Assembly (NCBI RefSeq): GCF_014196925.1
Contig: NZ_JACIEN010000001.1
Location: 558,001-622,000 of the forward strand
Length of the DNA: 64,000 nucleotides
Direction of reading: 5' to 3'
Source of the DNA: Chelatococcus caeni
GTDB taxonomy: Bacteria; Pseudomonadota; Alphaproteobacteria; Rhizobiales; Beijerinckiaceae
The position numbers and the translations under genes were made by a program. This document shows positions 1 through 64,000 of this stretch, in pieces. How positions within the stretch are numbered: position 1 is the first letter of the stretch; every line of letters begins with the position of its first letter. The notes below the pieces were generated by a model, which made no database searches, had not been told where the DNA came from, and was given only the letters and a program-made list of their open reading frames with translations.

Positions 1-773
1 GCCATGATGTCGAGCGGCTTGGCGGGATCGTCGATGGCGCAGATGCGCCCCTGCGGGCGCAGGGCGGCGACGATCTCCGCCCAATGGTCATCCGTATTGG
101 TCAGCGAGAAGACGTAATCGACCTCGCCGATGCCGATGCGCTTCAGCTCCTCGGACAGGGGCTGGCGATGGTCGATGACGTGATGCGCGCCGGCCTGCCG
201 CACCCAGTCCTGCGTCTCGGTCCGCGAGGCGGTGCCGATGACGGTCAGCGACGTCAGCCGCCGCGCGAGCTGGACGGCGATGGAGCCGACGCCGCCGGCG
301 GCGCCCACGATGAGCAGCGAACCTGCGCCCGGTGCCTTGCCGACCGGCACGGCGAGGCGGTCGAACAGCGCCTCCCAGGCGGTGATGGACGTGAGCGGCA
401 GGGCCGCCGCCTCGGCGAAGGACAGGCTCTTCGGCTTGTGCCCGACGATGCGCTCGTCTACCGCCTGCAGTTCCGCATTGCTGCCCGGTCGGGTGATGTC
501 GCCGGCATAGAACACCTCGTCGCCGGGCTTGAAGAGGCTGGCCTCGGGGCCGACCTTCTCCACGATGCCCGCCGCATCCCAGCCGAGGATCACCGGCGCC
601 TCCGGCTTGCCCTGCCGGCGCATGCGGACTTTGGTGTCGACCGGGTTGACGGAAACCGCCTTCACCCGCACGAGGAGGTCGCGCGGGCCGATGGCCGGTT
701 CCGGCGCCTCGAATGTGAACAGGGCCCTCGCGTCGTCGGCGGGCAGGGAGTCGACATAACCGATCGCCTTCAT
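1..773 (-). CDS. Zinc-type alcohol dehydrogenase-like / quinone oxidoreductase, 3' end outside window
   Basis: The 257 visible codons run leftwards from an ATG at 773 and leave the window, so the C-terminus is missing (family length about 335-340). The protein reads as a medium-chain dehydrogenase/reductase. A GroES-like N-terminal part contains a GWDAAG stretch near residue 64, followed by the Rossmann motif GAAGGVG at 157-163. Members reduce quinones or enals with NAD(P)H in the cytoplasm. A GGAG ribosome site lies about 7 bases before the start. The gene is divergent from an HxlR regulator and shares a palindromic operator with it, so it is the probable regulated target. The exact substrate cannot be read from sequence. 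Confidence 0.85.
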   Translation of the reverse strand, partial: MKAIGYVDSLPADDARALFTFEAPEPAIGPRDLLVRVKAVSVNPVDTKVRMRRQGKPEAPVILGWDAAGIVEKVGPEASLFKPGDEVFYAGDITRPGSNAELQAVDERIVGHKPKSLSFAEAAALPLTSITAWEALFDRLAVPVGKAPGAGSLLIVGAAGGVGSIAVQLARRLTSLTVIGTASRTETQDWVRQAGAHHVIDHRQPLSEELKRIGIGEVDYVFSLTNTDDHWAEIVAALRPQGRICAIDDPAKPLDIM

Positions 774-876
774 GATGATCTCCGGGTCAGGATTGCAGGC
801 GGTGCCGGTGCGGCATCGCCGTCGCCGGAAATGTGGTTCTGTTCGAAGTCAAGGCCAAGAAGGCACAAGGTTGTCT

Positions 877-900
877 CCTGGTATCAGGATTGATACCAGG
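877..900. promoter_or_regulatory. Perfect 10-bp inverted repeat, putative HxlR operator
   Basis: The arms CCTGGTATCA (877-886) and TGATACCAGG (891-900) are exact reverse complements separated by four bases. The site lies 20 bases before the HxlR start and about 100 bases before the divergent dehydrogenase start. HxlR-family dimers bind palindromes of this size in divergent promoters, so autoregulation plus control of the dehydrogenase is the natural reading. Binding is inferred; the symmetry is seen. Confidence 0.7.
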
Positions 901-920
901 CTATTCGCGGAGTGAAGGGA

Positions 921-1274
921 ATGGCCAAGCGCCACGAGACATATGATTGCGCGCCCTCGTGTCCTGTCGAGGCGGCGCTTGAAATCATCGGCGCGAAGTG
1001 GAAGGGCGGCATCCTCTACAATCTCTGCGAGGGTGAAATCCGTTTCGGCGAGCTTCGCCGGCGGATGCCGAACGTCACCCAGCGCATCCTCTCGAAGGCG
1101 CTGCGCGAGCTCGAGGCCGACGGGGTGGTGCTGCGCACGGTCTATCCGACCAACCCGCCGCAGGTCGGCTACCGCTTCACGGCACGCGGCGAGGAGCTGC
1201 GCCCGATCGTCGAGGCTCTGGCCGTCTGGGGCAGCCCGCTCGCCTCGCCCGGCCAGGTGGACGCGGCCGCCTGA
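921..1274 (+). CDS. HxlR-family winged-helix transcriptional regulator
   Basis: A 117-residue protein with the HxlR signature: an N-terminal CPVEAALEIIGAKWKGGIL segment holding the conserved Cys and the first helix, then the winged helix with RFGELRRRMPNVTQRILSKAL. HxlR proteins are dimeric cytoplasmic repressors or activators that often respond to reactive electrophiles or oxidants through the N-terminal Cys. The ATG at 921 is preceded by AAGGG very closely; a GTG at 912 would add three residues. The divergent NAD(P)H dehydrogenase and the palindrome between them suggest a detoxification pair. The inducer is unknown. Confidence 0.9.
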   Translation: MAKRHETYDCAPSCPVEAALEIIGAKWKGGILYNLCEGEIRFGELRRRMPNVTQRILSKALRELEADGVVLRTVYPTNPPQVGYRFTARGEELRPIVEALAVWGSPLASPGQVDAAA

Positions 1275-1345
1275 AGAGGCTCCCCATCGGGAACAGCCGG
1301 TTGCGGGCCGGCGTTGACGCCACGGGGGAATGCGGAGGCGATGCC

Positions 1346-1690
1346 GTGGCGTTCAAAAATTCCTGGAGCGGCCTCAAGGTCGCCTTCCGCAACGACCGCA
1401 ACGTGCGCATTCTCGTCGCGGCGCTGCTGGCGGCGGTGCCGCTCTCCTTCGTCGTCGGCTTCTCGCCGCTCGTTTCCGCGGCGCTCATCTGCGTCGTCGT
1501 GCTGGCGCTCGCCGTCGAGCTCCTCAACACCTCGATCGAGGAGCTCGCCGACCACGTCACGCCTGAGCACAATCCCGACATCAAGCGCACCAAGGACTTC
1601 GCCTCGGCTGCCGTGTTCCTCACGCGACTGCTCGCCGCCTTCGTCTGGGGCGCGACGCTCGTCGAGCGTGCCGTCTTCGGCATCTGGTAG
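1346..1690 (+). CDS. dgkA: Diacylglycerol kinase, prokaryotic DgkA type
   Basis: A 114-residue integral membrane kinase that phosphorylates diacylglycerol to phosphatidic acid, recycling lipid released by glycan and lipid modification. Two clear membrane segments precede the diagnostic motif ELLNTSIEELAD, which carries the Mg-ATP-binding Glu and Asn, and SAAV before the third segment. Length fits the family (about 115-125). I chose GTG at 1346 because GGAGG lies 7 bases upstream; a TTG at 1301 in the same frame has no comparable site and would add 15 non-conserved residues. Confidence 0.9.
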   Translation: MAFKNSWSGLKVAFRNDRNVRILVAALLAAVPLSFVVGFSPLVSAALICVVVLALAVELLNTSIEELADHVTPEHNPDIKRTKDFASAAVFLTRLLAAFVWGATLVERAVFGIW

Positions 1691-1780
1691 GCCAGCTCGC
1701 AAACCATGTCTTGCGCCGCTGCAACGGCGGCCGGCGGCCGGCGGGGCTATATTCAATCCCGACGGTCGGGGTTTCACCGC

Positions 1781-1871
1781 CGTCATGGCCGGGCTTGTCC
1801 CGGCCATCCACGCCTTGGACGTTGCTTAGTTAATCAAGGCGTGGATGCCCGCGACGAGCGCGGGCATGACG
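1781..1871. repeat. Family A cruciform palindrome, copy 1
   Basis: The first of eight intergenic copies. It has three stems: GGCCGGG/CCCGGCC on the left, an inner long stem ATCCACGCCTTG/CAAGGCGTGGAT, and GCCCGCG/CGCGGGC on the right. The ends CGTCATG and CATGACG are inverted. It lies between dgkA and the dioxygenase gene and could fold as RNA at the 3' end of dgkA. Confidence 0.85.
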
Positions 1872-1932
1872 AGAGAGGAATGTCGTTCTCCGAGGCCGTC
1901 AGCAAAGAACAAAGATGCCCAAGGAGCCGCCG

Positions 1933-2727
1933 ATGCCGGATGCCACCCTGATGCCGACGCTCTTCCTGTCGCACGGCGCGCCCAACCTCGTGCTGCACAA
2001 CACCGAGGCGCACCGTTTCCTCAAGGCCTTCGGCGCCGCGCTGCCGCGCCCGCGCGCCATCCTGGTCGCGACGGCGCATTTCATGACATCCGCCCCGGCC
2101 CTGACGGCCGATGCCCGGCCCGAGACGATCTACGATTTCGGCAATTTCGAGCCGGAGCTGTTCCGGATGACCTACCCCGCGCCGGGCGACCCGGCGCTCG
2201 CGGCGCGGGCCGCGGCGCTCCTCGGCGAGGTGGGCCTCGCAGCTGGCACCGTGGAGGGCAGGGGCTTCGACCACGGCACCTGGGTGCCGCTCAAGCTGCT
2301 CTATCCCACGGCCGACATCCCCGTCGTGCAATTGTCCGTCCAGCCGCGCTCCGGGCCGGCCCATCACCTCGCCATGGGGCGCGCGCTCGCGCCGCTGCGC
2401 CGGGAGGGCGTGCTCATCGTCGGCTCCGGCGCGCTGACGCACAACCTGCACGAGCTGTTCGGGCGCGGCTATGCGCTCGATGCCCCGGCGCCCGACTGGG
2501 TCTCGTCCTTCGGCGAATGGATGCGTGCGGCGATCGAGGAGGGGCGCACCGATGATCTCGTCGACTATCGCCGCAAGGCCCCGTTCGGCCCCGAGAACCA
2601 CCCGACGGAAGAACATCTCCTGCCGCTCTTCGTCGCCTTGGGGGCGGCCGGCGAGGCACGCGGAGAGCGCGTGCATGCGAGCGCGCAATACGGCGTCCTC
2701 ATGATGGATGCCTATCGGTTCGGCTGA
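1933..2727 (+). CDS. Class III extradiol ring-cleavage dioxygenase (DODA/LigB type)
   Basis: A 264-residue cytoplasmic protein of the LigB superfamily, closest in layout to the bacterial 4,5-DOPA extradiol dioxygenase group (YgiD-like). Candidate metal ligands are the His in LSHGAPNL near the N-terminus and the later His in HGTWVPL and THNLHE. Such enzymes use Fe(II) or Zn(II) to open catechol rings, but the true substrate of this group is often unknown. AAGGAG at 1921-1926 is 6 bases before ATG 1933, which beats the upstream ATG at 1915. It stands alone between a repeat and nadE. Confidence 0.85.
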   Translation: MPDATLMPTLFLSHGAPNLVLHNTEAHRFLKAFGAALPRPRAILVATAHFMTSAPALTADARPETIYDFGNFEPELFRMTYPAPGDPALAARAAALLGEVGLAAGTVEGRGFDHGTWVPLKLLYPTADIPVVQLSVQPRSGPAHHLAMGRALAPLRREGVLIVGSGALTHNLHELFGRGYALDAPAPDWVSSFGEWMRAAIEEGRTDDLVDYRRKAPFGPENHPTEEHLLPLFVALGAAGEARGERVHASAQYGVLMMDAYRFG

Positions 2728-2826
2728 AGGACGGGTTCCGGAGGGGCGGCCCCGGTGCGTGCCGCGCATTCCCGGTTCCGCTTTGCCGCCGTTGCCGGGC
2801 GGGCCCGCCCGCGCTAAATCGAAGGC

Positions 2827-4569
2827 ATGACGACACCGATCGACCGCTTCCGTCTCGCGCTCGCCCAGTTGAACCCCATCATGGGCGACATCGCGGCCAA
2901 TCTCGCCATGGCGCGCAAGGCGCGCGCCGAGGCCGCCGCCCTCGGGGCGGATGTCGTGATGTTCACCGAGCTGTTCCTCGCCGGCTATCCGGCGGAGGAT
3001 CTCGTGCTGCGCCCTGCCTTTCAGGACGCCTGCCGGCGGGCCTGCGAGGACCTGGCCCGCGACACCGCCGATGGCGGCCCCGCCGTCCTCATCGGCCTGC
3101 CGTGGAACGAGGACGGCAAGGTCTACAACGCCTATGCCGTGCTCGATGCCGGGGCTGTCGCCGCCGTGCGCTTCAAGGTGGACCTGCCCAACTACGGCGT
3201 CTTCGACGAGAAGCGCGTCTTCGCCGCAGGGCCCCTGCCGGGGCCGGTCAGCCTGCGCGGCCTGCGCCTCGGCCTGCCCATCTGCGAGGACATCTGGAGC
3301 GAGGAGGTGGTCGAGTGCCTGGCCGAGACGGGCAGCGAGATCCTGCTCGTGCCCAACGGCTCGCCCTATTGGCACGACAAGATGCTGGAGCGCTACAACA
3401 TCGCCGCCGCCCGCGTCACCGAGACGGGCCTGCCGATGGCCTATCTCAACCAGGTCGGCGGCCAGGACGAACTCGTCTTCGACGGCGCCTCCTTCATCCT
3501 TAACGGCGATGCGAGCCTTGCCGGCCAGTTCAGGGCCTTTGCCGAGACGGTCGAGTTGACCGAGTGGCGGCGCGAGCCGCAGGGCTGGCGCTGCGTCGCC
3601 GCCCCGCGCGAGGTGGTGGAGGAGGGCGAGCAGGCCGATTATGCCGCCTGCGTGCTCGGCCTGCGCGACTATGTGGAGAAGAACGGCTTTCCCGGCGTCG
3701 TGCTCGGCCTGTCGGGCGGCATCGATTCCGCGCTCTGCGCCGCGATGGCGGTCGACGCGCTCGGCTCCGAGCGCGTCCACTGCATCATGCTGCCCTACCG
3801 CTACACCTCGAGCGAGAGCCTCGACGACGCGGCCGCCTGCGCCAAGGCGCTCAACGTGCGCTACGACATCCTGCCCATCGCCAGCGCGGTGGAGGGGCTG
3901 GAGGCGGCGCTCGCGCCGCTCTTCGTCGGCACGCCGCGCGGCGTGACCGAGGAGAACCTGCAGAGCCGGGCCCGCGGCACCATGCTCATGTCCATCTCCA
4001 ACAAGTTCGGCGCCATGGTGGTGACGACGGGCAACAAGTCGGAGATGTCGACGGGCTATGCCACGCTCTACGGCGACATGAACGGCGGCTACAACCCGAT
4101 CAAGGATCTCTACAAGACCGAGGTCTATCGCCTGTCCGCCCTGCGCAACGGCTGGAAGCCGAAGGGCGCGCTGGGGCCGGACGGCGAGGTGGTGCCCGCC
4201 AACATCCTCGTCAAGGCGCCGACGGCGGAGCTGCGCGAGGGGCAGAAGGATCAGGATTCGCTGCCGCCCTACGACGTTCTCGACGATATCCTGATCGGGC
4301 TCGTCGAGGAGGAGCTGCGCGTCGCCGAGATCGTGGCGCGCGGGCACGACGAGGCGACGGTGAAGAAGGTGGAGCGCCTGCTCTACCTCGCCGAATACAA
4401 GCGCCGGCAATCGGCCCCGGGCGTCAAGGTGACGCGCCGCAACTTCGGCCGCGACCGGCGCTACCCGATCGTCAACCGCTTCCGCGACACCGGCGCGCCG
4501 GCACACGTGCCGGAAGCGGGCATGGACCGGGCGAGGGGCGCCGCCCGCGCCGACGCCATCGATTTTTGA
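2827..4569 (+). CDS. nadE: NAD+ synthase, glutamine-hydrolysing
   Basis: A 580-residue two-domain cytoplasmic enzyme that converts deamido-NAD to NAD with ATP and glutamine-derived ammonia. The N-terminal nitrilase-like amidase domain has the full triad: Glu48 in FTELFLAGYP, Lys117 in KVDLPNYGVFDE and Cys153 in LPICEDIW. The C-terminal synthetase domain starts with the pyrophosphate loop LSGGIDSAL near residue 295. Length is typical of the glutamine-dependent class. It is probably monocistronic, with a family A repeat immediately downstream. Confidence 0.96.
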   Translation: MTTPIDRFRLALAQLNPIMGDIAANLAMARKARAEAAALGADVVMFTELFLAGYPAEDLVLRPAFQDACRRACEDLARDTADGGPAVLIGLPWNEDGKVYNAYAVLDAGAVAAVRFKVDLPNYGVFDEKRVFAAGPLPGPVSLRGLRLGLPICEDIWSEEVVECLAETGSEILLVPNGSPYWHDKMLERYNIAAARVTETGLPMAYLNQVGGQDELVFDGASFILNGDASLAGQFRAFAETVELTEWRREPQGWRCVAAPREVVEEGEQADYAACVLGLRDYVEKNGFPGVVLGLSGGIDSALCAAMAVDALGSERVHCIMLPYRYTSSESLDDAAACAKALNVRYDILPIASAVEGLEAALAPLFVGTPRGVTEENLQSRARGTMLMSISNKFGAMVVTTGNKSEMSTGYATLYGDMNGGYNPIKDLYKTEVYRLSALRNGWKPKGALGPDGEVVPANILVKAPTAELREGQKDQDSLPPYDVLDDILIGLVEEELRVAEIVARGHDEATVKKVERLLYLAEYKRRQSAPGVKVTRRNFGRDRRYPIVNRFRDTGAPAHVPEAGMDRARGAARADAIDF

Positions 4570-4611
4570 GGGGTAGGGACGGTCCGCGCCGGCAGCAGCA
4601 TGGCCTCGGAT

Positions 4612-4767
4612 CGTCATGGCCGGGCTCGTCATCGCAAGTCGGGCTCGCCCGACTTGCGAGATCCTAAAGGAGACGCAACGCGCCTGCGCGTTGCTGTTGC
4701 CATCCACGCTTCCCACGTCGCGCATCGTGTCAAGGCGTGGATGCCCGCGACGAGCGCGGGCATGACG
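4612..4767. repeat. Family A palindrome, long variant, copy 2
   Basis: About 156 bp between nadE and gltX. It keeps the CGTCATG/CATGACG ends and the right-hand GCCCGCG/CGCGGGC stem. It carries two extra hairpins inside, CAAGTCGGGC/GCCCGACTTG and GCAACGCG/CGCGTTGC. The same two extra hairpins recur in the copy at 43943-44092, so this is a distinct subfamily and not random decay. Confidence 0.85.
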
Positions 4768-4852
4768 ATGGCGAAGGCCAATATTTGATATAAGCCACTT
4801 GTCCTGCCGTTCGCTTCGAGCATTGCGGCGGCAAGCCTATAAGGTCCATCTG

Positions 4853-6193
4853 ATGCCCGCTCCCGTCGTCCGCTTCGCCCCTTCGCCCACCGGTCGCCTG
4901 CACATCGGCAACGCGCGCACGGCGCTGCTCAACTATCTCCTGGCGCGGCGCGAGGGGGGACGCTTCGTCCTGCGCCTCGACGACACCGATCTCGCGCGCT
5001 CGACGCGGGAATTCGCCGACGGCATCGTCGAGGACCTCGCCTGGCTCGGCATCGTGCCGGACCTCACCGTGCGCCAGTCGGAGCGCACGGCGCTCTACGA
5101 CGCGGCGGTGGACAGGCTCATCGCCATGGGCCGCCTCTATCCCTGCTACGAGACGCCGGAGGAGCTTGAGCGGCGCCGCAAGCGCCAGCTCGGCCGCGGC
5201 CTGCCGCCGGTCTACGACCGGGCCGCGCTGCAGCTGACGGCGCAGGAGAAGGCGAAGCTGGAGGCCGAGGGGCGGCGGCCGCACTGGCGCTTCCTGCTCG
5301 AGCACCGCGTCGTCCGCTGGCACGACCTCGTGCGCGGCGACAGCCATGTCGACTGCGCCTCCCTGTCCGACCCCGTGCTGCGCCGCGAGGACGGCACCTA
5401 TCTCTACACTTTGCCGTCCGTCGTCGATGATCTCGACCTCGGCATCACGCATGTGGTGCGCGGCGAGGACCATGTGACCAACACGGCGGTGCAGATCGAG
5501 ATCATCGAGGCGCTCGGCGGCACCGTGCCGGCCTTCGGCCACCACAACCTGCTCACCACGGCGAGCGGGGAGGGGCTGTCGAAGCGCCTCGGCCATCTCT
5601 CGCTCAAGGGCCTGCGCGACGGCGGCCTCGAGCCGATGGCGATCGCGAGCCTTGCCGTGCTCGTCGGCTCCGCCGAGGCGGTCAGGCCCGTCGCCTCTCT
5701 CGACGATCTCGCGGGCCTTGCCGATCTCGGCCGCCTGTCGCATGCGCCGGCGAAGTTCGACGAGGCGGAGCTCGACGGCCTCAATGCCAGGCTGCTGCAC
5801 GCGATGCCCTACGAAGACGCGCAGGCGCGGCTCGCGGCGCTCGGCGTCGGTGGCGGTGCGGCTTTCTGGGAGGCGGTGCGCGGCAACCTCGCCCGCCTGG
5901 CGGATGTCGCGACGTGGTGGGAGGTGGTCGCCGGCGAGATCGCGCCCGTCGTGACGGATGAGGCGCTCGTCGCCAAAGCGCGCGCGCTCCTGCCGGACGA
6001 GCCGTGGGACGGGGCGACCTGGAAGGGCTGGACGGATCAGGTGAAGGCCGAGACCGGCGCCAGGGGCCGGGCGCTTTTCATGCCCCTCAGGCAGGCGCTC
6101 ACCGGTCTCGACCACGGGCCGGAACTCGCGGCGCTGCTGCCGCTCATCGGCCGGGACAAGGCGGCCGCGCGGCTCGAGGGCCGCACGGCCTGA
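4853..6193 (+). CDS. gltX: Glutamyl-tRNA synthetase (class I, short alphaproteobacterial type)
   Basis: A 446-residue cytoplasmic class I aminoacyl-tRNA synthetase that charges tRNA(Glu), or in some alphaproteobacteria a subset of tRNAs when two GltX copies exist. HIGN at 17-20 is the HIGH motif, and LSKRLG near residue 242 replaces KMSKS. The C-terminal anticodon-binding region is present, so it is not the truncated GluQ-RS, which ends near residue 300. AAGG lies 8 bases before ATG 4853. Whether it is GltX1 or GltX2 needs the rest of the genome. Confidence 0.92.
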
Positions 6194-6202
6194 GCGCGGC
6201 CC

Positions 6203-6736
6203 TCAGTCGGGCATCCGGCGATCGTAGTCCTGCTGCAGGCTCTGCCAGCGGTCCCAGAAGGGCTCCGGCTCCTCGCCCGAGGCGCGGGCGACCAGGATGT
6301 CGAGGTGCATGTGCCAGCCGGCGCTGACCTGGAGCAGGGTCGAGCGATCGGGCAGCCGGCGATGGGTCACGGTGAGCAGTACCGCCTCGTGCCGCGGCTC
6401 GAGCTCGAAGGTGACGTCGCCGGTGCCGTTCCAGGTGAAGGAGAGCCGGCGGGGCGGGTCGACCTCCGTGAGGCGGCTCTGCATCCGGTGCTCGTCCGAA
6501 TAGCCGGACGGCCGCTGGCCTGGGGGATCCGTGAGTTCATCGTGGCGCCAGATGAACTCGAAGGGCGCGCCGACCTTCATCTCCATGTCTCCGGCCGCGA
6601 GCCAGCGGCGCCGCAGATCGCTCTCCGTGAGATAGGCCCAGATGCGTTCCACCGGGCCCGGCAGAAGGCGCTGGATCCTGAGCGTGGCGGATTCGGTCAG
6701 CACGCCATAGGCGTCGAGGGTGGCTTGCTCGGTCAT
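6203..6736 (-). CDS. SRPBCC (AHSA1-like) domain protein
   Basis: A 177-residue cytoplasmic protein with the START/Bet v1-type fold of the AHSA1 group: an N-terminal RIQRLLPGPVERIWAYLTES strand-helix and a mid WNGTGDVTFEL strand. These proteins bind hydrophobic ligands and are commonly encoded next to an ArsR regulator, as here. Its ATG overlaps the stop of the upstream arsR-type gene (ATGA), so the two are translationally coupled. Ligand and role are unknown. Confidence 0.88.
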   Translation of the reverse strand: MTEQATLDAYGVLTESATLRIQRLLPGPVERIWAYLTESDLRRRWLAAGDMEMKVGAPFEFIWRHDELTDPPGQRPSGYSDEHRMQSRLTEVDPPRRLSFTWNGTGDVTFELEPRHEAVLLTVTHRRLPDRSTLLQVSAGWHMHLDILVARASGEEPEPFWDRWQSLQQDYDRRMPD

Positions 6737-7098
6737 TGTTCCTCTCCTTCGGGTGTGGGAGATCGGCTGGCGTCCTCCGCGCGCAGGAGCGCCTCGAGCA
6801 CATCGAGACGTCCTGTCCAGAAGCGCTCGTAGAAGCTCAGCCAGTGATAGGCGCTGGCGAGCGGCCCCGGATCGAGGCGGCATACGTGCGTGCGGCCCCT
6901 GATCTCGCGCCGGATGAGCCCGGCAGTCTCCAGCGCCTTGATGTGTTTCGAGGCCGCTGCGAGCGAGATGGCGAAAGGCTCGGCAAGCTGGCCCACCGTG
7001 CGCTCGCCGCTGGCAAGCTCGCGCAGCATGTGCCGGCGCGTAGCATCGCCGAGGGCGTGGAAGACGGTGTCGAGCTGGGGCGTGTTTAATTCAACCAT
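6733..7098 (-). CDS. ArsR-family transcriptional regulator
   Basis: A 121-residue winged-helix repressor. The helix-turn-helix is at about residues 37-60 (TVGQLAEPFAISLAAASKHIKAL), followed by the wing. It lacks the metal-binding CxC of ArsR/SmtB sensors, as is usual for the subgroup paired with SRPBCC genes. It is the first gene of a two-gene operon. The AT-rich stretch TTTAATATAGGG upstream (about 7100-7115) could be its promoter. It probably autoregulates; the signal is unknown. Confidence 0.88.
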   Translation of the reverse strand: MVELNTPQLDTVFHALGDATRRHMLRELASGERTVGQLAEPFAISLAAASKHIKALETAGLIRREIRGRTHVCRLDPGPLASAYHWLSFYERFWTGRLDVLEALLRAEDASRSPTPEGEEQ

Positions 7099-7227
7099 AA
7101 GGTTTAATATAGGGCGTGCGGATTAATTGTCAACCGACAGGTTGAATGACCTCGCGTGGCCGTCGAGCCGCTGGAGCATGCCTGCCCCCTTATTGGTATG
7201 TGTGCCTTGAAAAGTCGCGCAAATTCA

Positions 7228-7253
7228 AAGGCGTGGATGGCCGGGACGAGCCC
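7228..7253. repeat. Family A half element adjoining a tandem array
   Basis: A right-hand half of the family A palindrome, with AAAGGCGTGGAT followed by GGCCGGGACGAGCCC. Instead of ending in CATGACG it runs directly into the tandem array at 7254. The left half is absent, so this is a truncated copy whose 3' end has been replaced by repeated units. Confidence 0.75.
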
Positions 7254-7369
7254 GGCCAAGACGCTCCCGGCCAAGACGCTCCCGGCCAAGACACTCCGGC
7301 CAAGACACTCCCGGCCAAGATGCTCCGGCCAAGACGCTCCGGCCAAGACGCTCCGGCCGAGACGCTCCC
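7254..7369. repeat. Tandem array, eight units of 14-15 bp
   Basis: Eight head-to-tail units of GGCCAAGACGCTCC(C). Unit starts are 7254, 7269, 7284, 7298, 7313, 7327, 7341 and 7355. Units differ only by an optional third C and single changes (ACACTCC, ATGCTCC, GAGACG). There are no spacers, so it is a minisatellite and not a CRISPR. The GGCC at each unit start is the remnant of the palindrome arm it grew from. Confidence 0.9.
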
Positions 7370-7385
7370 GGCGCAACACCCCCGC

Positions 7386-7477
7386 CGTCATGGCCGCGCT
7401 CGTCGCGGCCATCCACGACTGCCCGCCCAAGCGCCAGCGTTGCGGCGTGGATGCCCGCGACGAGCGCGGGCATGACG
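7386..7477. repeat. Family A cruciform palindrome, copy 3
   Basis: A full-length copy just after the tandem array, with ends CGTCATG and CATGACG and right-hand stem GCCCGCG/CGCGGGC. The inner stem is ATCCACG against CGTGGAT. The left stem is the variant GGCCGCG/CGCGGCC. The whole 7099-7904 gap between genes holds this, the array, copy 4 and a second array. I see no convincing gene in it. Confidence 0.85.
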
Positions 7478-7697
7478 GGGGAGCCGGTGGGAAGACAACG
7501 GCAATGCCGTACATTCGGTCCCGCCGCCCGAAAGCTGGCGGCATCCTCTCACGCATGCGGACAGCGCCCTTCAAGAACGGCGCAGGAGGTCACCCGGTCG
7601 GCAGAATAGGGCACGTGACCTTCGGTGTTGCCGGAGGGCGGCACATGCGGCTCCACGAGCGCACAGGCGCTGGAAGAGGCGTGCCCCCCCTTCTCGC

Positions 7698-7788
7698 CGT
7701 CATGGCCGCGCTTGTCGCGGCAATCCACGACTGTCCGCCCGGCGCCGGCGTTGCGGCGTGGATGCCCGCGACGAGCGCGGGCATGACG
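7698..7788. repeat. Family A cruciform palindrome, copy 4
   Basis: A full-length copy with left stem GGCCGCG/CGCGGC, the inner ATCCACG/CGTGGAT pair and right stem GCCCGCG/CGCGGGC. It ends in CATGACG and is followed directly by a second tandem array at 7789. Confidence 0.85.
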
Positions 7789-7852
7789 GACTGCCCCAAG
7801 ACCGGACTGCCCCAAGACCGGACTGCGCCAAGACCGGACTGCCCCAAGACCG
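7789..7852. repeat. Tandem array, four units of 16 bp
   Basis: Four units of GACTGCCCCAAGACCG start at 7789, 7805, 7821 and 7837. The third has one change (GCGCC). A degenerate fifth stretch follows. As with the array at 7254, it abuts the end of a family A palindrome. It lies beyond the 3' end of the leftward DUF2865 gene. Confidence 0.9.
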
Positions 7853-7904
7853 GGCAAGCCCCAAGGCCATACATGCCCCAAGGGCAGGGGCAGGGCAGGC
7901 CGCG

Positions 7905-9059
7905 CTACCTGTTCGGCGCCGGACCTTCGACCTTGGGCACGGCGACGACGTTCGGGGCGACGATGCGTACGCGGGTGCGCACGCCGTCCGGACGCGTGAC
8001 GTCCTGGGTCGGGCCCTCGTGCTGGTCCACGGTCGGGCCGGCGTCCTCGATGGCGCCGGCGTCGATGCCCGAGGATTCGCTCGAGCCCGTGGGCAGGGCG
8101 CTCGCCGATTCGCCGACTTCCTCTTCCGCATCCGCCGGCTTCTTGGCGTCCTGCGCACGGCTGCGCTGCGGAGCCTCCTGCTTGGGCCGCGACAGTTCCT
8201 CGGCCTTCTCGGCCGTGACGATGAGGTCGCCCTTGCGGCCCTCGATCATCTGCTCGGCCCGCTGCAGCACCTGCGCCCAGGTCTCGTTCTGGCTCTTGCA
8301 GCTGCAGGCCGGGTCGAAGGTCTTCTTGTAGCGGCCGGCGTTGGGCATCGCCGTATAGGGCTGGCCGGACCAGCTCGCCGCCTGCTCGATGGCGCCGCCC
8401 TGCGGCATGAAATAGAGGTCCGTCGCCGCGCCGGGGCACATCGCCTGGCACATGCTGCGCCCGCCCTCACGCCCGCCGGGGCTCGCTCCGAGGGGGAAGA
8501 AATAGCCGTCGCAGGTGCGCACGCAGACGGCGCGCGAGCCGCCGAAGCGCTGGCCCTCGTCGAGGGGCACCTCGGTCATCTCGGGCACCGGCTCGTCCGG
8601 CGGCGGGCCGCCGCCGAACAGGCTTTCGAAGAAGCCGCGCGGGCGCCCGCCCGGCTGGCATTCACGGGCGTACATCGCCTGCAGCTGCCGGCGGCGCTGC
8701 TCGACGCCCGGCCCGCCGCCGAGGCGGTCGGCGGTGGCCAGCAGCTGCTCCAGGTTGCTCTCCATCTGCCGGATGCGGCCGGCGAGGCCGTTGCATTCCG
8801 GCGGCGGCGCATCGCCGAAGAACAGGAAGCGGCCGCGGCTGCAGCCGAGCTGGTCGAAATAGGCGCGCGTGCGGTCGAGCTCCTGCCGCTGGCGCCGTGC
8901 CGCCGTCTCATACTGGCGGGCGCGCGGATCGGGCCCCGCCTGCAGGGAGGCGAGCTCGGCCCGATAGCGGTCGCAGACCGGCGACTGCGCAAGCGCGGAG
9001 GAGGCGGCGACGACGAGGGCGACGGTCGCAAAGGCGAACTTCAGAGAGCGAGCAACCAT
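7905..9059 (-). CDS. DUF2865 domain protein, secreted
   Basis: A 384-residue protein with an N-terminal signal peptide (FAFATVALVVAASSALA, cleavage after ALAQ likely). A coiled-coil-like, Arg/Gln-rich part at about 45-145 follows. Next comes a Cys-containing domain at about 185-280 with VCVRTCDGYFFPLG, SMCQAMCPGA and PACSCKSQ; this is the DUF2865 core typical of Hyphomicrobiales. The last 90 residues are acidic and low-complexity. It is likely periplasmic or envelope-associated, with disulfides. The function of the family is not known. It stands alone, with repeats after its stop. Confidence 0.88.
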   Translation of the reverse strand: MVARSLKFAFATVALVVAASSALAQSPVCDRYRAELASLQAGPDPRARQYETAARRQRQELDRTRAYFDQLGCSRGRFLFFGDAPPPECNGLAGRIRQMESNLEQLLATADRLGGGPGVEQRRRQLQAMYARECQPGGRPRGFFESLFGGGPPPDEPVPEMTEVPLDEGQRFGGSRAVCVRTCDGYFFPLGASPGGREGGRSMCQAMCPGAATDLYFMPQGGAIEQAASWSGQPYTAMPNAGRYKKTFDPACSCKSQNETWAQVLQRAEQMIEGRKGDLIVTAEKAEELSRPKQEAPQRSRAQDAKKPADAEEEVGESASALPTGSSESSGIDAGAIEDAGPTVDQHEGPTQDVTRPDGVRTRVRIVAPNVVAVPKVEGPAPNR

Positions 9060-9200
9060 CGATCCTTCTCGGGGCGGCAGGATAGCGGACGTGAGACCGG
9101 CGAATTAGGACAACGAGACATCGACCAAAGTGTGTCGCCGCGCCGTCTCGACCCATGCGGACGGCGGCGGGCACTCGTCAATGGCTTAGCCGAGCACGCC

Positions 9201-9713
9201 TCACTGATCAATCGCCGGCGGCTCCTCGTGCAGGGCGGCGCAGCGCTGCATGAGGTGCTCGATGACGCGGCCGAAGGCGGCGAGGTCCTCCTGCGGCACG
9301 CCGTCGGTCAGCCGCTCCGCGAAGCCGAGCGCGATCGGCACGATGGCGGCGTAGGTCTCGCGGCCCTCGCGCGACAGCGAGACGAAGGCCTCGCGCCGGT
9401 CCTCCTCGTTGGAGCGCCGGTCGATGAGGCCGCGCTCGTCGAGCGCGCTGATGGCGCGTGACACCTTCGTCTTGTGCATGCGGCTCTGGCGGCCGATGTC
9501 GCGCGCCGTCATCTCGTCGTATTCGCCGAGGGTGGCGATGACGCGCCATTCGGGAATGCCGAGCCCGAAGGTCTCGGCATAGCTCTCGGCCAGCGCCTCG
9601 GCCACCAGCTGGGCCACGACGTTGAGCCGGTAGGGCAGGAAGGTGGAGAGCGCGAGCCTGGCCTGCCTCGCAGGGGAGGCGGCGGCCGCCGGATCCGTCG
9701 ATATCGGTTTCAT
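9201..9713 (-). CDS. MarR-family transcriptional regulator
   Basis: A 170-residue winged-helix regulator. The recognition helix region MTARDIGRQSRMHKTKVSRAI is at about residues 68-88, and the wing DRRSNEEDRREAFVSLS follows. Such proteins usually repress a neighbouring catabolic or efflux gene until an aromatic ligand is bound. It is divergent from a fumarylacetoacetate hydrolase-family gene across 257 bases, so control of aromatic (tyrosine or homogentisate-type) breakdown is a fair inference. The ligand is unknown. Confidence 0.88.
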   Translation of the reverse strand: MKPISTDPAAAASPARQARLALSTFLPYRLNVVAQLVAEALAESYAETFGLGIPEWRVIATLGEYDEMTARDIGRQSRMHKTKVSRAISALDERGLIDRRSNEEDRREAFVSLSREGRETYAAIVPIALGFAERLTDGVPQEDLAAFGRVIEHLMQRCAALHEEPPAIDQ

Positions 9714-9817
9714 GTGCTACAGGTCGTTGCCTCTTGCCGGTCGCCCGTCCGATGGACACCCGCGCAGGATACAGCGTTCGCCCGCTGCCTCTTTGCGCAG
9801 CCCGAAAGATCTAATGG

Positions 9818-9829
9818 ATTTGATCGAAT
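9818..9829. promoter_or_regulatory. Imperfect palindrome, possible MarR operator
   Basis: ATTTGATCGAAT is palindromic at 10 of 12 bases around a GATC centre. It sits between the divergent MarR and FAH genes in an otherwise AT-poor region. MarR dimers bind sites of about this size, but the match is short and unverified. Confidence 0.35.
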
Positions 9830-9970
9830 ACCCGAGATGGCGTTGCCTGCAAAGATCGGCAATGCCCATGCAGGGCGAGAGATACGGCGCGCGCGGCGCC
9901 GAACCGGGTTAAGCTGCCCGTCCGAAAGGCCGTGCCGGCGACGGTTCTCGCCGGGGAGGAAACGAACCAG

Positions 9971-10981
9971 ATGAAACTCGCTTCGCTCAAGCACGGCCGC
10001 GACGGCCGCCTCGTCGTGGTCTCGAAGGACCTCACCCGCGCCACCGATGCCTTCTTCATCGCGCCGACCCTGCAGGCGGCGCTCGACGACTGGGAGCGCC
10101 TCGCGCCGCGCCTCGCGGATCTCGCCGAGCAGCTCGAGCACGGGTCGGTGCCCGCCTTCCGCTTCCACGAGCATGATTGCGCCGCGCCGCTGCCGCGCGC
10201 CTTCCAGTGGGCGGACGGCTCGGCCTACGTCAATCACGTCGCGCTGGTGCGCCAGGCGCGCGGCGCCGAGATGCCGGCGTCGTTCTGGGAGGACCCGCTG
10301 ATGTACCAGGGCGGCTCCGATGCGCTGCTCGGCCCGCGCGAGGCCATCGTGGCGGCCGACGAGGCTTCGGGCATCGATTTCGAGGCGGAGGTCGCCGTCG
10401 TCACGGGCGACGTGCCGATGGGCAGCGATGCGGCGGCGGCGCGCGGGCTCATCCGGCTCGTCATGCTCGCCAACGACGTCTCCCTGCGCGCCCTGGTGCC
10501 CGGGGAACTCGCCAAGGGCTTCGGCTTCTTCCAGTCGAAGCCCTCGTCCGCCTTCTCGCCGGTGGCCGTGACGCCGGACGAGCTCGGCCCGGCGTGGGAC
10601 GGGGCGCGGCTGCATCTTGCCCTGTCCTCCTACGTCAACGGCAAGGCCTTCGGCAGCCCCGACGCCGGCGAGGACATGACCTTCGATTTTCCGACCCTGA
10701 TCGCCCACGCCGCGAAGACGCGCCGCCTTGGCGCCGGCACCATCATCGGCTCGGGCACGGTCTCGAACCGGGACGCCGACGGCGGGCCGGGGCGCCCCGT
10801 CGCGGACGGCGGGCGCGGCTATTCCTGCATCGCCGAGCAGCGCATGGTGGAAACGATCCTCCGCGGCGAGGCGCATACGCCCTTCCTGCGCTTCGGCGAT
10901 ACCGTCCGCATCGAGATGCGCGACGCCGCCGGCCATTCGATCTTCGGGGCGATCGAGCAGGAGGTCCGCGCGCCGGATTGA
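9971..10981 (+). CDS. Fumarylacetoacetate hydrolase (FAH) family protein
   Basis: A 336-residue cytoplasmic enzyme of the FAH superfamily. Metal-binding acidic residues are visible in GIDFEAEVAVVTGD (E-x-E pattern) and in the following NDVSLR. The C-terminal GSGTVSNRD matches the usual GTxSG-like loop. Members cleave carbon-carbon bonds in diketo acids, such as fumarylacetoacetate from tyrosine, or decarboxylate or hydrate related acids. ATG 9971 follows a GGGGAGGAAACG ribosome site. The divergent MarR regulator supports a catabolic role; no other homogentisate-pathway gene is in the window. Confidence 0.85.
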   Translation: MKLASLKHGRDGRLVVVSKDLTRATDAFFIAPTLQAALDDWERLAPRLADLAEQLEHGSVPAFRFHEHDCAAPLPRAFQWADGSAYVNHVALVRQARGAEMPASFWEDPLMYQGGSDALLGPREAIVAADEASGIDFEAEVAVVTGDVPMGSDAAAARGLIRLVMLANDVSLRALVPGELAKGFGFFQSKPSSAFSPVAVTPDELGPAWDGARLHLALSSYVNGKAFGSPDAGEDMTFDFPTLIAHAAKTRRLGAGTIIGSGTVSNRDADGGPGRPVADGGRGYSCIAEQRMVETILRGEAHTPFLRFGDTVRIEMRDAAGHSIFGAIEQEVRAPD

Positions 10982-11181
10982 TCGCCCGGGGCACGATGCC
11001 ACGCGCGCTCTTGGGGGGCTGCTCTCGGTTGTATCGGCGAAAGGGCGCGAGACCGTCGGCGGCGGACGCTCGTCTGCCGCCCGCGCCCGTGGCCGAGGCA
11101 AATCCGCAACCACGATCAAGCCGGGTGCGCTAGAACCTCCAGGCCGCCGGCGGCCAGCCGGACAACATGCGAGGAGGCGAC

Positions 11182-11574
11182 ATGCTGAGCCACGTCACGC
11201 TGGGGACATCCGACATCGAGCGCGCCAAGGGCTTCTATGACGCCGTGCTGGCGGTGCTCGACCTCGCGTGCCAGTTCGACGAGCGCGAGCACGGCTGGCT
11301 CGGCTATGCCGCCGGCCCGGAGAGCGTGCCGCAGTTCTGGATAGGACGGCCGATCGACGGCCAGGCGCCGAGCGTCGGCAACGGCGTCACGGTGGCCTTC
11401 GTCGCGCCCTCGCGCGCGGTGGTGGACACCTTCCACCACGCGGCGCTCGCGGCGGGCGCCCGCGACGAAGGGGCGCCCGGCCTCAGGCCGCACTATCATG
11501 CCGATTACTATGGGGCCTATATCCGCGACCTGGATGGCCACAAGATCTGTTGCGTCTGCCACGCACCGGCCTGA
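11182..11574 (+). CDS. VOC (glyoxalase/bleomycin resistance) family protein
   Basis: A 130-residue single-unit vicinal oxygen chelate protein. It opens with LSHVTLGTSDIERAKGFYDAVL and closes with YYGAYIRDLDGHKICCVCH, which supply the usual His/Glu-type metal positions. These dimeric cytoplasmic proteins act as lyases, dioxygenases or antibiotic-binding proteins. The exact role cannot be assigned. GAGGAGG lies 4 bases before ATG 11182. It has a two-Cys C-terminal tail, CCVC, which is not a general family feature. Confidence 0.85.
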   Translation: MLSHVTLGTSDIERAKGFYDAVLAVLDLACQFDEREHGWLGYAAGPESVPQFWIGRPIDGQAPSVGNGVTVAFVAPSRAVVDTFHHAALAAGARDEGAPGLRPHYHADYYGAYIRDLDGHKICCVCHAPA

Positions 11575-11771
11575 GGGGGAAAGAGCCTGAGCCGTGGCTG
11601 GGCGGGAAAGACGGTCGGCAGCGGCCGCGTCACCGCCAGCTGCTGGCCGGCGGAGCGCTGGTGCGGCACGAGCGCGAGGCCTGCGGCTGCAACGACGCTG
11701 GCGGCAAGGCAGAGCGCCCATTCCGTCCGCGCAACGCGTCGCGGCGCTATGACCTGAAACGTTCCCGTCAT
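11517..11771 (-). CDS. Possible small membrane protein (84 aa), doubtful
   Basis: An 84-residue frame on the opposite strand overlaps the last 58 bases of the VOC gene. It has one plausible membrane segment (ALCLAASVVAAAGLALV, about residues 19-35) and a Pro-rich tail. A weak GGGAG lies upstream of its ATG. I do not recognise a family. The hydrophobic segment and fairly clean start argue for a gene; the overlap and the GC-rich background argue for chance. Confidence 0.3.
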   Translation of the reverse strand: MTGTFQVIAPRRVARTEWALCLAASVVAAAGLALVPHQRSAGQQLAVTRPLPTVFPAQPRLRLFPPQAGAWQTQQILWPSRSRI

Positions 11772-11964
11772 GCATGGCTCCCTGGTCGCTCGTATGCCGT
11801 GCAGCCCGTCCCCCACGCGCAGGGCTACCGTCATCGAGGCGCAAAATCAAATGAAATCAATAATTTAGATTTTTTCCGATGTGATGCTGCGATTGCGCCG
11901 GTGGAGGCTGGTGCGGGGCGGATGCGCTGCCCATATGATCCTGCAGTTCTCCAGGAGGGCATGC

Positions 11965-12486
11965 ATGGCGTTTCGTCGGTTTCTCATGGCAGTCGCGGCG
12001 GGTGCGGCGGTGATCGTCGCGGCCGCGGTGCCGGCGCGCGCGGAAGGCCCCGACCTCATCTTCAAGAAATCGACCGTGTGGAAGATGCTGACGCCGGACG
12101 ACAAGCTCGCCGTCTACGGCATCGACGACCCCGTGGCCGACGGTGTCGCCTGCCACTACACCTTGCCCGAGCGCGGCGGCGTCAAGGGCATGTTCGGCGT
12201 CGCCGAGGAGGTGTCGGACATCTCCCTGTCGTGCCGGCAGGTGGGGCCGATCAGCTTCAAGGGCAAGTTCGAGCAGGGCGAGGTCGTCTTCAGCGAGCGC
12301 CGCTCGCTCGTGTTCAAGCGCATGCAGATCGTGCGCGGCTGCGACGTCAAGCGCAACGTGCTCGTCTATCTCGTCTATTCCGACAGGATCATCGAGGGCT
12401 CGCCGAAGAACTCCACCTCGAGCGTGCCCATCATGCCCTGGGGCGACAGCGAGGCGCCGCGCTGCGCCGACTGGCTGAAGAGCTGA
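11965..12486 (+). CDS. creA: CreA family protein
   Basis: A 173-residue exported protein. It has a signal peptide (FLMAVAAGAAVIVAAAVPARA, cleavage near residue 30), then the highly conserved CreA body: a DLIFKKSTVWKML start, YGIDDP, ACHYT, a mid VSDISLSCRQVGPISFKGK, and a late YSDRIIEGSPKNS before PIMPWG. Its cellular role is not established despite wide conservation. AGGAGG at 11953-11958 sits 6 bases before ATG 11965; upstream in-frame ATGs would spoil the signal peptide. The Cys residues could form disulfides in the periplasm. Confidence 0.93.
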   Translation: MAFRRFLMAVAAGAAVIVAAAVPARAEGPDLIFKKSTVWKMLTPDDKLAVYGIDDPVADGVACHYTLPERGGVKGMFGVAEEVSDISLSCRQVGPISFKGKFEQGEVVFSERRSLVFKRMQIVRGCDVKRNVLVYLVYSDRIIEGSPKNSTSSVPIMPWGDSEAPRCADWLKS

Positions 12487-12522
12487 GGCCGGCCCGAAGT
12501 CTCGGGACGGCCGGCGTCGCGC

Positions 12523-12855
12523 TCAGGGCATGACCGAGCAGGTGATGGACACGGACGGGGCGCCGCGGCGGCTCGTCACGGCCACCTCTTCCTTCAGCGA
12601 GCCGGTCGCTTCCCTGCGGTCGATGAGGCCGAAATGCGTCGCCTTGGCATAGCCCTGCGCCGTGCACCAGGCCTGCGCCACGCCGGCCGCGCAGTCGTCG
12701 CCCGTCGCGAGGCATTCCGCGACGCCGTAGCCGTCGCTCGCCGGGATGATGAAGGTCGCCTCGTCCGCCGGCGACGCCGTCACGGCGGCGGGCAGGAGGA
12801 GGGCGAGCGCGATGAGGTGGGCGGCAAGACCGGTCAGGACGAAGGCGCGGCGCAT
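12523..12855 (-). CDS. Small secreted hypothetical protein
   Basis: A 110-residue protein with a good signal peptide (AFVLTGLAAHLIALALLLPAAVTA, cleavage near 27), then a short soluble domain with four Cys (ECLATGDDC, WCTAQGY and a final CSVMP). That pattern suggests a disulfide-linked periplasmic protein. I do not recognise a named family. It is convergent with creA. The ATG at 12855 has only a weak ribosome site; an upstream in-frame ATG at 12969 would mask the signal peptide. Confidence 0.6.
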   Translation of the reverse strand: MRRAFVLTGLAAHLIALALLLPAAVTASPADEATFIIPASDGYGVAECLATGDDCAAGVAQAWCTAQGYAKATHFGLIDRREATGSLKEEVAVTSRRGAPSVSITCSVMP

Positions 12856-13170
12856 GGGGGACGTGTCTGTTTCGGCGACGGTGGGTTGGGACGAGGCCCG
12901 AAGGCACTCTCCATGATGAAGCTGAACAAAGCCTGAAAGTTCCGTGGGGCGAGGTGCGCTGCCGCACATCGGGGTGCGGGCCGCGCATTCACGGCGGAGG
13001 TCTCTTGACGGATTCTCGCCGAAAAGGCAAACATCACGGTCATGACGACGGCCACCGCGATCATTCGCCCGATCATTATTTGCAGCTAGCGTTTCCGCTG
13101 GCTGGAGCCGTCCTGTTCTCTCGCAAAGATCGGATTGCCCTCCCTGCCGGCGGCTAGGAGATCATCATCC
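12856..13170. other. Intergenic region without a supported gene
   Basis: This gap of 315 bases separates the leftward secreted-protein gene from cysS. Short open frames on both strands lack ribosome sites or family likeness. One is His-rich (around 13020-13090) and one starts with a hydrophobic stretch. The region must hold two divergent promoters, but I see no clear -35/-10 pair. Confidence 0.5.
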
Positions 13171-14684
<1,514 letters not shown>

Positions 14685-14688
<4 letters not shown>

Positions 14689-15197
14689 GCGCCCAGGCGC
14701 TGCCCGCTCCCGCGCTCCGGCCCTTCCTGCCCGCCGACGTGCCGGAGCTCGCCGGCATCTTCCGCGAGAGCATCGCGGAGCTGACGGGCGAGGACTACAG
14801 CGAGGCGCAGCAGGAAGCCTGGATGATGCTCGCCGACGACGAACAGGCCTTCGGTGCCATGCTCGCCGGCATGCTGACCATCGTCGCCACCATCGGCGGC
14901 ATGCCGGTGGGCTTCGCCGCGCTCAAGGGCGCCGATCACATCGACATGATCTACGTGCATCCGGAATTCGCCCGCCGGGGTGTCGGCAGTGCCCTGTGCG
15001 ACGCGCTGGAGAAGCTCGCCGGCGCCCGCGCGGCAAAGCGCCTGACGACGGATGCGAGCGATACGGCGCGGCCTTTCTTCGAACGGCGCGGCTATCTCGC
15101 GCAGCACCGCAACACGGTCATGCGCGGCGAGGAATGGCTCGGCAGCACCCGCATGGAAAAAGCCCTGCCGGCGGCAGGGGAAGGACCAGCCTCATGA
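14685..15197 (+). CDS. GNAT-family N-acetyltransferase
   Basis: A 170-residue cytoplasmic acyltransferase. The acetyl-CoA pyrophosphate motif reads [19 protein letters not shown] near residues 93-111, following strand beta-4 with the IDMIYV segment. The C-terminal [10 protein letters not shown] motif B is present. Substrate is unknown. The gene overlaps cysS by 4 bases upstream and cimA by 4 bases downstream, so all three are translated as a coupled set. Similar small GNATs are often found beside cysS in Hyphomicrobiales. Confidence 0.88.
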
Positions 15198-16795
15198 CAA
15201 CGCGAGAGCGCGTCTATCTCTACGACACCACCCTGCGCGACGGCGCCCAGACCACGGGCGTCGACTTCTCGCTGGAGGACAAGCGCCTCATCGCGGGCCT
15301 GCTCGACAAGCTGGGCATCGACTATGTGGAAGGCGGCTATCCCGGCGCCAACCCGCTCGATACCGAGTTCTTCGCGGCGAGGCGCACGGAACGCGCGAAG
15401 TTCGCCGCCTTCGGCATGACGAAGCGCGCCGGCCGCTCCGTCGCCAACGATCCGGGCGTGGCGGCGCTGCTGGAGGCGAAGGCCGACACCATCTGCTTCG
15501 TCGCCAAGTCCTGGGACTACCAGGTCACCGTGGCGCTGGAGACGAGCCTCGAGGAGAACCTCGCCGGCATCCGCGAGAGCGTCGCCGCGGCGAAGGCCGC
15601 CGGGCGCGAGGTGATGCTCGACTGCGAGCATTTCTTCGACGGCTACAAGGCCAACCGCGACTATGCGCTCGCCTGCGCCAAGGCTGCCTATGAGGCCGGC
15701 GCGCGCTGGGTGGTGCTGTGCGACACCAACGGCGGCACCTTGCCGGAGGAAGTCGCCGCCATCGTCGCCGACGTGGCGCGCCACGTGCCGGGCGACCATC
15801 TCGGCATCCACGCCCACGACGACACGGGCTGCGCCGTCGCCAATTCGCTCGCCGCGGTGAAGGCCGGGGCGCGGCAGGTGCAGGGCACGCTCAACGGTCT
15901 CGGCGAGCGCTGCGGCAATGCCAATCTCGTCAGTCTCATCCCGACGCTGAAGCTGAAGGACGGCTTCGCCGACCGCTTCGAGATCGGCGTCGACGAGGAG
16001 GCGCTCGCGGGCATCACCCAGCTCTCGCGCGCGCTCGACGAGATCCTCAACCGCGCGCCCAACCGGCACGCGCCCTACGTCGGCGCGAGCGCCTTCGCCA
16101 CCAAGGCCGGCATCCACGCTTCGGCCGTGCTGAAGGACCCGCGCACCTACGAGCACGTGGCGCCGGAGAGTGTCGGCAACGTCCGGCAGGTGCTCGTCTC
16201 CGATCAGGCCGGCCGGTCCAACCTGCTCGCCGGGCTGGAGCGCGTGGGGCTCCACGTCGACCGCGCCGACCCGCGCATCTCCCGCCTGCTCGAGGCGGTG
16301 AAGGAGAAGGAGGCCCAGGGCTATGCCTACGAGGGGGCCGACGCCTCCTTCTTCCTGCTCGCCAAGCGCGTCCTCGGCGAGGTGCCGGAGTTCTTCATGG
16401 TGGAGCGCTTCAGCGTCAACGTGGAGCGACGCTACAATGCCATCGGCGAGCTCGTCACCGTGGCCGAGGCCATCGTCAAGGTGAAGGTGGGGGACGAGAT
16501 CCTCATCTCCGCCGCCGAGGGCAACGGCCCCGTCAACGCCCTCGACCTCGCCCTGCGCAAGGACCTCGGCAAGTACCAGCGCTTCATCGAGGGCCTGGAA
16601 CTCGTCGACTACAAGGTGCGCATCTTCCAGGGCGGCTCGGACGCCGTGACGCGCGTGCTCATCGAATCCGGCGACGAGACCGGCGAGCGCTGGTGCACCG
16701 TCGGCGTCTCGGCCAACATCATCGATGCCTCCTTCCAGGCCCTGACGGATTCGGTCGTCTACAAGCTCGTCAGGAGCGGCGCGGGAAGGGAGTGA
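15194..16795 (+). CDS. cimA: Citramalate synthase
   Basis: A 533-residue enzyme of the alpha-isopropylmalate/homocitrate synthase family, CimA branch. It condenses acetyl-CoA with pyruvate to give citramalate, a threonine-independent route to 2-oxobutyrate for isoleucine. An N-terminal TIM barrel has DTTLRDGAQT at 10-19 and HAHDDTGCAVANS near residue 205, which supply metal ligands. A C-terminal regulatory LeuA dimer domain is at about 400-520. Length fits the CimA long form. Feedback inhibition by isoleucine is the family norm. Confidence 0.92.
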   Translation: MTTRERVYLYDTTLRDGAQTTGVDFSLEDKRLIAGLLDKLGIDYVEGGYPGANPLDTEFFAARRTERAKFAAFGMTKRAGRSVANDPGVAALLEAKADTICFVAKSWDYQVTVALETSLEENLAGIRESVAAAKAAGREVMLDCEHFFDGYKANRDYALACAKAAYEAGARWVVLCDTNGGTLPEEVAAIVADVARHVPGDHLGIHAHDDTGCAVANSLAAVKAGARQVQGTLNGLGERCGNANLVSLIPTLKLKDGFADRFEIGVDEEALAGITQLSRALDEILNRAPNRHAPYVGASAFATKAGIHASAVLKDPRTYEHVAPESVGNVRQVLVSDQAGRSNLLAGLERVGLHVDRADPRISRLLEAVKEKEAQGYAYEGADASFFLLAKRVLGEVPEFFMVERFSVNVERRYNAIGELVTVAEAIVKVKVGDEILISAAEGNGPVNALDLALRKDLGKYQRFIEGLELVDYKVRIFQGGSDAVTRVLIESGDETGERWCTVGVSANIIDASFQALTDSVVYKLVRSGAGRE

Positions 16796-16808
16796 GGGCA
16801 CGCCCCGC

Positions 16809-16929
16809 CGTCATGCCCGCGCTTGTCGCGGGCATCCGTGCCTCTGGAACCTTGATGCTATCAGTGATTTGGATGGCCGGGACGAGCCCGGCCATGACGA
16901 GGCCGGCCATGACGAAGCCGGCCATGACG
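16809..16929. repeat. Family A palindrome, copy 5, with 3 x 15-bp terminal duplication
   Basis: It follows cimA and begins with CGTCATG and the stem GCCCGCG/CGCGGGC. The inner stem is decayed (ATCCGTGCC), and the right stem is GGCCGGG/CCCGGCC. The terminal 15 bases, AGCCCGGCCATGACG (16885-16899), are repeated twice more with one or two changes (16900-16914, 16915-16929). This shows how the longer arrays may start. It lies between convergent cimA and the LOG gene. Confidence 0.88.
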
Positions 16930-16943
16930 CGTGGAGTGGATCA

Positions 16944-17549
16944 TCAGAACCGCTCGCCGAGCGGCACCTTGGCTTCCCGCTCCTCGTCGCTGACGCGGGC
17001 GGCCGCCTGCTCGATCATCGGTATCACGTCGCCCACCTTCTCGGCGACGAGATAGGATACCTCGAAGCCGGGGCGGATGAAGCCTTCGTTGCGCATGTGG
17101 GCGAAGAGCTGCAGCAGCGGACGCCAGAAGTCCTGCGTGTTGAGCAGCAGGACCGGCTTCCGGTGCTGGCCGAGCTGGGCCCAGGTGAGCTGCTCGACGA
17201 GCTCCTCCAGGGTGCCGATGCCGCCGGGCATGGCGACGAAGGCGTCCGCCCGTTCGTACATCATGCGCTTGCGCGTATGCATGTCCGGGACGACGATCGT
17301 CTCCTGGGCGTCCGTCAGCATCACCTCGCGCTTCTTGAGGAACTCGGGGATGATGCCCGTCACGCGCCCGCCCGCATCCAGCACGGCGCGCGCCACGGTG
17401 CCCATGAGGCCGATGTTGCCGCCGCCGTAGACGAGGCCGATGCCCTTCTCGGCCATGGCGGCGCCGAGTGTTTTTGCCGCAGCCGCGTGGGCAGCCTCGT
17501 CCCCGGCGGCCGAGCCGCAGTAGACGCAAATGGATCGAATCTTGCTCAT
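16944..17549 (-). CDS. LOG-family protein (cytokinin riboside 5'-monophosphate phosphoribohydrolase-like)
   Basis: A 201-residue Rossmann-fold protein of the TIGR00730/LOG family. The family signature PGGIGTLEELVEQLTWAQLG is near residue 105, with GGGNIGLMG near residue 42. Family members cleave nucleoside 5'-monophosphates to base and ribose 5-phosphate. Plant and some bacterial forms activate cytokinins; most bacterial ones act as general nucleotide hydrolases. It is cytoplasmic, monocistronic and convergent with cimA. Confidence 0.92.
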   Translation of the reverse strand: MSKIRSICVYCGSAAGDEAAHAAAAKTLGAAMAEKGIGLVYGGGNIGLMGTVARAVLDAGGRVTGIIPEFLKKREVMLTDAQETIVVPDMHTRKRMMYERADAFVAMPGGIGTLEELVEQLTWAQLGQHRKPVLLLNTQDFWRPLLQLFAHMRNEGFIRPGFEVSYLVAEKVGDVIPMIEQAAARVSDEEREAKVPLGERF

Positions 17550-17759
17550 GACTTAGCGGTTTGCTCGGCCCGGCGCCTCCGGTCAAGTCACGAAGCGTGA
17601 GATGTTCCGGAACGGCACAGGCAAGGTTGGTGTGGGACGATCGATATGGCAAGGCTTGCCGCCGGCAAGCGTAAATGTGCCGCCGGCTCAGAAGGATATG
17701 GCGAGCGCAGGCCAACGCCGCTAGCTTGGGCAATCGGATAATCGGGGGTTAGTCGCATT

Positions 17760-19190
17760 ATGGTCCTGTCCCGCAACTCGCAAATTGCCATTGCGGTCGC
17801 AGGGGTTATCGCCCTGGGGCTCATCATCTATCTTTTCGGCATTCCGCGAGAGGCCGGGCAGGAAACACAGCGCGAGGTGCCCGTTGCCGCGACCGATGCG
17901 CCGGCCCGGGAGACGCCCGCGGTGCCGCCGGCGGCAGCCGGCGACAAGCCGTCGGTCGACCAGCCTTCGGCTGAGGCGGCGAAGCGTGGGGAAGCGGGGG
18001 CGCAACAGCAGGCGGGGGCCGTACCCGCCGCGCCGCAGGCGCCGGCCGATGCGCCGGCAGCGCCGCAGCCCGTCGTGCCGTCCTTCGACATCGTACGCGT
18101 CGAGCCGAGCGGGGAGGCCGTCATCGCCGGCCGCGCCGCGCCCAACGGCAAGGTCGTGCTCCTGCGCAACGGCGAGCCTTTCGCCGAGGCGTCGACCGAT
18201 GCCGCGGGCCAGTTCGCCATGACGCCGCCGGCCCTCCCGGCCGGCACGTTCGAACTGACCCTGCGCCTGACCGATGCCGAGGGGCGCACGCAGAATTCCG
18301 GCCAGTCGGTCACGGTGGTGGTCGCCGACGACAAGAAGCAGCAGCCCATGGTCGCCCTCGCCACGCCGAACGCACCGACGCAGGTGCTGTCGCGCCCCGA
18401 GACGACCGTCGCCCAGGGAACTCCGGTCGCGCCGCAGGACGCTCAACAGGGCGCTCAGGAAACGCCGCCCGCCCAGCCTGCCGAGGACGGTGCCGCCCAG
18501 GCGCAGCCGCCCGCAGATGCGGCGCCTGCGGTGCCCGGCACCGGTGCCCCCGCGGCGGCGGATTCGCCGGCGGCGGGGCAGGCGACCGAGCGGGTCGGCG
18601 TCGCCATCGATGCGGTCGACGTCGAGGGCGGGGGCAGGCTGTTCGTGTCGGGCCGCGGGGCCCCCGGCGCGACGGTGCGGCTCTATCTCAACGAGAGCTA
18701 TCTGGCCGCCGGCAACGTGCCGGCCGACGGGCGCCTGTCCTTCTCCGTCGAGCGCGGGGTGGCGCCGGGCGACTACCGCGTGCGCCTCGACGATGTCGAC
18801 CCGGGCACCGGGGCCGTGCTGTCACGCGCCGAGGTGCCCTTCACCATGCCCGGGCCGGAAGCGGCGGCGGGCGCCCCGGCCGCACAGGGAACCGTGGCGC
18901 CGACCGGGCCGGTCTCGCCCGAGGTCTCCGGCGTCCCGGCCGGGCAGGGCGAGGCGGCGCCGGCCGAAGCTGCCCGCCCGTCCGGCGGCGAGGGTGTCGT
19001 CGTGGTGCCCGAGGTGCGCACCGCGAAGGTTTCCCGCGGCGACAGCCTGTGGCGGATCAGCCGGCGCATCTACGGCCACGGCATGCGCTACACGGTGATC
19101 TACGACGCCAACCAGCAGCAGATCCGCAACCCGGACCTGATCTATCCCGGCCAGGTCTTCGTGCTGCCCAACGGCGGCGCGCAACAGTGA
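17760..19190 (+). CDS. LysM peptidoglycan-binding protein with Ala/Pro-rich body
   Basis: A 476-residue envelope protein. One N-terminal membrane anchor (IAIAVAGVIALGLIIYLFGI, about 7-26) precedes a long Pro/Ala/Gln linker. Two Ig-like or big-domain repeats follow, at about 105-190 and 275-365; both include a V-x-G-A-PNG/APG turn and LTLRL or YRVRL strands. The C-terminal LysM domain is at about 422-472, with GDSLWRISRRIYGHG and YPGQVFVLP. It probably links inner membrane to peptidoglycan. Proteins of this layout are common in Hyphomicrobiales and have no settled function. Confidence 0.9.
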   Translation: MVLSRNSQIAIAVAGVIALGLIIYLFGIPREAGQETQREVPVAATDAPARETPAVPPAAAGDKPSVDQPSAEAAKRGEAGAQQQAGAVPAAPQAPADAPAAPQPVVPSFDIVRVEPSGEAVIAGRAAPNGKVVLLRNGEPFAEASTDAAGQFAMTPPALPAGTFELTLRLTDAEGRTQNSGQSVTVVVADDKKQQPMVALATPNAPTQVLSRPETTVAQGTPVAPQDAQQGAQETPPAQPAEDGAAQAQPPADAAPAVPGTGAPAAADSPAAGQATERVGVAIDAVDVEGGGRLFVSGRGAPGATVRLYLNESYLAAGNVPADGRLSFSVERGVAPGDYRVRLDDVDPGTGAVLSRAEVPFTMPGPEAAAGAPAAQGTVAPTGPVSPEVSGVPAGQGEAAPAEAARPSGGEGVVVVPEVRTAKVSRGDSLWRISRRIYGHGMRYTVIYDANQQQIRNPDLIYPGQVFVLPNGGAQQ

Positions 19191-19313
19191 CCGGCAGCGC
19201 GGCGCCTCCTGTCGAAGCGCCGCGCTTCGCCACCGCACGCCTGTCACCGGCAGGGTGCACAAACGGTCGGGCGGGCCTATATCAGGGGTTCGTTCTGTCT
19301 GGAATCATTCTGA

Positions 19314-21239
19314 ATGGCTGACCAAGCAACCGGCCTCGCCGCGCCGGAAACGGCCGCGCAGGGGCCTGCCGCAGCGCCGCACCGGCCGGGCATCGCAGGC
19401 ACCATGGTGCGGCTGTGGCCCTACCTGTGGCCGCACGACCGGGCGGACCTGCGCCTGCGCATCTACATCGCCTTCGCCCTGCTCCTGGCGGCGAAGATCG
19501 TCACCGTCCTGATGCCCTACAGTTTCAAATGGGCGACGGACGCGCTGACGGGCGAGCTCGGGGGTGCCGGCGCGCAGGCGACGGCGCCGCTATGGGCCGG
19601 GGCGGTGGCGCTCACGGTGCTCTACGGCCTCACCCGCATGCTCATGGCCGGGCTCACGCAATTGCGCGACGGCGTCTTCGCCTCGGTGGCCATGAATGCC
19701 GTGCGGCGCCTGGCGCTCAAGACCTTCGAGCACATGCACCAGCTGTCCCTGCGCTTCCATCTGGAGCGCAAGACGGGCGGGCTGACGCGCGTCCTCGAAC
19801 GCGGTCGCACCGGCATCGAGGAGCTGGTGCGCCTTGCGGTGCTGCAACTCGTGCCGACGATCATCGAGTTCGTGCTGGTGATGGCCATCCTGTGGCTGCA
19901 GTTCGACTGGCGCTACGCCGCCGTCGTCTTCGCCATGGTCGTCGTCTATCTCGCCTACACCTACCAGGCGACGGAGTGGCGCATCGGCATCCGCCGGCGC
20001 ATGAACGAATCCGACACCGACGCCAATACCAAGGCCGTCGATTCGCTGCTCAACTACGAGACGGTGAAATATTTCGGCGCCGAGGAGCGCGAGATCCGCC
20101 GCTACGACCGCTCCGTCGAGCGCTACGAGCGCGCCAGCGTCGAGACCTACACCTCGCTCGCCGTGCTCAACGCCGGCCAGGCCATCATCTTCACGCTCGG
20201 CCTGACGGCGGCCATGGTGATGGCGGTGTTCGACGTGCGGGCCGGCCGCACCACGGTCGGCGGCTTCGTCATGGTCAACGCCATGCTGATCCAGCTCTAC
20301 ATCCCGCTCAACTTCATGGGCATGCTGTATCGCGAGATCAAGCAGGCGCTCATCGACATCGACGACATGTTCTCGATCCTCGCCCGCCACCCGGAGGTGA
20401 GCGACAGGCCGGGCGCCGCGCCGCTCGTCGTCGGCGAAGGCACGGTGCGCTTCGAGGACGTGCGCTTCTCCTACGTGCCGGAGCGCGAGATCCTCAAGGG
20501 CATCTCCTTCGAGGTGCCGGCCGGGCGCACGGTCGCCATCGTCGGCCCCTCGGGCGCCGGCAAGTCGACCATCTCGCGCCTGCTGTTCCGCTTCTACGAG
20601 CCGAGCGGCGGCCGCATCCTCATCGACGGGCAGGATATCGCCGCCGTGCAGCAGGCGAGCCTGCGCGAGAAGATCGGCATGGTCCCGCAGGACACGGTGC
20701 TGTTCAACGACACCATCGGCTACAACATCCGCTACGGCCGCTGGGAAGCGGCGGAGGAGGACGTGGCCGAGGCTGCGCGCCTCGCGCAGATCGACACCTT
20801 CATCCGCTCCCTGCCGGAGGGCTACGACACGCCGGTGGGCGAGCGCGGCCTCAAGCTCTCGGGCGGCGAGAAGCAGCGGGTGGCGATCGCCCGCACCATC
20901 CTCAAGGGCCCGCCCATCCTGGTGCTCGACGAGGCGACCTCGGCCCTCGACAGCTTCACCGAGAAGGAGATCCAGGACGCGCTGGACCGGGTGTCGCGCG
21001 GCCGAACGACGCTGGTCATCGCCCACCGCCTCTCCACCGTCGTCGGCGCCGACGAGATCATCGTGCTCGACAAGGGCGTGATCGCCGAGCGCGGCACGCA
21101 CGACGCGCTTCTGGCGGCCGGCGGCCTCTACGCCGCCATGTGGAACCGCCAGCGCGAGGCCGACGAGGCCCGCGAGAAGTTGAAGCGCGCCGCCGAGGAG
21201 GAGGGCGAAAGCCTGCGCATGAGCCTGACGGCGGGTTGA
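19314..21239 (+). CDS. ABC transporter, Atm1/HMT1-type fused permease-ATPase
   Basis: A 641-residue half-transporter working as a homodimer. Six membrane segments lie in about residues 35-330, with a KTGGLTRVLERG cytoplasmic loop typical of the Atm1 class. The nucleotide domain has Walker A GPSGAGKST near 411, signature LSGGEKQR near 515 and Walker B ILVLDEATSALD near 535. Atm1-type proteins export glutathione-linked compounds, supporting cytosolic Fe-S balance and heavy-metal tolerance. It starts 111 bases upstream of the psd reading frame region and could be co-transcribed with it. Confidence 0.93.
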   Translation: MADQATGLAAPETAAQGPAAAPHRPGIAGTMVRLWPYLWPHDRADLRLRIYIAFALLLAAKIVTVLMPYSFKWATDALTGELGGAGAQATAPLWAGAVALTVLYGLTRMLMAGLTQLRDGVFASVAMNAVRRLALKTFEHMHQLSLRFHLERKTGGLTRVLERGRTGIEELVRLAVLQLVPTIIEFVLVMAILWLQFDWRYAAVVFAMVVVYLAYTYQATEWRIGIRRRMNESDTDANTKAVDSLLNYETVKYFGAEEREIRRYDRSVERYERASVETYTSLAVLNAGQAIIFTLGLTAAMVMAVFDVRAGRTTVGGFVMVNAMLIQLYIPLNFMGMLYREIKQALIDIDDMFSILARHPEVSDRPGAAPLVVGEGTVRFEDVRFSYVPEREILKGISFEVPAGRTVAIVGPSGAGKSTISRLLFRFYEPSGGRILIDGQDIAAVQQASLREKIGMVPQDTVLFNDTIGYNIRYGRWEAAEEDVAEAARLAQIDTFIRSLPEGYDTPVGERGLKLSGGEKQRVAIARTILKGPPILVLDEATSALDSFTEKEIQDALDRVSRGRTTLVIAHRLSTVVGADEIIVLDKGVIAERGTHDALLAAGGLYAAMWNRQREADEAREKLKRAAEEEGESLRMSLTAG

Positions 21240-21443
21240 CGGGCGCGCCAAGGCCTGCCATCCCACTGCGCCACGCGGGTCCCGTATGGGGCGCGGGTTG
21301 CGAGCAGCGCCGCTGCCGCAACGGCGCGCATCCGCAGGGTTTGCGGTTTCATGACGGAACCGGCTTCCACCGGCCGGATGACGATTTCCGCCAAGGGGAC
21401 GGCGTCCGGTCCCGGCGGCACAGTGCCGATGCGAGAGCAAGAG

Positions 21444-22142
21444 ATGTCCATCTACGAATCGATCCGCAAGACGCTGACGCCGATCCACAAGGAGGGCTAT
21501 CCCTTCATCGCCATCGCGGCGGTGGCCTCGCTCGTCCTCGGGCACCTGTGGGCGCCCTTCGGCTGGGTCGGCCTCATCATCACGCTCTGGATCTGCTACT
21601 TCTTCCGCGATCCCGAGCGCGTGACGCCGACGCGTGACGGCCTCGTCATCGCTCCGGCGGACGGGCGCGTCAGCGGCATCGCCACCGTGGTGCCGCCGCC
21701 GGAACTCGCGCTCAGCGAGGAGCCGCACACGCGCGTCTCCATCTTCATGAACGTCTTCGACTGCCACGTGAACCGCGCCCCGGTTCCGGGCCGCATCGCG
21801 CGCATCGTCTACACGCCCGGCCTGTTCATCAACGCCGAGCTCGACAAGGCGAGCGAGAACAACGAGCGCAACGGTCTCGTCATCGAATCCGGCCCCCACC
21901 GCATCGGCGTGGTGCAGATCGCCGGCCTCGTCGCCCGGCGCATCGTCAGCTTCGTGCACGAGGGCGACACGCTCGTCACGGGCGAGCGCTTCGGCCTCAT
22001 CCGCTTCGGCTCGCGCGTCGACGTCTACCTGCCGGCGGGCATCCAGCCGCTCGTGGCGCTCGGCCAGCTCACCATCGCCGGCGAGACGGTGATCGCCGAC
22101 CTGAGGTCCGAGGAGGGGCCGCGCGCCTTCCGCAGCGCCTGA
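21444..22142 (+). CDS. psd: Phosphatidylserine decarboxylase proenzyme (short, PSD-A type)
   Basis: A 232-residue membrane-associated proenzyme that makes phosphatidylethanolamine. The self-cleavage site is Gly189-Ser190 in [11 protein letters not shown]; the new N-terminal Ser becomes the pyruvoyl cofactor. One or two N-terminal membrane segments are at about 17-50 ([16 protein letters not shown] and onward). I prefer ATG 21444 ([10 protein letters not shown]...), where family members start; the frame stays open back to 21351, but those residues are not family-like. It is followed after 39 bases by pssA, which makes its substrate. Confidence 0.93.
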
Positions 22143-22181
22143 GGTTGTGCCGGCGGCGCCTTTGCCCGAGAATGATCCGCG

Positions 22182-23060
22182 ATGACTGACCTTTTCCCGC
22201 CCTTCGCGCCGGATCCGGAGGAAGCGCGCCGCCGGCGCTTCACGCCCATTCCGCTGCGCGTGCTGGTGCCGAACGTCATCACCCTGCTTGCGCTCTGCCT
22301 TGGCCTCACCGCCATCCGCCTCGCCATCGAGGAGCGGCTCGAGCTCGCGATGATCGCCATCGTCATCGCCGCCATCCTCGACGGCATCGACGGGCGCGTG
22401 GCGCGCCTGCTCAAGGGCACCTCGCGTTTCGGCGCGGAGCTCGACTCGCTGGCGGACTTCGTCAATTTCGGCGTCGCGCCGGCGCTCATCCTCTACAGCT
22501 TCGTGCTGCACGAGCTGAGGTCGATCGGCTGGATCGCGGCGCTCGTCTTCGCCATCGCGGCGGCGCTGCGCCTCGCGCGCTTCAACGTCATGATCGACGA
22601 CCCGGCCCGGCCGGAGTGGCAGAAGAACTACTTCGTGGGCATGGCCGCGCCCGCAGGCGCCATCTGCGCCCTCCTGCCGATCTATCTGCACATGCTCGGC
22701 CTGCCGGTCGACGGCATCGCGGCGCCCTTCGTCGCCGCCTATCTCGTCGGCATCGCCTTCCTCATGGTCAGCCGCATCCCGACCTATGCGGGCAAGACGC
22801 TGGGCAGCCGCGTGCCGCGCGAGAAGGTGCTGCCGCTCTTTGCCATCGTCGTCCTTTTCGCGGCGCTGCTCGTCAGCTTCACCTTCCAGGTTCTCGCCAT
22901 TGGCGTGATCGTCTATCTCGCGCTCATTCCGGTGGGCGTCATGCGCTACCGCCGCATGGCGCGCGCGGAGGCCGCCCGCCCGAGGGCGGCTGAAGCCGCC
23001 GCTGCCGTGCCGGCCGAAAACGCGGGCGAGACGCCGCGCAGCGGGCCGGCCGACATGTGA
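22182..23060 (+). CDS. pssA: CDP-diacylglycerol-serine O-phosphatidyltransferase
   Basis: A 292-residue integral membrane enzyme that forms phosphatidylserine from CDP-diacylglycerol and serine. The CDP-alcohol phosphotransferase motif D-G-x2-A/G-R-x8-G-x3-D-x3-D is complete from Asp67 (DGIDGRVARL then FGAELDSLAD). About eight hydrophobic segments follow. The C-terminal 40 residues are Ala/Glu-rich and variable. With psd it forms the two-step phosphatidylethanolamine route, in one likely operon. Confidence 0.95.
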   Translation: MTDLFPPFAPDPEEARRRRFTPIPLRVLVPNVITLLALCLGLTAIRLAIEERLELAMIAIVIAAILDGIDGRVARLLKGTSRFGAELDSLADFVNFGVAPALILYSFVLHELRSIGWIAALVFAIAAALRLARFNVMIDDPARPEWQKNYFVGMAAPAGAICALLPIYLHMLGLPVDGIAAPFVAAYLVGIAFLMVSRIPTYAGKTLGSRVPREKVLPLFAIVVLFAALLVSFTFQVLAIGVIVYLALIPVGVMRYRRMARAEAARPRAAEAAAAVPAENAGETPRSGPADM

Positions 23061-23141
23061 AATCCTTCCAATGGCCCAGTTCACAAGACTTCGTCTTTCG
23101 ATTACGTTCCGCGCCGTTTCGCTGTCAGATCTGGTCAGAGC

Positions 23142-23360
23142 ATGTCGAAAGAAGAGCTGCTCGAGTTTCCTGGGGTCGTCACCGAATTGCTTCCCAACGC
23201 GATGTTTCGTGTGAAGCTGGAGAACGATCACGAAATCATCGCCCATACGGCGGGCAAGATGCGCAAGAACCGCATCCGCGTCCTCGCCGGTGACCGTGTC
23301 CTCGTCGAGATGACGCCCTACGACCTGACCAAGGGGCGCATCACGTACCGCTTCAAGTGA
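23142..23360 (+). CDS. infA: Translation initiation factor IF-1
   Basis: A 72-residue S1/OB-fold protein that occupies the ribosomal A site during initiation. The sequence is standard IF-1 throughout ([20 protein letters not shown] near the start, [12 protein letters not shown] at the end). It is the first gene of the infA-maf-yacG cluster typical of Hyphomicrobiales. The upstream 80 bases carry its promoter region but no obvious regulatory structure. Confidence 0.98.
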
Positions 23361-23415
23361 TGCAGCCGCGGCGCGCGCGGCCCGCCCCACGTTCGATGCG
23401 GAGAAAGGTTTGTCC

Positions 23416-24057
23416 TTGAAGCCCAACCCGGCCGGTGGCTGGCGCCCCAGGCTCATACTGGCATCAGGCTCGCCCCGGCGGCTCGCGCTCCTGCAGCAGG
23501 CGGGGCTCGAGCCCGACGCCGTCCTGCCGGCCGATCTCGACGAGACGCCCCGGCGGGGCGAGAAGCCGCGCGACTACGCCCGGCGCCTTGCGCGCGAGAA
23601 GGCGGAAGCCGCGCTCGCCGTGGCGCGCGGGCGCGAGGAGCTGGCCGAGGCCTTCCTCGTCTCCGCCGACACGGTGGTTTCCGTCGGCCGGCGCATCCTG
23701 CCCAAGGCGGAGGTGGTGGACGAGGCGGCACAGTGCCTGCGCCTGCTCTCCGGCCGCGTGCATCGCGTCCACACCGGGATCTGTGTCGCGACGCCCGCCG
23801 GCAAGCTGCGCGAGCGGGTGGTGGAGACGCGCGTGCGCTTCAAGAACCTGTCGCGCGACGAGCTCGAGAGCTATCTCGCCTCCGGCGAATGGCGCGGCAA
23901 GGCCGGCGGCTACGCCATCCAGGGCCTGGCCGGTTGCTTCGTCGTCAAGCTCGTCGGCTCCTACACGGCCGTGGTGGGCTTGCCCCTGCAGGAGACGGTC
24001 GCCATCTTGGAGGGCGAAGGCTACCCCGTGCGCCTCAGCTGGCTCAATGCCGTCTGA
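23416..24057 (+). CDS. Maf-like nucleotide pyrophosphatase
   Basis: A 213-residue (215 if started at the TTG at 23410) cytoplasmic protein of the Maf/YhdE family. These hydrolyse non-canonical or certain canonical nucleoside triphosphates and were first linked to septum formation. LASGSPRR near residue 15 is the phosphate loop, and [16 protein letters not shown] carries the catalytic Asp region. There is no ATG start; TTG 23416 is favoured because GGAGAAAGG (23400-23408) is 7 bases upstream, while it is too close to the TTG at 23410. It overlaps yacG by 11 bases. Confidence 0.92.
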
Positions 24058-24322
24058 CGGGACGCCGATGCCTCAGGGAGTTCGAACCATCAAGGATTTC
24101 GAGACGAAGCCGGCCAACGACGAGGCAAGGGCCCCGGGTTGCCCCATCTGCGGCAAGCCGCGTGTCGAGCGCTGGCGCCCCTTCTGCTCCTCGCGCTGCG
24201 CCGATGTCGACCTCAACCGCTGGCTGAGCGGCAGCTACGCCATCCCCGCCGCCGAGGACGACGACCTGCCCGACGACGGCGGGGCGGGCGAGGGCGCCCG
24301 GCGCCGCGGCGGCGAGGACTGA
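24047..24322 (+). CDS. yacG: DNA gyrase inhibitor YacG, zinc-finger protein
   Basis: A 91-residue protein with the YacG treble-clef zinc site CPICGKP...[15 protein letters not shown] (C-x2-C-x15-C-x3-C). The Leu-Trp segment after it is diagnostic. YacG binds GyrB and inhibits gyrase in Escherichia coli. The last 25 residues are acidic and then Gly/Arg-rich. Starting at ATG 24047 gives an overlap with maf and likely coupling; a second in-frame ATG at 24068 (84 aa) is equally possible, as neither has a strong ribosome site. Confidence 0.9.
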
Positions 24323-24367
24323 CCGCGACCGCGGCGACGACCGCCCTTTCAGTCTTGTCACGGATTG

Positions 24368-24406
24368 CGTCATGGCCGGGCTTGTCCCGGCCATCCACGC
24401 CTTTGA
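24368..24406. repeat. Family A palindrome, left half only, copy 6
   Basis: CGTCATGGCCGGG/CCCGGCC followed by ATCCACGCC, with no matching right half. It lies in the 269-base gap between yacG and tRNA-Phe and could act as a hairpin after the infA-maf-yacG operon. Confidence 0.75.
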
Positions 24407-24591
24407 GCATGTCGCGGGCTTCCCCGGGACCGGCGGCCCGGGACCGGCCCGGCATGAGGGCAGGGACAGTGCTGCCGGCAGCGACGGACCGACGGGCCTG
24501 TGGATGCAACCATCACCCGACTGGACAGGCGCTGTCGCACTCTCTATAAGCGCATCGTCCGCAGCGGCGCCGCAAGGCGCGGCGAGCGTGG

Positions 24592-24667
24592 GCCCAGATA
24601 GCTCAGTTGGTAGAGCATGCGACTGAAAATCGCAGTGTCGCTGGTTCGATTCCAGCTCTGGGCACCA
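24592..24667 (+). tRNA. tRNA-Phe (anticodon GAA)
   Basis: A complete 76-base cloverleaf with encoded CCA. The acceptor stem is GCCCAGA/TCTGGGC and the D-stem GCTC/GAGC. The anticodon stem TGCGA/TCGCA has loop CTGAAAA and anticodon GAA at 24625-24627. The T-stem GCTGG/CCAGC has loop TTCGATT. Its 3' end is repeated at 25895, marking it as an insertion site. Confidence 0.98.
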
Positions 24668-24671
24668 TTTC
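24659..24671. other. att-like direct repeat, left copy (tRNA-Phe 3' end)
   Basis: TGGGCACCATTTC covers the last acceptor-stem bases, the CCA and four downstream bases of tRNA-Phe. It is identical to 25895-25907. This is the classic layout of a site used by tyrosine integrases, which rebuild the tRNA end on insertion. Confidence 0.65.
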
Positions 24672-25038
24672 CCTCTTTCCCTTCGATCGCAGTCCTGACA
24701 GAAGCCCACTGAACCGGGTGCTTTTGCCTGTTGTTTCCCGTGCTGAAGCGTGCGCTCGCGCGTGGGCAGTCCCAAAAATTATATTGGTACATTCTCGGCC
24801 TGATACCAACAGGGGCGAGGAGCTGTCGGGACGCTCGGAAACCGGGCCTAACGCGGCGAAAAGGATCCGATAGCGCGGTCTGCATCTGATCGCTTCCACG
24901 GGCGCGGGGGGAGCTCTGATGGTGAAGCCAAGCTGGCTCGCGAAGGATGTGCCGAAGCAACCATCAGCAAGGTGATGCCGCGTTGACCTGTTCAGTGATG
25001 GCCAATTCCTCGGCGCCTCGACTTCGCCCGTTGGCTCG
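24668..25038. other. Left part of islet, no gene seen
   Basis: 371 bases between the tRNA and the leftward islet gene have a visibly lower G+C than the flanks (for example the run AAAAATTATATTGG near 24775). I see no ribosome site with a family-like frame, no integrase fragment and no terminator. Confidence 0.5.
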
Positions 25039-25716
25039 TCATTCTCGCAGAAGCATCTTCAGACATTCGACAAAATTATTGAGTTGCTTGTCCGAGCGGC
25101 TTCTACCGCCATCGGGGTCGGTCGCCACAATGTCAAAGTCGACTGACATAACTAGGTCCCGCTCTGCGCTATTCTGATCGAAACCGATTTTCAACCGTTT
25201 CTCCTTCGCCCCTTCGGCGAGGATTCTCAAGAAGGTGTTGGCGTGGAAGACACCGAAAAGGCTACCGGCCTCCGGGTTAGGTACTGTCCGGACCAACTCG
25301 TCGAGGTTCGAGCCGAGAGTGTCGCTTGTCAGATAGATGCGCGTTGGCGGCGACGGGGTTGCATGCGCTTCGAGTTGAGCGTCCCAGTCGAGCTTGGAGG
25401 GTGACACCTTCAACAGGCCGGCGAACTTGCGTGCGTCATGAGTGGGGATCGACAACACGCCAACGGAACCAGCCACCTTCAGCAAATCTCCGCTTCCATA
25501 GAGATGATCGCGAAGGAATACGTTGTACTCGAGAGCGCAGCCGGTTCTTGCGCCATTTTCCATGATAGGCTCACTAAGAACGAACTGGGTGCCGACGAGT
25601 GCGTCAATGGCGGCCTGCAATTCGTTGCTGTAGGCGCTCACGGGTTGGCTGACAAAGGCGCAGGCGAACGCTATTTTAGGTAGTTTCAGCTGCGACAAGT
25701 TCATTCGCCCGATCAT
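25039..25716 (-). CDS. Hypothetical protein, islet cargo, probably secreted
   Basis: A 225-residue protein I do not recognise. It begins with a likely signal peptide (LKLPKIAFACAFVSQPVSAYS, cleavage near residue 25). The body has two Cys (GCALEYNVFLRDHLYG and the late ECLKML) and mixed alpha/beta character. The start is ATG 25716 or 25704; the frame stays open to a GTG at 25800, which would bury the signal peptide. Codon use is less GC-biased than in the neighbours. It is the only gene between the two att-like repeats, so it is probably acquired. Confidence 0.7.
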   Translation of the reverse strand: MIGRMNLSQLKLPKIAFACAFVSQPVSAYSNELQAAIDALVGTQFVLSEPIMENGARTGCALEYNVFLRDHLYGSGDLLKVAGSVGVLSIPTHDARKFAGLLKVSPSKLDWDAQLEAHATPSPPTRIYLTSDTLGSNLDELVRTVPNPEAGSLFGVFHANTFLRILAEGAKEKRLKIGFDQNSAERDLVMSVDFDIVATDPDGGRSRSDKQLNNFVECLKMLLRE

Positions 25717-25894
25717 GGCCAATACCCGATTACCCTCCGGCAAGTTCTGCACGAGGCCGCAGCGTCTCGCAAGATGCGAACCGCTATCCGTTTCCTCCAC
25801 CTGGATCGAACCGACAGGAAGACTTGACCTAGGAGGGTGGGAGACTCCCGCGGAGCTTGGGTAGTAGGGGTTGAGGAGAATGTGTGGCCTGCAT

Positions 25895-25907
25895 TGGGCA
25901 CCATTTC
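25895..25907. other. att-like direct repeat, right copy
   Basis: This is an exact 13-base copy of the tRNA-Phe 3' end (TGGGCACCATTTC). The next bases, TCTT, also match the left side if two bases are skipped. Together with the left copy it bounds a 1.24-kb islet with one gene and no integrase. Confidence 0.65.
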
Positions 25908-26030
25908 TCTTGCGAATTTTCTGCCCCTGATCTGTTTATCGGATTGGGGCCGATCTGCTTGCGGCCATGACGGCGTTCTTCGCGGAATGGGGCAGGTCGC
26001 GGCGTCGAACCAAGGCGGTCCTGCTGCGTG

Positions 26031-26297
26031 TCACTCATACTCGGCGTCGTGGACGGCGGCGCCGGGGCGCTGCTCATCGAGGCTTTGCCGGTAGCGGATG
26101 CAGCCGCGCAGGAACTTGGGCCATGGGGGGACGGCAATGTCCGGATCCAGCCGCTCCGGCAGCAATTGCCAGAGCTGCGGATGATGCCAGCACAAGGCAT
26201 GGCCGGTGGCGTCCCGATGGGCGCGGATACCGGCCCTGAGGCGGCGCACCTCTTCCTCCAGCCGTTCGCGGCTCATGCCCTTGAGATCGTCGTCCAT
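26031..26297 (-). CDS. Small conserved hypothetical protein
   Basis: An 88-residue, Arg/Trp/His-rich cytoplasmic protein. A short coiled-coil-like N-terminus (MSRERLEEEVRRLRAGIRAH) leads to HALCWHHPQLWQLLPE and a C-terminal WPKFLRGCIRYRQSLDEQ. I recall proteins of this pattern in Hyphomicrobiales genomes but know no function. ATG 26297 is the natural start; further upstream the frame has no protein-like character. It lies just outside the islet. Confidence 0.6.
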   Translation of the reverse strand: MDDDLKGMSRERLEEEVRRLRAGIRAHRDATGHALCWHHPQLWQLLPERLDPDIAVPPWPKFLRGCIRYRQSLDEQRPGAAVHDAEYE

Positions 26298-26473
26298 CTT
26301 GCAATGCGCAGCTTCACAGGTCCGGCACGAATGTCGCCCCGGAAACGGTCCGGCGGTTGTCCCGCGAGGCCGCCGCCAGCGGCATTTCGCCGAGCCTTGA
26401 CACCACCGCAACATTAGCACGATGCACAGGCTGAGGCAGTCCGCCGGGGCTGTGTGTCGGTAGCCCCTCTCGT

Positions 26474-27097
26474 TCACCGCTCCAGCAGCAGCCGCATGCC
26501 GAAGGCGGCGAGGAGGGCGCCGAGGATCCGCTCGCCGATCCTGCGGCAGCGCTCATAGACGCGGCGCACTTGCGGCTGCGAGAGGACGAGCGTCACCGCC
26601 CCGTACCACGCGACCTCGATGGCATAGGCGCCCGCCAGGATGGCCAGCTTCGCCGCCAGCGAGGTCTCGGGCGGGACGGCGGCAGCGTAGAGGCCGACGA
26701 AGAAGGCGATCGCTTTCGGGTTCGACAGGCACATGACGAAGCCGCGCCTGAAGCCGGGCATGAAGCGCGACTCGTCCGCTCCGTCTGCCGCGGCGAGCGG
26801 GCGGGCGGCGCTGCGCCATCCCTCGATGCCGAGCCAGATGAGATAGAGGCCGCCGGCGATCTGGACGGCACGCGCCAGCCAGCCGATCTCGGCAAGGATG
26901 ACGGAGAGCCCCGCCATGGTGAGCACCGCATAGATGGTCGCGGCGCTTGCGAGGCCGAAGGTGGCGCCGTAGGCGGCGCGCCGCTCGCCGGCGGCGGCCA
27001 TGCGCGAGACGAGCGCGAAGCTCGGCCCCGGGCTGACCACGATGGCGGCATAGATCGTCAGGGTGGCCGCGATGGTGGCGATGTCGGCCGCGGTCAT
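26474..27097 (-). CDS. LysE/RhtB-family amino acid exporter
   Basis: A 207-residue inner-membrane translocator with about six hydrophobic segments. It opens with the family signature IVVSPGPSFALVSRMAAAGERRAAYGATFG, whose first part is the SPGP turn. It carries NPKAIAFFVGLYA in the middle. Members export lysine, homoserine, threonine or related metabolites; specificity is not readable. Its ATG overlaps the stop of the upstream PaiB-like gene (ATGA), so the two are co-translated. Confidence 0.92.
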   Translation of the reverse strand: MTAADIATIAATLTIYAAIVVSPGPSFALVSRMAAAGERRAAYGATFGLASAATIYAVLTMAGLSVILAEIGWLARAVQIAGGLYLIWLGIEGWRSAARPLAAADGADESRFMPGFRRGFVMCLSNPKAIAFFVGLYAAAVPPETSLAAKLAILAGAYAIEVAWYGAVTLVLSQPQVRRVYERCRRIGERILGALLAAFGMRLLLER

Positions 27098-27741
27098 GGG
27101 TTTGACACCCCGCCGTAATCCCGCACCAGCCGCTCCATCCGCGCGGCCTGCGGGTCGGTCTCGGCGGCGAGGCCTTCGGCGACGCCGATGCGGTCGGGGG
27201 CGGGGCGGTTCTGGCTCACCTTCCACTTGCCGTCGATGGCCTCGATCGTCATCTCGATGCCGACGATGCCCTTGAGCTGCGCCGCCACGAAGTCTTCCGG
27301 CGCGTCCGTCACGGCCCAGGGCTCCATGCGGCCGCCCTCGTGCTGCGCGGTCAGCGCCGTGATCTGGCGCCGCAGCCACTCCTTGTCCTCGATGACGCGC
27401 ACGGGGCCGCGCACCTGCACGATGGCGTAGTTCCAGGTCGGCACGACCTTGCCGGTTTCCTTCTTCGTCTCGTACCAGGAAGGCGTGACATAGGTGTCGA
27501 CGCCCTGGAAGACGGCGAGGGCGGGCTCACCGGCCGCGAGCGCCTGCCATTGCCGGTTGGCGCGGGCCAGATGCGCCCTGAGCACACCCTTGGGCGCCGC
27601 TTCCGCATCGAGCAGGAACGGCACCGGGTTGGCGAGGGGGCCGTCCTCGCCCGAGGTGATCATAAGGCCGAGCGGATGGGCGCGGATCAGCGCGTGCTGG
27701 ACCTCGAGCCTCTCCTCGCGGAAATGCGGCGGCTGGTACAT
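27094..27741 (-). CDS. FMN-binding PaiB-like protein
   Basis: A 215-residue protein of the PaiB/FMN-binding negative transcriptional regulator family, with a split-barrel flavin fold. MYQPPHFRE at the start, HPLGLMITSG, PVPFLLD, VFQGVDTYVTPSWYETKKETGKVVPTWNY (in two stretches) and KGIVGIEMTIE are all family hallmarks. Bacillus PaiB represses sporulation genes; in proteobacteria the role is unclear, and an oxidoreductase-like or stress role is possible. It is the first gene of an operon with a LysE exporter. Confidence 0.9.
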   Translation of the reverse strand: MYQPPHFREERLEVQHALIRAHPLGLMITSGEDGPLANPVPFLLDAEAAPKGVLRAHLARANRQWQALAAGEPALAVFQGVDTYVTPSWYETKKETGKVVPTWNYAIVQVRGPVRVIEDKEWLRRQITALTAQHEGGRMEPWAVTDAPEDFVAAQLKGIVGIEMTIEAIDGKWKVSQNRPAPDRIGVAEGLAAETDPQAARMERLVRDYGGVSNP

Positions 27742-27929
27742 CGAATTCCTCCATCGGCCCCGCGGCCGCGGTCGCGCGCGCGCCTCAGGCCTATTCTTAA
27801 GCGTCTTCGCGTTGCTGTGCCACGGGCGCGGTTGCGTCCTGGCGAGCGGCTATGCGAGTGGCAGGCCGTGCCCGATCTTTTTGCAACATGCCGCGTTGCA
27901 CAAAACGGCGGCATGAGCATGATGCGGGC

Positions 27930-28532
27930 ATGCCCCGTGCGTCGCTCGCCATTCTCGTGATCGATGAAAACCGCATCCGCGCCTCCATCATCGAGGCGGG
28001 GCTGCGCGAGGCCGGCCATGACAACGTCGCCCTGGTGCACGACGTGACGGGCATCGCCCGCCGCATCGCCGAGATCAACCCCGACGTCATCGTCATCGAC
28101 CTCGAGAACCCCAACCGCGACATGTTGGAGAACATGTTCCAGCTCTCGCGGGCCGTGAAGCGCCCCATCGCCATGTTCGTCGACCGCTCCGACCAGGCCT
28201 CCATCGAGGCGGCGGTCGAGGCCGGCGTGTCGGCCTATGTCGTCGACGGGCTGAAGCAGGAGCGGGTCAAGCCCATCCTCGACATGGCCATCAGCCGCTT
28301 CAACGCCTTCGCCCGCCTGGCGCGGGAGCTGGAGGAAGCGCGCAGCGAGCTCGCCGACCGAAAGCTGGTCGAGCGCGCCAAGGGCATCCTCATGAAGTCG
28401 CGCGGCATGACGGAGGAGGCGGCCTATGCCCTGCTGCGCAAGACCGCGATGAACCAGAACCGCAAGATCGCCGAGATCGCCCAGAGCCTCGTGACCGCCG
28501 CGGGGCTGCTCGAACCGGGAGACGACGCATGA
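27930..28532 (+). CDS. nasT: NasT: ANTAR-domain response regulator, nitrate-responsive antiterminator
   Basis: A 200-residue cytoplasmic protein. The N-terminal receiver-like domain (residues 5-120) keeps an Asp57 in VIVIDLENP but lacks the usual Lys-containing end motif (MFVDRSD instead). It fits the NasT pseudo-receiver type, which is controlled by NasS binding and not by a kinase. The C-terminal ANTAR RNA-binding domain (about 140-195) reads KLVERAKGILMKSRGMTEEAAYALLRK in two stretches. NasT frees nitrate/nitrite operons from leader termination. Two fitting leaders lie at 30098-30260 and 33667-33832. Confidence 0.93.
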   Translation: MPRASLAILVIDENRIRASIIEAGLREAGHDNVALVHDVTGIARRIAEINPDVIVIDLENPNRDMLENMFQLSRAVKRPIAMFVDRSDQASIEAAVEAGVSAYVVDGLKQERVKPILDMAISRFNAFARLARELEEARSELADRKLVERAKGILMKSRGMTEEAAYALLRKTAMNQNRKIAEIAQSLVTAAGLLEPGDDA

Positions 28533-29767
28533 GCGAGGCGCCTTACGAGATCGCCGCCGGCTTCATGCCGCTGCTCGACAGCGCGCTCGTCGTGGCGGCG
28601 CACGAGAAGGGCTTCGCCGAGGCCGAGGGCGTCGCGCTCAAGCTGGTGCGCGAGACCTCCTGGGCCAATATCCGCGACAGGCTCGCGGTCGGCCATTTCC
28701 AGGTCGCGCACGTGCTGGCGCCGATGCCGATCGCCTGCAACCTCGGCCTGACGCCGCTCGCGGCGCGCTCGGTGGTGCCGATGGCGCTCGGCCTCGGCGG
28801 CAATGCCGTCACGGTCGCCAACGCCCTGTGGCAGGCGATGGCCGGGCACGGCGCCGTGCCGGACCTCGGCCCGCGCGCGGCGGGGGAGGCGCTGCGCGCC
28901 GTGGTGAGGGAGCGTGGCCGGCAGGGCCTGCCGCCGCTGCGCTTCGCCGTCGTCCACCCGCACTCCGGCCACAACTACGACCTGCGCTACTGGCTCGCCG
29001 CCTGCGGCATCGATCCCGACCGGGCGGTGGAGATCGTCATCCTGCCGCCGCCTTTGATGGCGGATGCGCTCGGCTCCGGCGTCGTCGACGGCTATTGCGT
29101 CGGCGAGCCGTGGAACACGGCGGCCGTGATGCTGGGCACGGGCCGCATCGCGACCGTGAAGGCGAAGATCTGGCGCTCCAGCCCCGAGAAGGTGCTCGCC
29201 GCCGACGCCCGCTGGGCCGAGGCTGCGCCCGAGGCGCTGGCGGCCCTGCTGCGCGCGCTCTATCGCTCGGCCGAGTGGTGCGCCGATCCGGCCAACCGGC
29301 AGGAGCTCGCCGCCATCCTGTCCGCGTCCGCCTATGTCGGCCGGCCGGCCGAATGGCTGATGCCGGCGCTCACGGGCCGCCTCGCCATCGGGCCCGATGC
29401 GGCGATGGCGGTCGAGGACTTCTTCGTGCCGCAGGCGCGGGGCGCCACCTTCCCGTGGAAGAGCCACGCGCTCTGGTTCTACAGCCAGATGGCGCGCTGG
29501 GGGCAGGTGCTCCACACGCCGGCGAATGCGGCCGTCGCGCGTGAGACCTACCGGCCCGATCTCTACCGCGCCGCGCTGAAGCCGCTCGGCGTCGCGCTGC
29601 CCGGCGCCAATGCCAAGGTGGAGGGCGCGCTGACGCGGCCGACCCCCGTCGGCTCGGCCGGCGCCAGCCTGATCCTCGGCCCCGACGGCTTCTTCGACGG
29701 CAGCCTGTTCGATCCGGACGATCTTGACGCCTATATCGCCGCGCAGGGGGCGGCCGAGGCGGTGTGA
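28529..29767 (+). CDS. nasS: NasS: cytoplasmic nitrate/nitrite sensor (NrtA-like)
   Basis: A 412-residue protein of the nitrate-binding NrtA/CmpA family without a signal peptide, as expected for the NasS sensor. Shared motifs with the NrtA at 30261 include GYCVGEPWN against CFCVGEPWN, and FPWKSHALWF against YPWKSLDTWF. NasS holds NasT inactive until nitrate or nitrite binds, then releases it. Its ATG overlaps the nasT stop by 4 bases. The order nasT-nasS is the reverse of some published nasST operons. Confidence 0.92.
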   Translation: MSEAPYEIAAGFMPLLDSALVVAAHEKGFAEAEGVALKLVRETSWANIRDRLAVGHFQVAHVLAPMPIACNLGLTPLAARSVVPMALGLGGNAVTVANALWQAMAGHGAVPDLGPRAAGEALRAVVRERGRQGLPPLRFAVVHPHSGHNYDLRYWLAACGIDPDRAVEIVILPPPLMADALGSGVVDGYCVGEPWNTAAVMLGTGRIATVKAKIWRSSPEKVLAADARWAEAAPEALAALLRALYRSAEWCADPANRQELAAILSASAYVGRPAEWLMPALTGRLAIGPDAAMAVEDFFVPQARGATFPWKSHALWFYSQMARWGQVLHTPANAAVARETYRPDLYRAALKPLGVALPGANAKVEGALTRPTPVGSAGASLILGPDGFFDGSLFDPDDLDAYIAAQGAAEAV

Positions 29768-29802
29768 GGGGCGGCTATGATACCAGTTGCCCTGATCACG
29801 AC

Positions 29803-29892
29803 CGTCATGCCCGCGCTTGTCGCGGGCATCCACGCCTTGCACGGTGAGCAAGATCAAAGGCGTGGATGGCCGGGACGAGCCCGGCCATGACG
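29803..29892. repeat. Family A cruciform palindrome, copy 7
   Basis: A full copy between nasS and the nrtA control region. The left stem GCCCGCG/CGCGGGC and right stem GGCCGGG/CCCGGCC are in swapped order relative to copy 1. The inner stem ATCCACGCCTT/AAAGGCGTGGAT is intact. It may separate nasS transcription from the nitrate promoter. Confidence 0.85.
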
Positions 29893-29936
29893 GATTGGAT
29901 GCGTCGGAAGGCAAGCTGACTGCATTTTCAGCATCC

Positions 29937-29960
29937 TTGTGCGCTGCACAATAAAGGTGC
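29937..29960. promoter_or_regulatory. NtrC-like upstream activating site of nrtABD
   Basis: The 15-base palindrome TTGTGCGCTGCACAA (29937-29951) overlaps TGCACAATAAAGGTGC (29945-29960), which has the GCAC-N7-GTGC pattern of NtrC enhancers. It lies about 120 bases before a sigma-54 promoter. The identical palindrome occurs at the same distance before narK. Confidence 0.65.
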
Positions 29961-30071
29961 GGTGTGCCGCCGCGATCTGACCAAGCCTTGGTCGCTTGTC
30001 CACAGGCCTCTGTTCGCGTTCCCGAGAATTAGTCCATTGTGAAACCACACAATTCCGGCGCGTGGCGGACT

Positions 30072-30087
30072 TGGCACGCTTCCTGCG
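30072..30087 (+). promoter_or_regulatory. Sigma-54 promoter of nrtABD
   Basis: TGGCACGCTTCCTGC has the invariant GG (30073-30074) and GC (30085-30086) exactly 10 bases apart. It matches the consensus TGGCAC-N5-TTGCW at all but one of the core bases. Transcription should start near 30098, just before the conserved leader. Confidence 0.75.
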
Positions 30088-30097
30088 TTGCCCTTCC

Positions 30098-30260
30098 GTG
30101 AGGCCATAGGGCCGACATAGGGCGTCCAGCGTCGGGCGCTGCTGGCAAAGCTGCCGATCAGGGAAAGCGCGTCCGGGAGGAGGGCGCCTGTTCCTGGCCG
30201 GCGGCTTTTTTGTTGCGCAGCACACCGATCGCGGATGCCGCCTGCTCCAGAGGGGACGAC
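30098..30260 (+). ncRNA. NasT-responsive leader RNA of nrtABD
   Basis: This transcribed leader carries a block shared with the narK leader. AGGGCCGACATA is at 30108-30119, followed by a GGCGTCC segment. The stem-loop GGC-AAAGCT-GCC is at 30144-30155; its six-base loop has A at position 1 and G at position 4, the ANTAR target pattern. An intrinsic terminator follows before nrtA. The expected action is that nitrate frees NasT from NasS, NasT binds the loops, and the terminator does not form. Structure is seen; the mechanism is inferred from characterised NasT and NasR systems. Confidence 0.75.
30173..30211 (+). terminator. Intrinsic terminator in nrtABD leader
   Basis: The stem CCGG-AGGA (30173-30181, one base bulged) pairs with TCCT-CCGG (30192-30201, two bases between). 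Three to four bases later come six T (30206-30211). It ends 49 bases before the nrtA start, so it can switch the operon off. Confidence 0.65.
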
Positions 30261-31571
30261 ATGAAACGGACGCAGACGACCACCCTTTCCATGGCTCCCG
30301 GGCGCCGTGCCTTCCTGAAGGGGGCTGGCGCCACCGCGACCTTCCTCGCCGCCAAGGCGCTGCTGCCGGCCGGCGCCCATGCCGCCGGCTCGGGCCCCGA
30401 GGTCACCGGCGCGCGCCTCGGCTACATCGCGCTCACCGATTCCGCCCCGCTGATCATCGCCAAGGAGAAGGGCTTCTTCGCCAAATACGAGGTGCCGGAC
30501 GTCGCCATCGAGAAACAGGCGTCCTGGGGTGCGACGCGTGACAACATGGCGCTCGGCGGCGGCGCCGGCGGCATCGACGGCGGCCACATCCTGAGGCCGA
30601 AGGTCCACCTCTATTCCTCCGGCGCCGTGATGCAGAACGGCCAGAAGCTGCCGATGTACACGCTCCTCAACCTCAACGAGGACTGTCAGGGCATCTCCGT
30701 CGCGCAGGAATATGCCGAGACGGGCGTGAAGCTCGATTCCGGTGCCTTGAAGGAGGCTTTCGCCAGGAAGAAGGCGTCCGGCAAGGACGTGACGGCCGCC
30801 ATGACCTTCCCCGGCGGCACGCACGACCTGTGGATCCGCTACTGGCTTGCCGCCGGCGGCATCGACCCGGACAAGGACCTCAACCTCATCGTCGTGCCGC
30901 CGCCGCAGATGGTGGCCAACATGAAGGTGGGCAACATGGACTGCTTCTGCGTCGGCGAGCCGTGGAACGAGCAGCTCGTCAACCAGAAGATCGGCTTCAC
31001 CGCGACGACCACGGGGGAGATCTGGTTCCGCCATCCGGAGAAGGTGCTCGGCATGCGCGCCGACTGGGTGGACAAGAACCCGAAGGCGACCCTCGCCATC
31101 CTGATGGCGGTGATGGAAGCCCAGCAGTGGTGCGAGAAACAGGAGAACAAGCAGGAGATGGCCGAGATCATCGGCCGGCGCCAATGGTACAACGTGCCGG
31201 TCAAGGACATCATCGGCCGCATCAAGGGCGACATCAACTACGGCAACGGCCGCACCGTCGCCGGCTCCGACCTGCTCATGAAGTTCTGGGGCGAGAAGGG
31301 CGAGACGTCCTATCCGTGGAAGAGCCTCGACACCTGGTTCATGATCGAGAACATCCGCTGGGGCAAGTTCCCCGCGTCGGTCGACGTCAAGGCCATGGTC
31401 GACGCCACCAACCGCTCGGACCTGTGGCTCGCGGCCGCCAAGGGCCTCGGCCTTGCCGACTTGCCGGCCGGTGACAGCCGCGGCGTGGAAAAGTTCTTCG
31501 ACGGCAAGACCTTCGATCCCGAGAACCCCTCCGCCTATCTCGACAGCCTCGCCATCAAGGCCGTCTCGTGA
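30261..31571 (+). CDS. nrtA: Nitrate ABC transporter substrate-binding protein
   Basis: A 436-residue periplasmic protein of the NrtA family. The N-terminus is a Tat-type leader with GRRAFLKGAGA, so export of the folded, possibly metal-bound protein is likely. The mature part has the nitrate-site features MTFPGGTHDLWIRYWLAAGG and CVGEPWNEQLV. GGGGAC precedes ATG 30261. It is the first gene of nrtA-nrtB-nrtD and delivers nitrate to the inner-membrane pump for NasA. Confidence 0.93.
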   Translation: MKRTQTTTLSMAPGRRAFLKGAGATATFLAAKALLPAGAHAAGSGPEVTGARLGYIALTDSAPLIIAKEKGFFAKYEVPDVAIEKQASWGATRDNMALGGGAGGIDGGHILRPKVHLYSSGAVMQNGQKLPMYTLLNLNEDCQGISVAQEYAETGVKLDSGALKEAFARKKASGKDVTAAMTFPGGTHDLWIRYWLAAGGIDPDKDLNLIVVPPPQMVANMKVGNMDCFCVGEPWNEQLVNQKIGFTATTTGEIWFRHPEKVLGMRADWVDKNPKATLAILMAVMEAQQWCEKQENKQEMAEIIGRRQWYNVPVKDIIGRIKGDINYGNGRTVAGSDLLMKFWGEKGETSYPWKSLDTWFMIENIRWGKFPASVDVKAMVDATNRSDLWLAAAKGLGLADLPAGDSRGVEKFFDGKTFDPENPSAYLDSLAIKAVS

Positions 31572-31624
31572 AAGCCGGCCGGCGGCCTGCGCCGGCCCCT
31601 TCCGCCAAAACGAGGGCAAGCCCC

Positions 31625-32521
31625 ATGACATTGCCGTCCATCAAGGGCGATGCGATCGCCGCATTCCCCGCCGAGCGCCAGAAGGCGACGGTGGTGACGC
31701 TTCCGCCCGCCGTGTCCCGCAGATTCGATATCACCGCTCTTGCCACGCGGCTCGCACAATCCATCGTCCCGCCGCTCGTCGTCCTCCTCGTCCTCCTCGC
31801 CGTGTGGCAGGTGGCCTTCTCCGGGCCCGGCTCGTCGCTGCCGCCGCCGAGCGAGATCTGGAACGAGAGCAGCGACCTCATCCTCGACCCGTTCTTCGTC
31901 AACGGCACGCAGGACATCGGCCTCGGCTGGCGCGTCATCGTCTCGCTGGAGCGGGTCGCCATCGGCTTCGGCCTCGCCGCTGTGGCGGGCGTGCTGCTCG
32001 GCGCGCTCGTCGGCCAGTCGGTGTGGATGATGCGCGGGCTCGATCCGATCTTCCAGGTTCTGCGCACGGTGCCGCCGCTCGCCTGGCTGCCGATCTCGCT
32101 CGCCGCCTTCATGGATTCCCGGCCGTCGGCGATCTTCGTCATCTTCATCACGGCCATCTGGCCGGTGATCATCAACACCGCCGCCGGCGTGCGCAACATC
32201 CCTGAGGACTACCGCAACGTCGCCCGCGTGCTGCGCCTCAACCAGGTGGAGTTCTTCTTCAAGATCATGGTGCCCGCGGCGGCGCCCTACATCTTCTCGG
32301 GGCTCAGGATCGGCGCCGGCCTCTCCTGGCTCGCCATCGTCGCGGCCGAGATGCTGACGGGCGGCGTCGGCATCGGCTTCTTCATCTGGGATGCGTGGAA
32401 CTCCTCGCGCCTCACCGACATCATCGTGGCGCTCGTCTACATCGGCCTCGTCGGCTTCCTGCTCGACCGGCTGGTCGGCTTCGTCGGCGTCATCGTCACC
32501 CGCGGCGCCGCGGCCAGCTGA
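31625..32521 (+). CDS. nrtB: Nitrate ABC transporter permease
   Basis: A 298-residue inner-membrane permease of the NrtB/SsuC class with about six segments. The EAA-type loop for ATPase docking reads EDYRNVARVLRLNQVEFFFKIMVPAAAPY in two stretches near residue 205. ATG 31625 follows GAGGGCAAG. It lies 53 bases after nrtA and 12 bases before nrtD. It forms the channel for nitrate import. Confidence 0.92.
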   Translation: MTLPSIKGDAIAAFPAERQKATVVTLPPAVSRRFDITALATRLAQSIVPPLVVLLVLLAVWQVAFSGPGSSLPPPSEIWNESSDLILDPFFVNGTQDIGLGWRVIVSLERVAIGFGLAAVAGVLLGALVGQSVWMMRGLDPIFQVLRTVPPLAWLPISLAAFMDSRPSAIFVIFITAIWPVIINTAAGVRNIPEDYRNVARVLRLNQVEFFFKIMVPAAAPYIFSGLRIGAGLSWLAIVAAEMLTGGVGIGFFIWDAWNSSRLTDIIVALVYIGLVGFLLDRLVGFVGVIVTRGAAAS

Positions 32522-32533
32522 GGGAGAAGACCC

Positions 32534-33331
32534 ATGAGCGCCTATCTCAAGCTCGACTACATCGGCAAGAGTTTCTCGCGCGGCGGCAAGGTGAGCGAGG
32601 TCCTGCGCGACATCCGCCTCACCATCGACGAGGGCGAGTTCGTCTCCATCATCGGCCATTCCGGCTGCGGCAAGTCGACCCTGCTCAACCTCGTCGCCGG
32701 CCTGACGCCGGTCTCCTCCGGCGCCGTGCTCCTGGAGAACAGGGAGGTCAATGCGCCGGGGCCGGACCGCGCCGTCGTCTTCCAGAACCACTCGCTGCTG
32801 CCGTGGCTCAGCGTCTACGACAACGTGGCGCTCGCCGTCACCAAGGTCTTCCGCGGCCGGAAAAGCAAGGCCGAGCGGCACGCGTGGATCATGGAGAACC
32901 TCGACCTCGTGCAGATGGCCCACGCGGCCGACAAGCGGCCGGGCGAGATCTCCGGCGGCATGAAGCAGCGCGTCGGCATCGCCCGGGCGCTCGCCATGGA
33001 GCCGAAGATCCTGCTGCTCGACGAGCCCTTCGGCGCCCTCGACGCGCTGACCCGCGCCCATCTGCAGGACCAGATGATGGATATCCACGCGCGGCTCGGC
33101 AACACGATGATCATGATCACGCATGACGTCGACGAGGCCGTGCTCCTCTCCGACCGCATCGTGATGATGACCAACGGGCCGGCCGCCACCATCGGCGAGG
33201 TGCTGGAGGTGCCGCTGCCCCGCCCGCGCGAGCGCCTGGCGCTCGCCTCCGACCGCACCTACCTGCGCTGTCGCGAGGCGGTGCTGAAGTTCCTCTACGA
33301 GCGCCACCGCTTCGTGGAGGCCGCGGCGTAG
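32534..33331 (+). CDS. nrtD: Nitrate ABC transporter ATP-binding protein
   Basis: A 265-residue cytoplasmic ATPase. Walker A is GHSGCGKST near residue 43, signature ISGGMKQR near 143, and Walker B ILLLDEPFGALD near 160. It follows the SsuB/TauB-like pattern seen in nitrate, cyanate and sulfonate systems; the operon context assigns nitrate. There is no fused NrtA-like domain, unlike cyanobacterial NrtC. Confidence 0.92.
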   Translation: MSAYLKLDYIGKSFSRGGKVSEVLRDIRLTIDEGEFVSIIGHSGCGKSTLLNLVAGLTPVSSGAVLLENREVNAPGPDRAVVFQNHSLLPWLSVYDNVALAVTKVFRGRKSKAERHAWIMENLDLVQMAHAADKRPGEISGGMKQRVGIARALAMEPKILLLDEPFGALDALTRAHLQDQMMDIHARLGNTMIMITHDVDEAVLLSDRIVMMTNGPAATIGEVLEVPLPRPRERLALASDRTYLRCREAVLKFLYERHRFVEAAA

Positions 33332-33352
33332 GAGCAGCGCGAGGTCTCCAAT

Positions 33353-33460
33353 CCCCTCCCCCTTGCGGGGAGGGGTAGGGGTCTGGGTGGTCAGCATGCA
33401 GGAGGCCGTGTCCTTGCGTCCTGCCCCCCACCCCCAACCCCTCCCCGCAAGGGGGAGGGG
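33353..33460. repeat. Family B C/G-skewed inverted repeat, copy 1
   Basis: Two perfect 23-base arms, 33353-33375 (CCCCTCCCCCTTGCGGGG then AGGGG) and 33438-33460, are exact reverse complements. A further imperfect pairing of GGGG/CCCC runs extends inward over a 108-base element. It lies just after nrtD, where it could fold as a strong transcript-ending hairpin. Confidence 0.85.
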
Positions 33461-33505
33461 AGCAGTCGCGCTCCTTGCAGCAAGGCACGCGTCGAGCCCG
33501 ACGCG

Positions 33506-33530
33506 TTGTGCGCTGCACAAGAAATGGGCG
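33506..33530. promoter_or_regulatory. NtrC-like upstream activating site of narK-nirBD-nasA
   Basis: This is the same 15-base palindrome TTGTGCGCTGCACAA (33506-33520) as before nrtA. It overlaps TGCACAAGAAATGGGCG (GCAC-N7-GGGC, one base off the NtrC pattern). It lies about 120 bases before the sigma-54 promoter, the same spacing as in the other operon. Confidence 0.6.
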
Positions 33531-33640
33531 GATTGCTGCGCCGCTCAGCAATTCGGCAGGGCAGGGCAGAGGCTGCCAAACCGCCGGCAAAGCGCTCCAA
33601 CGTATTGTAACAACTAAAAATTCGCCTCCTTCCTTTGAGT

Positions 33641-33656
33641 TGGCACGCCTCGTGCA
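33641..33656 (+). promoter_or_regulatory. Sigma-54 promoter of narK-nirBD-nasA-cysG
   Basis: TGGCACGCCTCGTGCA has GG (33642-33643) and GC (33654-33655) separated by 10 bases, with only one mismatch to the TTGCA half. The surrounding bases are AT-richer than the genome average. The start point is expected near 33667. Confidence 0.75.
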
Positions 33657-33666
33657 AGAAAGAGGG

Positions 33667-33832
33667 CGAAGGCCGTCAGGGCCGACATATGGCGTCCAAG
33701 GGCGGGCGCCGCAGGCAAAGCTGCCGATCGGGTGAACCCGCGCTTCCGCCGGAGGAGGTGCGTGCGGCCCGGCCGGCGGCTTTTTTGTTTTGCTTTTCCA
33801 ATCGCGGCCGCGGGCCGCCAACGGAGCCGATG
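33667..33832 (+). ncRNA. NasT-responsive leader RNA of narK operon
   Basis: A second copy of the nitrate leader. AGGGCCGACATA is at 33678-33689 with GGCGTCC after it, and the stem-loop GGC-AAAGCT-GCC is at 33714-33725 with CGATC following. A terminator comes just before the ribosome site. Conservation against the nrtA leader is confined to the loop block, and the linker before the terminator differs, as expected if the conserved part is the protein-binding target. Confidence 0.75.
33746..33786 (+). terminator. Intrinsic terminator in narK leader
   Basis: The perfect 7-base stem CCGCCGG (33746-33752) / CCGGCGG (33773-33779) is followed one base later by six T (33781-33786). It sits 47 bases before the narK start. 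Confidence 0.8.
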
Positions 33833-35122
33833 ATGACCGCACCCCACCAAGCTGCGCCCGGCAAGGACGAAGCGACGCGGGCTCTCGCCATGTCCACCAT
33901 CGCCTTCACCATCTGCTTTGCGGTGTGGACGATCTTTTCCATCATCGCCGTGCGCATCAAGGACGAGCTCGGCCTCACCGAGACCGAGTTCGGCCTCCTC
34001 GTCGGCACGCCCATCCTCACCGGCTCGCTCGTGCGCGTGGCGCTCGGCGTGTGGACGGACCGCTACGGCGGCCGCCTCGTCTACACCGCCACCATGCTGG
34101 CGGCGGCCATCGCCACCTTCCTCCTCGCCTTCGCCCAGACCTATCAGCAGATGCTGGCCGCCGCGCTGGGCGTCGGCCTCGCCGGCGGGGCCTTCGCGGT
34201 CGGTGTCGCCTATGTGGCGCGCTTCTACCCAGCGGAGCGGCAGGGCACGGCGCTCGGCATCTTCGGCGTCGGCAATGTCGGCGCCGCGGTCACCAAGTTC
34301 GTCGCGCCCTTCATCCTCATCGCCTGGGGCTGGCAGGCGGTGGCGCTCATCTGGGCGGCGGTGCTCGTCGTCATGGCGCTCGTCTTCTGGTTCACCACCG
34401 AGGACGACCCCGTCATCAAGGCGCGCCGCGCCGGCCTCGCTCCCGCCCCGAAGGGCTTCTGGTCGGAGTTCGCGCCGCTGAAGAACGTGCAGGTGTGGCG
34501 CTTCGCCCTCTACTACTTCTTCGTCTTCGGCGCCTTCGTCGCGCTCGCCCTCTGGCTGCCGCGCTACCTCATCGGCGTCTACGGCTTCGACATCAAGACG
34601 GCCGGCATCGTCGGCGCCGCCTATTCGATCCCCGCCAGCATCTTCCGCGCCTATGGCGGCGCCCTGTCCGACCGCATCGGCGCCCGCGCCGTCATGTACC
34701 GCACCTTCGCCGTCTCGGCGCTCGCCACGCTCGTCCTGTCGCTGCCGACGGGCGACTATGTGCTGCGCGGCATCAACGGACCGGTCGCGCTCCATGTCGA
34801 GGTCGGGCCCGTGCTCTTCATCGCCGTCGCCTTCGTCCTCGGCTTCGTCATGAGCCTCGGCAAGGCGGCGGTCTACAAGCACATCCCGGTCTATTACCCG
34901 CAGAACGTCGGCGCCGTCGGCGGCCTCGTCGGCATGATCGGCGGGCTCGGCGGTTTCGTCCTGCCGATCGCCTTCGGCGCGCTCAACGACCTCACCGGCC
35001 TGTGGTCGAGCTGCTTCATGCTGCTCTTCGCCATCGTCGCCGTCTCCTTCGTGTGGATGCACGTCGCCATCCGCCGCATGGAGCGCCGCGCCGCCGGCGG
35101 CCTCAGCTACGCCGCCCAATGA
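33833..35122 (+). CDS. narK: NarK-type nitrate/nitrite MFS transporter
   Basis: A 429-residue, 12-segment major facilitator protein. Nitrate signature stretches are GVGNVGAAVTKFVAPF (about 145-160) and GLVGMIGGLGGFVLP (about 365-380). It imports nitrate or exchanges nitrate and nitrite across the inner membrane. GGAG is 6 bases before ATG 33833; an ATG at 33830 directly precedes it. Its stop overlaps the nirB start. A second nitrate uptake route beside the ABC system suggests use over a wide concentration range. Confidence 0.93.
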   Translation: MTAPHQAAPGKDEATRALAMSTIAFTICFAVWTIFSIIAVRIKDELGLTETEFGLLVGTPILTGSLVRVALGVWTDRYGGRLVYTATMLAAAIATFLLAFAQTYQQMLAAALGVGLAGGAFAVGVAYVARFYPAERQGTALGIFGVGNVGAAVTKFVAPFILIAWGWQAVALIWAAVLVVMALVFWFTTEDDPVIKARRAGLAPAPKGFWSEFAPLKNVQVWRFALYYFFVFGAFVALALWLPRYLIGVYGFDIKTAGIVGAAYSIPASIFRAYGGALSDRIGARAVMYRTFAVSALATLVLSLPTGDYVLRGINGPVALHVEVGPVLFIAVAFVLGFVMSLGKAAVYKHIPVYYPQNVGAVGGLVGMIGGLGGFVLPIAFGALNDLTGLWSSCFMLLFAIVAVSFVWMHVAIRRMERRAAGGLSYAAQ

Positions 35123-37587
35123 ACAACGGATTGACGGACATGACCCAGAAACTCGTCGTCGTCGGCGCCGGCATGGCCTCGGGCCGCGCGCTGGAACATC
35201 TCTTCGAAGCCGCCCCCGGAGCCTTCGAGGTCACGCTGTTCGGCGCGGAGCCGCGCGGCAACTACAACCGCATCATGCTCTCCCCGGTTCTGGCGGGGGA
35301 GAAGAGCTACGGCGACATCGTCACCCACGACGCCGCCTGGTATGCCGAGAACGGCGTCGCCTGCCGCTTCGGCGAGACGGTCACCAAGATCGACCGCAAG
35401 CGCAAGGTCGTCGTCTCCAAGGGGAGCGAGACGCCCTACGACAAGCTCCTCATCGCCACCGGCTCGGCGCCCTTCATCATTCCCGTGGCCGGCAAGGACC
35501 TGCCGGGCGTCATGGCCTTCCGTGACCTCGACGACGTCAACGCCATGGTGGAAGCCGCGCGCAAGCCCGGCGCCAAGGCTGTCGTCATCGGCGGCGGCCT
35601 GCTCGGCCTCGAGGCCGCGGCGGCGCTCAAGCTGCGCGGCATGGACGTGACGGTGCTGCACCTCATGGGCCACCTCATGGAGCGCCAGCTCGACCCCGCC
35701 GCCGGCTATCTCCTGAAGAAGGAGCTGGAGGGCCGTGGCATCAAGGTCCACGTCAAGGCGCAGACCAAGGCGATCCTCGGCGACGGCCGCGTGGAGGCCG
35801 TGGCGCTGGAGGACGGCACCATCTACCCCGCCGACATCGTGGTCATGGCCGTCGGCATCCGACCCGAGACGCGCATCGCCGTCGACGCCGGCCTCTATGT
35901 GGAACGCGGCATCGTCGTCAGCGACCAGATGGTCACCTCGGATCCGGACATCCTCGCCGTCGGCGAGTGCGTCGAGCACGAGAACGTCTGCTACGGCCTC
36001 GTCGCGCCCCTCTATGACATGGCCCGCGTCGCGGCCAAGACGCTTATCAAGGAGGATGCCGCCTTCCGCCCCGTCGAGACGGCGACGCAGCTCAAGGTCA
36101 CCGGCATCAACCTCTATTCCGCCGGCGACTTTGCCGACGGCGACGACCGCGAGGAGATCGTGCTGCGCGACGCCTCGGCCGGCGTCTACAAGCGCCTCGT
36201 CCTCAAGCAGAACCGCATCGTCGGCGCGGTGATGTATGGCGAGACCTCGGACGGAGCATGGTTCTTCGACATGCTCCGCAAGGGGACGGACATCGCGGAG
36301 ATGCGCGAGACGCTCATCTTCGGCCAGGCCTACCAGGGAGGGTCCCCGCTGGACCCTACGGCGGCCGTTGCAGCCTTGCCGGATGATGCGGAGATCTGCG
36401 GCTGCAACGGCGTGTGCAAGGGCAAGATCGTCTCGGCGATCACGAGCAAGGGCCTGACGTCGCTCGATGACGTCCGCGCCCATACCAAGGCCTCCGCCTC
36501 CTGCGGCTCCTGCACCGGCCTCGTCGAGCAGGTGATGAAGCTGACGCTCGGCGACAGCTACAACCCGGCCGCCGTGCAGCCCATGTGCACCTGCACCGAC
36601 CTCGGCCACGACGACGTGCGCCGCCTCATCAAGGCCAAGGGGCTCAAGACCATCCCCGCCGTGATGCAGGAGCTGGAGTGGAAGACCTCCTGCGGCTGCG
36701 CCAAGTGCCGGCCGGCGCTCAACTACTATCTCGTCTGCGACTGGCCCGACGAATATGCCGACGACTACCAGTCGCGCTTCATCAACGAGCGCGTGCACGC
36801 CAACATCCAGAAGGACGGCACCTATTCGGTCGTGCCGCGCATGTGGGGCGGCGTGACCAATGCCGCCGAGCTCAGGGCCATCGCCGATGTGGTGGACAAG
36901 TTCAACATCCCGGCCGTGAAGGTCACCGGCGGCCAGCGCATCGACATGCTGGGCGTGAAGAAGGAGGACCTGCCGGAGGTCTGGGCCGATCTCGGCAAGG
37001 CCGGCTTCGTCTCCGGCCACGCCTATGCCAAGGGCCTGAGGACGGTGAAGACCTGCGTCGGCTCCGACTGGTGCCGCTTCGGCACGCAGGATTCGACCGG
37101 CCTCGGCATCCGCATCGAGAAGTTCATGTGGGGCTCGTGGACGCCGGCCAAGGTCAAGATGGCCGTCTCCGGCTGCCCGAGGAATTGCGCCGAGGCGACC
37201 TGCAAGGACGTCGGCGTCATCTGCGTCGACTCGGGCTTCGAGATCCACTTCGCCGGCGCGGCGGGGCTCGACATCAAGGGCACCGAGAAGCTCGGCCTCG
37301 TCGCGAGCGAGGAAGAGGCGCTCGAGGTCATCGTGGCGCTCACCCAGATGTACCGCGAGCAGGCGCGCTATCTCGAGCGCATCTACAAGTGGGCCAAGCG
37401 CATCGGCTACGACGAGATCCGCCGCCAGATCCTCGACGACAAGGACAGGCGCAAGGCCTATTTCGACCGCTTCGTCTTCTCCCAGAAGTTCGCCCAGGTC
37501 GACCCTTGGTCGGAGCGCGTCTCCGGCAAGGACAAGCACGAGTTCAAGCCGATGGCGAGCGTCGGCTTTGCTGAAGCGGCGGAGTGA
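35119..37587 (+). CDS. nirB: NADH-dependent nitrite reductase, large subunit
   Basis: An 822-residue cytoplasmic flavo-siroheme enzyme reducing nitrite to ammonium. An FAD/NAD(P) module (VVGAGMASG, then VVIGGGLLGLEAAAALK) comes first. Two BFD-like [2Fe-2S] regions follow: CGCNGVCKG with CGSC near 430-470, and CTCTDLG with CGCAKC near 495-535. The siroheme/[4Fe-4S] domain has C-x5-C (CVGSDWC, about 645) and C-x3-C (CPRNC, about 685). The start may be ATG 35119 (overlapping narK) or 35140. It is followed after 5 bases by nirD. Confidence 0.95.
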   Translation: MNNGLTDMTQKLVVVGAGMASGRALEHLFEAAPGAFEVTLFGAEPRGNYNRIMLSPVLAGEKSYGDIVTHDAAWYAENGVACRFGETVTKIDRKRKVVVSKGSETPYDKLLIATGSAPFIIPVAGKDLPGVMAFRDLDDVNAMVEAARKPGAKAVVIGGGLLGLEAAAALKLRGMDVTVLHLMGHLMERQLDPAAGYLLKKELEGRGIKVHVKAQTKAILGDGRVEAVALEDGTIYPADIVVMAVGIRPETRIAVDAGLYVERGIVVSDQMVTSDPDILAVGECVEHENVCYGLVAPLYDMARVAAKTLIKEDAAFRPVETATQLKVTGINLYSAGDFADGDDREEIVLRDASAGVYKRLVLKQNRIVGAVMYGETSDGAWFFDMLRKGTDIAEMRETLIFGQAYQGGSPLDPTAAVAALPDDAEICGCNGVCKGKIVSAITSKGLTSLDDVRAHTKASASCGSCTGLVEQVMKLTLGDSYNPAAVQPMCTCTDLGHDDVRRLIKAKGLKTIPAVMQELEWKTSCGCAKCRPALNYYLVCDWPDEYADDYQSRFINERVHANIQKDGTYSVVPRMWGGVTNAAELRAIADVVDKFNIPAVKVTGGQRIDMLGVKKEDLPEVWADLGKAGFVSGHAYAKGLRTVKTCVGSDWCRFGTQDSTGLGIRIEKFMWGSWTPAKVKMAVSGCPRNCAEATCKDVGVICVDSGFEIHFAGAAGLDIKGTEKLGLVASEEEALEVIVALTQMYREQARYLERIYKWAKRIGYDEIRRQILDDKDRRKAYFDRFVFSQKFAQVDPWSERVSGKDKHEFKPMASVGFAEAAE

Positions 37588-37592
37588 AGGCG

Positions 37593-37943
37593 ATGAGCGA
37601 CTGGGTTGAAATCGGCCGGCTGTCCGACATTCCGCAACGCGGCGCGCGCTGCGTCGACACGCCCATCGGCCGCATCGCGGTCTTCCGCACGGCGGCGGAC
37701 GAGGTCTATGCCATCGAGGACCGCTGCCCGCACAAGGGCGGCCCCTTGAGCCAGGGCATCGTCCACGGGGCGCAGGTCACCTGTCCGCTGCACAACTGGG
37801 TGTTCTCGTTGGAGACGGGCTTCGCCCAGGGCGCCGACGAGGGCGCCGTGCGGACCTTTGCGCTGAAGCGCGACGGCGAGCGCATCCTGATGGACGCCTC
37901 GGCCATCCTGGCGGCGGCCGCCGCACGCATCGCGGCCGAATAG
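37593..37943 (+). CDS. nirD: Nitrite reductase small subunit, Rieske-type
   Basis: A 116-residue Rieske-fold partner of NirB. It has the complete [2Fe-2S] ligand set C-x-H (CPHKGG) and C-x2-H (CPLHNW), unlike enterobacterial NirD, where the ligands are lost. It therefore probably carries a cluster and may hand electrons to NirB or another acceptor. GGAGTGAAGG gives a strong ribosome site. It lies between nirB and nasA in one operon. Confidence 0.93.
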   Translation: MSDWVEIGRLSDIPQRGARCVDTPIGRIAVFRTAADEVYAIEDRCPHKGGPLSQGIVHGAQVTCPLHNWVFSLETGFAQGADEGAVRTFALKRDGERILMDASAILAAAAARIAAE

Positions 37944-37954
37944 GGCAGGCGGCG

Positions 37955-40630
37955 ATGGAGGAAACCGCCCCGACGATCACGAAGACGACCTGCCCCTATT
38001 GCGGGGTGGGCTGCGGCGTCCTCGCCACGGTCGCCGCGGACGGCAGCGTCGCCGTCCGCGGAGATCCCGACCATCCCGCCAATTTCGGCCGGCTGTGCTC
38101 CAAGGGCTCGGCGCTGGCCGAGACCATCGACCTCGACGGCCGCCTGCTCCATCCCGAGATCGACGGCCGCAGGGCCGGCTGGGACGAGGCGCTCGACCGT
38201 GTCGCCGAGACCTTCTCGCGCACCATCGCGGAGCACGGGCCGGGTTCCGTCGCCTTCTACGTTTCCGGCCAGCTCCTCAACGAGGATTACTACGTCGCCA
38301 ACAAGCTGATGAAGGGCTTCATCGGCACGGCCAACATCGACACCAACTCGCGCCTGTGCATGGCCTCCTCGGTCGCCGGCCACCGTCGCGCCTTCGGCGC
38401 CGACACGGTGCCGGGCAGCTACCGGGACCTCGAGCTTGCCGACCTCGTCGTCCTCGTCGGCTCCAACCTCGCCTGGTGCCATCCGGTGCTGTACCAGCGC
38501 CTCGCCGCCGCCAAGGCCGAGCGGCCTGAGATGAAGGTCATCGTCGTCGACCCGCGCCGCACCATGACGGCCGATATCGCCGACCAGCACCTCGCCATTG
38601 CGCCCGATGGCGATGTCGCGCTCTTCAACGGCCTCCTCGCCCATCTCGCCGAGGCGGGCGCGCTCGACGAGAACTACATCGCCGAACACACGACCGGCTT
38701 CGCCGAAGCGCTGGCCGCCGCCTGGCGCCTCGACATGGACGGCACCGCCGCCGAGACCGGCCTCGACCGGGCGAGCATCGCGGAATTCTACCGGCTCTTC
38801 GCCACGACCGAAAAGGTCGTCACCGTCTACAGCCAGGGCGTCAACCAGTCGTCGGTCGGCACCGACAAGGTGAGCGCCATCATCAACTGCCATCTCGCCA
38901 CCGGCCGCATCGGCCGGCCCGGCATGGGGCCCTTCTCCGTGACCGGCCAGCCCAACGCCATGGGCGGGCGCGAGGTCGGCGGGCTCGCCAACATGCTGGC
39001 GGCCCACATGGACATCGACAATGCGGCCCATCGCGAGCGGGTGCAGCGCTTCTGGGGCTCGCCGGTCATCGCCTCCGCGCAGGGCCTCAAGGCCGTCGAC
39101 ATGTTCCGCGCCGTCGCCGACGGACGCATCAAGGCGCTGTGGATCATGGCCACCAACCCGGTCGATTCCATGCCGGACGGCGACATGGTCGAAACCGCGA
39201 TCCGCGCCTGCCCCTTCGTCGTCGTCTCCGATGTCCTCGGCGCCACCGACACGGTCCGCCACGCCCATGTGAAGCTGCCGGCCGCCGCCTGGGGCGAGAA
39301 GGACGGCACGGTGACCAATTCCGAGCGCCGCATGTCGCGCCAGCGCCCCTTCCTGCCCCTGCCGGGGGAGGCGAAGCCCGACTGGTGGATCGTCACGGAA
39401 GTGGCGCGCCGCATGGGTTTTGCCGAGGCCTTTCCCTATGCCTCGCCGGCCGAGATCTTCGCCGAGCACGCGGCGCTCTCCGCCTTCGAGAACGACGGCA
39501 CGCGCGATTTCGACATCGGCACCCATGCCGGCATCGATGCCGCCGGGTTCGATGCGCTCGCGCCGTTCCAGTGGCCGGCGCGTCGGGCCGGCGAGACGTC
39601 GGCGGACGACATCCGCTTCTTCGCCGAGGGCGGCTTCTTCACGCCGGACCGCAAGGCCCGGCTCGTGCCCGTCACCACGACGGCGCCCGCGCGGGTGGGC
39701 GAAGGCTTCCCCCTCGTGCTCAACACCGGCCGCGTGCGCGACCAGTGGCACACGATGACGCGCACCGGAAAGAGCCGGCGCCTGTCGCAGCATCTCGCCG
39801 AGCCCTTCGTCGAGATCCACCCCGCCGATGCGGCAAAATACGGCATCGCCGATGCCGATCTCGTGCGCGTCACCTCCGCCCGCGGCGCCGTCGTGGTCAG
39901 GGCGCTGCTGACGAGCCGCCAGCGGGAGGGCTCGGTCTTCGTGCCCATGCACTGGACCGACCAGTTCGCCGCCGACGGCCGTGTCGACCGCCTCGTGCCG
40001 CCGCTGACCGACCCGACCTCCGGCCAGCCGGCGCTGAAGCACGTCGCCGTGCGCATCGCGCGCTTCGCCGCCGCGGCCTACGGCTTCGCCGTGCTCACCG
40101 AGAAGCCCGAACGCATCGCCGCGGACTACTGGGCCATAGCCCGCTGCGCAGGGGGTTGGCGCGTCGAGCTCGCCTTCGCCGCCTCCGTGGCGGACTGGCC
40201 GGGCGTGGCGGACGCCATACTGCCTGCGGCTGCCGGCACCGAGACCCTGTCCTTCCAGGATGCGGTCGCCGCCCGTCGGCGTTTCGCCCGTTTCTCCGGC
40301 GAGCGCCTGCTCGGCGCGCTCTATCTCGCGGCCGAGCCGGTCGCGGTGCCGCGCGACTGGGCCGTCGAGCAGCTCTCGCAAGCCCATGCCGACCGGCGGG
40401 CGCGCCTCGCCATCCTCGCCGGCCGGCCAGGCAAGGGCGGCGAGGACAAGGGCGCCATCGTCTGCTCGTGCTTCGGCGTCGGCGCCCGGCAGATCGCGGG
40501 TGCGGTCGTCGCCGGCTGTCACACGGTCGAGGCCGTCGGCGAGGCCCTGCGGGCGGGCACCAATTGCGGCTCTTGCCGCGCGGAGATCAGGAGCATCATC
40601 CATGCACATCGTCTCCAGGCAGCCGAGTGA
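37955..40630 (+). CDS. nasA: Assimilatory nitrate reductase, catalytic subunit
   Basis: An 891-residue cytoplasmic bis-MGD molybdoenzyme reducing nitrate to nitrite. The N-terminal [4Fe-4S] ligands are Cys13, Cys16, Cys20 and Cys48. Molybdopterin domains fill the middle (NSRLCMASSVAGH includes the Mo-ligand Cys region). A C-terminal BFD-type [2Fe-2S] domain from about 836 has CSCFGVG and NCGSC. No separate flavin subunit is seen, so electrons probably come from ferredoxin/flavodoxin or an unlinked reductase. It overlaps cysG by 29 bases. Confidence 0.95.
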   Translation: MEETAPTITKTTCPYCGVGCGVLATVAADGSVAVRGDPDHPANFGRLCSKGSALAETIDLDGRLLHPEIDGRRAGWDEALDRVAETFSRTIAEHGPGSVAFYVSGQLLNEDYYVANKLMKGFIGTANIDTNSRLCMASSVAGHRRAFGADTVPGSYRDLELADLVVLVGSNLAWCHPVLYQRLAAAKAERPEMKVIVVDPRRTMTADIADQHLAIAPDGDVALFNGLLAHLAEAGALDENYIAEHTTGFAEALAAAWRLDMDGTAAETGLDRASIAEFYRLFATTEKVVTVYSQGVNQSSVGTDKVSAIINCHLATGRIGRPGMGPFSVTGQPNAMGGREVGGLANMLAAHMDIDNAAHRERVQRFWGSPVIASAQGLKAVDMFRAVADGRIKALWIMATNPVDSMPDGDMVETAIRACPFVVVSDVLGATDTVRHAHVKLPAAAWGEKDGTVTNSERRMSRQRPFLPLPGEAKPDWWIVTEVARRMGFAEAFPYASPAEIFAEHAALSAFENDGTRDFDIGTHAGIDAAGFDALAPFQWPARRAGETSADDIRFFAEGGFFTPDRKARLVPVTTTAPARVGEGFPLVLNTGRVRDQWHTMTRTGKSRRLSQHLAEPFVEIHPADAAKYGIADADLVRVTSARGAVVVRALLTSRQREGSVFVPMHWTDQFAADGRVDRLVPPLTDPTSGQPALKHVAVRIARFAAAAYGFAVLTEKPERIAADYWAIARCAGGWRVELAFAASVADWPGVADAILPAAAGTETLSFQDAVAARRRFARFSGERLLGALYLAAEPVAVPRDWAVEQLSQAHADRRARLAILAGRPGKGGEDKGAIVCSCFGVGARQIAGAVVAGCHTVEAVGEALRAGTNCGSCRAEIRSIIHAHRLQAAE

Positions 40631-42110
40631 GCGTGCACCAAGTGAGCGCGCACCGAGTGAGCGTGCTCACGCGCGGATCGAGCCGCTCAGCGTCGTCCCG
40701 GTCTTCCTCGACCTCGCCGGCAAGCGCGCCGTCGTCGCCGGCGGCGGTGATGCCGCGGCCTGGAAGGCGGAGCTGCTGGTCGCCGCCGGCGCCGAGGTGC
40801 ACGTCTACGCCCCGCGCGAAGAGCTGAGCGGGGAGTTCTCCCGCCTCTTCGCCACCGCGGACCTGCCCGGACGGCTCGTCCACCACGACGCCCATTGGGA
40901 TGCGGCGGCCTTCTCCGGCGCCACCGTGGCCATCGCCGAGGCGGAGGAGGACGCGGAGGCCGCCGCCTTCCGCGCTGCATCGCTCGGCGCCGGCGTGCCG
41001 TGCAATGTCATCGACAAGCCGGCCTTCTGCTCCTTCCAGTTCGGCACCATCGTCAACCGCTCGCCGCTCGTCGTCGGCATCTCGACGAGCGGCGCCGCCC
41101 CCGTGCTCGGTCAGGCCGTGCGCCGGCGCATCGAGGCGCTGCTCCCCGCCTGGCTCGCCGACTGGGCGCGCCTTGCCGCGGACATGCGCGAGCGCGTGAT
41201 GGCGCGCCTCGGCCCCGGCGCCCGCCGCCGCGCCTTCTGGGAGGCCTTCGTCGACCGCGCCTTCCGCGCGGCACCCGGAGGCGACGACGCCGGCGCGCTG
41301 GAGGCCGAGGCAGGCCGCATCGCGCGGGGCGAGCGCCACGACCGCGGCCGCGTCACCTTCGTCGGCGCGGGGCCCGGCGATGCCGAGCTTCTGACCATCA
41401 AGGCCGTGCGCGCCCTGCAGGCGGCCGACGTCATCCTCTTCGACGATCTCGTCTCCGAGGACGTGCTGGAACTCGCCCGCCGCGAGGCCAAGCGCATCCT
41501 CGTCGGCAAGCGCGGCGGCCGGCCGAGCTGCAAGCAGGACGAGATCAACGCCATGATGCTGACGCTCGCCCGCGCCGGAAAGCACGTGGTGCGCCTCAAG
41601 TCCGGCGACCCGATGATCTTCGGCCGGGCCGGGGAGGAGATCGACAGCTTGCGCCGGGAAGGCATCGCCTTCGACGTTGTGCCCGGCATCACCGCCGGCA
41701 TCGCCATGGCCGCAACGCTCGGCGTGTCGCTGACCCACCGCGACCAGGCGAAGTCCGTCCGCTTCGTCACCGGCCATTCGCGCCACGGTGGCCTGCCGGA
41801 GGACGTCGACTGGCGCGCCATCGCCGATCCCTCCGCCACCACCGTCTTCTACATGGGCGGCCGCACGGCTGCCGAGATCGCGGCCCGGCTCATGGACTAT
41901 CGGATGGCGGCGGATACGCCCGTGGCGCTCGCCGAGGCGCTCGGCCGCCCGGAGGAGGCGCTCACCCGCTGCCGCCTCGCCGACCTGCCGGCGCGCATTG
42001 CCGAACGTGACGAGCGCCAGCCGCTCGTCATCGGGATTGGCGCGGTCTTCGCCGAGGCGAGGGCGGCCGGCATGGGCGAGGACCGGCCGGCGCTGGCTTC
42101 AGCAGGTTGA
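40602..42110 (+). CDS. cysG: Siroheme synthase (uroporphyrinogen-III methyltransferase / precorrin-2 dehydrogenase / sirohydrochlorin ferrochelatase)
   Basis: A 502-residue multifunctional enzyme making the siroheme needed by NirB. The N-terminal Rossmann part (VVAGGGDAAAWKAELLVAAG, about 45-65) oxidises precorrin-2 and inserts iron. The C-terminal SAM-dependent methyltransferase has FVGAGPGDAELLT near 255 and GDPMIFGRAGEE near 340. AGGAG is 8 bases before ATG 40602, so the first 28 bases overlap nasA. Oddly, residues 8-22 are three PSERA repeats encoded by a 15-base tandem repeat, ahead of the catalytic fold. Confidence 0.94.
   Translation: MHIVSRQPSERAPSERAPSERAHARIEPLSVVPVFLDLAGKRAVVAGGGDAAAWKAELLVAAGAEVHVYAPREELSGEFSRLFATADLPGRLVHHDAHWDAAAFSGATVAIAEAEEDAEAAAFRAASLGAGVPCNVIDKPAFCSFQFGTIVNRSPLVVGISTSGAAPVLGQAVRRRIEALLPAWLADWARLAADMRERVMARLGPGARRRAFWEAFVDRAFRAAPGGDDAGALEAEAGRIARGERHDRGRVTFVGAGPGDAELLTIKAVRALQAADVILFDDLVSEDVLELARREAKRILVGKRGGRPSCKQDEINAMMLTLARAGKHVVRLKSGDPMIFGRAGEEIDSLRREGIAFDVVPGITAGIAMAATLGVSLTHRDQAKSVRFVTGHSRHGGLPEDVDWRAIADPSATTVFYMGGRTAAEIAARLMDYRMAADTPVALAEALGRPEEALTRCRLADLPARIAERDERQPLVIGIGAVFAEARAAGMGEDRPALASAG
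40623..40667. repeat. Coding tandem repeat, 3 x 15 bp, in cysG N-terminus
   Basis: The units CCGAGTGAGCGTGCA, CCAAGTGAGCGCGCA and CCGAGTGAGCGTGCT encode Pro-Ser-Glu-Arg-Ala three times in the cysG frame. The first unit also contains the nasA stop codon in the other frame. Being a multiple of three, copy number can vary without breaking cysG. Confidence 0.9.
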
Positions 42111-42148
42111 GAATACGCGAACGCGCGAGAACGTGGTGGAGCGTCATT

Positions 42149-42302
42149 CCCCTCCCTCCGCTTGCGGTGGGGAGGGGCTAGGGGTGGGGGGCGGTGCCGC
42201 TGGCCAGATGCGTCCAGTCGCAGTCGCCAAAGACGATCGAACCGCCGGCCGGCGGCACTGCCCCCCATCCCAGCCCCGCCACTTCGTCGGGGAGGGAGAG
42301 GG
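42149..42302. repeat. Family B C/G-skewed inverted repeat, copy 2
   Basis: The left arm CCCCTCCCTCCGCTTGCGG runs into GGGGAGGGG. The right arm carries CCCCGCC-ACTTCGTCGGGGAGGG. The arms pair through the G/C runs, but their tips differ (CTTGCGG against ACTTCGT). With copy 1 and copy 3 it shows two interchangeable tip types. It fills most of the 308-base gap between cysG and the MATE gene. Confidence 0.8.
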
Positions 42303-42418
42303 CGGCGCGCGCCGCTCGGATCTTCCCCGCACGACGAAAGCCATCCCCCACATTTTCGCTGCCTACTTTTGCGGCAGCAGCATGGGCGAACGGGCATTTT
42401 ACCTATAGATTGCCCGCC

Positions 42419-43864
42419 ATGACGCAGAACGACACCGCGGAGGACGCCGCGCCGAGCGCGTGGGCGAAGGAGTGGCGCGCCACCTTGGCGCTGGCCTGGC
42501 CGCTCGTGCTCACCAATCTCGCCCAGACCGCCATGGGCACGACGGACGTGATCATGCTCGGCTGGCTGGGGGCCGAGTCGCTCGCGGCCGGGGCGCTCGG
42601 CTTCAACCTCTATTTCGCGATGCTCATCTTCGCCATCGGCATCGTCACGGCGACGGCGCCGATGATCGCGCGCGAGATCGGCCGACGTTCCTACGAGGTG
42701 CGACAGGTGCGCCGCACCGTGCGGCAGGGGCTGTGGGTGTCGGCCGCCATCGCCCTGCCGATCTGGCTCTTCCTCTGGCAGGGGGAGGCCATCCTCCTCG
42801 CCATGGGGCAGAAGCCGGACCTCGCGGCGGCCGCGGGCACCTATCTGCACGCCCTGCAATGGGCGGTGCTGCCGTTCTGCGGCTATGTCGTGTTGCGCTC
42901 GTTCCTCTCGGCGCTGCAGCGGCCCATGTGGGCGCTCGCGGTCAGCATCGCGGCCAATCTCTTCAACATCCTCGCCAACTGGTGCCTCATCTTCGGCAAT
43001 CTCGGCTTCCCGGCTCTGGGGCTGACGGGCGCCGGCGTGGCGACGACGACGTCGAGCATTTTTCTCTTTGCCGGGCTCGTCGTCGCCATCGTGCTCGACC
43101 GCCGGCTGAAGCGCTATGCCCTCTTCGGCCGATTCTGGCGGCCGGACTGGTCGCGCTTCATGGAGATCTGGCGCATCGGCCTGCCGATCGGCGCCACCTT
43201 CGCCTTCGAGGTCACCATCTTCAACGCCGCCGTGTTCCTCATGGGGCTCATCGGCACGGCCTCGCTCGCCGCCCATTCCATCGCCATCCAGATCGCCTCG
43301 CTCACCTTCATGGTGCCGCTCGGCATCGGGCAGGCGGTGACGGTCAGGGTCGGCCGCGCCTTCGGCGCCGAGGACAGAGAGGGCGTGCGCGTCGCCGGCT
43401 GGACGGGCTTCGTCATGGCCATCGCCTTCATGGCGACCATGGCCTTCTTCATGCTGGTGACGCCGCGCCTGCTCGTCAGCGCCTTCCTCGATGTCCGGGC
43501 GCCGGAGAACGCCGAGGTCGTCGCGCTCGCCGTCTCGTTCCTGGCCTTTGCCGGCCTGTTCCAGATCTTCGACGGGGCGCAGGCCGTCGGCGCGGGCATG
43601 CTGCGCGGCCTGCAGGACACCCGCGTGCCCATGGTCTATGCGGCGCTCGGCTACTGGGGCATCGGCCTGCCGCTCGGCGCCGCGCTCGCCTTCCGTGGCG
43701 GCCTCGACGGCGTCGGCATCTGGATCGGCCTCGCCGCCGGCCTCGCCGTCGTCGCCGTGCTCATGCTGGTGCGCTGGCTGCGGCGGGAGAGGCTGGGGCT
43801 CCTCGCCTTCGACGCCGGCCGGCCTGCAGCGCCGCCAGCCGATTGCGTACCCGGCAGCGTATGA
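42419..43864 (+). CDS. MATE-family multidrug efflux protein
   Basis: A 481-residue, 12-segment inner-membrane antiporter of the NorM branch. The N-terminal [21 protein letters not shown] is the usual first helix, with [15 protein letters not shown] after it. It exports cationic drugs or metabolites using a Na+ or H+ gradient. A TATAGAT hexamer region at 42405-42411 may be its -10 box. A strong terminator overlaps its stop. It is not obviously related to nitrate use. Confidence 0.92.
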
Positions 43865-43895
43865 AAAAAGCGGCCGGACGGACCGGCCGCTTTTT
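43864..43895 (+). terminator. Strong intrinsic terminator after MATE gene, possibly bidirectional
   Basis: The perfect 8-base stem GCGGCCGG (43870-43877) / CCGGCCGC (43883-43890) has a 5-base loop. A run of A precedes it and five T (43891-43895) follow, so it can end transcripts from both sides. Confidence 0.9.
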
Positions 43896-43942
43896 CATGC
43901 ATGGGCTCTGGGCCTCTTGGCCTTTGGGAACGTCCTTGCCAT

Positions 43943-44092
43943 CGTCATGGCCCGGCTCGGCAAACGCAACTCGGGCTCGCCCGATTTGCGACGCTTCGAA
44001 AAGACGCAACGCGCATGCGCGTTGCTGGTGCCATCCAGGTCTTTGGCGGCGTTTCCAAGGCGTGGATACCCGTGACAGGCGCGGACATGACG
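43943..44092. repeat. Family A palindrome, long variant, copy 8
   Basis: It has the same subfamily structure as copy 2: CGTCATGG end, inner hairpins CAACTCGGGC/GCCCGATTTG and GCAACGCG/CGCGTTGC, then AAGGCGTGGAT and a decayed right stem ending in CATGACGG. It lies between convergent MATE and SIMPL genes. Confidence 0.8.
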
Positions 44093-44109
44093 GCTGGAAA
44101 GCGGGCCGT

Positions 44110-44844
44110 TTACTGCGCCAGTTCCCAGATGAGCTGCACCTGCGCGCGCAGCGTCTGCTCGCCGGTTTCCACCGGCACGGCCTTGGCCTCGGCAAAGTCC
44201 ATGGACCTTGCCATCATCATCGGCCGGGGCGGCATCTGCATGCTCGTCTCGTTGATCTCGACGAGGCGGCCGAGCTTGGCGCCGGCGGCCTGCACGTAGA
44301 GCTCGGCCTTGCGCTTGGCGTCCTCCACGGCGGCGGAGCGCGCCTTGTCGAGCAGGGTCGCCGGTTCGGCGACGTCGAAGGACAGGCCGCCCATCTGGTT
44401 GGCGCCGGTGGTGACGGCCGCATCGAGCACGGTGCCGAGCTTGGCGAGCTCGCGCACGCGCACGATCACCTGGTTGCGCACCTCGTAGCCGTCGATGCGC
44501 GGCGGCTGGCTCGAGCCGTCCTTCGGCTCGGGATAGACGTAGCGCGGCTGCACCGAGAAGCCGTCGGTCATGATGTCCTTGGCGGCGATGCCGGCCTTCT
44601 TGAAGGCCTCGATGACGCGGGCCATGGCCTCGGTATTGGCGTCGAGCGCCTCACGCGCGGTCGACGCCGACGTGACGACGCCCGACGTGAGCGTCGCCAT
44701 GTTGGGGACCGCGTTGACGGTTCCTTCGCCGACGATGGTGATGCGTCCAGGCGCGCGCTCGGCGGCCGTCTCGGCCGCGAGGGCCGAGGTGGCGGCGGTC
44801 GCGACAAGGGCGGCGACGAGGACGGTACGACGAAGATCGATCAT
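44110..44844 (-). CDS. SIMPL domain protein (DUF541), exported
   Basis: A 244-residue periplasmic or surface protein. A signal peptide (RTVLVAALVATAATSALA, cleavage near 23) is followed by the SIMPL/YggE fold, starting ITIVGEGTVNAVPNMATLTSGV and including GFSVQPRYVYP and a mid DGYEVRNQVIVRVREL. YggE-like proteins are linked to oxidative stress, but the activity is not known. ATG 44844 has AGGA about 10 bases upstream. It is convergent with the MATE gene and divergent from the DUF2478 gene. Confidence 0.9.
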   Translation of the reverse strand: MIDLRRTVLVAALVATAATSALAAETAAERAPGRITIVGEGTVNAVPNMATLTSGVVTSASTAREALDANTEAMARVIEAFKKAGIAAKDIMTDGFSVQPRYVYPEPKDGSSQPPRIDGYEVRNQVIVRVRELAKLGTVLDAAVTTGANQMGGLSFDVAEPATLLDKARSAAVEDAKRKAELYVQAAGAKLGRLVEINETSMQMPPRPMMMARSMDFAEAKAVPVETGEQTLRAQVQLIWELAQ

Positions 44845-45010
44845 TTTCAGTTGGTTCCTGCAATCAATCGGCGCAGCTGCTTCACCATGCAACTGTGACC
44901 GAGATGAGACCGCGCCGGCGGGCCGGCGCGGGCAGCCTTTTCTCACCCCGCCCGACTGCATAGATTGTCGGGGGCAGGCGGCACAATAGACTGGTGCCGG
45001 GGAGAGTGCC

Positions 45011-45568
45011 ATGCAATCGGCCATCGGCGTCGTCGTCTATCAATCGCAGCATCTCGTCGACGGGCTGCTCGTCGCGCTGAGCCGGCGCCTCAGGGAACGC
45101 GACCTGCGCCTCGCCGGCCTCGTGCAGCACAACGAGGACGATGCCTGCACCGCCTGCGGGGACATGGCGCTGGAGGACCTCGCCACCGGCCGCCTCGTCC
45201 CCATCAGCGAACAGCGCGGACCGGGCGCAAGCGGCTGCCGGCTCGATGCGCAGGGCCTTGCGACCTCGGCCGGCCTCGCCGCGGCGGCCATCGGGGCGGA
45301 CGGCGTCGACCTCGTCATCCTCAACAAGTTCGGCAAGGCGGAAGCCGAGGGCAGGGGCCTGCGCGACGAATTCGCGCTCGCGGTCGGCCGCGGCCTGCCG
45401 ACGCTTACTGCGGTCGGCGAGGCGCTGCTGCCGGCCTGGCGCTCCTTCGCCGGGGAGGACTGGCAGGTGCTCGAGCCGTCGCTCGAGGCGCTCGAATCGT
45501 GGTGCCTCGCGCAGGTGGCGGGTGACGCCCGCGCCGGCGAGAGGGTCGCCGAGGGGATCACGTCGTGA
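45011..45568 (+). CDS. DUF2478 domain protein
   Basis: A 185-residue cytoplasmic protein of the DUF2478 family. It shows a nucleotide-binding-like start (AIGVVVYQSQHLVDGLLVAL) but no intact Walker A. Two Cys in DACTACGDMALEDL could bind metal, and LVILNKFGKAEAEGRGLRDE is the family core. The family is often encoded with molybdenum-enzyme genes; a role in cofactor handling is guessed. It overlaps fdhD by 4 bases, so it belongs to the fdhD-mobA operon. Confidence 0.75.
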   Translation: MQSAIGVVVYQSQHLVDGLLVALSRRLRERDLRLAGLVQHNEDDACTACGDMALEDLATGRLVPISEQRGPGASGCRLDAQGLATSAGLAAAAIGADGVDLVILNKFGKAEAEGRGLRDEFALAVGRGLPTLTAVGEALLPAWRSFAGEDWQVLEPSLEALESWCLAQVAGDARAGERVAEGITS

Positions 45569-46515
45569 ACGGTCATCCGGGCAGCCTGGCGCCGCCGGCA
45601 GGCGCCGCCGAGAGCGAGGACCTCGCCTTCCTCGCCGACTACCTCGTGCGGCCCGATCCGCTCGACCCGCGCCTCGGCATCACGGTCGCCGGCGTCGACC
45701 AGGGCGGCGCCCCGGTCGAGACCCGCGTCGTCACCGAGCGGGCCCTGACGCTCTATCTCAACGCGCAGGAGATCGTCACCATGATGACGATCGGCGACCA
45801 CCCGGAGCATCTTGCCGTCGGCTACCTGCTCAACCAGAACATGCTGAAGCTGGACGACGTGGTCACCGATGTCGATTACGACGCCGAGCTCGACGTGGTC
45901 GTGGTGCGCACCGAGCGCAAGACCAACTACGAGGACAAGCTGCGCAAGCGCACCCTGACCTCCGGCTGCGCCCAGGGCACCGCCTTCGGCGACCTGATGG
46001 ACGTGATCGACGAGGCCCGCCTGCCGCATGCGGAGCTGCGCACGTCCTGGCTCTACGCGCTCACCCACAAGATCAACCGCACGCCCTCGCTCTATCTCGA
46101 AGCGGGTGCCATCCACGGCTGCGTCCTGTGCGCGCGCGACCGGCCGCTCGTCTATATGGAGGACGTCGGCCGCCACAATGCGGTGGACAAGGTGGCCGGC
46201 TACATGCACCAGCACGGTATCGATCCGGCCGACAAGATCTTCTACACGACGGGGCGCCTCACCTCCGAGATGGTCATCAAGACGGTGCGCATGGGCATTC
46301 CCGTCCTCGTCTCGCGCTCCGGCTTCACCGCCTGGGGCGTCGAGCTGGCCCGCAAGGCGGGGCTGACGCTCGTCGGCCGCGCCCGCGGCAAGCGTTTCAT
46401 CGCTCTGTCGGGCGCCGAGCGTATCGTCTTCGACCAGGATCTCGCCTATGTGGCGGAGGAATCGGCGAAGCACCGGCGCAAAGGGGCGAGCGACAAGGGA
46501 GGCGGAGATGATTGA
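45565..46515 (+). CDS. fdhD: Formate dehydrogenase accessory sulfurtransferase FdhD
   Basis: A 316-residue cytoplasmic protein that passes sulfur from a desulfurase to the Mo-bisMGD centre of formate dehydrogenase. The core ([16 protein letters not shown] near 130, [17 protein letters not shown] near 200, [19 protein letters not shown] near 230) is clear. The Escherichia coli C-x2-C loop is here only one Cys (SGCAQG), while a C-x2-C occurs later in HGCVLCARD. It uses a GTG start overlapping DUF2478 and overlaps mobA by 8 bases. It probably serves the FDH at 57-61 kb. Confidence 0.92.
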
Positions 46516-47140
46516 AACCTGCCCGCCGACCATCGGCGCGCTGCTCGCCGGCGGGCTCGCCCGGCGCATGGGCGGCGGCGACAAGCCGCTGCGCCGCGTC
46601 GGCGGCCGGCCCATCCTCGACCATGTCGTCGAGCGCATGGCGCCGCAATGCGCCGGCCTCGTCATCAACGCCAATGGCGATCCGGCGCGCTTTGCGCCCT
46701 ATGGCCTGCCGGTGGTTCCCGACGACGTGCCCGGCTTCGCCGGCCCGCTCGCCGGCATCCTGGCCGTGCTCGACTATGTGGCGGTGCGCCGGCGCGACGT
46801 GGAATGGATCGTCAGCGTCGCCGCGGACACGCCGTTCCTGCCGCCGGATCTCGTCGTGCGCCTCCACGCCGCGCGCCGGGAAGAGGGGGCGATGCTCGCC
46901 TGCGCCGCCTCGGGCGGGCGCACCCATCCGGTCATCGGGCTGTGGCCGGTGGGCATCCGCGAGGACCTGCGCCGGACGCTCGTCGGCGAGGGCGAGCGCA
47001 AGATCGACCGCTTCACGGCCCGCTTTCCGCTCGCCGTCGCCGAATGGCCGACGGAGCCGTTCGACGTCTTCTTCAACGCCAACGCGCCGGCGGACCTCGA
47101 AGCGGCCGAGGCGATCCTCGTTCACGCACGCCTGAGTTGA
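46508..47140 (+). CDS. mobA: Molybdenum cofactor guanylyltransferase
   Basis: A 210-residue cytoplasmic enzyme attaching GMP to molybdopterin to form MGD, needed by both NasA and Fdh3A. The nucleotide motif is [17 protein letters not shown] at 12-28, and [10 protein letters not shown] holds the metal Asp near 102. GGGAGGCGG precedes ATG 46508. It is the third gene of the DUF2478-fdhD-mobA operon, while mobB lies 15 kb away. Confidence 0.94.
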
Positions 47141-47220
47141 CGGGGCGCGATTTCGCACGCACCCTCCTCAGGCGATGCAGGGGGCAAGAAGACCCGGCGG
47201 AGATATTGGGGGAGGGAGCA

Positions 47221-47355
47221 ATGCGCGCATTCATCATTGCCGTCGTCGTCGCCATCGTCGTCGCAGTGGGTGCCGATTTCGTCCTGTCCGACCTGCAGGA
47301 GCCGGTGGACGTGGCCTTCACGACGAGCGGCGTGCGCCTCGGCGACATCAACTGA
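47221..47355 (+). CDS. Small single-span membrane protein (44 aa)
   Basis: A 44-residue protein with one hydrophobic helix (AFIIAVVVAIVVAVGADFVL) and a short polar tail ending in DVAFTTSGVRLGDIN. A very strong ribosome site (GGGGGAGGGAGCA) precedes ATG 47221, the main reason to accept it. It follows mobA by 80 bases. It is too short for confident family assignment; small proteins of this look occur in Hyphomicrobiales with unknown roles. Confidence 0.65.
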   Translation: MRAFIIAVVVAIVVAVGADFVLSDLQEPVDVAFTTSGVRLGDIN

Positions 47356-47369
47356 GCAGGAGCGCTCCT

Positions 47370-47621
47370 TCAGGCCTTGCGGATGGAGAAGAGGAGGCTG
47401 TCGTCGCGCTTTTCCTGCGCCTCGAGCACGTCTCCCGTCTCGCGCACCAGGTTCGGGATGTCGATGGCGGCCATCGGATCCGTGCATTCGACGACGAGGA
47501 GCATGCCCGCCTTGAGGCCGCGCAGGGCCTTGCGGGTGTGAAGGGCGGGCAGGGGGCATTTGAGGCCGCGCAGGTCGAGCGTTCGCCCGGCGGTCGCATC
47601 GTGGCTGGTCTCGTCGCTCAT
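47370..47621 (-). CDS. TusA-family sulfurtransferase
   Basis: An 83-residue cytoplasmic protein with the SirA/TusA fold. The persulfide Cys is in DLRGLKCPLPALHTRKAL, which matches the CPxP signature, and DIPNLVRETG is the second helix. TusA proteins relay sulfur for tRNA thiolation or molybdenum cofactor and Fe-S synthesis. Its location beside fdhD and mobA suggests a feed of sulfur to the molybdenum cofactor or to FdhD. It is divergent, by only 17 bases, from the WD40-cytochrome gene. Confidence 0.9.
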   Translation of the reverse strand: MSDETSHDATAGRTLDLRGLKCPLPALHTRKALRGLKAGMLLVVECTDPMAAIDIPNLVRETGDVLEAQEKRDDSLLFSIRKA

Positions 47622-47638
47622 GGGGAGGCGTCCCTTCG

Positions 47639-48958
47639 ATGATTCGCCCGGATCATGCACCGCGCCGCTTCGCCCGGGCAATGCGGGGCCTCGCCGCGCT
47701 GTTCCTCACGCTCTCCCTGACCGGTGCCCCCGAGGCGCAGGAACTGCGCGGCCACGGCGGCCCCGTGCGTGCCGTCGCCGTCGACCCCGGCGGCGAGGTG
47801 GCGCTGACCGGCAGCTTCGATACCTCGGCCATCCGCTGGCGGCTGGCCGCCGGCGTGGCGGAAGCGGTGCTGCGCGCCCATGACGGCTCGGTCAACGCGG
47901 CCGTGGCGCTTGGAGAGGGACGCTTCGCCACGGGCGGCGAGGACGGGCGCATCGCGATCTGGCCGGCTGCAGGCCGGACGCCCGAGCGCGTGATCGTGGC
48001 ACACGATGCGCCGATCGTCGCGCTCACGGCCGGTCCGGACGGCACCTTCGCGTCGGCGGCCTGGGACGGCACGGCGGCGCTCTGGTCGCCGCAGGGCGAG
48101 GAGCGGCGGCGCCTCCATGGCCATCAGGGCAACGTCAACGGCGTCGCCTTCATGCCCGCGGGCGGGCTCGTCACCTCCGGCTATGACGCGACGCTGCGCC
48201 TGTGGCCGCAGGATCCCGCGCGGCCGCCCGTCGTCGTGACCTTGCCGACGCCGCTCAACGGCGTCGTCGTCGCCCCCGATGGCGAGATCGTCGTCGCGGG
48301 GGCCGACGGCAAGCTGCATTTCGTCTCGGCGACGGGGGAGGTGCTCGGCGAGCGCGAGGTGGGCCCGACGCCCCTCATCGCCCTCGCCTTGTCGCCGGAC
48401 GGTAAGCGCGTCGCCGCCGGCGGCATCCGCGGTGACGTCGCCATCGTCGAGCGCAGCACCCGCGCGGTGGTCGCGACGCTCGTCGGGCCGGGCCTGCCGG
48501 TGTGGTCGCTCGCCTTCTCGCCCGACGGCGACGAGATCTTTTCGGGCGGCGGCGACCGGATGGTCCGCCGCTGGGACGCGCGCACGGGCGAGCATATCGG
48601 TGCCGTCATTCCGCAGGCGGGTGAGGATCCCCTCGCGGCCTTTTCCGGCGAGCGCGGCGCCGAGGTCTTCCGCGCCTGCGCCGCCTGCCACACGCTGACC
48701 CCGGACGGCGGCAACCGCGCCGGCCCGACGCTCTACGGCATCTTCGGCCGCCGCATCGCCTCCGCACCCGGCTACGACTATTCGCCGGCACTCAGGGCCA
48801 TGAGCATCGTCTGGTCGGGCCAGACGATCGCCCGCCTCTTCGAGATCGGCCCCAACGCCTACCTGCCCGGCACCAAGATGCCCGAGCAGCGGGTGACGAG
48901 CGAGGCCGACCGGCAGGCGCTGGTGGAGTTTTTGAGGAAGGCCACGGCGCCGCGGTGA
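47639..48958 (+). CDS. WD40-repeat protein with C-terminal cytochrome c domain
   Basis: A 439-residue periplasmic protein. A signal peptide (MRGLAALFLTLSLTGAPEAQ, about 15-34) is followed by seven WD40-like blades (about 38-330; repeated GHGGPVRAV, AHDGSVNAAV, GHQGNVNGVAF, VWSLAFSPDGD turns). A class I cytochrome c at about 338-439 has heme site CAACH at 347-351 and a Met ligand in PGTKM. Such fusions occur near molybdenum or copper enzymes in proteobacteria; the electron partner is unknown. GGGAGG lies upstream of ATG 47639. Confidence 0.9.
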   Translation: MIRPDHAPRRFARAMRGLAALFLTLSLTGAPEAQELRGHGGPVRAVAVDPGGEVALTGSFDTSAIRWRLAAGVAEAVLRAHDGSVNAAVALGEGRFATGGEDGRIAIWPAAGRTPERVIVAHDAPIVALTAGPDGTFASAAWDGTAALWSPQGEERRRLHGHQGNVNGVAFMPAGGLVTSGYDATLRLWPQDPARPPVVVTLPTPLNGVVVAPDGEIVVAGADGKLHFVSATGEVLGEREVGPTPLIALALSPDGKRVAAGGIRGDVAIVERSTRAVVATLVGPGLPVWSLAFSPDGDEIFSGGGDRMVRRWDARTGEHIGAVIPQAGEDPLAAFSGERGAEVFRACAACHTLTPDGGNRAGPTLYGIFGRRIASAPGYDYSPALRAMSIVWSGQTIARLFEIGPNAYLPGTKMPEQRVTSEADRQALVEFLRKATAPR

Positions 48959-49156
48959 GCGCGTATCGATCCGCGCTGTGGCGCTCCTGCCCGGAAAGGT
49001 GCACCGGGCGCATGGCTCGGCGGCCGGGCAGGCGCCTCTGGCGGTTCCGCGTCCTGCGCGGGCTCCCCATTTAGCTCGAACTGGGGTCGGCTGCGTCGGT
49101 GCCTTGCGCATCGGGTGGACAGCGTCGCCGCACAACGGCTCGACGGGGATGACGAC

Positions 49157-50146
49157 ATGGTTGCACTTTCGATTCTCGATCTCGTCCGCATCACGGAGGA
49201 GACGGACGCGCGCGGCGCGCTCGACAACGCCCGCGACCTTGCGCGCCATGCGGAGGGCCTGGGCTACCGCCGCATCTGGGTGGCCGAGCATCACAACATG
49301 CCGGGCATCGCGAGCGCGGCGACCTCGGTCGTCATCGCCCATATCGCCGCCGGCACGAGCACCATTCGCGTCGGTGCGGGCGGCATCATGCTGCCCAACC
49401 ATTCGCCGCTCGTCATCGCCGAGCAGTTCGGCACGCTGGAGGCCCTGTTCCCCGGCCGCATCGACCTCGGCGTCGGCCGCGCCCCCGGCACCGACCAGCG
49501 CACCCTGCGCGCCTTGCGCCGTTCCCCGGCCAGCGCCGATACCTTCCCGCAGGATGTCGTGGAACTGCAGGCACTCCTCGGCCCGCCCGCGCCGGACCAG
49601 GTGATCCGCGCCGTCCCGGGGGCGGGATCGAACGTGCCGATCTGGATCCTCGGCTCCAGCATGTTCGGCGCGATGCTCGCTGCCGAGCTCGGCCTGCCCT
49701 ATGCCTTCGCCTCGCATTTCGCGCCCGAGATGCTGCTGCCGGCGCTCGAGGCCTATCGCTCCCGCTTCAGGCCCTCCGCCCAGCTCGCGCGGCCCCATGC
49801 CATGGTGGGCGTCAACATCATCGCCGCGCCGAGCGATGCGGAGGCCCGCCGCCTCGCCACCACCCAGCAGATGTCCTTCGCCAACATCTTCCGCGGCGCG
49901 CGCGGGCTGAGCCGCCCGCCGATCGACGACATCGAGACCTACTGGACGCCGATGGAGAAGGCGCAGGCCATGCGCATGCTGGCCCGCTCGATCGTCGGCT
50001 CGCCGCAGGCCGTCCGCGAGGGCATTGCGGCGCTCGTCGCCGAGACCGCCGCCGACGAACTGATCGTCGTCTCCGACGTCTACGACCATGCGGCGCGGCT
50101 CAGGTCCTTCGAGCTCATCGCCGCCGCGGCGCAGGACGCGCGCTGA
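49157..50146 (+). CDS. Luciferase-like flavin-dependent monooxygenase
   Basis: A 329-residue TIM-barrel protein of the bacterial luciferase-like monooxygenase superfamily, of the class with [23 protein letters not shown] near residues 36-58 and [13 protein letters not shown] near 102. These use reduced FMN or F420; substrate is unknown, and many members are annotated only as LLM class. ATG 49157 is preceded by GGGGATGAC. It converges on the 4Fe-4S protein gene, 6 bases from its stop. I see no link to formate metabolism. Confidence 0.9.
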
Positions 50147-50152
50147 CGCCGG

Positions 50153-52231
50153 TCAGAGCTGCTTCTTCTCCCGCTCGCGCAGGTAGTCCTCGCTCGTGCG
50201 CGGCGCCGGGCGGGCGGGGGCGTCGTGCGGGTCGAAGCTCTCGTTGACCACGGCCTCGACGCGGCAGTCCTCGCACATCTTGATGACGGCGATGCGCCGG
50301 GCATGCTCGCCCGAGAACATCCAGTGCCGGCCCTCGAGCCGCGAGACGATCCGCTCGATGGTGGAGCGGGTGCCGAAGGGCTTGCCGCAGGCGATGCAGT
50401 GGAAGGGCTCCTCCTCCTTCTTCGTCACCGGCGGGGCGGCCCAGGCGGCGAAGTCGATGCGCGGCTCGAGCGTGATGACCTTCTCCGGGCAGGTGGCGGC
50501 GCACAGCCCGCACTGCACGCAGCGGTCCTCGGCAAAGGTCAGCATCGGCTTGTCGGGATTATCGCCGAGCGCGCCCGTCGGGCAGGCGGCGACGCAGGCA
50601 TGGCACAGCGTGCAGCCCTCCGCGTCGACGTGGGCGGTGCCGAAGGGGGCGCGCTCGGGCAGGGGCAGGACGTCGACGGCAAGCGGCGCGACATTGCGCA
50701 GTTCCTTGAGCGCCATGACGGTGAGTTCGCGCCCCTGGCCGAGCGGCAGGAACTTCGCCGTCTGCCGCTCCGGCACGCCCGCCACCGGCACACCGGCGAG
50801 CGCCGCCGCGAGCTGGTCGGGGTCGTCCGTCTCGATCGTCGCCACGCTGCCTTCGCCGAAGCCGAGCGGCGCCGCAACGGCGTCCATATAGGCGAGGTTG
50901 CGCATGAGGCCGCCGGTGTCGTGCTTCGGCCTGGCCCGCATCAGAACGCGGATCGCCGCCGCGCCATAGGCGAGGGCCGCGGCGAAGGCATCGAGCCCGA
51001 GCTGCGTCGCCTCGTTGACCGCGACCGGCAGGACATGGGCCGGCAGGCCCTCGCCATGGCGGGCGAGAGCATCGATCAGCTCCGCGCCATGGTCTTCGTC
51101 GTGGAAGAGCACCACCGCCCGCTCGCCGCCAGCCTCGGCATAGGTGTGGAGCAGGGCGCGCAGCCGCGCCATCAGGGTGTCGCTCGCCGGCAGGGCATAG
51201 GTTGCCGCGCCGGTCGGGCAGACGGCGGCGCAGGCGCCGCAGCCGGCGCAGATCTCGGCCGAGATGGCGACGTGGTCGCCGTCCGGCGTGATCGCGCCGG
51301 TGGGGCACAGGTCGAGGCAGCGCGTGCAGCCGGTCTTCTTCGAGCGCGAATGGGCGCACAGCGCCGCATCGAAGGTGACGTAGCGCGGCTTGTCGAATTC
51401 GCCGACGAGCTGCGATGCCTCGAAGGCAAGGCGCGCCACGGCCGCCGGGTCGCCGGGATCCGCACGCAGGTAGCCGGCGCGCAGTTCCCCCGCCGGGAAG
51501 AGCGGCACGCCGCCGCTGACGTCGAGAACGATGTCGCAGCGCGACAGGGCGCCGTCACGCGGCGCGCCGAAGGCGAGCCTGGCGCGCGACGACGGGGCCG
51601 GATGCGCGAAGTCGTTGACCGTGAGCGAAAAGGCGCCGAGCCAGCCGGTGGCCTGGGCGATGGTGCCCTTGAGCACGGGAAAGTCGCTCCGGCGCGGCGC
51701 CGGCACGTCGACCGGGCGCGTCAGCAGCACGGTGACGTCGAGCACGTCCTTGAGTCGCTCGGCGAGGGCGATCGCCGTCTCGTCGCGGCCGTAGACGAGG
51801 GCGACGCCCTCGCTCTTCAGCGGCACGAGCGGCGCCTCGGACGGCGCGATCCGCGCCGCGGCGATCAGCGCCGCCATCTTGGGGCCTGCCGCCTCCGCCT
51901 CGGCCGACCAGCCGGCGTTCTCGCGCAGGTTGACGAAAGTGAGATTCGCCTCCGGGGCGTTCTCGCCCGCCACCTCCTCGAAAAGCGGCGCCTCCTGGGT
52001 GCAGCCGACGAGGATGTCCGCCTCCGGGCCGAGCGCGGCCTTGAGCCGCTCCAGCTCGCGCCGGCACAGCTGATCCGCGAGGCGCACGTCGTGGCTCGGG
52101 CAGGCCCGCGTCAGCAGCTTCTCGTCGAGCGGCATCGTGCCCTCGCAGGAGCAGACGAAGGCGACGGGCTTTGCCTCGACAATCGGGCCGTTGGCGATGG
52201 GGCGCTTGCCGCGACCGGGGCCTTCAGCCAT
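50153..52231 (-). CDS. 4Fe-4S ferredoxin-type protein of formate dehydrogenase region
   Basis: A 692-residue cytoplasmic iron-sulfur protein. Two ferredoxin pairs are visible: CTRCLDLCP (about 300) with CAGCGACAAVCP (about 329), and CTLCHACVAACP (about 540) with CVQCGLCAATCP (about 570). A C-terminal metal-site candidate is CIACG (about 612) with CEDC (about 651). The N-terminal third resembles a heterodisulfide-reductase-like thiol region (FVCSCEGTMPLDE). GGAGGTG supports ATG 52231. It is divergent from the DUF4444 operon; similar genes accompany FDH clusters in Hyphomicrobiales. Its electron-transfer role is inferred. Confidence 0.85.
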   Translation of the reverse strand: MAEGPGRGKRPIANGPIVEAKPVAFVCSCEGTMPLDEKLLTRACPSHDVRLADQLCRRELERLKAALGPEADILVGCTQEAPLFEEVAGENAPEANLTFVNLRENAGWSAEAEAAGPKMAALIAAARIAPSEAPLVPLKSEGVALVYGRDETAIALAERLKDVLDVTVLLTRPVDVPAPRRSDFPVLKGTIAQATGWLGAFSLTVNDFAHPAPSSRARLAFGAPRDGALSRCDIVLDVSGGVPLFPAGELRAGYLRADPGDPAAVARLAFEASQLVGEFDKPRYVTFDAALCAHSRSKKTGCTRCLDLCPTGAITPDGDHVAISAEICAGCGACAAVCPTGAATYALPASDTLMARLRALLHTYAEAGGERAVVLFHDEDHGAELIDALARHGEGLPAHVLPVAVNEATQLGLDAFAAALAYGAAAIRVLMRARPKHDTGGLMRNLAYMDAVAAPLGFGEGSVATIETDDPDQLAAALAGVPVAGVPERQTAKFLPLGQGRELTVMALKELRNVAPLAVDVLPLPERAPFGTAHVDAEGCTLCHACVAACPTGALGDNPDKPMLTFAEDRCVQCGLCAATCPEKVITLEPRIDFAAWAAPPVTKKEEEPFHCIACGKPFGTRSTIERIVSRLEGRHWMFSGEHARRIAVIKMCEDCRVEAVVNESFDPHDAPARPAPRTSEDYLREREKKQL

Positions 52232-52301
52232 TGCGTTCACCTCCGCGATATCGATACCGACAGCGCTTGCATTCGCGCCATTTCGCGTCAGCTTATATCG
52301 A

Positions 52302-52318
52302 ATTGGATGAATTCCAAT
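52302..52318. promoter_or_regulatory. 17-bp palindrome, FDH-region operator candidate 1
   Basis: ATTGGA-N5-TCCAAT has perfect 6-base arms. It lies in the divergent intergenic space between the 4Fe-4S gene and the DUF4444 operon. A near-identical site with the same spacing (one base changed) is at 55930-55946, before the HTH-TorD/FDH operon. Such AT-rich symmetric sequence stands out in this GC-rich DNA. Confidence 0.55.
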
Positions 52319-53082
52319 CGAATGGCGAAGGGGAGGAGGCCATTCCGGTCAAGATCACGTCAATCGGCCGGCGCGAGCTCGTGCTGCCGCCCCCGTTCAC
52401 GCTCGTCACCCTGCGCGAGGCGGGGGATGCCTTTGCCCACGCCCGGGCGATCGCGGGCGAGGCGGGGGCGGGCACGCTCGTCTGGGCGCGCCGGTTCGAT
52501 CTCGTCGACTGCGCCGTGGTGCTCGAGCCGGCCGAGCCGCTCGCCCTCGCGCGCCTTGCCTTCTATCCGGCCATGAACGCGCTCGCCGATGCCGTCGCGG
52601 CCCATTGCGCGCCGGAGCATCCGCTGACCTTCGACTGGCCGGGCGGCATCCGCCTCGACGGCGTCCTCGTCGGCGACGGGCATCTCGCCTGGCCGGAGGA
52701 CGCGCGCGATGCGGCGGTGCCGGACTGGCTCGTCTTCGGCGCGCGCCTACGCATCGCGACGCTCGACGGGCCCGAAGCGGCCGGCGGGGAACTCGGCATC
52801 GATGCGGTCGGCGGGCTCGAGGGGGATGCCGAAAGCCTCGTCGAGAGCTTCGCGCGCCATCTCATGGCGAACCTGCACGGCTTCTCGGAGGACCGCGGCG
52901 CTTCTCAGGTTTCACATTATGTTGAGCGTCTGGCGCCAAGCGATTCCGGCGACTCGTCTTTTGCCATCGACGTGAACGGCGATCTGCTCGTCACGACGGG
53001 CCGTGGCCGCCGCCGGCGTCTCTTCGTCGAGGCGCTCGCGCGCCATGGTGAGCGCGACGCCGAGGGGAGGCTTCCTGCATGA
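52303..53082 (+). CDS. Biotin/lipoate A/B protein ligase-family protein (DUF4444)
   Basis: A protein of up to 259 residues, with the lipoate/biotin ligase-like fold (LVWARRFDLVDCAVVLEPAEPLALARLAFY in two stretches) and a DUF4444 C-terminal part. Such genes belong to FDH accessory clusters, but no substrate is known. No ATG is available. TTG 52303 overlaps an operator-like palindrome; a strong GGGAGGAGG at 52331-52339 points to a rare ATT at 52342; GTG 52381 would start at LPPPFTLV. Its stop overlaps the next start (ATGA). Confidence 0.8.
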   Translation: MDEFQSNGEGEEAIPVKITSIGRRELVLPPPFTLVTLREAGDAFAHARAIAGEAGAGTLVWARRFDLVDCAVVLEPAEPLALARLAFYPAMNALADAVAAHCAPEHPLTFDWPGGIRLDGVLVGDGHLAWPEDARDAAVPDWLVFGARLRIATLDGPEAAGGELGIDAVGGLEGDAESLVESFARHLMANLHGFSEDRGASQVSHYVERLAPSDSGDSSFAIDVNGDLLVTTGRGRRRRLFVEALARHGERDAEGRLPA

Positions 53083-53609
53083 AGCTGCCGCGCACTATCC
53101 GGCTCGACGCCTCGGACAGCTTCGTCTTCGCCCATGCCGCCGCGCCGGGCGAATGGGCGGTGACCGGTGCCTTCCTCTTCGTCGATGCCGACGTCGCCTC
53201 GCTGCCGACCAAGGAACGCGTCGCCTTCCGCTCCGGCTTCCTCGGCATCGACAGTTTCGGCTTCTCCACCCTCGCCGTGGTCAGCGAGGCGGGCGACGAG
53301 GTCGAGGCGGCCACGGAGCTCCTGGCGCGGCGCTTCGTCGAGCGGCTCGGCGCCCCCGACGTCGCCACCGCCCTGCCGGCGGCGCGGGAGGAAATCGCCT
53401 TCGCCGCCTCGCTCTGCGACCATCCCGTCGGCACGCTCCTCGCCCTGCAGCGCGTGATGGAGAACGGCGAGATCCGCGAGCGCTACCGCACGCTCACCCC
53501 GCGTGGCGACCGGCCGCGCGACGGCTTCCGCGCCTTCGATTTCTTCGAGACCGACGACGAGCCCGCCGAGGAGGTCGATCTCCTCGCCCTGATGAAGGAC
53601 AAGCCATGA
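53079..53609 (+). CDS. DUF6505 family protein
   Basis: A 176-residue cytoplasmic protein starting KLPRTIRLDASDSFVFAHAA, with a mid FLGIDSFGFSTLAVVSEA and a C-terminal FDFFETDDEP. I recognise it as the DUF6505 gene found between DUF4444 and DUF6352 in FDH clusters. No catalytic motif is visible. It overlaps both neighbours by 4 bases, so expression is tightly coupled. The function is unknown. Confidence 0.8.
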   Translation: MKLPRTIRLDASDSFVFAHAAAPGEWAVTGAFLFVDADVASLPTKERVAFRSGFLGIDSFGFSTLAVVSEAGDEVEAATELLARRFVERLGAPDVATALPAAREEIAFAASLCDHPVGTLLALQRVMENGEIRERYRTLTPRGDRPRDGFRAFDFFETDDEPAEEVDLLALMKDKP

Positions 53610-54628
53610 CCGATGCCGCCAACCGCGACTTCTGGCTGTCGAGCGGCCATGTGCTGCTCGACCGGCGCGAGGACGGCGGCCTCGTCGCGACCGACGCCTT
53701 CCTGAAGGCCTATCTCGCCCGGCCGGAGCTCATGCCGCCCGAGGAGGCCTGCCCCGCCGAGCGGGCCCTCCACGCCCGGCTGATGGACGATCCCTTCGCC
53801 GCGGTCTCACCGGTGACGCTGGCGCAGCTTGCCGATGCCGATGCGCGCGACAACTGGCGGGCGTTTCTCTCCTTCCGCGACCGGCTTCTGGCCGCGCCGA
53901 CGCTGCAGGCGGCCTATGTGCGCATGATCAGGGACGGCGTCGGCGGCATTCCGCCGCTCTTCCTCAACCAGCTCGTCCATGTGCTGATGCGCGCCGCGCT
54001 CGACGGCTGCGAGGATGCCGAGGTCCTGCGCGCGGGGGAGATCTTCTTCCGCCCGCAGAAGGTGACCGTGCACGAGGGCCATCTCCTCCTCGCCGATGCC
54101 GAGACCATCGCGATGCACGAGGAGAACCGGCAGGCTTCGCCGCTGCTCGCCATGCTCGGCGGTCCGGCGGTGAGCGAGCTCGACGTGCTGCAGCCGGGCG
54201 AGACGGGCTACCAGGAGCGCAGCGATGCCTTCGACATGGTGCTTGACCTGGGTGGCGAGGCGGGTGGCCGCGCGGCCATCGCCCGCTGCGTCGAGGCCTT
54301 CCTGCGCGAGACGCTGGGGCACGCGGTGGCGGTCGAGCCTGTGCCACGCATCGAGGATAGCGACTGGCGCTGGTTCATCGGGCTCGATGCCGAGGCCACC
54401 GCCATCGGTAACGCCCTGTGGCGGGACGAGGAGGTGGACGGGGAGGCTTCTTCGCGCGTCCTCGCCCTCTTCCGCCTGACGCTCGACCCGTCCGTGCCGG
54501 TGCGGCCGGAGGTGCGCGGCCATCCCGTCTATCTCATCATGGCGATGGACCGGGGCAATCTGCTACGCTTCAAGCCGCAGAACCTCATTGCCGGCCTGCC
54601 GCTCGCGGCGGACCAGCCGGTGCATTGA
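53606..54628 (+). CDS. DUF6352 family protein
   Basis: A 340-residue cytoplasmic protein, mostly helical and acidic. It begins RDFWLSSGHVLLDRREDGGL and contains GGIPPLFLNQLVHVLMRAAL near residue 113 and FFRPQKVTVHEGHLLLADAE near 150. Family members sit in the same operon position in other Hyphomicrobiales. No cofactor motif is seen. A chaperone or assembly role for the FDH is inferred from context only. Confidence 0.8.
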   Translation: MTDAANRDFWLSSGHVLLDRREDGGLVATDAFLKAYLARPELMPPEEACPAERALHARLMDDPFAAVSPVTLAQLADADARDNWRAFLSFRDRLLAAPTLQAAYVRMIRDGVGGIPPLFLNQLVHVLMRAALDGCEDAEVLRAGEIFFRPQKVTVHEGHLLLADAETIAMHEENRQASPLLAMLGGPAVSELDVLQPGETGYQERSDAFDMVLDLGGEAGGRAAIARCVEAFLRETLGHAVAVEPVPRIEDSDWRWFIGLDAEATAIGNALWRDEEVDGEASSRVLALFRLTLDPSVPVRPEVRGHPVYLIMAMDRGNLLRFKPQNLIAGLPLAADQPVH

Positions 54629-54640
54629 GGAGGCCGGATC

Positions 54641-55150
54641 ATGGCACATGAGAGGTTCAACGTCGGCGTCGTCGTCGAACGCCGCCCGTTGAAGAGCCGC
54701 TGGGTGGATCATGCCTGGCTGCCGGTCGCCGTCATCGCCGGCGTGCCGGAGGCGGCCCCGTGGACCTTGCTCGGCGAGGAGGCCGGCGTGCAGCGCTTCT
54801 ACGCCGGCGCCTTCGACGTCGACCTCTACCGGGCCGAGACGGCCGGCTACCGCGACAATCTCGAAAGCGGGGCGCCGAAACTGTGGATCGCCGCCCATGC
54901 CACGGGAGTCACGCCGCCGCTCGACATTCTCGTCGTCACGGCCGATCCCAACGAGGGCGCGGCCTATACGGAAGCGGGCGACAATATCGTCGAGGCGGTG
55001 CCGATGCCGGACGAGGTCGCCGGCGTCGTCGCCCGCTTCGTCGCCGAGCACCACGTGGAGCGCGCCTTCATCAAGCGTCGCCGCGACCGGGCCGATCCCG
55101 ACGCCCTGGCGCTGCGGCCGGGGCGGGACAAGGAGGGAGGCGAGCCGTGA
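54641..55150 (+). CDS. DUF3305 domain protein
   Basis: A 169-residue cytoplasmic protein. FNVGVVVERRPLKSRWVDHAW at the start and AFDVDLYRAETAGYRDNLES in the middle are DUF3305 hallmarks. The family is found almost only beside formate dehydrogenases together with DUF3306. The biochemical role is unknown. GAGGAGG lies before its ATG, and its end overlaps DUF3306. Confidence 0.88.
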   Translation: MAHERFNVGVVVERRPLKSRWVDHAWLPVAVIAGVPEAAPWTLLGEEAGVQRFYAGAFDVDLYRAETAGYRDNLESGAPKLWIAAHATGVTPPLDILVVTADPNEGAAYTEAGDNIVEAVPMPDEVAGVVARFVAEHHVERAFIKRRRDRADPDALALRPGRDKEGGEP

Positions 55151-55830
55151 GCGGCGACGAAGGCTTCCTCACCCGCTGGTCGCGCCGCAAGGAGGCCGCG
55201 CGGCGGAGCGAAGACGCGCCGGTGGCCGTGAATGTGCCCGCCGAGGCGCCGGAAGAGATTGCCGCACCGGTGGCCGAGGCAGAGGCGCAGGTCGCGGCTT
55301 CCCCTGAAGACGATGCGCCTGTCCCGCTCGAGGAACTGCCGCCGATCGAGAGCATCGGCCCGGAGACGGACCTGACGCCGTGGCTGAAGCGCAACGTGCC
55401 GCCGGCCTGGCGCCAGGCGGCGCTGCGCCGCCTGTGGGTGAGCGACCCCGGCATCCGCGATTTCGTCGGTCTCGCCGACTACGACTGGGACTGGAACACT
55501 CCCGGCGGCATGCCGGGCTACGGGCCGCTCGAGATCGGCGAGGCCGTGCGCAAGCGCCTCCTCGCCGCCGTCGAGGGGGCTCCGCCGCCCGCCGGCGAAG
55601 AGAGGGTGCAGCAGGACCGCGCCTCGGCCGATCCTCCGGCCGACGAGCAGGCGCCCGGCCCGTCGCCGGAGCCGGAAGAGGCGCCGGATGCCGTCCGGTT
55701 GCCCGCCGAACCTTCGGCGGCACGGCCAGCAGTTGCGCAGGCGAGCGAAGATCACGCAGATTTGAATAGAGATTTAGGGAACTCGCCACCCTCTCCCCGC
55801 CGCCGTTCGGGCTCGGCGACGCCGGTCTGA
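55147..55830 (+). CDS. DUF3306 domain protein
   Basis: A 227-residue cytoplasmic protein. It opens with the family start FLTRWSRRKEAARR. After an acidic linker comes the conserved core LKRNVPPAWRQAALRRLWVSDP, with FVGLADYDWDWNTPGGMPGYG following. The C-terminal 80 residues are Pro/Ala/Glu-rich and low-complexity. It has a GTG start with AAGGAGGGAGG upstream. It is the partner of DUF3305 and the last gene of the DUF4444 operon; its role in FDH maturation is inferred. Confidence 0.88.
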   Translation: MSGDEGFLTRWSRRKEAARRSEDAPVAVNVPAEAPEEIAAPVAEAEAQVAASPEDDAPVPLEELPPIESIGPETDLTPWLKRNVPPAWRQAALRRLWVSDPGIRDFVGLADYDWDWNTPGGMPGYGPLEIGEAVRKRLLAAVEGAPPPAGEERVQQDRASADPPADEQAPGPSPEPEEAPDAVRLPAEPSAARPAVAQASEDHADLNRDLGNSPPSPRRRSGSATPV

Positions 55831-55929
55831 GCGAGGCCGCACAAGGGTTTCACGGGCTCGGGGGCGGATGGCGGCAGGGGCTGCCGCATGCCTGCCGGTA
55901 CAGCCATAGCGGGTGCAGTGCAGCATTTC

Positions 55930-55946
55930 ATTGGAATAGTTGCAAT
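55930..55946. promoter_or_regulatory. 17-bp palindrome, FDH-region operator candidate 2
   Basis: ATTGGA-N5-TGCAAT has the same arms and spacing as the site at 52302, with one base different. Outer CATTG/CAATG is also symmetric. It lies 64 bases before the start of the HTH-TorD gene, in the 179-base gap before the fdh3 operon. Confidence 0.55.
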
Positions 55947-56009
55947 GTGAAAAAGGGGTGATAGGCTCGCCCTATTGCCGTTTCAGACACGGGAGGCAAC
56001 GGGTCGGGA

Positions 56010-56792
56010 ATGCGCGAAGTGGGGCTCAGGCAGGCCATTGAAGCAGCGGGCGGCGTGCGTGCGCTCGCCCGGCAACTCGGGGTGTCGCAGCCGACGATTT
56101 CCGGCTGGCGCCGCGTGCCGGCCGACCGTGTCCTGACCGTCGAATCGCTCACCGGCGTCGACCGTGCCGTGCTCCGTCCGGACATCTATCCGCCGCAGGA
56201 TGCCGCCGCCGCAGCCGATGTCGACCCCATCGATCTTGCCCGTGCCGAGGAATACGCACTGCTCGCGGTGCTGCTCTGGCGTGCGCCGGGGCAGGACCTG
56301 CTCGACCGGCTGGCGCAGCTGCGGGGCGACGCGAGCGAGATCGGCATGGCGCATCTGGCGCTCGCCGATGCCGCCGTCGGCACGGACGCCGAAGCCGTGA
56401 GCCGCGAGTTCTTCGACCTCTTCATCGGCCTCGGCCGCGGCGAGCTCCTGCCCTATGCCTCCTATTACCTCACCGGCTTCCTGCACGAGCGTCCGCTCGC
56501 CGTGCTGCGCGGCGACCTCGCGCGGCTCGGCATCGAGCGTGCCGAGCGGGTGGCCGAGCCGGAGGACCACATCGCCATCCTCTGCGAGACGATGGCCGGG
56601 CTCATCCGCTGCGACTTCGGGGTCGCCGGCCTCGGCGAGCGGGAGTTCTTCGCCCGCCACGTGGAGCCGTGGGCGGGGCGATTCTTTGCGGATCTCGAGA
56701 CCTCGCGCGCCGGCCGGTTCTACCGGGCCGTCGGCACGCTCGGGCGCGTCATGATGGAGATCGAGGCGGAAGCCTTCGCGCTGCCCGCCTGA
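56010..56792 (+). CDS. HTH-TorD fusion: Cro/YdaS-type DNA-binding domain plus molybdoenzyme chaperone
   Basis: A 260-residue protein with two domains. Residues 1-45 form a Cro/YdaS-like helix-turn-helix (VRALARQLGVSQPTISGWRR). Residues 70-255 are a TorD/DmsD-type redox enzyme chaperone, all-helical, with FFDLFIGLGRGELLPYASYY, EDHIAILCETMAGLI, and FFARHVEPWAGRFFADLE. TorD proteins guard the Tat leader and help cofactor insertion, here for Fdh3A. The DNA-binding half suggests that it also regulates. It is the first gene of the fdh3 operon. Confidence 0.88.
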   Translation: MREVGLRQAIEAAGGVRALARQLGVSQPTISGWRRVPADRVLTVESLTGVDRAVLRPDIYPPQDAAAAADVDPIDLARAEEYALLAVLLWRAPGQDLLDRLAQLRGDASEIGMAHLALADAAVGTDAEAVSREFFDLFIGLGRGELLPYASYYLTGFLHERPLAVLRGDLARLGIERAERVAEPEDHIAILCETMAGLIRCDFGVAGLGEREFFARHVEPWAGRFFADLETSRAGRFYRAVGTLGRVMMEIEAEAFALPA

Positions 56793-56818
56793 CAATGAAG
56801 GAACGAGGGGAGGAAGCC

Positions 56819-57016
56819 ATGCAGGACGAGAAGAAGAAAAAGGTCCTCGATCGACGCAGCTTCCTCGGCGCTGCCGGTGCGGGCGCCGCCATGACGGCGC
56901 TCGCACCGGTCGTCGCCGACAAGGCTGAAGCCATGGCCGAGCCTCCCGGCAACGACCAGACGCGCTATCGCGAGACCGAACACGTCCAGGACTTCTACCG
57001 GGTCAACCGGTACTGA
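56819..57016 (+). CDS. Formate dehydrogenase region Tat-target small protein
   Basis: A 65-residue protein with a clear Tat leader (DRRSFLGAAGAGAAMTALAP) and a short conserved tail that ends YRETEHVQDFYRVNRY. It matches the small Tat-target family (TIGR02811) encoded just before FDH large subunits. Its role is unknown; it may be a decoy or partner for the chaperone, or a periplasmic subunit. GAGGGGAGGAAG is a strong ribosome site. Confidence 0.92.
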   Translation: MQDEKKKKVLDRRSFLGAAGAGAAMTALAPVVADKAEAMAEPPGNDQTRYRETEHVQDFYRVNRY

Positions 57017-57029
57017 GGGGGAGGCCGCC

Positions 57030-59936
57030 ATGCTCATCAAGCGCAAGTCCACTGCGGCCGCGCAGGGACGGCTGCAGGCCGTCGCCGCCGGCTTCGGGGG
57101 CGCATCCCTGGTCGACCGGCGCGCCTTCCTGAAGCGTGCCGGCTTCACGGCCGGTGCGCTCGCCGCGGTCGGGACGATCCAGGTGGGAGCCGTGCGCCGC
57201 GCGGAAGCGGGGCCCACCGACTTCCAGCAGCCCATCGAGCGCAAGAAGAACATCTGCACCCACTGCTCCGTCGGCTGCACGGTGACCGCCGAGGTGCAGA
57301 ACGGCGTGTGGGTAGGCCAGGAGCCGTCGTGGTTCAGCCCGATCAACCGGGGCTCCCACTGCGCCAAGGGCGCGGCCATCCGCGAGCTGGTCCACGGCGA
57401 CCGGCGCCTGAAATATCCGATGAAGCTGGTGAACGGCGCCTGGCAGCGCATCTCCTGGGACGACGCCATCAACGAGATCGGCGACAAGCTCATGGAGATC
57501 CGCAACGCGTCGGGTCCTGAATCCGTCTACTGGCTCGGCTCGGCCAAGTATTCCAACGAAGGCGCCTATCTCCTGCGCAAGTTCGCCGCCTTCTGGGGCA
57601 CCAACTCGGTCGATCACCAGGCGCGTATCTGCCATTCCACCACGGTCGCGGGCGTCGCGAACACGTGGGGCTATGGCGCCATGACCAACAGCTACAACGA
57701 CATCCGCAACTCGAAGACCATCGTCTTCATGGGCTCCAACGCGGCCGAAGCCCACCCGGTGTCGCTGCAGCACATCCTCACCGGCAAGGAGATCAACCGC
57801 GCCAACGTCTTCGTCGTCGATCCGCGCTTCACCCGCACGGCGGCGCATTCGACGGAATACGTGCGCATCCGCTCCGGCACCGACATCGCCGTGATCTGGG
57901 GCATGCTGTGGCACATCTTCGAGAACGGCTGGGAGGACAAGCAGTTCATCGCTCAGCGCGTCTATGGCATGGATGAGATCCGCGCCGAGGTGCGGAAGTG
58001 GGATCCCGCCACCGTCGAGGACGTGACGGGCGTGCCCGGCGAGCAGCTGAAGCGCGTCGCCGAGACCTTCGCCAAGGAGCGGCCGTCCACCTTCATCTGG
58101 TGCATGGGCGGCACGCAGCACTCGGTGGGCACGGCCAACGTGCGCGCCTATTGCAACCTGCTGCTCGCCACCGGCAACGTCGGCGGCTTCGGCAACGGCG
58201 CCAACATCTTCCGCGGCCACTGCAACGTGCAGGGGGCGACCGACCTCGGCCTCGATATCACGTCCCTGCCGCTCTATTACGGCCTCACCGAGGGCGCCTG
58301 GAAGCACTGGTGCCGGGTGTGGGAGGTCGATTACGACTGGATGCTCTCGCGCTTCGAAGACAAGAAGATGATGGAGGCGCCCGGCATCCCCTCGACGCGG
58401 TGGTTCGACGCCGTGCTCCTGCCCAAGGACCAGGTGGACCAGCCGGACAATGTCCGCGCCATGATGGTCTTCGGCCACGGCGGCAACACCATCCCGCGCA
58501 TGCCGGAGATGGTGAAGGGCCTCGAGAAGCTCGACCTCCTCGTCGTCGGCGACCCGCATCCGACGACCTTCGCCGCGATCTCGCAGCGCAAGGACGGCAC
58601 CTACCTCCTGCCCATCTGCACGCAGCTCGAGACCTCGGGCTCGCGCACGGCCTCCAACCGCTCGCTCCAGTGGGGCGAGCAGATCGTCAAGCCGATCTTC
58701 GAATCGAAGGACGATTACGAGGTCATGTATCTCCTCGCGACGAAGCTCGGCTTCGCCAACGAGATGTTCAAGAACATCAAGGTCGAGAACAGCCGGCCGG
58801 AAGCGGAGGACATCCTGCGCGAGATCAACCGCGGCGGCTGGTCCACCGGCTATTGCGGCCAGTCGCCCGAGCGCCTCAAGGCGCATATGGCGAACCAGGA
58901 CAAGTTCGACATCGTGACCCTGCGCGCGGCCAAGGACGTGCCGGAGGTCGGCGGCGACTACTACGGCCTGCCGTGGCCGTGCTGGGGCACGCCGGAATTC
59001 CGGCATCCCGGCACGCACACGCTCTACAACACCAACATCCACGTGAAGGACGGCGGCGGCACCTTCCGCGCCCGTTTCGGCGTGGAGCGCGAGGGCGTGA
59101 CGCTGCTGTCGGAAGGCTCCTACTCGCAGGGCTCCGAGATCACGGACGGCTATCCCGAGTTCACCTACGGCGTCCTGAAGAAGCTCGGCTGGGATGCCGA
59201 CCTCACGGAGGCGGAACGCGCCACCATCGAAGGCATCGGCGGCAACAATCCCGACGCCGTCTCCTGGTCGATCGACCTGTCCGGCGGCATCCAGCGCGTG
59301 GCGCTGGAACACGGCTGCATCCCCTACGGCAACGGCAAGGCCCGCGCGGTGGCGTGGAACCTGCCCGACCCGGTGCCGGTGCACCGCGAGCCGATCTATT
59401 CGCCGCGCGCCGACCTCGTGGCGAAATACCCGACGCGGGAGGACTTCAAGAGCTTCCGCGTGCCCAACATCGGCTTCACCGTCCAGAAGGCGGCGGTCGA
59501 CAAGGGCATCGCGAGGGACTTCCCGATCATCCTGACATCCGGGCGCCTCGTCGAATACGAGGGCGGCGGCGAGGAGACGCGCTCCAACAAGTGGCTCGCC
59601 GAGCTGCAGCAGGACATGTTCGTCGAGATCAACCCGGCGGACGCGGCCGAGCGCGGCATCAGTGACGGCGGCTGGGTGTGGGTGACGGGGCCGGAGAACC
59701 AGTCCAAGGCCCGCGTCAAGGCGCTCGTGACGGAGCGTGTCGGCAAGGGCGTCGCCTTCATGCCCTTCCACTTCTCCGGCTGGTTCATGGGCGAGGACCA
59801 GCGCAAGAACTACCCGCCGGGCGCGGATCCCATCGTCCTCGGCGAAAGCGTCAACACCATCACCACCTACGGCTATGACCCGGTGACGGGCATGCACGAG
59901 GGCAAGGTGACGCTGTGCCAGATCAGGGCGGCCTGA
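57030..59936 (+). CDS. fdh3A: Formate dehydrogenase FDH3 alpha (catalytic) subunit
   Basis: A 968-residue periplasmic molybdo/tungsten bis-MGD enzyme oxidising formate to CO2. The Tat leader has DRRAFLKRAGF at about 30-40. The [4Fe-4S] site starts CTHCSVGC near residue 75. The Mo ligand is Cys201 in ARICHSTTV, so it is a cysteine and not a selenocysteine enzyme. MGD-binding domains follow, including MGSNAAEAHPVS and the C-terminal PFHFSGWF region. It is exported with its beta partner. Confidence 0.95.
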   Translation: MLIKRKSTAAAQGRLQAVAAGFGGASLVDRRAFLKRAGFTAGALAAVGTIQVGAVRRAEAGPTDFQQPIERKKNICTHCSVGCTVTAEVQNGVWVGQEPSWFSPINRGSHCAKGAAIRELVHGDRRLKYPMKLVNGAWQRISWDDAINEIGDKLMEIRNASGPESVYWLGSAKYSNEGAYLLRKFAAFWGTNSVDHQARICHSTTVAGVANTWGYGAMTNSYNDIRNSKTIVFMGSNAAEAHPVSLQHILTGKEINRANVFVVDPRFTRTAAHSTEYVRIRSGTDIAVIWGMLWHIFENGWEDKQFIAQRVYGMDEIRAEVRKWDPATVEDVTGVPGEQLKRVAETFAKERPSTFIWCMGGTQHSVGTANVRAYCNLLLATGNVGGFGNGANIFRGHCNVQGATDLGLDITSLPLYYGLTEGAWKHWCRVWEVDYDWMLSRFEDKKMMEAPGIPSTRWFDAVLLPKDQVDQPDNVRAMMVFGHGGNTIPRMPEMVKGLEKLDLLVVGDPHPTTFAAISQRKDGTYLLPICTQLETSGSRTASNRSLQWGEQIVKPIFESKDDYEVMYLLATKLGFANEMFKNIKVENSRPEAEDILREINRGGWSTGYCGQSPERLKAHMANQDKFDIVTLRAAKDVPEVGGDYYGLPWPCWGTPEFRHPGTHTLYNTNIHVKDGGGTFRARFGVEREGVTLLSEGSYSQGSEITDGYPEFTYGVLKKLGWDADLTEAERATIEGIGGNNPDAVSWSIDLSGGIQRVALEHGCIPYGNGKARAVAWNLPDPVPVHREPIYSPRADLVAKYPTREDFKSFRVPNIGFTVQKAAVDKGIARDFPIILTSGRLVEYEGGGEETRSNKWLAELQQDMFVEINPADAAERGISDGGWVWVTGPENQSKARVKALVTERVGKGVAFMPFHFSGWFMGEDQRKNYPPGADPIVLGESVNTITTYGYDPVTGMHEGKVTLCQIRAA

Positions 59937-59947
59937 GGGAGGATGAC

Positions 59948-60544
59948 ATGGCCCGTTTGAAATTCCTCTGCGACGCCGACCGTTGCATCGAGTGCAATGC
60001 CTGCGTCACCGCCTGCAAGAACGAGAACGAGGTGCCCTGGGGCATCAACCGCCGGCGCGTCGTCACCATCAACGACGGCAAGCCGGGCGAGAGGTCGATC
60101 TCCATGGCCTGCATGCATTGCACGGACGCGCCCTGCAAGGCCGTCTGTCCGGTCGACTGCTTCTACAACACCGCCGACGGCATCGTGCTGCATTCGAAGG
60201 ACCTGTGCATCGGCTGCGGCTACTGCTTCTACGCCTGCCCGTTCGGGGCGCCGCAATATCCGCGCGTCGGCAATTTCGGCTCGCGCGGCAAGATGGACAA
60301 GTGCACCTACTGCGCCGGCGGTCCCGAGCCGGACCTGACCGCCGCCGAGTACCAGAAATACGGCGCGAACCGCATCGCCGAAGGCAAGCTGCCGCTCTGC
60401 GCCGAGATGTGCTCGACGAAGTCGCTGCTCGCCGGCGACGGCGAGATCATCGCCGCCATCTACAAGGAACGCGTGCTCAAGCGCGGCTACGGCTCCGGTG
60501 CGTGGGGCTGGAAGACGGCCTATCGCGAGACGATCGACGTTTGA
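59948..60544 (+). CDS. fdh3B: Formate dehydrogenase FDH3 beta (iron-sulfur) subunit
   Basis: A 198-residue ferredoxin-type electron-transfer subunit. Four cluster motifs are visible: CIECNACVTACKNE, CMHCTDAPCKAVCP, CIGCGYCFYACPFG, and CTYCAGG with later CAEMC. It has no Tat leader or membrane anchor of its own, so it is probably carried out with Fdh3A. It transfers electrons from the alpha subunit to the cytochrome b subunit. GAGGGAGG precedes ATG 59948, 11 bases after fdh3A. Confidence 0.95.
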   Translation: MARLKFLCDADRCIECNACVTACKNENEVPWGINRRRVVTINDGKPGERSISMACMHCTDAPCKAVCPVDCFYNTADGIVLHSKDLCIGCGYCFYACPFGAPQYPRVGNFGSRGKMDKCTYCAGGPEPDLTAAEYQKYGANRIAEGKLPLCAEMCSTKSLLAGDGEIIAAIYKERVLKRGYGSGAWGWKTAYRETIDV

Positions 60545-60581
60545 TCGGGCCGAGCGGCCGACGGGAGGGGAGGAACGAGCC

Positions 60582-61613
60582 ATGACCCGCACAGGACACG
60601 ATCGGCGCTGGTCGGCCCGCGGCATCGCCGCCGCACTGACGATGCTGCTGGCGCTGCTCCTTGCGCTGCCCGCGGCGACGGGCTCCGCTTTCGCCCAGGT
60701 CAATCCGACGACCGAGGCGGTGAGGGAAGAGCAGCTCATGCAGGCACTCGACCGGGTCACCGGCCGCGTGTCGATCCCCGACCGGAAGGCGGCGACGCTG
60801 ATCCAGGTCGAAGGGCAGGAATGGCGGGCCTATCACGAGCGCACGCTGGCCTGGATCGGCGGCATCGCCATCCTCGGCATGCTCGCGGTGCTCGCGGTCT
60901 TCTTTCTGGTGCGCGGGCGCATCCGCACGGAGGCCGGGCCGTCGGGCCGCACCATCGTGCGCTTCAGGTGGTTCGAGCGCTTCGTGCACTGGCTGACGGC
61001 GAGCTGCTTCGTCATCCTCGCGCTGTCCGGCCTCAACGTCGCCTTCGGCAAGTCGCTGCTGCTGCCGCTCATCGGGCCGGAGGCCTTCTCCACCTTCTCG
61101 ATGGCCGCGAAATACGCCCACAACTATCTCAGCTTCCCCTTCACGCTGGGGCTGGTGCTGATGTTCTTCATCTGGGCGCTGCGCAACATCCCGAGCCGCG
61201 TCGACGTGACGTGGTTCGCGCAGGGCGGCGGCATCGTCGGCAAGGCGCATCCGCCGGCCGGCAAGTTCAACGCCGGCCAGAAGATGCTGTTCTGGCTCGT
61301 CATCCTCGTCGGCGCCGCCATCGCGGTCAGCGGCTATATCCTGCTGTTCCCGTTCTACGGCACGACGATCGCCGGCATGCAGACGGCGCAGGTGGTGCAC
61401 GGCCTTCTGGGCGTGCTCCTCACCGCCGTGATCCTCGGCCACATCTATATCGGCACGCTCGGCATGGAGGGCGCCTTCGACGCCATGGGCAACGGCGAGG
61501 TCGACCTCAACTGGGCGCGCCAGCACCACAGCCTCTGGGTCGCCGAGGAGGAGCGCAAGGCGACGGTCGAAGGCAAGCGCAGCGTGCCGCCGACGGCCGT
61601 GCCGGCGGAGTAG
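60582..61613 (+). CDS. fdh3C: Formate dehydrogenase FDH3 gamma (cytochrome b556) subunit
   Basis: A 343-residue inner-membrane subunit. A signal-like N-terminus (ALTMLLALLLALPAATGSAFA) precedes a periplasmic stretch and four to five membrane helices from about 88 onward. His residues for heme b are visible in RFVHWLTASCF, YAHNYLSF, and VVHGLLGVLL with GHIYIG. It passes electrons from formate to the quinone pool. It is the last gene of the fdh3 operon, and a family B repeat follows. Confidence 0.93.
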   Translation: MTRTGHDRRWSARGIAAALTMLLALLLALPAATGSAFAQVNPTTEAVREEQLMQALDRVTGRVSIPDRKAATLIQVEGQEWRAYHERTLAWIGGIAILGMLAVLAVFFLVRGRIRTEAGPSGRTIVRFRWFERFVHWLTASCFVILALSGLNVAFGKSLLLPLIGPEAFSTFSMAAKYAHNYLSFPFTLGLVLMFFIWALRNIPSRVDVTWFAQGGGIVGKAHPPAGKFNAGQKMLFWLVILVGAAIAVSGYILLFPFYGTTIAGMQTAQVVHGLLGVLLTAVILGHIYIGTLGMEGAFDAMGNGEVDLNWARQHHSLWVAEEERKATVEGKRSVPPTAVPAE

Positions 61614-61631
61614 GGCTACCGACGGAGGTCT

Positions 61632-61779
61632 CTCTCCCTTCCCCCCACGAAGTGGTGGGGAGGGTGGGGGTGGTTCAGCAGGCAGGCGGTTCGTGTTCTG
61701 GGCAAGAGGTTGGTATGTGGTGCCTGACGGCGCCGCACCTCCCTAGCCCCTCCTCGCCGCAAGCGGGGGGAGGGGGAGT
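61632..61779. repeat. Family B C/G-skewed inverted repeat, copy 3
   Basis: The left arm CTCTCCCTTCCCCCC carries tip ACGAAGTGG. The right arm CCCCTCCTCGCCGCAAGCGG runs into GGGGAGGGGG. The tips are the same two types as in copy 2 but in exchanged positions. It fills the gap between fdh3C and mobB, where it may end the operon transcript. Confidence 0.8.
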
Positions 61780-61910
61780 GCTTCACCGGTCGGCGCCGGT
61801 CCGGGCTCGGTTTGGAAGAAGGGCTCGACGCGCCCCGTCGCCTTGTGCACAGTCGGGCCGGGTGCTTCGAAAGGGGCATCCGGCTTTCTCGTGTCCGGAT
61901 CGACTTTTCA

Positions 61911-62450
61911 ATGCGTGTCATTGGCCTCGCCGGCTGGAGCGGCTCCGGCAAGACGACCCTTCTCACCCGCCTCATCCCGGTCCTCGTCGCCCGCGGGCTC
62001 AGCGTCTCGACCATCAAGCACGCGCATCACGCCTTCGATGTCGACAGGCCGGGCAAGGATTCCTTCCAGCACCGGCAGGCCGGCGCGCGCGAGGTGCTGG
62101 TGGCCTCGCGCCGGCGCTGGGCGCTGATGCGCGAATTGAGGGACGAGCGCGAGCCGCGGCTCGCCGAGCTCGTGGCGCTGATCGACGATTGCGATATCCT
62201 CCTCGTCGAGGGCTTCAAGCGCGAGGAGCACGTCAAGGTGGAGGTCTACCGCAAGGCCAACGGCAAGCCGCCGCTCCATCCCGACGACGGCCGCATCGTC
62301 GCCGTGGCGAGCGACGTCGCCCTGCCCGATGCCGGGCGCCCGGTCATCGACATCGACGACATCGAAACGATCGCCGATGTCGTCATGGCCCATGCCGAGC
62401 CCGTGGAGCGGCTGATGGAGAGGCTTTCCGCGCATGGCCCAGCTGAGTGA
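61911..62450 (+). CDS. mobB: Molybdopterin-guanine dinucleotide biosynthesis adapter MobB
   Basis: A 179-residue cytoplasmic P-loop GTPase. The Walker A motif GWSGSGKTTLLTRL is at 8-21, and IKHAHHAFDVDRPGKDSF and the later LVEGFKRE are MobB hallmarks. It assists MobA in MGD synthesis, though it is not strictly essential in other species. It overlaps moeA by 17 bases. There is no strong ribosome site. It supports NasA and FDH. Confidence 0.93.
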   Translation: MRVIGLAGWSGSGKTTLLTRLIPVLVARGLSVSTIKHAHHAFDVDRPGKDSFQHRQAGAREVLVASRRRWALMRELRDEREPRLAELVALIDDCDILLVEGFKREEHVKVEVYRKANGKPPLHPDDGRIVAVASDVALPDAGRPVIDIDDIETIADVVMAHAEPVERLMERLSAHGPAE

Positions 62451-63684
62451 CGACTGCTTCGCCTTCGGCGGGCCGCTGATGTCCGTCGAGGAGGCGCTGG
62501 CGCTGATCGGCGAGCGCATCGCGCCCATCGACGGCGTCGAGGACGTGCTGGTGCGCAGCGCCGAGGGCCGCGTGCTGGGACGCGACGTGCCGGCGCTCGT
62601 CGATCTGCCGCCCTTCGACAATTCCGCCGTCGACGGCTGGGCGGTGCGCCATGGCGACCTTGCGCGCGAGGGCGAGACGCGCCTGCCGGCCGCCGGGCGG
62701 GTGATCGCCGGCAGCGCTGCGGCCGCCATGCCCCCCGGCCATGCCGTGCGCATCTTCACCGGCGCGCCGATGCCCGCCGGGGCCGACACCGTCTTCATGC
62801 AGGAGGACGTGACGCTCGATGGCGGGACGGTCGTCCTGCCGCCGGGGCTGAAGCGCGGCGCCAATTGCCGCAAGGCGGGCGAGGACATTGCGCGCGGGGC
62901 GGTGGCGCTGCCGGCCGGCCGGCTCCTCAGGCCGCAGGACCTCGCGCTCGCGGCCGCCGTCGGCCATGCGAGCCTGCCGGTGCGCCGGCCGCTGCGGGTC
63001 GCCGTCTTCTCCACGGGCAACGAGCTCGTCGAGCCCGGCGAGCCGCTGCCCGCGGCCGGCATCTACGATTCCAACCGCTTCGCCCTCATCGCCTTGCTCG
63101 GCCGGCTGGGCGTCGCGGTGTCGGACCTCGGCGTGCTGCGCGACGAGCCGGAGCGCCTGCGCGAAGCGCTCATGGCCGCGAGCGGGGAGCATGACCTCAT
63201 CCTCACCTCGGGCGGCGTCTCGACGGGGGAGGAGGACCATGTCCGCGCGGCGGTGGAGGCGGCGGGCCGTCTCGTCTTCTGGCGCCTCGCCATCAAGCCG
63301 GGCCGGCCGGTCGCCATGGGCGTCATCGCCGGCACGCCCTTCGTCGGCCTGCCGGGCAATCCCGTCGCGGTCTATGTCACCTTCACCTTCGTGGTGCGCC
63401 CGCTTCTCGCCCGGCTGATGGGCGCGGAGCTACCGCGCCCGCTCGCCATCCCGGCACGGGCCGCCTTCGCCTATCGCAAGAAGGCCGGGCGGCGCGAATT
63501 CGTGCGCGTCAGCCTGCGGCGCGGCGCGGACAGCGCGTACGAGGCGGTGAAATACCCGCGCGACGGTGCCGGCGTGCTGACCTCGCTCACCGAGACGGAC
63601 GGCCTCGCGGTACTGCCCGAGGACATGACGGGCCTCGCCGAGGGCGACAGGGTCGACGTCTATCCCTACGCGCTCCTCGGCTGA
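62434..63684 (+). CDS. moeA: Molybdopterin molybdotransferase MoeA
   Basis: A 416-residue cytoplasmic enzyme inserting molybdate into adenylylated molybdopterin. The N-terminal LPPFDNSAVDGWAV and IFTGAPMPAGADTV motifs, the mid VFSTGNELVEPG and LTSGGVSTGEEDHV, and the late GLPGNPVAVYVTF are all MoeA signatures. Length is normal (about 400-420). It is translated after mobB with an overlap, forming a small operon convergent with the ABC permease gene downstream. Confidence 0.95.
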   Translation: MAQLSDDCFAFGGPLMSVEEALALIGERIAPIDGVEDVLVRSAEGRVLGRDVPALVDLPPFDNSAVDGWAVRHGDLAREGETRLPAAGRVIAGSAAAAMPPGHAVRIFTGAPMPAGADTVFMQEDVTLDGGTVVLPPGLKRGANCRKAGEDIARGAVALPAGRLLRPQDLALAAAVGHASLPVRRPLRVAVFSTGNELVEPGEPLPAAGIYDSNRFALIALLGRLGVAVSDLGVLRDEPERLREALMAASGEHDLILTSGGVSTGEEDHVRAAVEAAGRLVFWRLAIKPGRPVAMGVIAGTPFVGLPGNPVAVYVTFTFVVRPLLARLMGAELPRPLAIPARAAFAYRKKAGRREFVRVSLRRGADSAYEAVKYPRDGAGVLTSLTETDGLAVLPEDMTGLAEGDRVDVYPYALLG

Positions 63685-64000
63685 CGCGCCCGCCGCTCGA
63701 GGAAGCCGAGGCCGAGGTCGACGAGGATGGCGAGCATGGCGACGAGCACGCCGCCCTGCAGCACATAGGCGAGGTTGTCCGCCTGCAGCCCAGCGATGAT
63801 GATCTCGCCGAGGCCCTTGGCACCGACCGTCGAGCCGATGGTCGCCGTCCCGATGCTGACGATGATCGAGACGCGAAAGCCCGCGATGATCACCGGCAGC
63901 GCCAGCGGCAGCTCGATCTCCCTGAGGATGCGCCGGCCCGTCATGCCCATGCCGCGCGCCGCCTCGACCACCTGCGGCGAGACGCCCTTCAGCCCGGCGA
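63666..64000 (-). CDS. Osmoprotectant-type ABC transporter permease, 5' end outside window
   Basis: The last about 110 codons of a permease of the OpuBB/YehW (glycine betaine/carnitine/choline) class. The EAA loop reads VVEAARGMGMTGRRILREIELPLALPVI in two stretches, and GTATIGSTVGAKGLGEIIIAGL is typical of this class. At least three membrane segments are visible. Its stop overlaps the end of moeA by 19 bases (convergent). The start lies beyond 64000. Confidence 0.88.
   Translation of the reverse strand, partial: AGLKGVSPQVVEAARGMGMTGRRILREIELPLALPVIIAGFRVSIIVSIGTATIGSTVGAKGLGEIIIAGLQADNLAYVLQGGVLVAMLAILVDLGLGFLERRARQPRSA

Follow-up and report, generated by a model that had tools for sequence, protein, structure and literature searches.

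A Cro-like DNA-binding domain fused to a TorD-type chaperone, and a candidate operator before its own gene, in a formate dehydrogenase cluster of Chelatococcus caeni

The locus and the HTH-TorD protein

The DNA analyzed is a window of 64,000 nt from Chelatococcus caeni (GCF_014196925.1, NZ_JACIEN010000001.1, positions 558,001–622,000, forward strand). The genes considered here form an accessory operon, divergent from a gene for an iron-sulfur protein, and a second operon in which a gene for an HTH-TorD fusion precedes those for a small Tat protein and the formate dehydrogenase (FDH) subunits (Table 1). FdhA carries a twin-arginine leader, with RRAFLKRAG visible in the sequence. The accessory gene called DUF4444 in a preliminary description of this DNA is in fact the PF16917 (BPL_LplA_LipB_2) gene that precedes the four DUF genes. 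The same gene neighborhood has been described for fdhGHI operons that are linked to DUF3305/DUF3306 and have a DmsD-type chaperone (PMC4464133); the HTH fusion and the candidate operator present here go unmentioned in the accessible part of that article.

Table 1. Features of the formate dehydrogenase region. Positions are those of the window, bit scores are from profile searches, and assignments of the three short sites are predictions.
Feature	Position	Strand	Basis or remark
Multi-[4Fe-4S] protein	50153..52240	-	Fer4 families; divergent from the accessory operon
17-mer at the divergent 4Fe-4S/ligase promoter, ATTGGATGAATTCCAAT	52302..52318	.	Probable Irr (ICE-like) box
Accessory operon	52342..55830	+	PF16917 ligase-like gene, DUF6505, DUF6352, DUF3305, DUF3306
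17-mer before HTH-TorD, ATTGGAATAGTTGCAAT	55930..55946	.	Probable Irr (ICE-like) box
Proposed HTH-TorD operator, GATAGGctcgcCCTATT	55960..55976	.	15-bp core ATAG-N7-CTAT at 55961-55975, 34 bp before the HTH-TorD ATG
HTH-TorD fusion	56010..56792	+	260 aa: HTH (1-60), variable linker (about 61-74), TorD domain (about 75-260)
Small Tat protein (formate dehydrogenase region TAT target)	56819..57016	+	TIGR02811, 50.5 bits (cut-off 48.45)
FdhA, catalytic subunit	57030..59936	+	Best match TIGR01591, 443.5 bits, below the family cut-off of 666.25
FDH3 beta subunit	59948..60544	+	NF038355, 338.4 bits (cut-off 240)
Probable gamma (cytochrome b type) subunit	60582..61613	+	Open reading frame and operon position

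The fusion of a helix-turn-helix (HTH) to a TorD chaperone, noted in the preliminary description, is real, as both parts scored above curated cut-offs: residues 6–62 matched PF15943 (YdaS type; 58.7 bits, cut-off 30) and residues 108–227 matched PF02613 (TorD/NarJ type; 97.3 bits, cut-off 22.2). The protein falls below the equivalog cut-off for TorD proper (NF003442, 48.2 bits vs 132). Nor is it a free-standing small prophage protein of the YdaS toxin/prophage regulator kind, since the HTH is the N-terminal domain of a 260-residue protein encoded in an fdh operon. In the structure model (mean pLDDT 89.7), the HTH has the Cro fold (3bd1 chains; Foldseek probability of 1.00, rmsd of 1.2–1.8 over 60–65 columns). 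The Cro proteins of prophage Xfaso 1 (PDB 3bd1) and phage P22 (1rzs) share both sequence and fold with this HTH and use palindromic operators of 16–17 bp, as proposed below for HTH-TorD. Unlike these proteins, HTH-TorD is no phage switch, is joined to a chaperone and has a single candidate operator per cluster.

The HTH is strongly conserved and its DNA-contact residues are present, with Gln27 kept in 114 of 115 proteins. The linker varies in length and sequence and was modeled with low confidence, which lends no support to tight allostery. In the TorD domain, E185-D186-H187 is invariant in 64 sequences (the window's protein and 63 from the 80 named loci). HTH-TorD has these residues in common with the redox enzyme maturation proteins TorD, DmsD and YcdY, as well as the fold, the domain and an operon shared with a Tat-exported molybdoenzyme; the solved relatives, however, lack a DNA-binding domain, and the accessible part of PMC4464133, on the TorD/DmsD family, does not mention one. 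No description of a chaperone-HTH autoregulator of this kind was found in the open-access articles searched. HTH-TorD is best read from its sequence as a Cro-like autoregulator whose TorD chaperone domain is intact.

A palindrome conserved before fused genes

Gapped palindromes were enumerated without prior choice in a first set of 47 fused and 22 unfused upstream regions, after merging of identical ones. ATAG-N7-CTAT ranked first and was present in 43 of the fused and none of the unfused upstreams (in shuffled controls, 0.03 of 47 on average and never more than 1); the remaining four fused upstreams carry ATAA-N7-TTAT. Unfused here means without a match to the HTH part, and since upstream sequence was counted back from the matched part, it may include N-terminal extensions; two loci that match only from residues 33 and 37 (L030 and L091) were placed in neither group. 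A second, named set of 68 distinct fused loci (excluding L163 with too little upstream sequence, 10 loci already in the first set and the duplicate L168) yielded 57 ATAG sites, 8 ATAA sites and three loci with neither exactly, namely L191 (no site), L174 (one mismatch) and L149 (a hybrid). Thus, for all 115 distinct fused proteins, ATAG-N7-CTAT lies upstream in 100, the symmetric variant in 12 and neither in 3; these counts are not independent, as many of the genomes are related. Neither form was found upstream of 41 unfused TorD genes (the 22 of the first set and 19 outside the order). The exact site was present in all four fusions with the same HTH type outside the order, and ATAG-N7-CTAT was absent in all three fusions with another recognition helix. 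For a second HTH type, the best common palindrome was ACAAA-N4-TTTGT (7 of 9 loci analyzed of 10); the loci are too few and too related for it to be claimed as an operator.

The ATAG palindrome is intact in all four members of the genus, and in 81 non-redundant upstream regions no column beyond the 17 bp exceeds 0.35 bits. Of 28 cluster loci, 24 have a single exact site in the ATAG form, 3 a single one in the ATAA form and one has none; in the 27 with a site it stands only before HTH-TorD and never at the accessory promoter, where none is present in the window either. A relative with a single contig of 5.35 Mb has one copy genome-wide, at the HTH-TorD promoter, and the genome of the window has one other exact copy of ATAGG-N5-CCTAT. 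Over 15 genomes, ATAG-N7-CTAT was at or below a reversed-pattern control in 12 and slightly above it in 3, so that no wider regulon is visible. The earlier suggestion that HTH-TorD governs both operons is unsupported, the palindrome being found only before its own gene.

Recognition-helix residue 29 matches the operator class in 111 of 112 cases, with Ser or Thr accompanying ATAG and Ala accompanying ATAA; L014, from G002 of the window's own genus, has Ala29 together with ATAG. A column comparison covered 96 of 101 ATAG proteins. On the tree of TorD domains, which includes the duplicate L168, the operator changes four times and residue 29 changes four times. A formal test of the association gave two pairs on starred branches and four on all branches and was not significant, because independent operator switches are too few; a Fisher value was set aside, as it takes no account of how the genomes are related. 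Hall, Lefevre and Cordes (2005) reported that the recognition helix correlates with the operator half-site, according to passages of PMC4488713 and PMC4997575 that cite their work. According to the accessible part of PMC3317979, well-studied phage HTH repressors have thymine methyls as their only determinants at the inner positions of the operator, which fits the pairing of Ala29 with A:T.

The right half of the palindrome can form a −10 element in some genomes, and the site could in principle be a promoter element or belong to another protein. We consider this very unlikely, in view of its absence upstream of unfused TorD genes and of fusions with another helix, its agreement with residue 29 of the HTH and its varying position relative to promoters. 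The conserved palindrome GATAGGctcgcCCTATT is thus very probably the HTH-TorD binding site, and binding of the protein to this operator is strongly supported by the comparisons above.

The shared 17-mers

The preliminary description reported two ATTGGA-N5-TSCAAT sites with identical spacing, and both are present without mismatch. The exact pattern ATTGSA-N5-TSCAAT has only these two copies in the 5.43-Mb genome (∼0.09 expected from base composition), and the sites are kept within the genus: the one at the 4Fe-4S/ligase promoter is identical in two relatives (G001 and G003) and recognizable with 3 mismatches in the third (G002), and the one at the HTH-TorD promoter has 0 mismatches in G001 and 1 in G003. 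These observations favor the original model, in which HTH-TorD binds the 17-mers before both operons and regulates both. Nevertheless, we regard that model as extremely improbable. With at most one mismatch and within 250 bp of HTH-TorD, the 17-mer is rare beyond the genus (4 of 47 first-set loci, of which 3 belong to this genus, and 2 of 79 named loci), despite the strongly conserved HTH, and in G002 the 17-mer before HTH-TorD has decayed while the ATAG palindrome is intact. Moreover, similar elements precede unfused TorD genes and mbfA (see below). The strict 17-mer was absent from all 16 readable 4Fe-4S upstreams of unfused genomes (2 of 18 loci, L205 and L211, were left out as the match began inside the gene), which is not decisive because most fused genomes also lack the strict form. 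On its distribution across fused and unfused loci, the 17-mer was rejected as the HTH-TorD operator; it fits an Irr box better. Near-matches were inspected for neighboring genes at 18 loci; one adjoins a LysR gene (L116) and most have nothing telling nearby.

Judged by sequence, the 17-mers are probably Irr (ICE) boxes, through which the iron regulator Irr would control both operons of an iron-rich enzyme. The same element precedes mbfA by 17–18 bp in G000 and G001; in G014 it stands some 100 bp upstream of an mbfA-like gene, and in G003 some 430 bp upstream of bacterioferritin. The genome encodes two Irr proteins (L286 and L287), both above the cut-offs of NF045678 and NF045677. ICE-like sites (≤3 mismatches) were counted upstream of 37 of the 115 distinct fused genes (0.65 expected) and 3 of the 22 unfused TorD genes of the first set (0.05 expected). 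On the other hand, such a site is missing at this threshold from 78 of the 115 fused genes, and the window's own sites differ from the ICE consensus at 3 (55930) and 4 (52302) of 17 positions. The 17-mers resemble Irr/ICE iron control in Alphaproteobacteria in palindrome type and in the neighboring targets mbfA and bacterioferritin, and would differ in having the fdh accessory and HTH-TorD operons as targets. Control by Irr is compatible with HTH-TorD autoregulation via ATAG-N7-CTAT.

Mode of regulation and implications

Overall, we think it likely from these comparisons that HTH-TorD is an autoregulator acting on its own 17-bp palindrome. Iron control of both operons, probably by Irr through the 17-mers, would form a second layer. 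What stands of the original idea, that a chaperone with a DNA-binding domain adjusts its own cluster, is very probably control of its own operon; action through the 17-mer and on both operons is not supported. The Cro/YdaS-type HTH, presumably as a dimer, would bind one palindrome, YATAG-N7-CTATR (or ATAA-N7-TTAT in proteins with Ala29), and control the operon of chaperone, small Tat protein and fdh subunits.

The protein would most likely act as a repressor. In the 81 upstream regions, the operator is overlapped by the −10 of the best predicted promoter in 35 and by its −35 in 18; it lies upstream of the −35 in 17 and beyond the promoter in 10. In the window itself the predicted promoter is weak. 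The 17 upstream positions would suit activation of the operon, which we nonetheless judge unlikely, as the promoter overlaps the operator in 53 of the 81 regions and the Cro relatives of this HTH are repressors.

Because the TorD domain keeps its conserved signature, we infer that its occupancy by the FDH precursor or the Tat leader alters DNA binding; in the simplest form, repression would be relieved once client exceeds chaperone. The variable, low-confidence linker would suit a simple autorepressor without sensing, in which HTH and chaperone are independent and the fusion only fixes the chaperone level. This is the less probable reading, since it gives no reason for the persistence of the pairing in many genera.

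Little is understood of how cells keep the supply of complex metalloenzymes in step with what the assembly line can handle. A chaperone that carries its own DNA-binding domain and has a single operator would allow such feedback to be tested using one protein, one DNA site and one leader peptide. For specificity, the naturally occurring pairs Ser/Thr29-ATAG and Ala29-ATAA offer a ready test, and TorD relatives with and without the fusion can serve as natural controls. Through the probable Irr sites, the same enzyme would be tied to iron supply. Tentatively, a proofreading chaperone of the Tat/molybdoenzyme pathway may itself act as transcription factor for the operon of its client. On binding the FDH precursor, the Cro-like domain would move onto or off its dedicated operator; enzyme synthesis might then be set by the state of the maturation queue, with iron acting through Irr as a separate gate. 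The specificity of the protein-operator pair may have changed more than once by Ser/Thr29 to Ala together with one symmetric base change.

The HTH-TorD fusion and its distribution

The preliminary description had reported two copies of a shared 17-mer and the joining of an HTH to a TorD chaperone; both copies were found in place, and PF15943 and PF02613 occur in one protein. In the whole genome (5,433,240 bases), exact ATTGSA-N5-TSCAAT is found only at these two window sites, with ∼0.09 expected by chance. The start codon of the PF16917 ligase-like gene appears to be ATT, behind a good ribosome site; it is ATT at the same place in genus members G001 and G003 and ATG in G002. Conserved AUU start codons are rare.

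Features of the locus and candidate regulatory sites in the window
Feature	Position	Description
ICE-like site	19298-19314	TCTGGAATCATTCTGAA
ABC transporter gene	19314	directly behind TCTGGAATCATTCTGAA
Shared 17-mer, first copy	52302-52318	4Fe-4S/ligase promoter
PF16917 ligase-like gene	52342	apparent ATT start
Shared 17-mer, second copy	55930-55946	HTH-TorD promoter
Proposed HTH-TorD operator	55960-55976	core ATAG-N7-CTAT
HTH-TorD gene	56010-56792 (+)	Cro/YdaS HTH (PF15943), residues 6-62; TorD-type chaperone domain (PF02613), residues 108-227
Genes 3' of HTH-TorD		small Tat protein (TIGR02811), FdhA, FDH3 beta subunit
Divergent side		4Fe-4S protein; operon PF16917-DUF6505-DUF6352-DUF3305-DUF3306

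A first comparison of 60 genomes, own genome included, gave matches in 26: HTH and chaperone were fused in 13, and 11 had only the chaperone part and 2 only the HTH part. A wider sampling of the order covered 397 genomes, of which 170 had some match and supplied clusters and upstream regions. Scanning the genome collection with the fused alignment yielded 80 named loci, including loci from Bradyrhizobium, Bosea, Afipia, Nitrobacter, Phreatobacter, Mesorhizobium, Salinarimonas and Elioraea. Among the matches listed for 398 genomes of the phylum, no two-domain HTH-TorD lay outside the class. In one genome (G203) both forms of this TorD family, fused and unfused, are present (L038 and L097).

The structural model, based on an alignment of 64 sequences, had a mean pLDDT of 89.7, with a confident HTH and weak residues 61-70; Foldseek matched it to DmsD, YcdY, NarJ and the Cro protein of Xfaso 1. 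Mean column conservation was 0.76 in the HTH and 0.69 in TorD, against 0.37 in the linker; the values for the two domains argue that both are under constraint.

A candidate operator and residue 29

In the first comparison ATAG-N7-CTAT preceded 12 of the 13 fused genes and the symmetric variant ATAA-N7-TTAT the remaining one. Enumeration of all gapped palindromes (4-6 bases per half-site, spacers of 0-14) ranked ATAG-N7-CTAT first, with 43/47 fused and 0/22 unfused upstream regions; the best pattern outside it reached 13/47, and Markov-shuffled regions contained it 0.03 times on average (maximum 1) per 47. The 4 fused regions without it all had ATAA-N7-TTAT. Distinct new named fused loci with enough upstream sequence (n = 68) comprised 57 ATAG, 8 ATAA and three exceptions: a hybrid (L149), one mismatch (L174) and no site (L191). 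All 115 distinct fused proteins gave 100 ATAG, 12 ATAA and 3 with neither exactly, many genomes being related and the counts thus not independent. After filtering at 62% identity (81 regions), no column outside the 17-bp operator exceeded 0.35 bits. Outside the order, the exact operator preceded all 4 fusions carrying the same type of HTH (L228-L231); it was absent from 3 fusions with another recognition helix (L232-L234) and from 19/19 unfused TorD genes.

Two operator-like sites precede HTH-TorD in L152, L159, L179, L228 and L230, and L230 has a hybrid copy besides the exact one. A second kind of HTH-TorD fusion, from another alphaproteobacterial order (L254-L263), has the recognition helix KQANVWHW and lacks ATAG-N7-CTAT; ACAAA-N4-TTTGT, near the start codon, is common to 7/9.

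Residue 29 separated the operator classes best among the HTH positions compared: ATAG goes with Ser or Thr and ATAA with Ala, in 111/112 cases, the sole exception (L014) being from the window's own genus. The hybrid locus L149 has Ala29. Lambda Cro uses Gln27 to contact A2 and Ala29 to contact the thymine methyl of position 5; on this numbering we take position 2 of the HTH-TorD operator to be the invariant A and position 5 the variable G/A. A tree built from the TorD domain alone shows 4 changes in operator class and 4 in residue 29. L177 has ATAA and Ala, though an Afipia protein beside it on this tree has ATAG and Ser; L088 is placed apart from both. The independent pairs number 2 (starred branches) or 4, too few for significance at 0.05. 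For well-studied phage HTH repressors, one study describes thymine methyls as sole determinants at inner operator positions (PMC3317979).

The shared 17-mer

The 17-mer had been proposed as the site of HTH-TorD. It is a real element, but it likely has another owner, and that reading was not supported: among the 60 genomes, a search of relatives as the preliminary description had suggested found it with ≤1 mismatch before only 3/13 fused genes. At the 4Fe-4S/ligase promoter it is kept in 4/4 genus members (3 mismatches in G002); at the HTH-TorD promoter of G002 it has decayed and the ATAG palindrome is intact. Similar elements lie 17-18 bp ahead of mbfA in the own genome (L010; NF045676, 580.1 bits, cut-off 450) and in G001 (L108), ∼100 bp ahead of an mbfA-like gene in G014 (L114) and ∼430 bp ahead of bacterioferritin in G003 (L107; TIGR00754, 213.5, cut-off 125.55). 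The own genome encodes two Irr proteins: L286 scores 197.8 and 197.5 bits and L287 scores 225 and 220, the cut-offs being 150 and 170.

We take the consensus of the iron control element (ICE, the Irr box) to be TTTRGAAYNRTTCYAAA. The window 17-mers differ from it at 4 (first copy) and 3 positions (second copy). Sites with ≤3 mismatches to it were found upstream of 37/115 fused genes (0.65 expected) and 3/22 unfused genes (0.05 expected); since they precede both fused and unfused TorD genes, they are independent of the HTH. The shared 17-mer is probably an Irr box. Within the window the closest ICE-like fit to this consensus is the site before the ABC transporter gene, with 2 mismatches; in G014, TTTAGAATTATTCCAAT (L105; 1 mismatch) lies between two same-strand genes.

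Target range and putative autoregulation

Across the 28 cluster loci every such site stands in front of HTH-TorD: 24 loci carry a single ATAG-N7-CTAT and 3 a single ATAA form. The remaining locus, L091, which matched only from residue 37 onwards, has neither. Neither form was found at the 4Fe-4S/ligase promoter. Of the proposed regulation of its own cluster by HTH-TorD, the part concerning its own operon is supported, with a site before its gene, and that concerning the 4Fe-4S/ligase promoter is not. In 12/15 whole genomes ATAG-N7-CTAT was no more frequent than a reversed-pattern control, and the sole copy in G022 (single contig, 5.35 Mb) is at the HTH-TorD promoter. The own genome has a second exact ATAGG-N5-CCTAT at G000:C3:279632-279646.

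In 35 of the 81 regions the best-scoring predicted promoter has its -10 overlapping the operator, and in 18 its -35 does; in 17 the operator lies farther upstream than the -35, in 10 the whole promoter is upstream of the operator, and 1 is otherwise arranged. These positions suggest that repression by HTH-TorD is likelier than activation. Searches of an open-access library found no description of such a regulator.

On sequence evidence, HTH-TorD very probably binds its proposed operator. It is likely, with somewhat less assurance, that the protein controls its own operon through this site, probably as a repressor. The TorD domain may in addition sense its client, with an effect of either sign, a tentative proposal to which we give not quite even chances.
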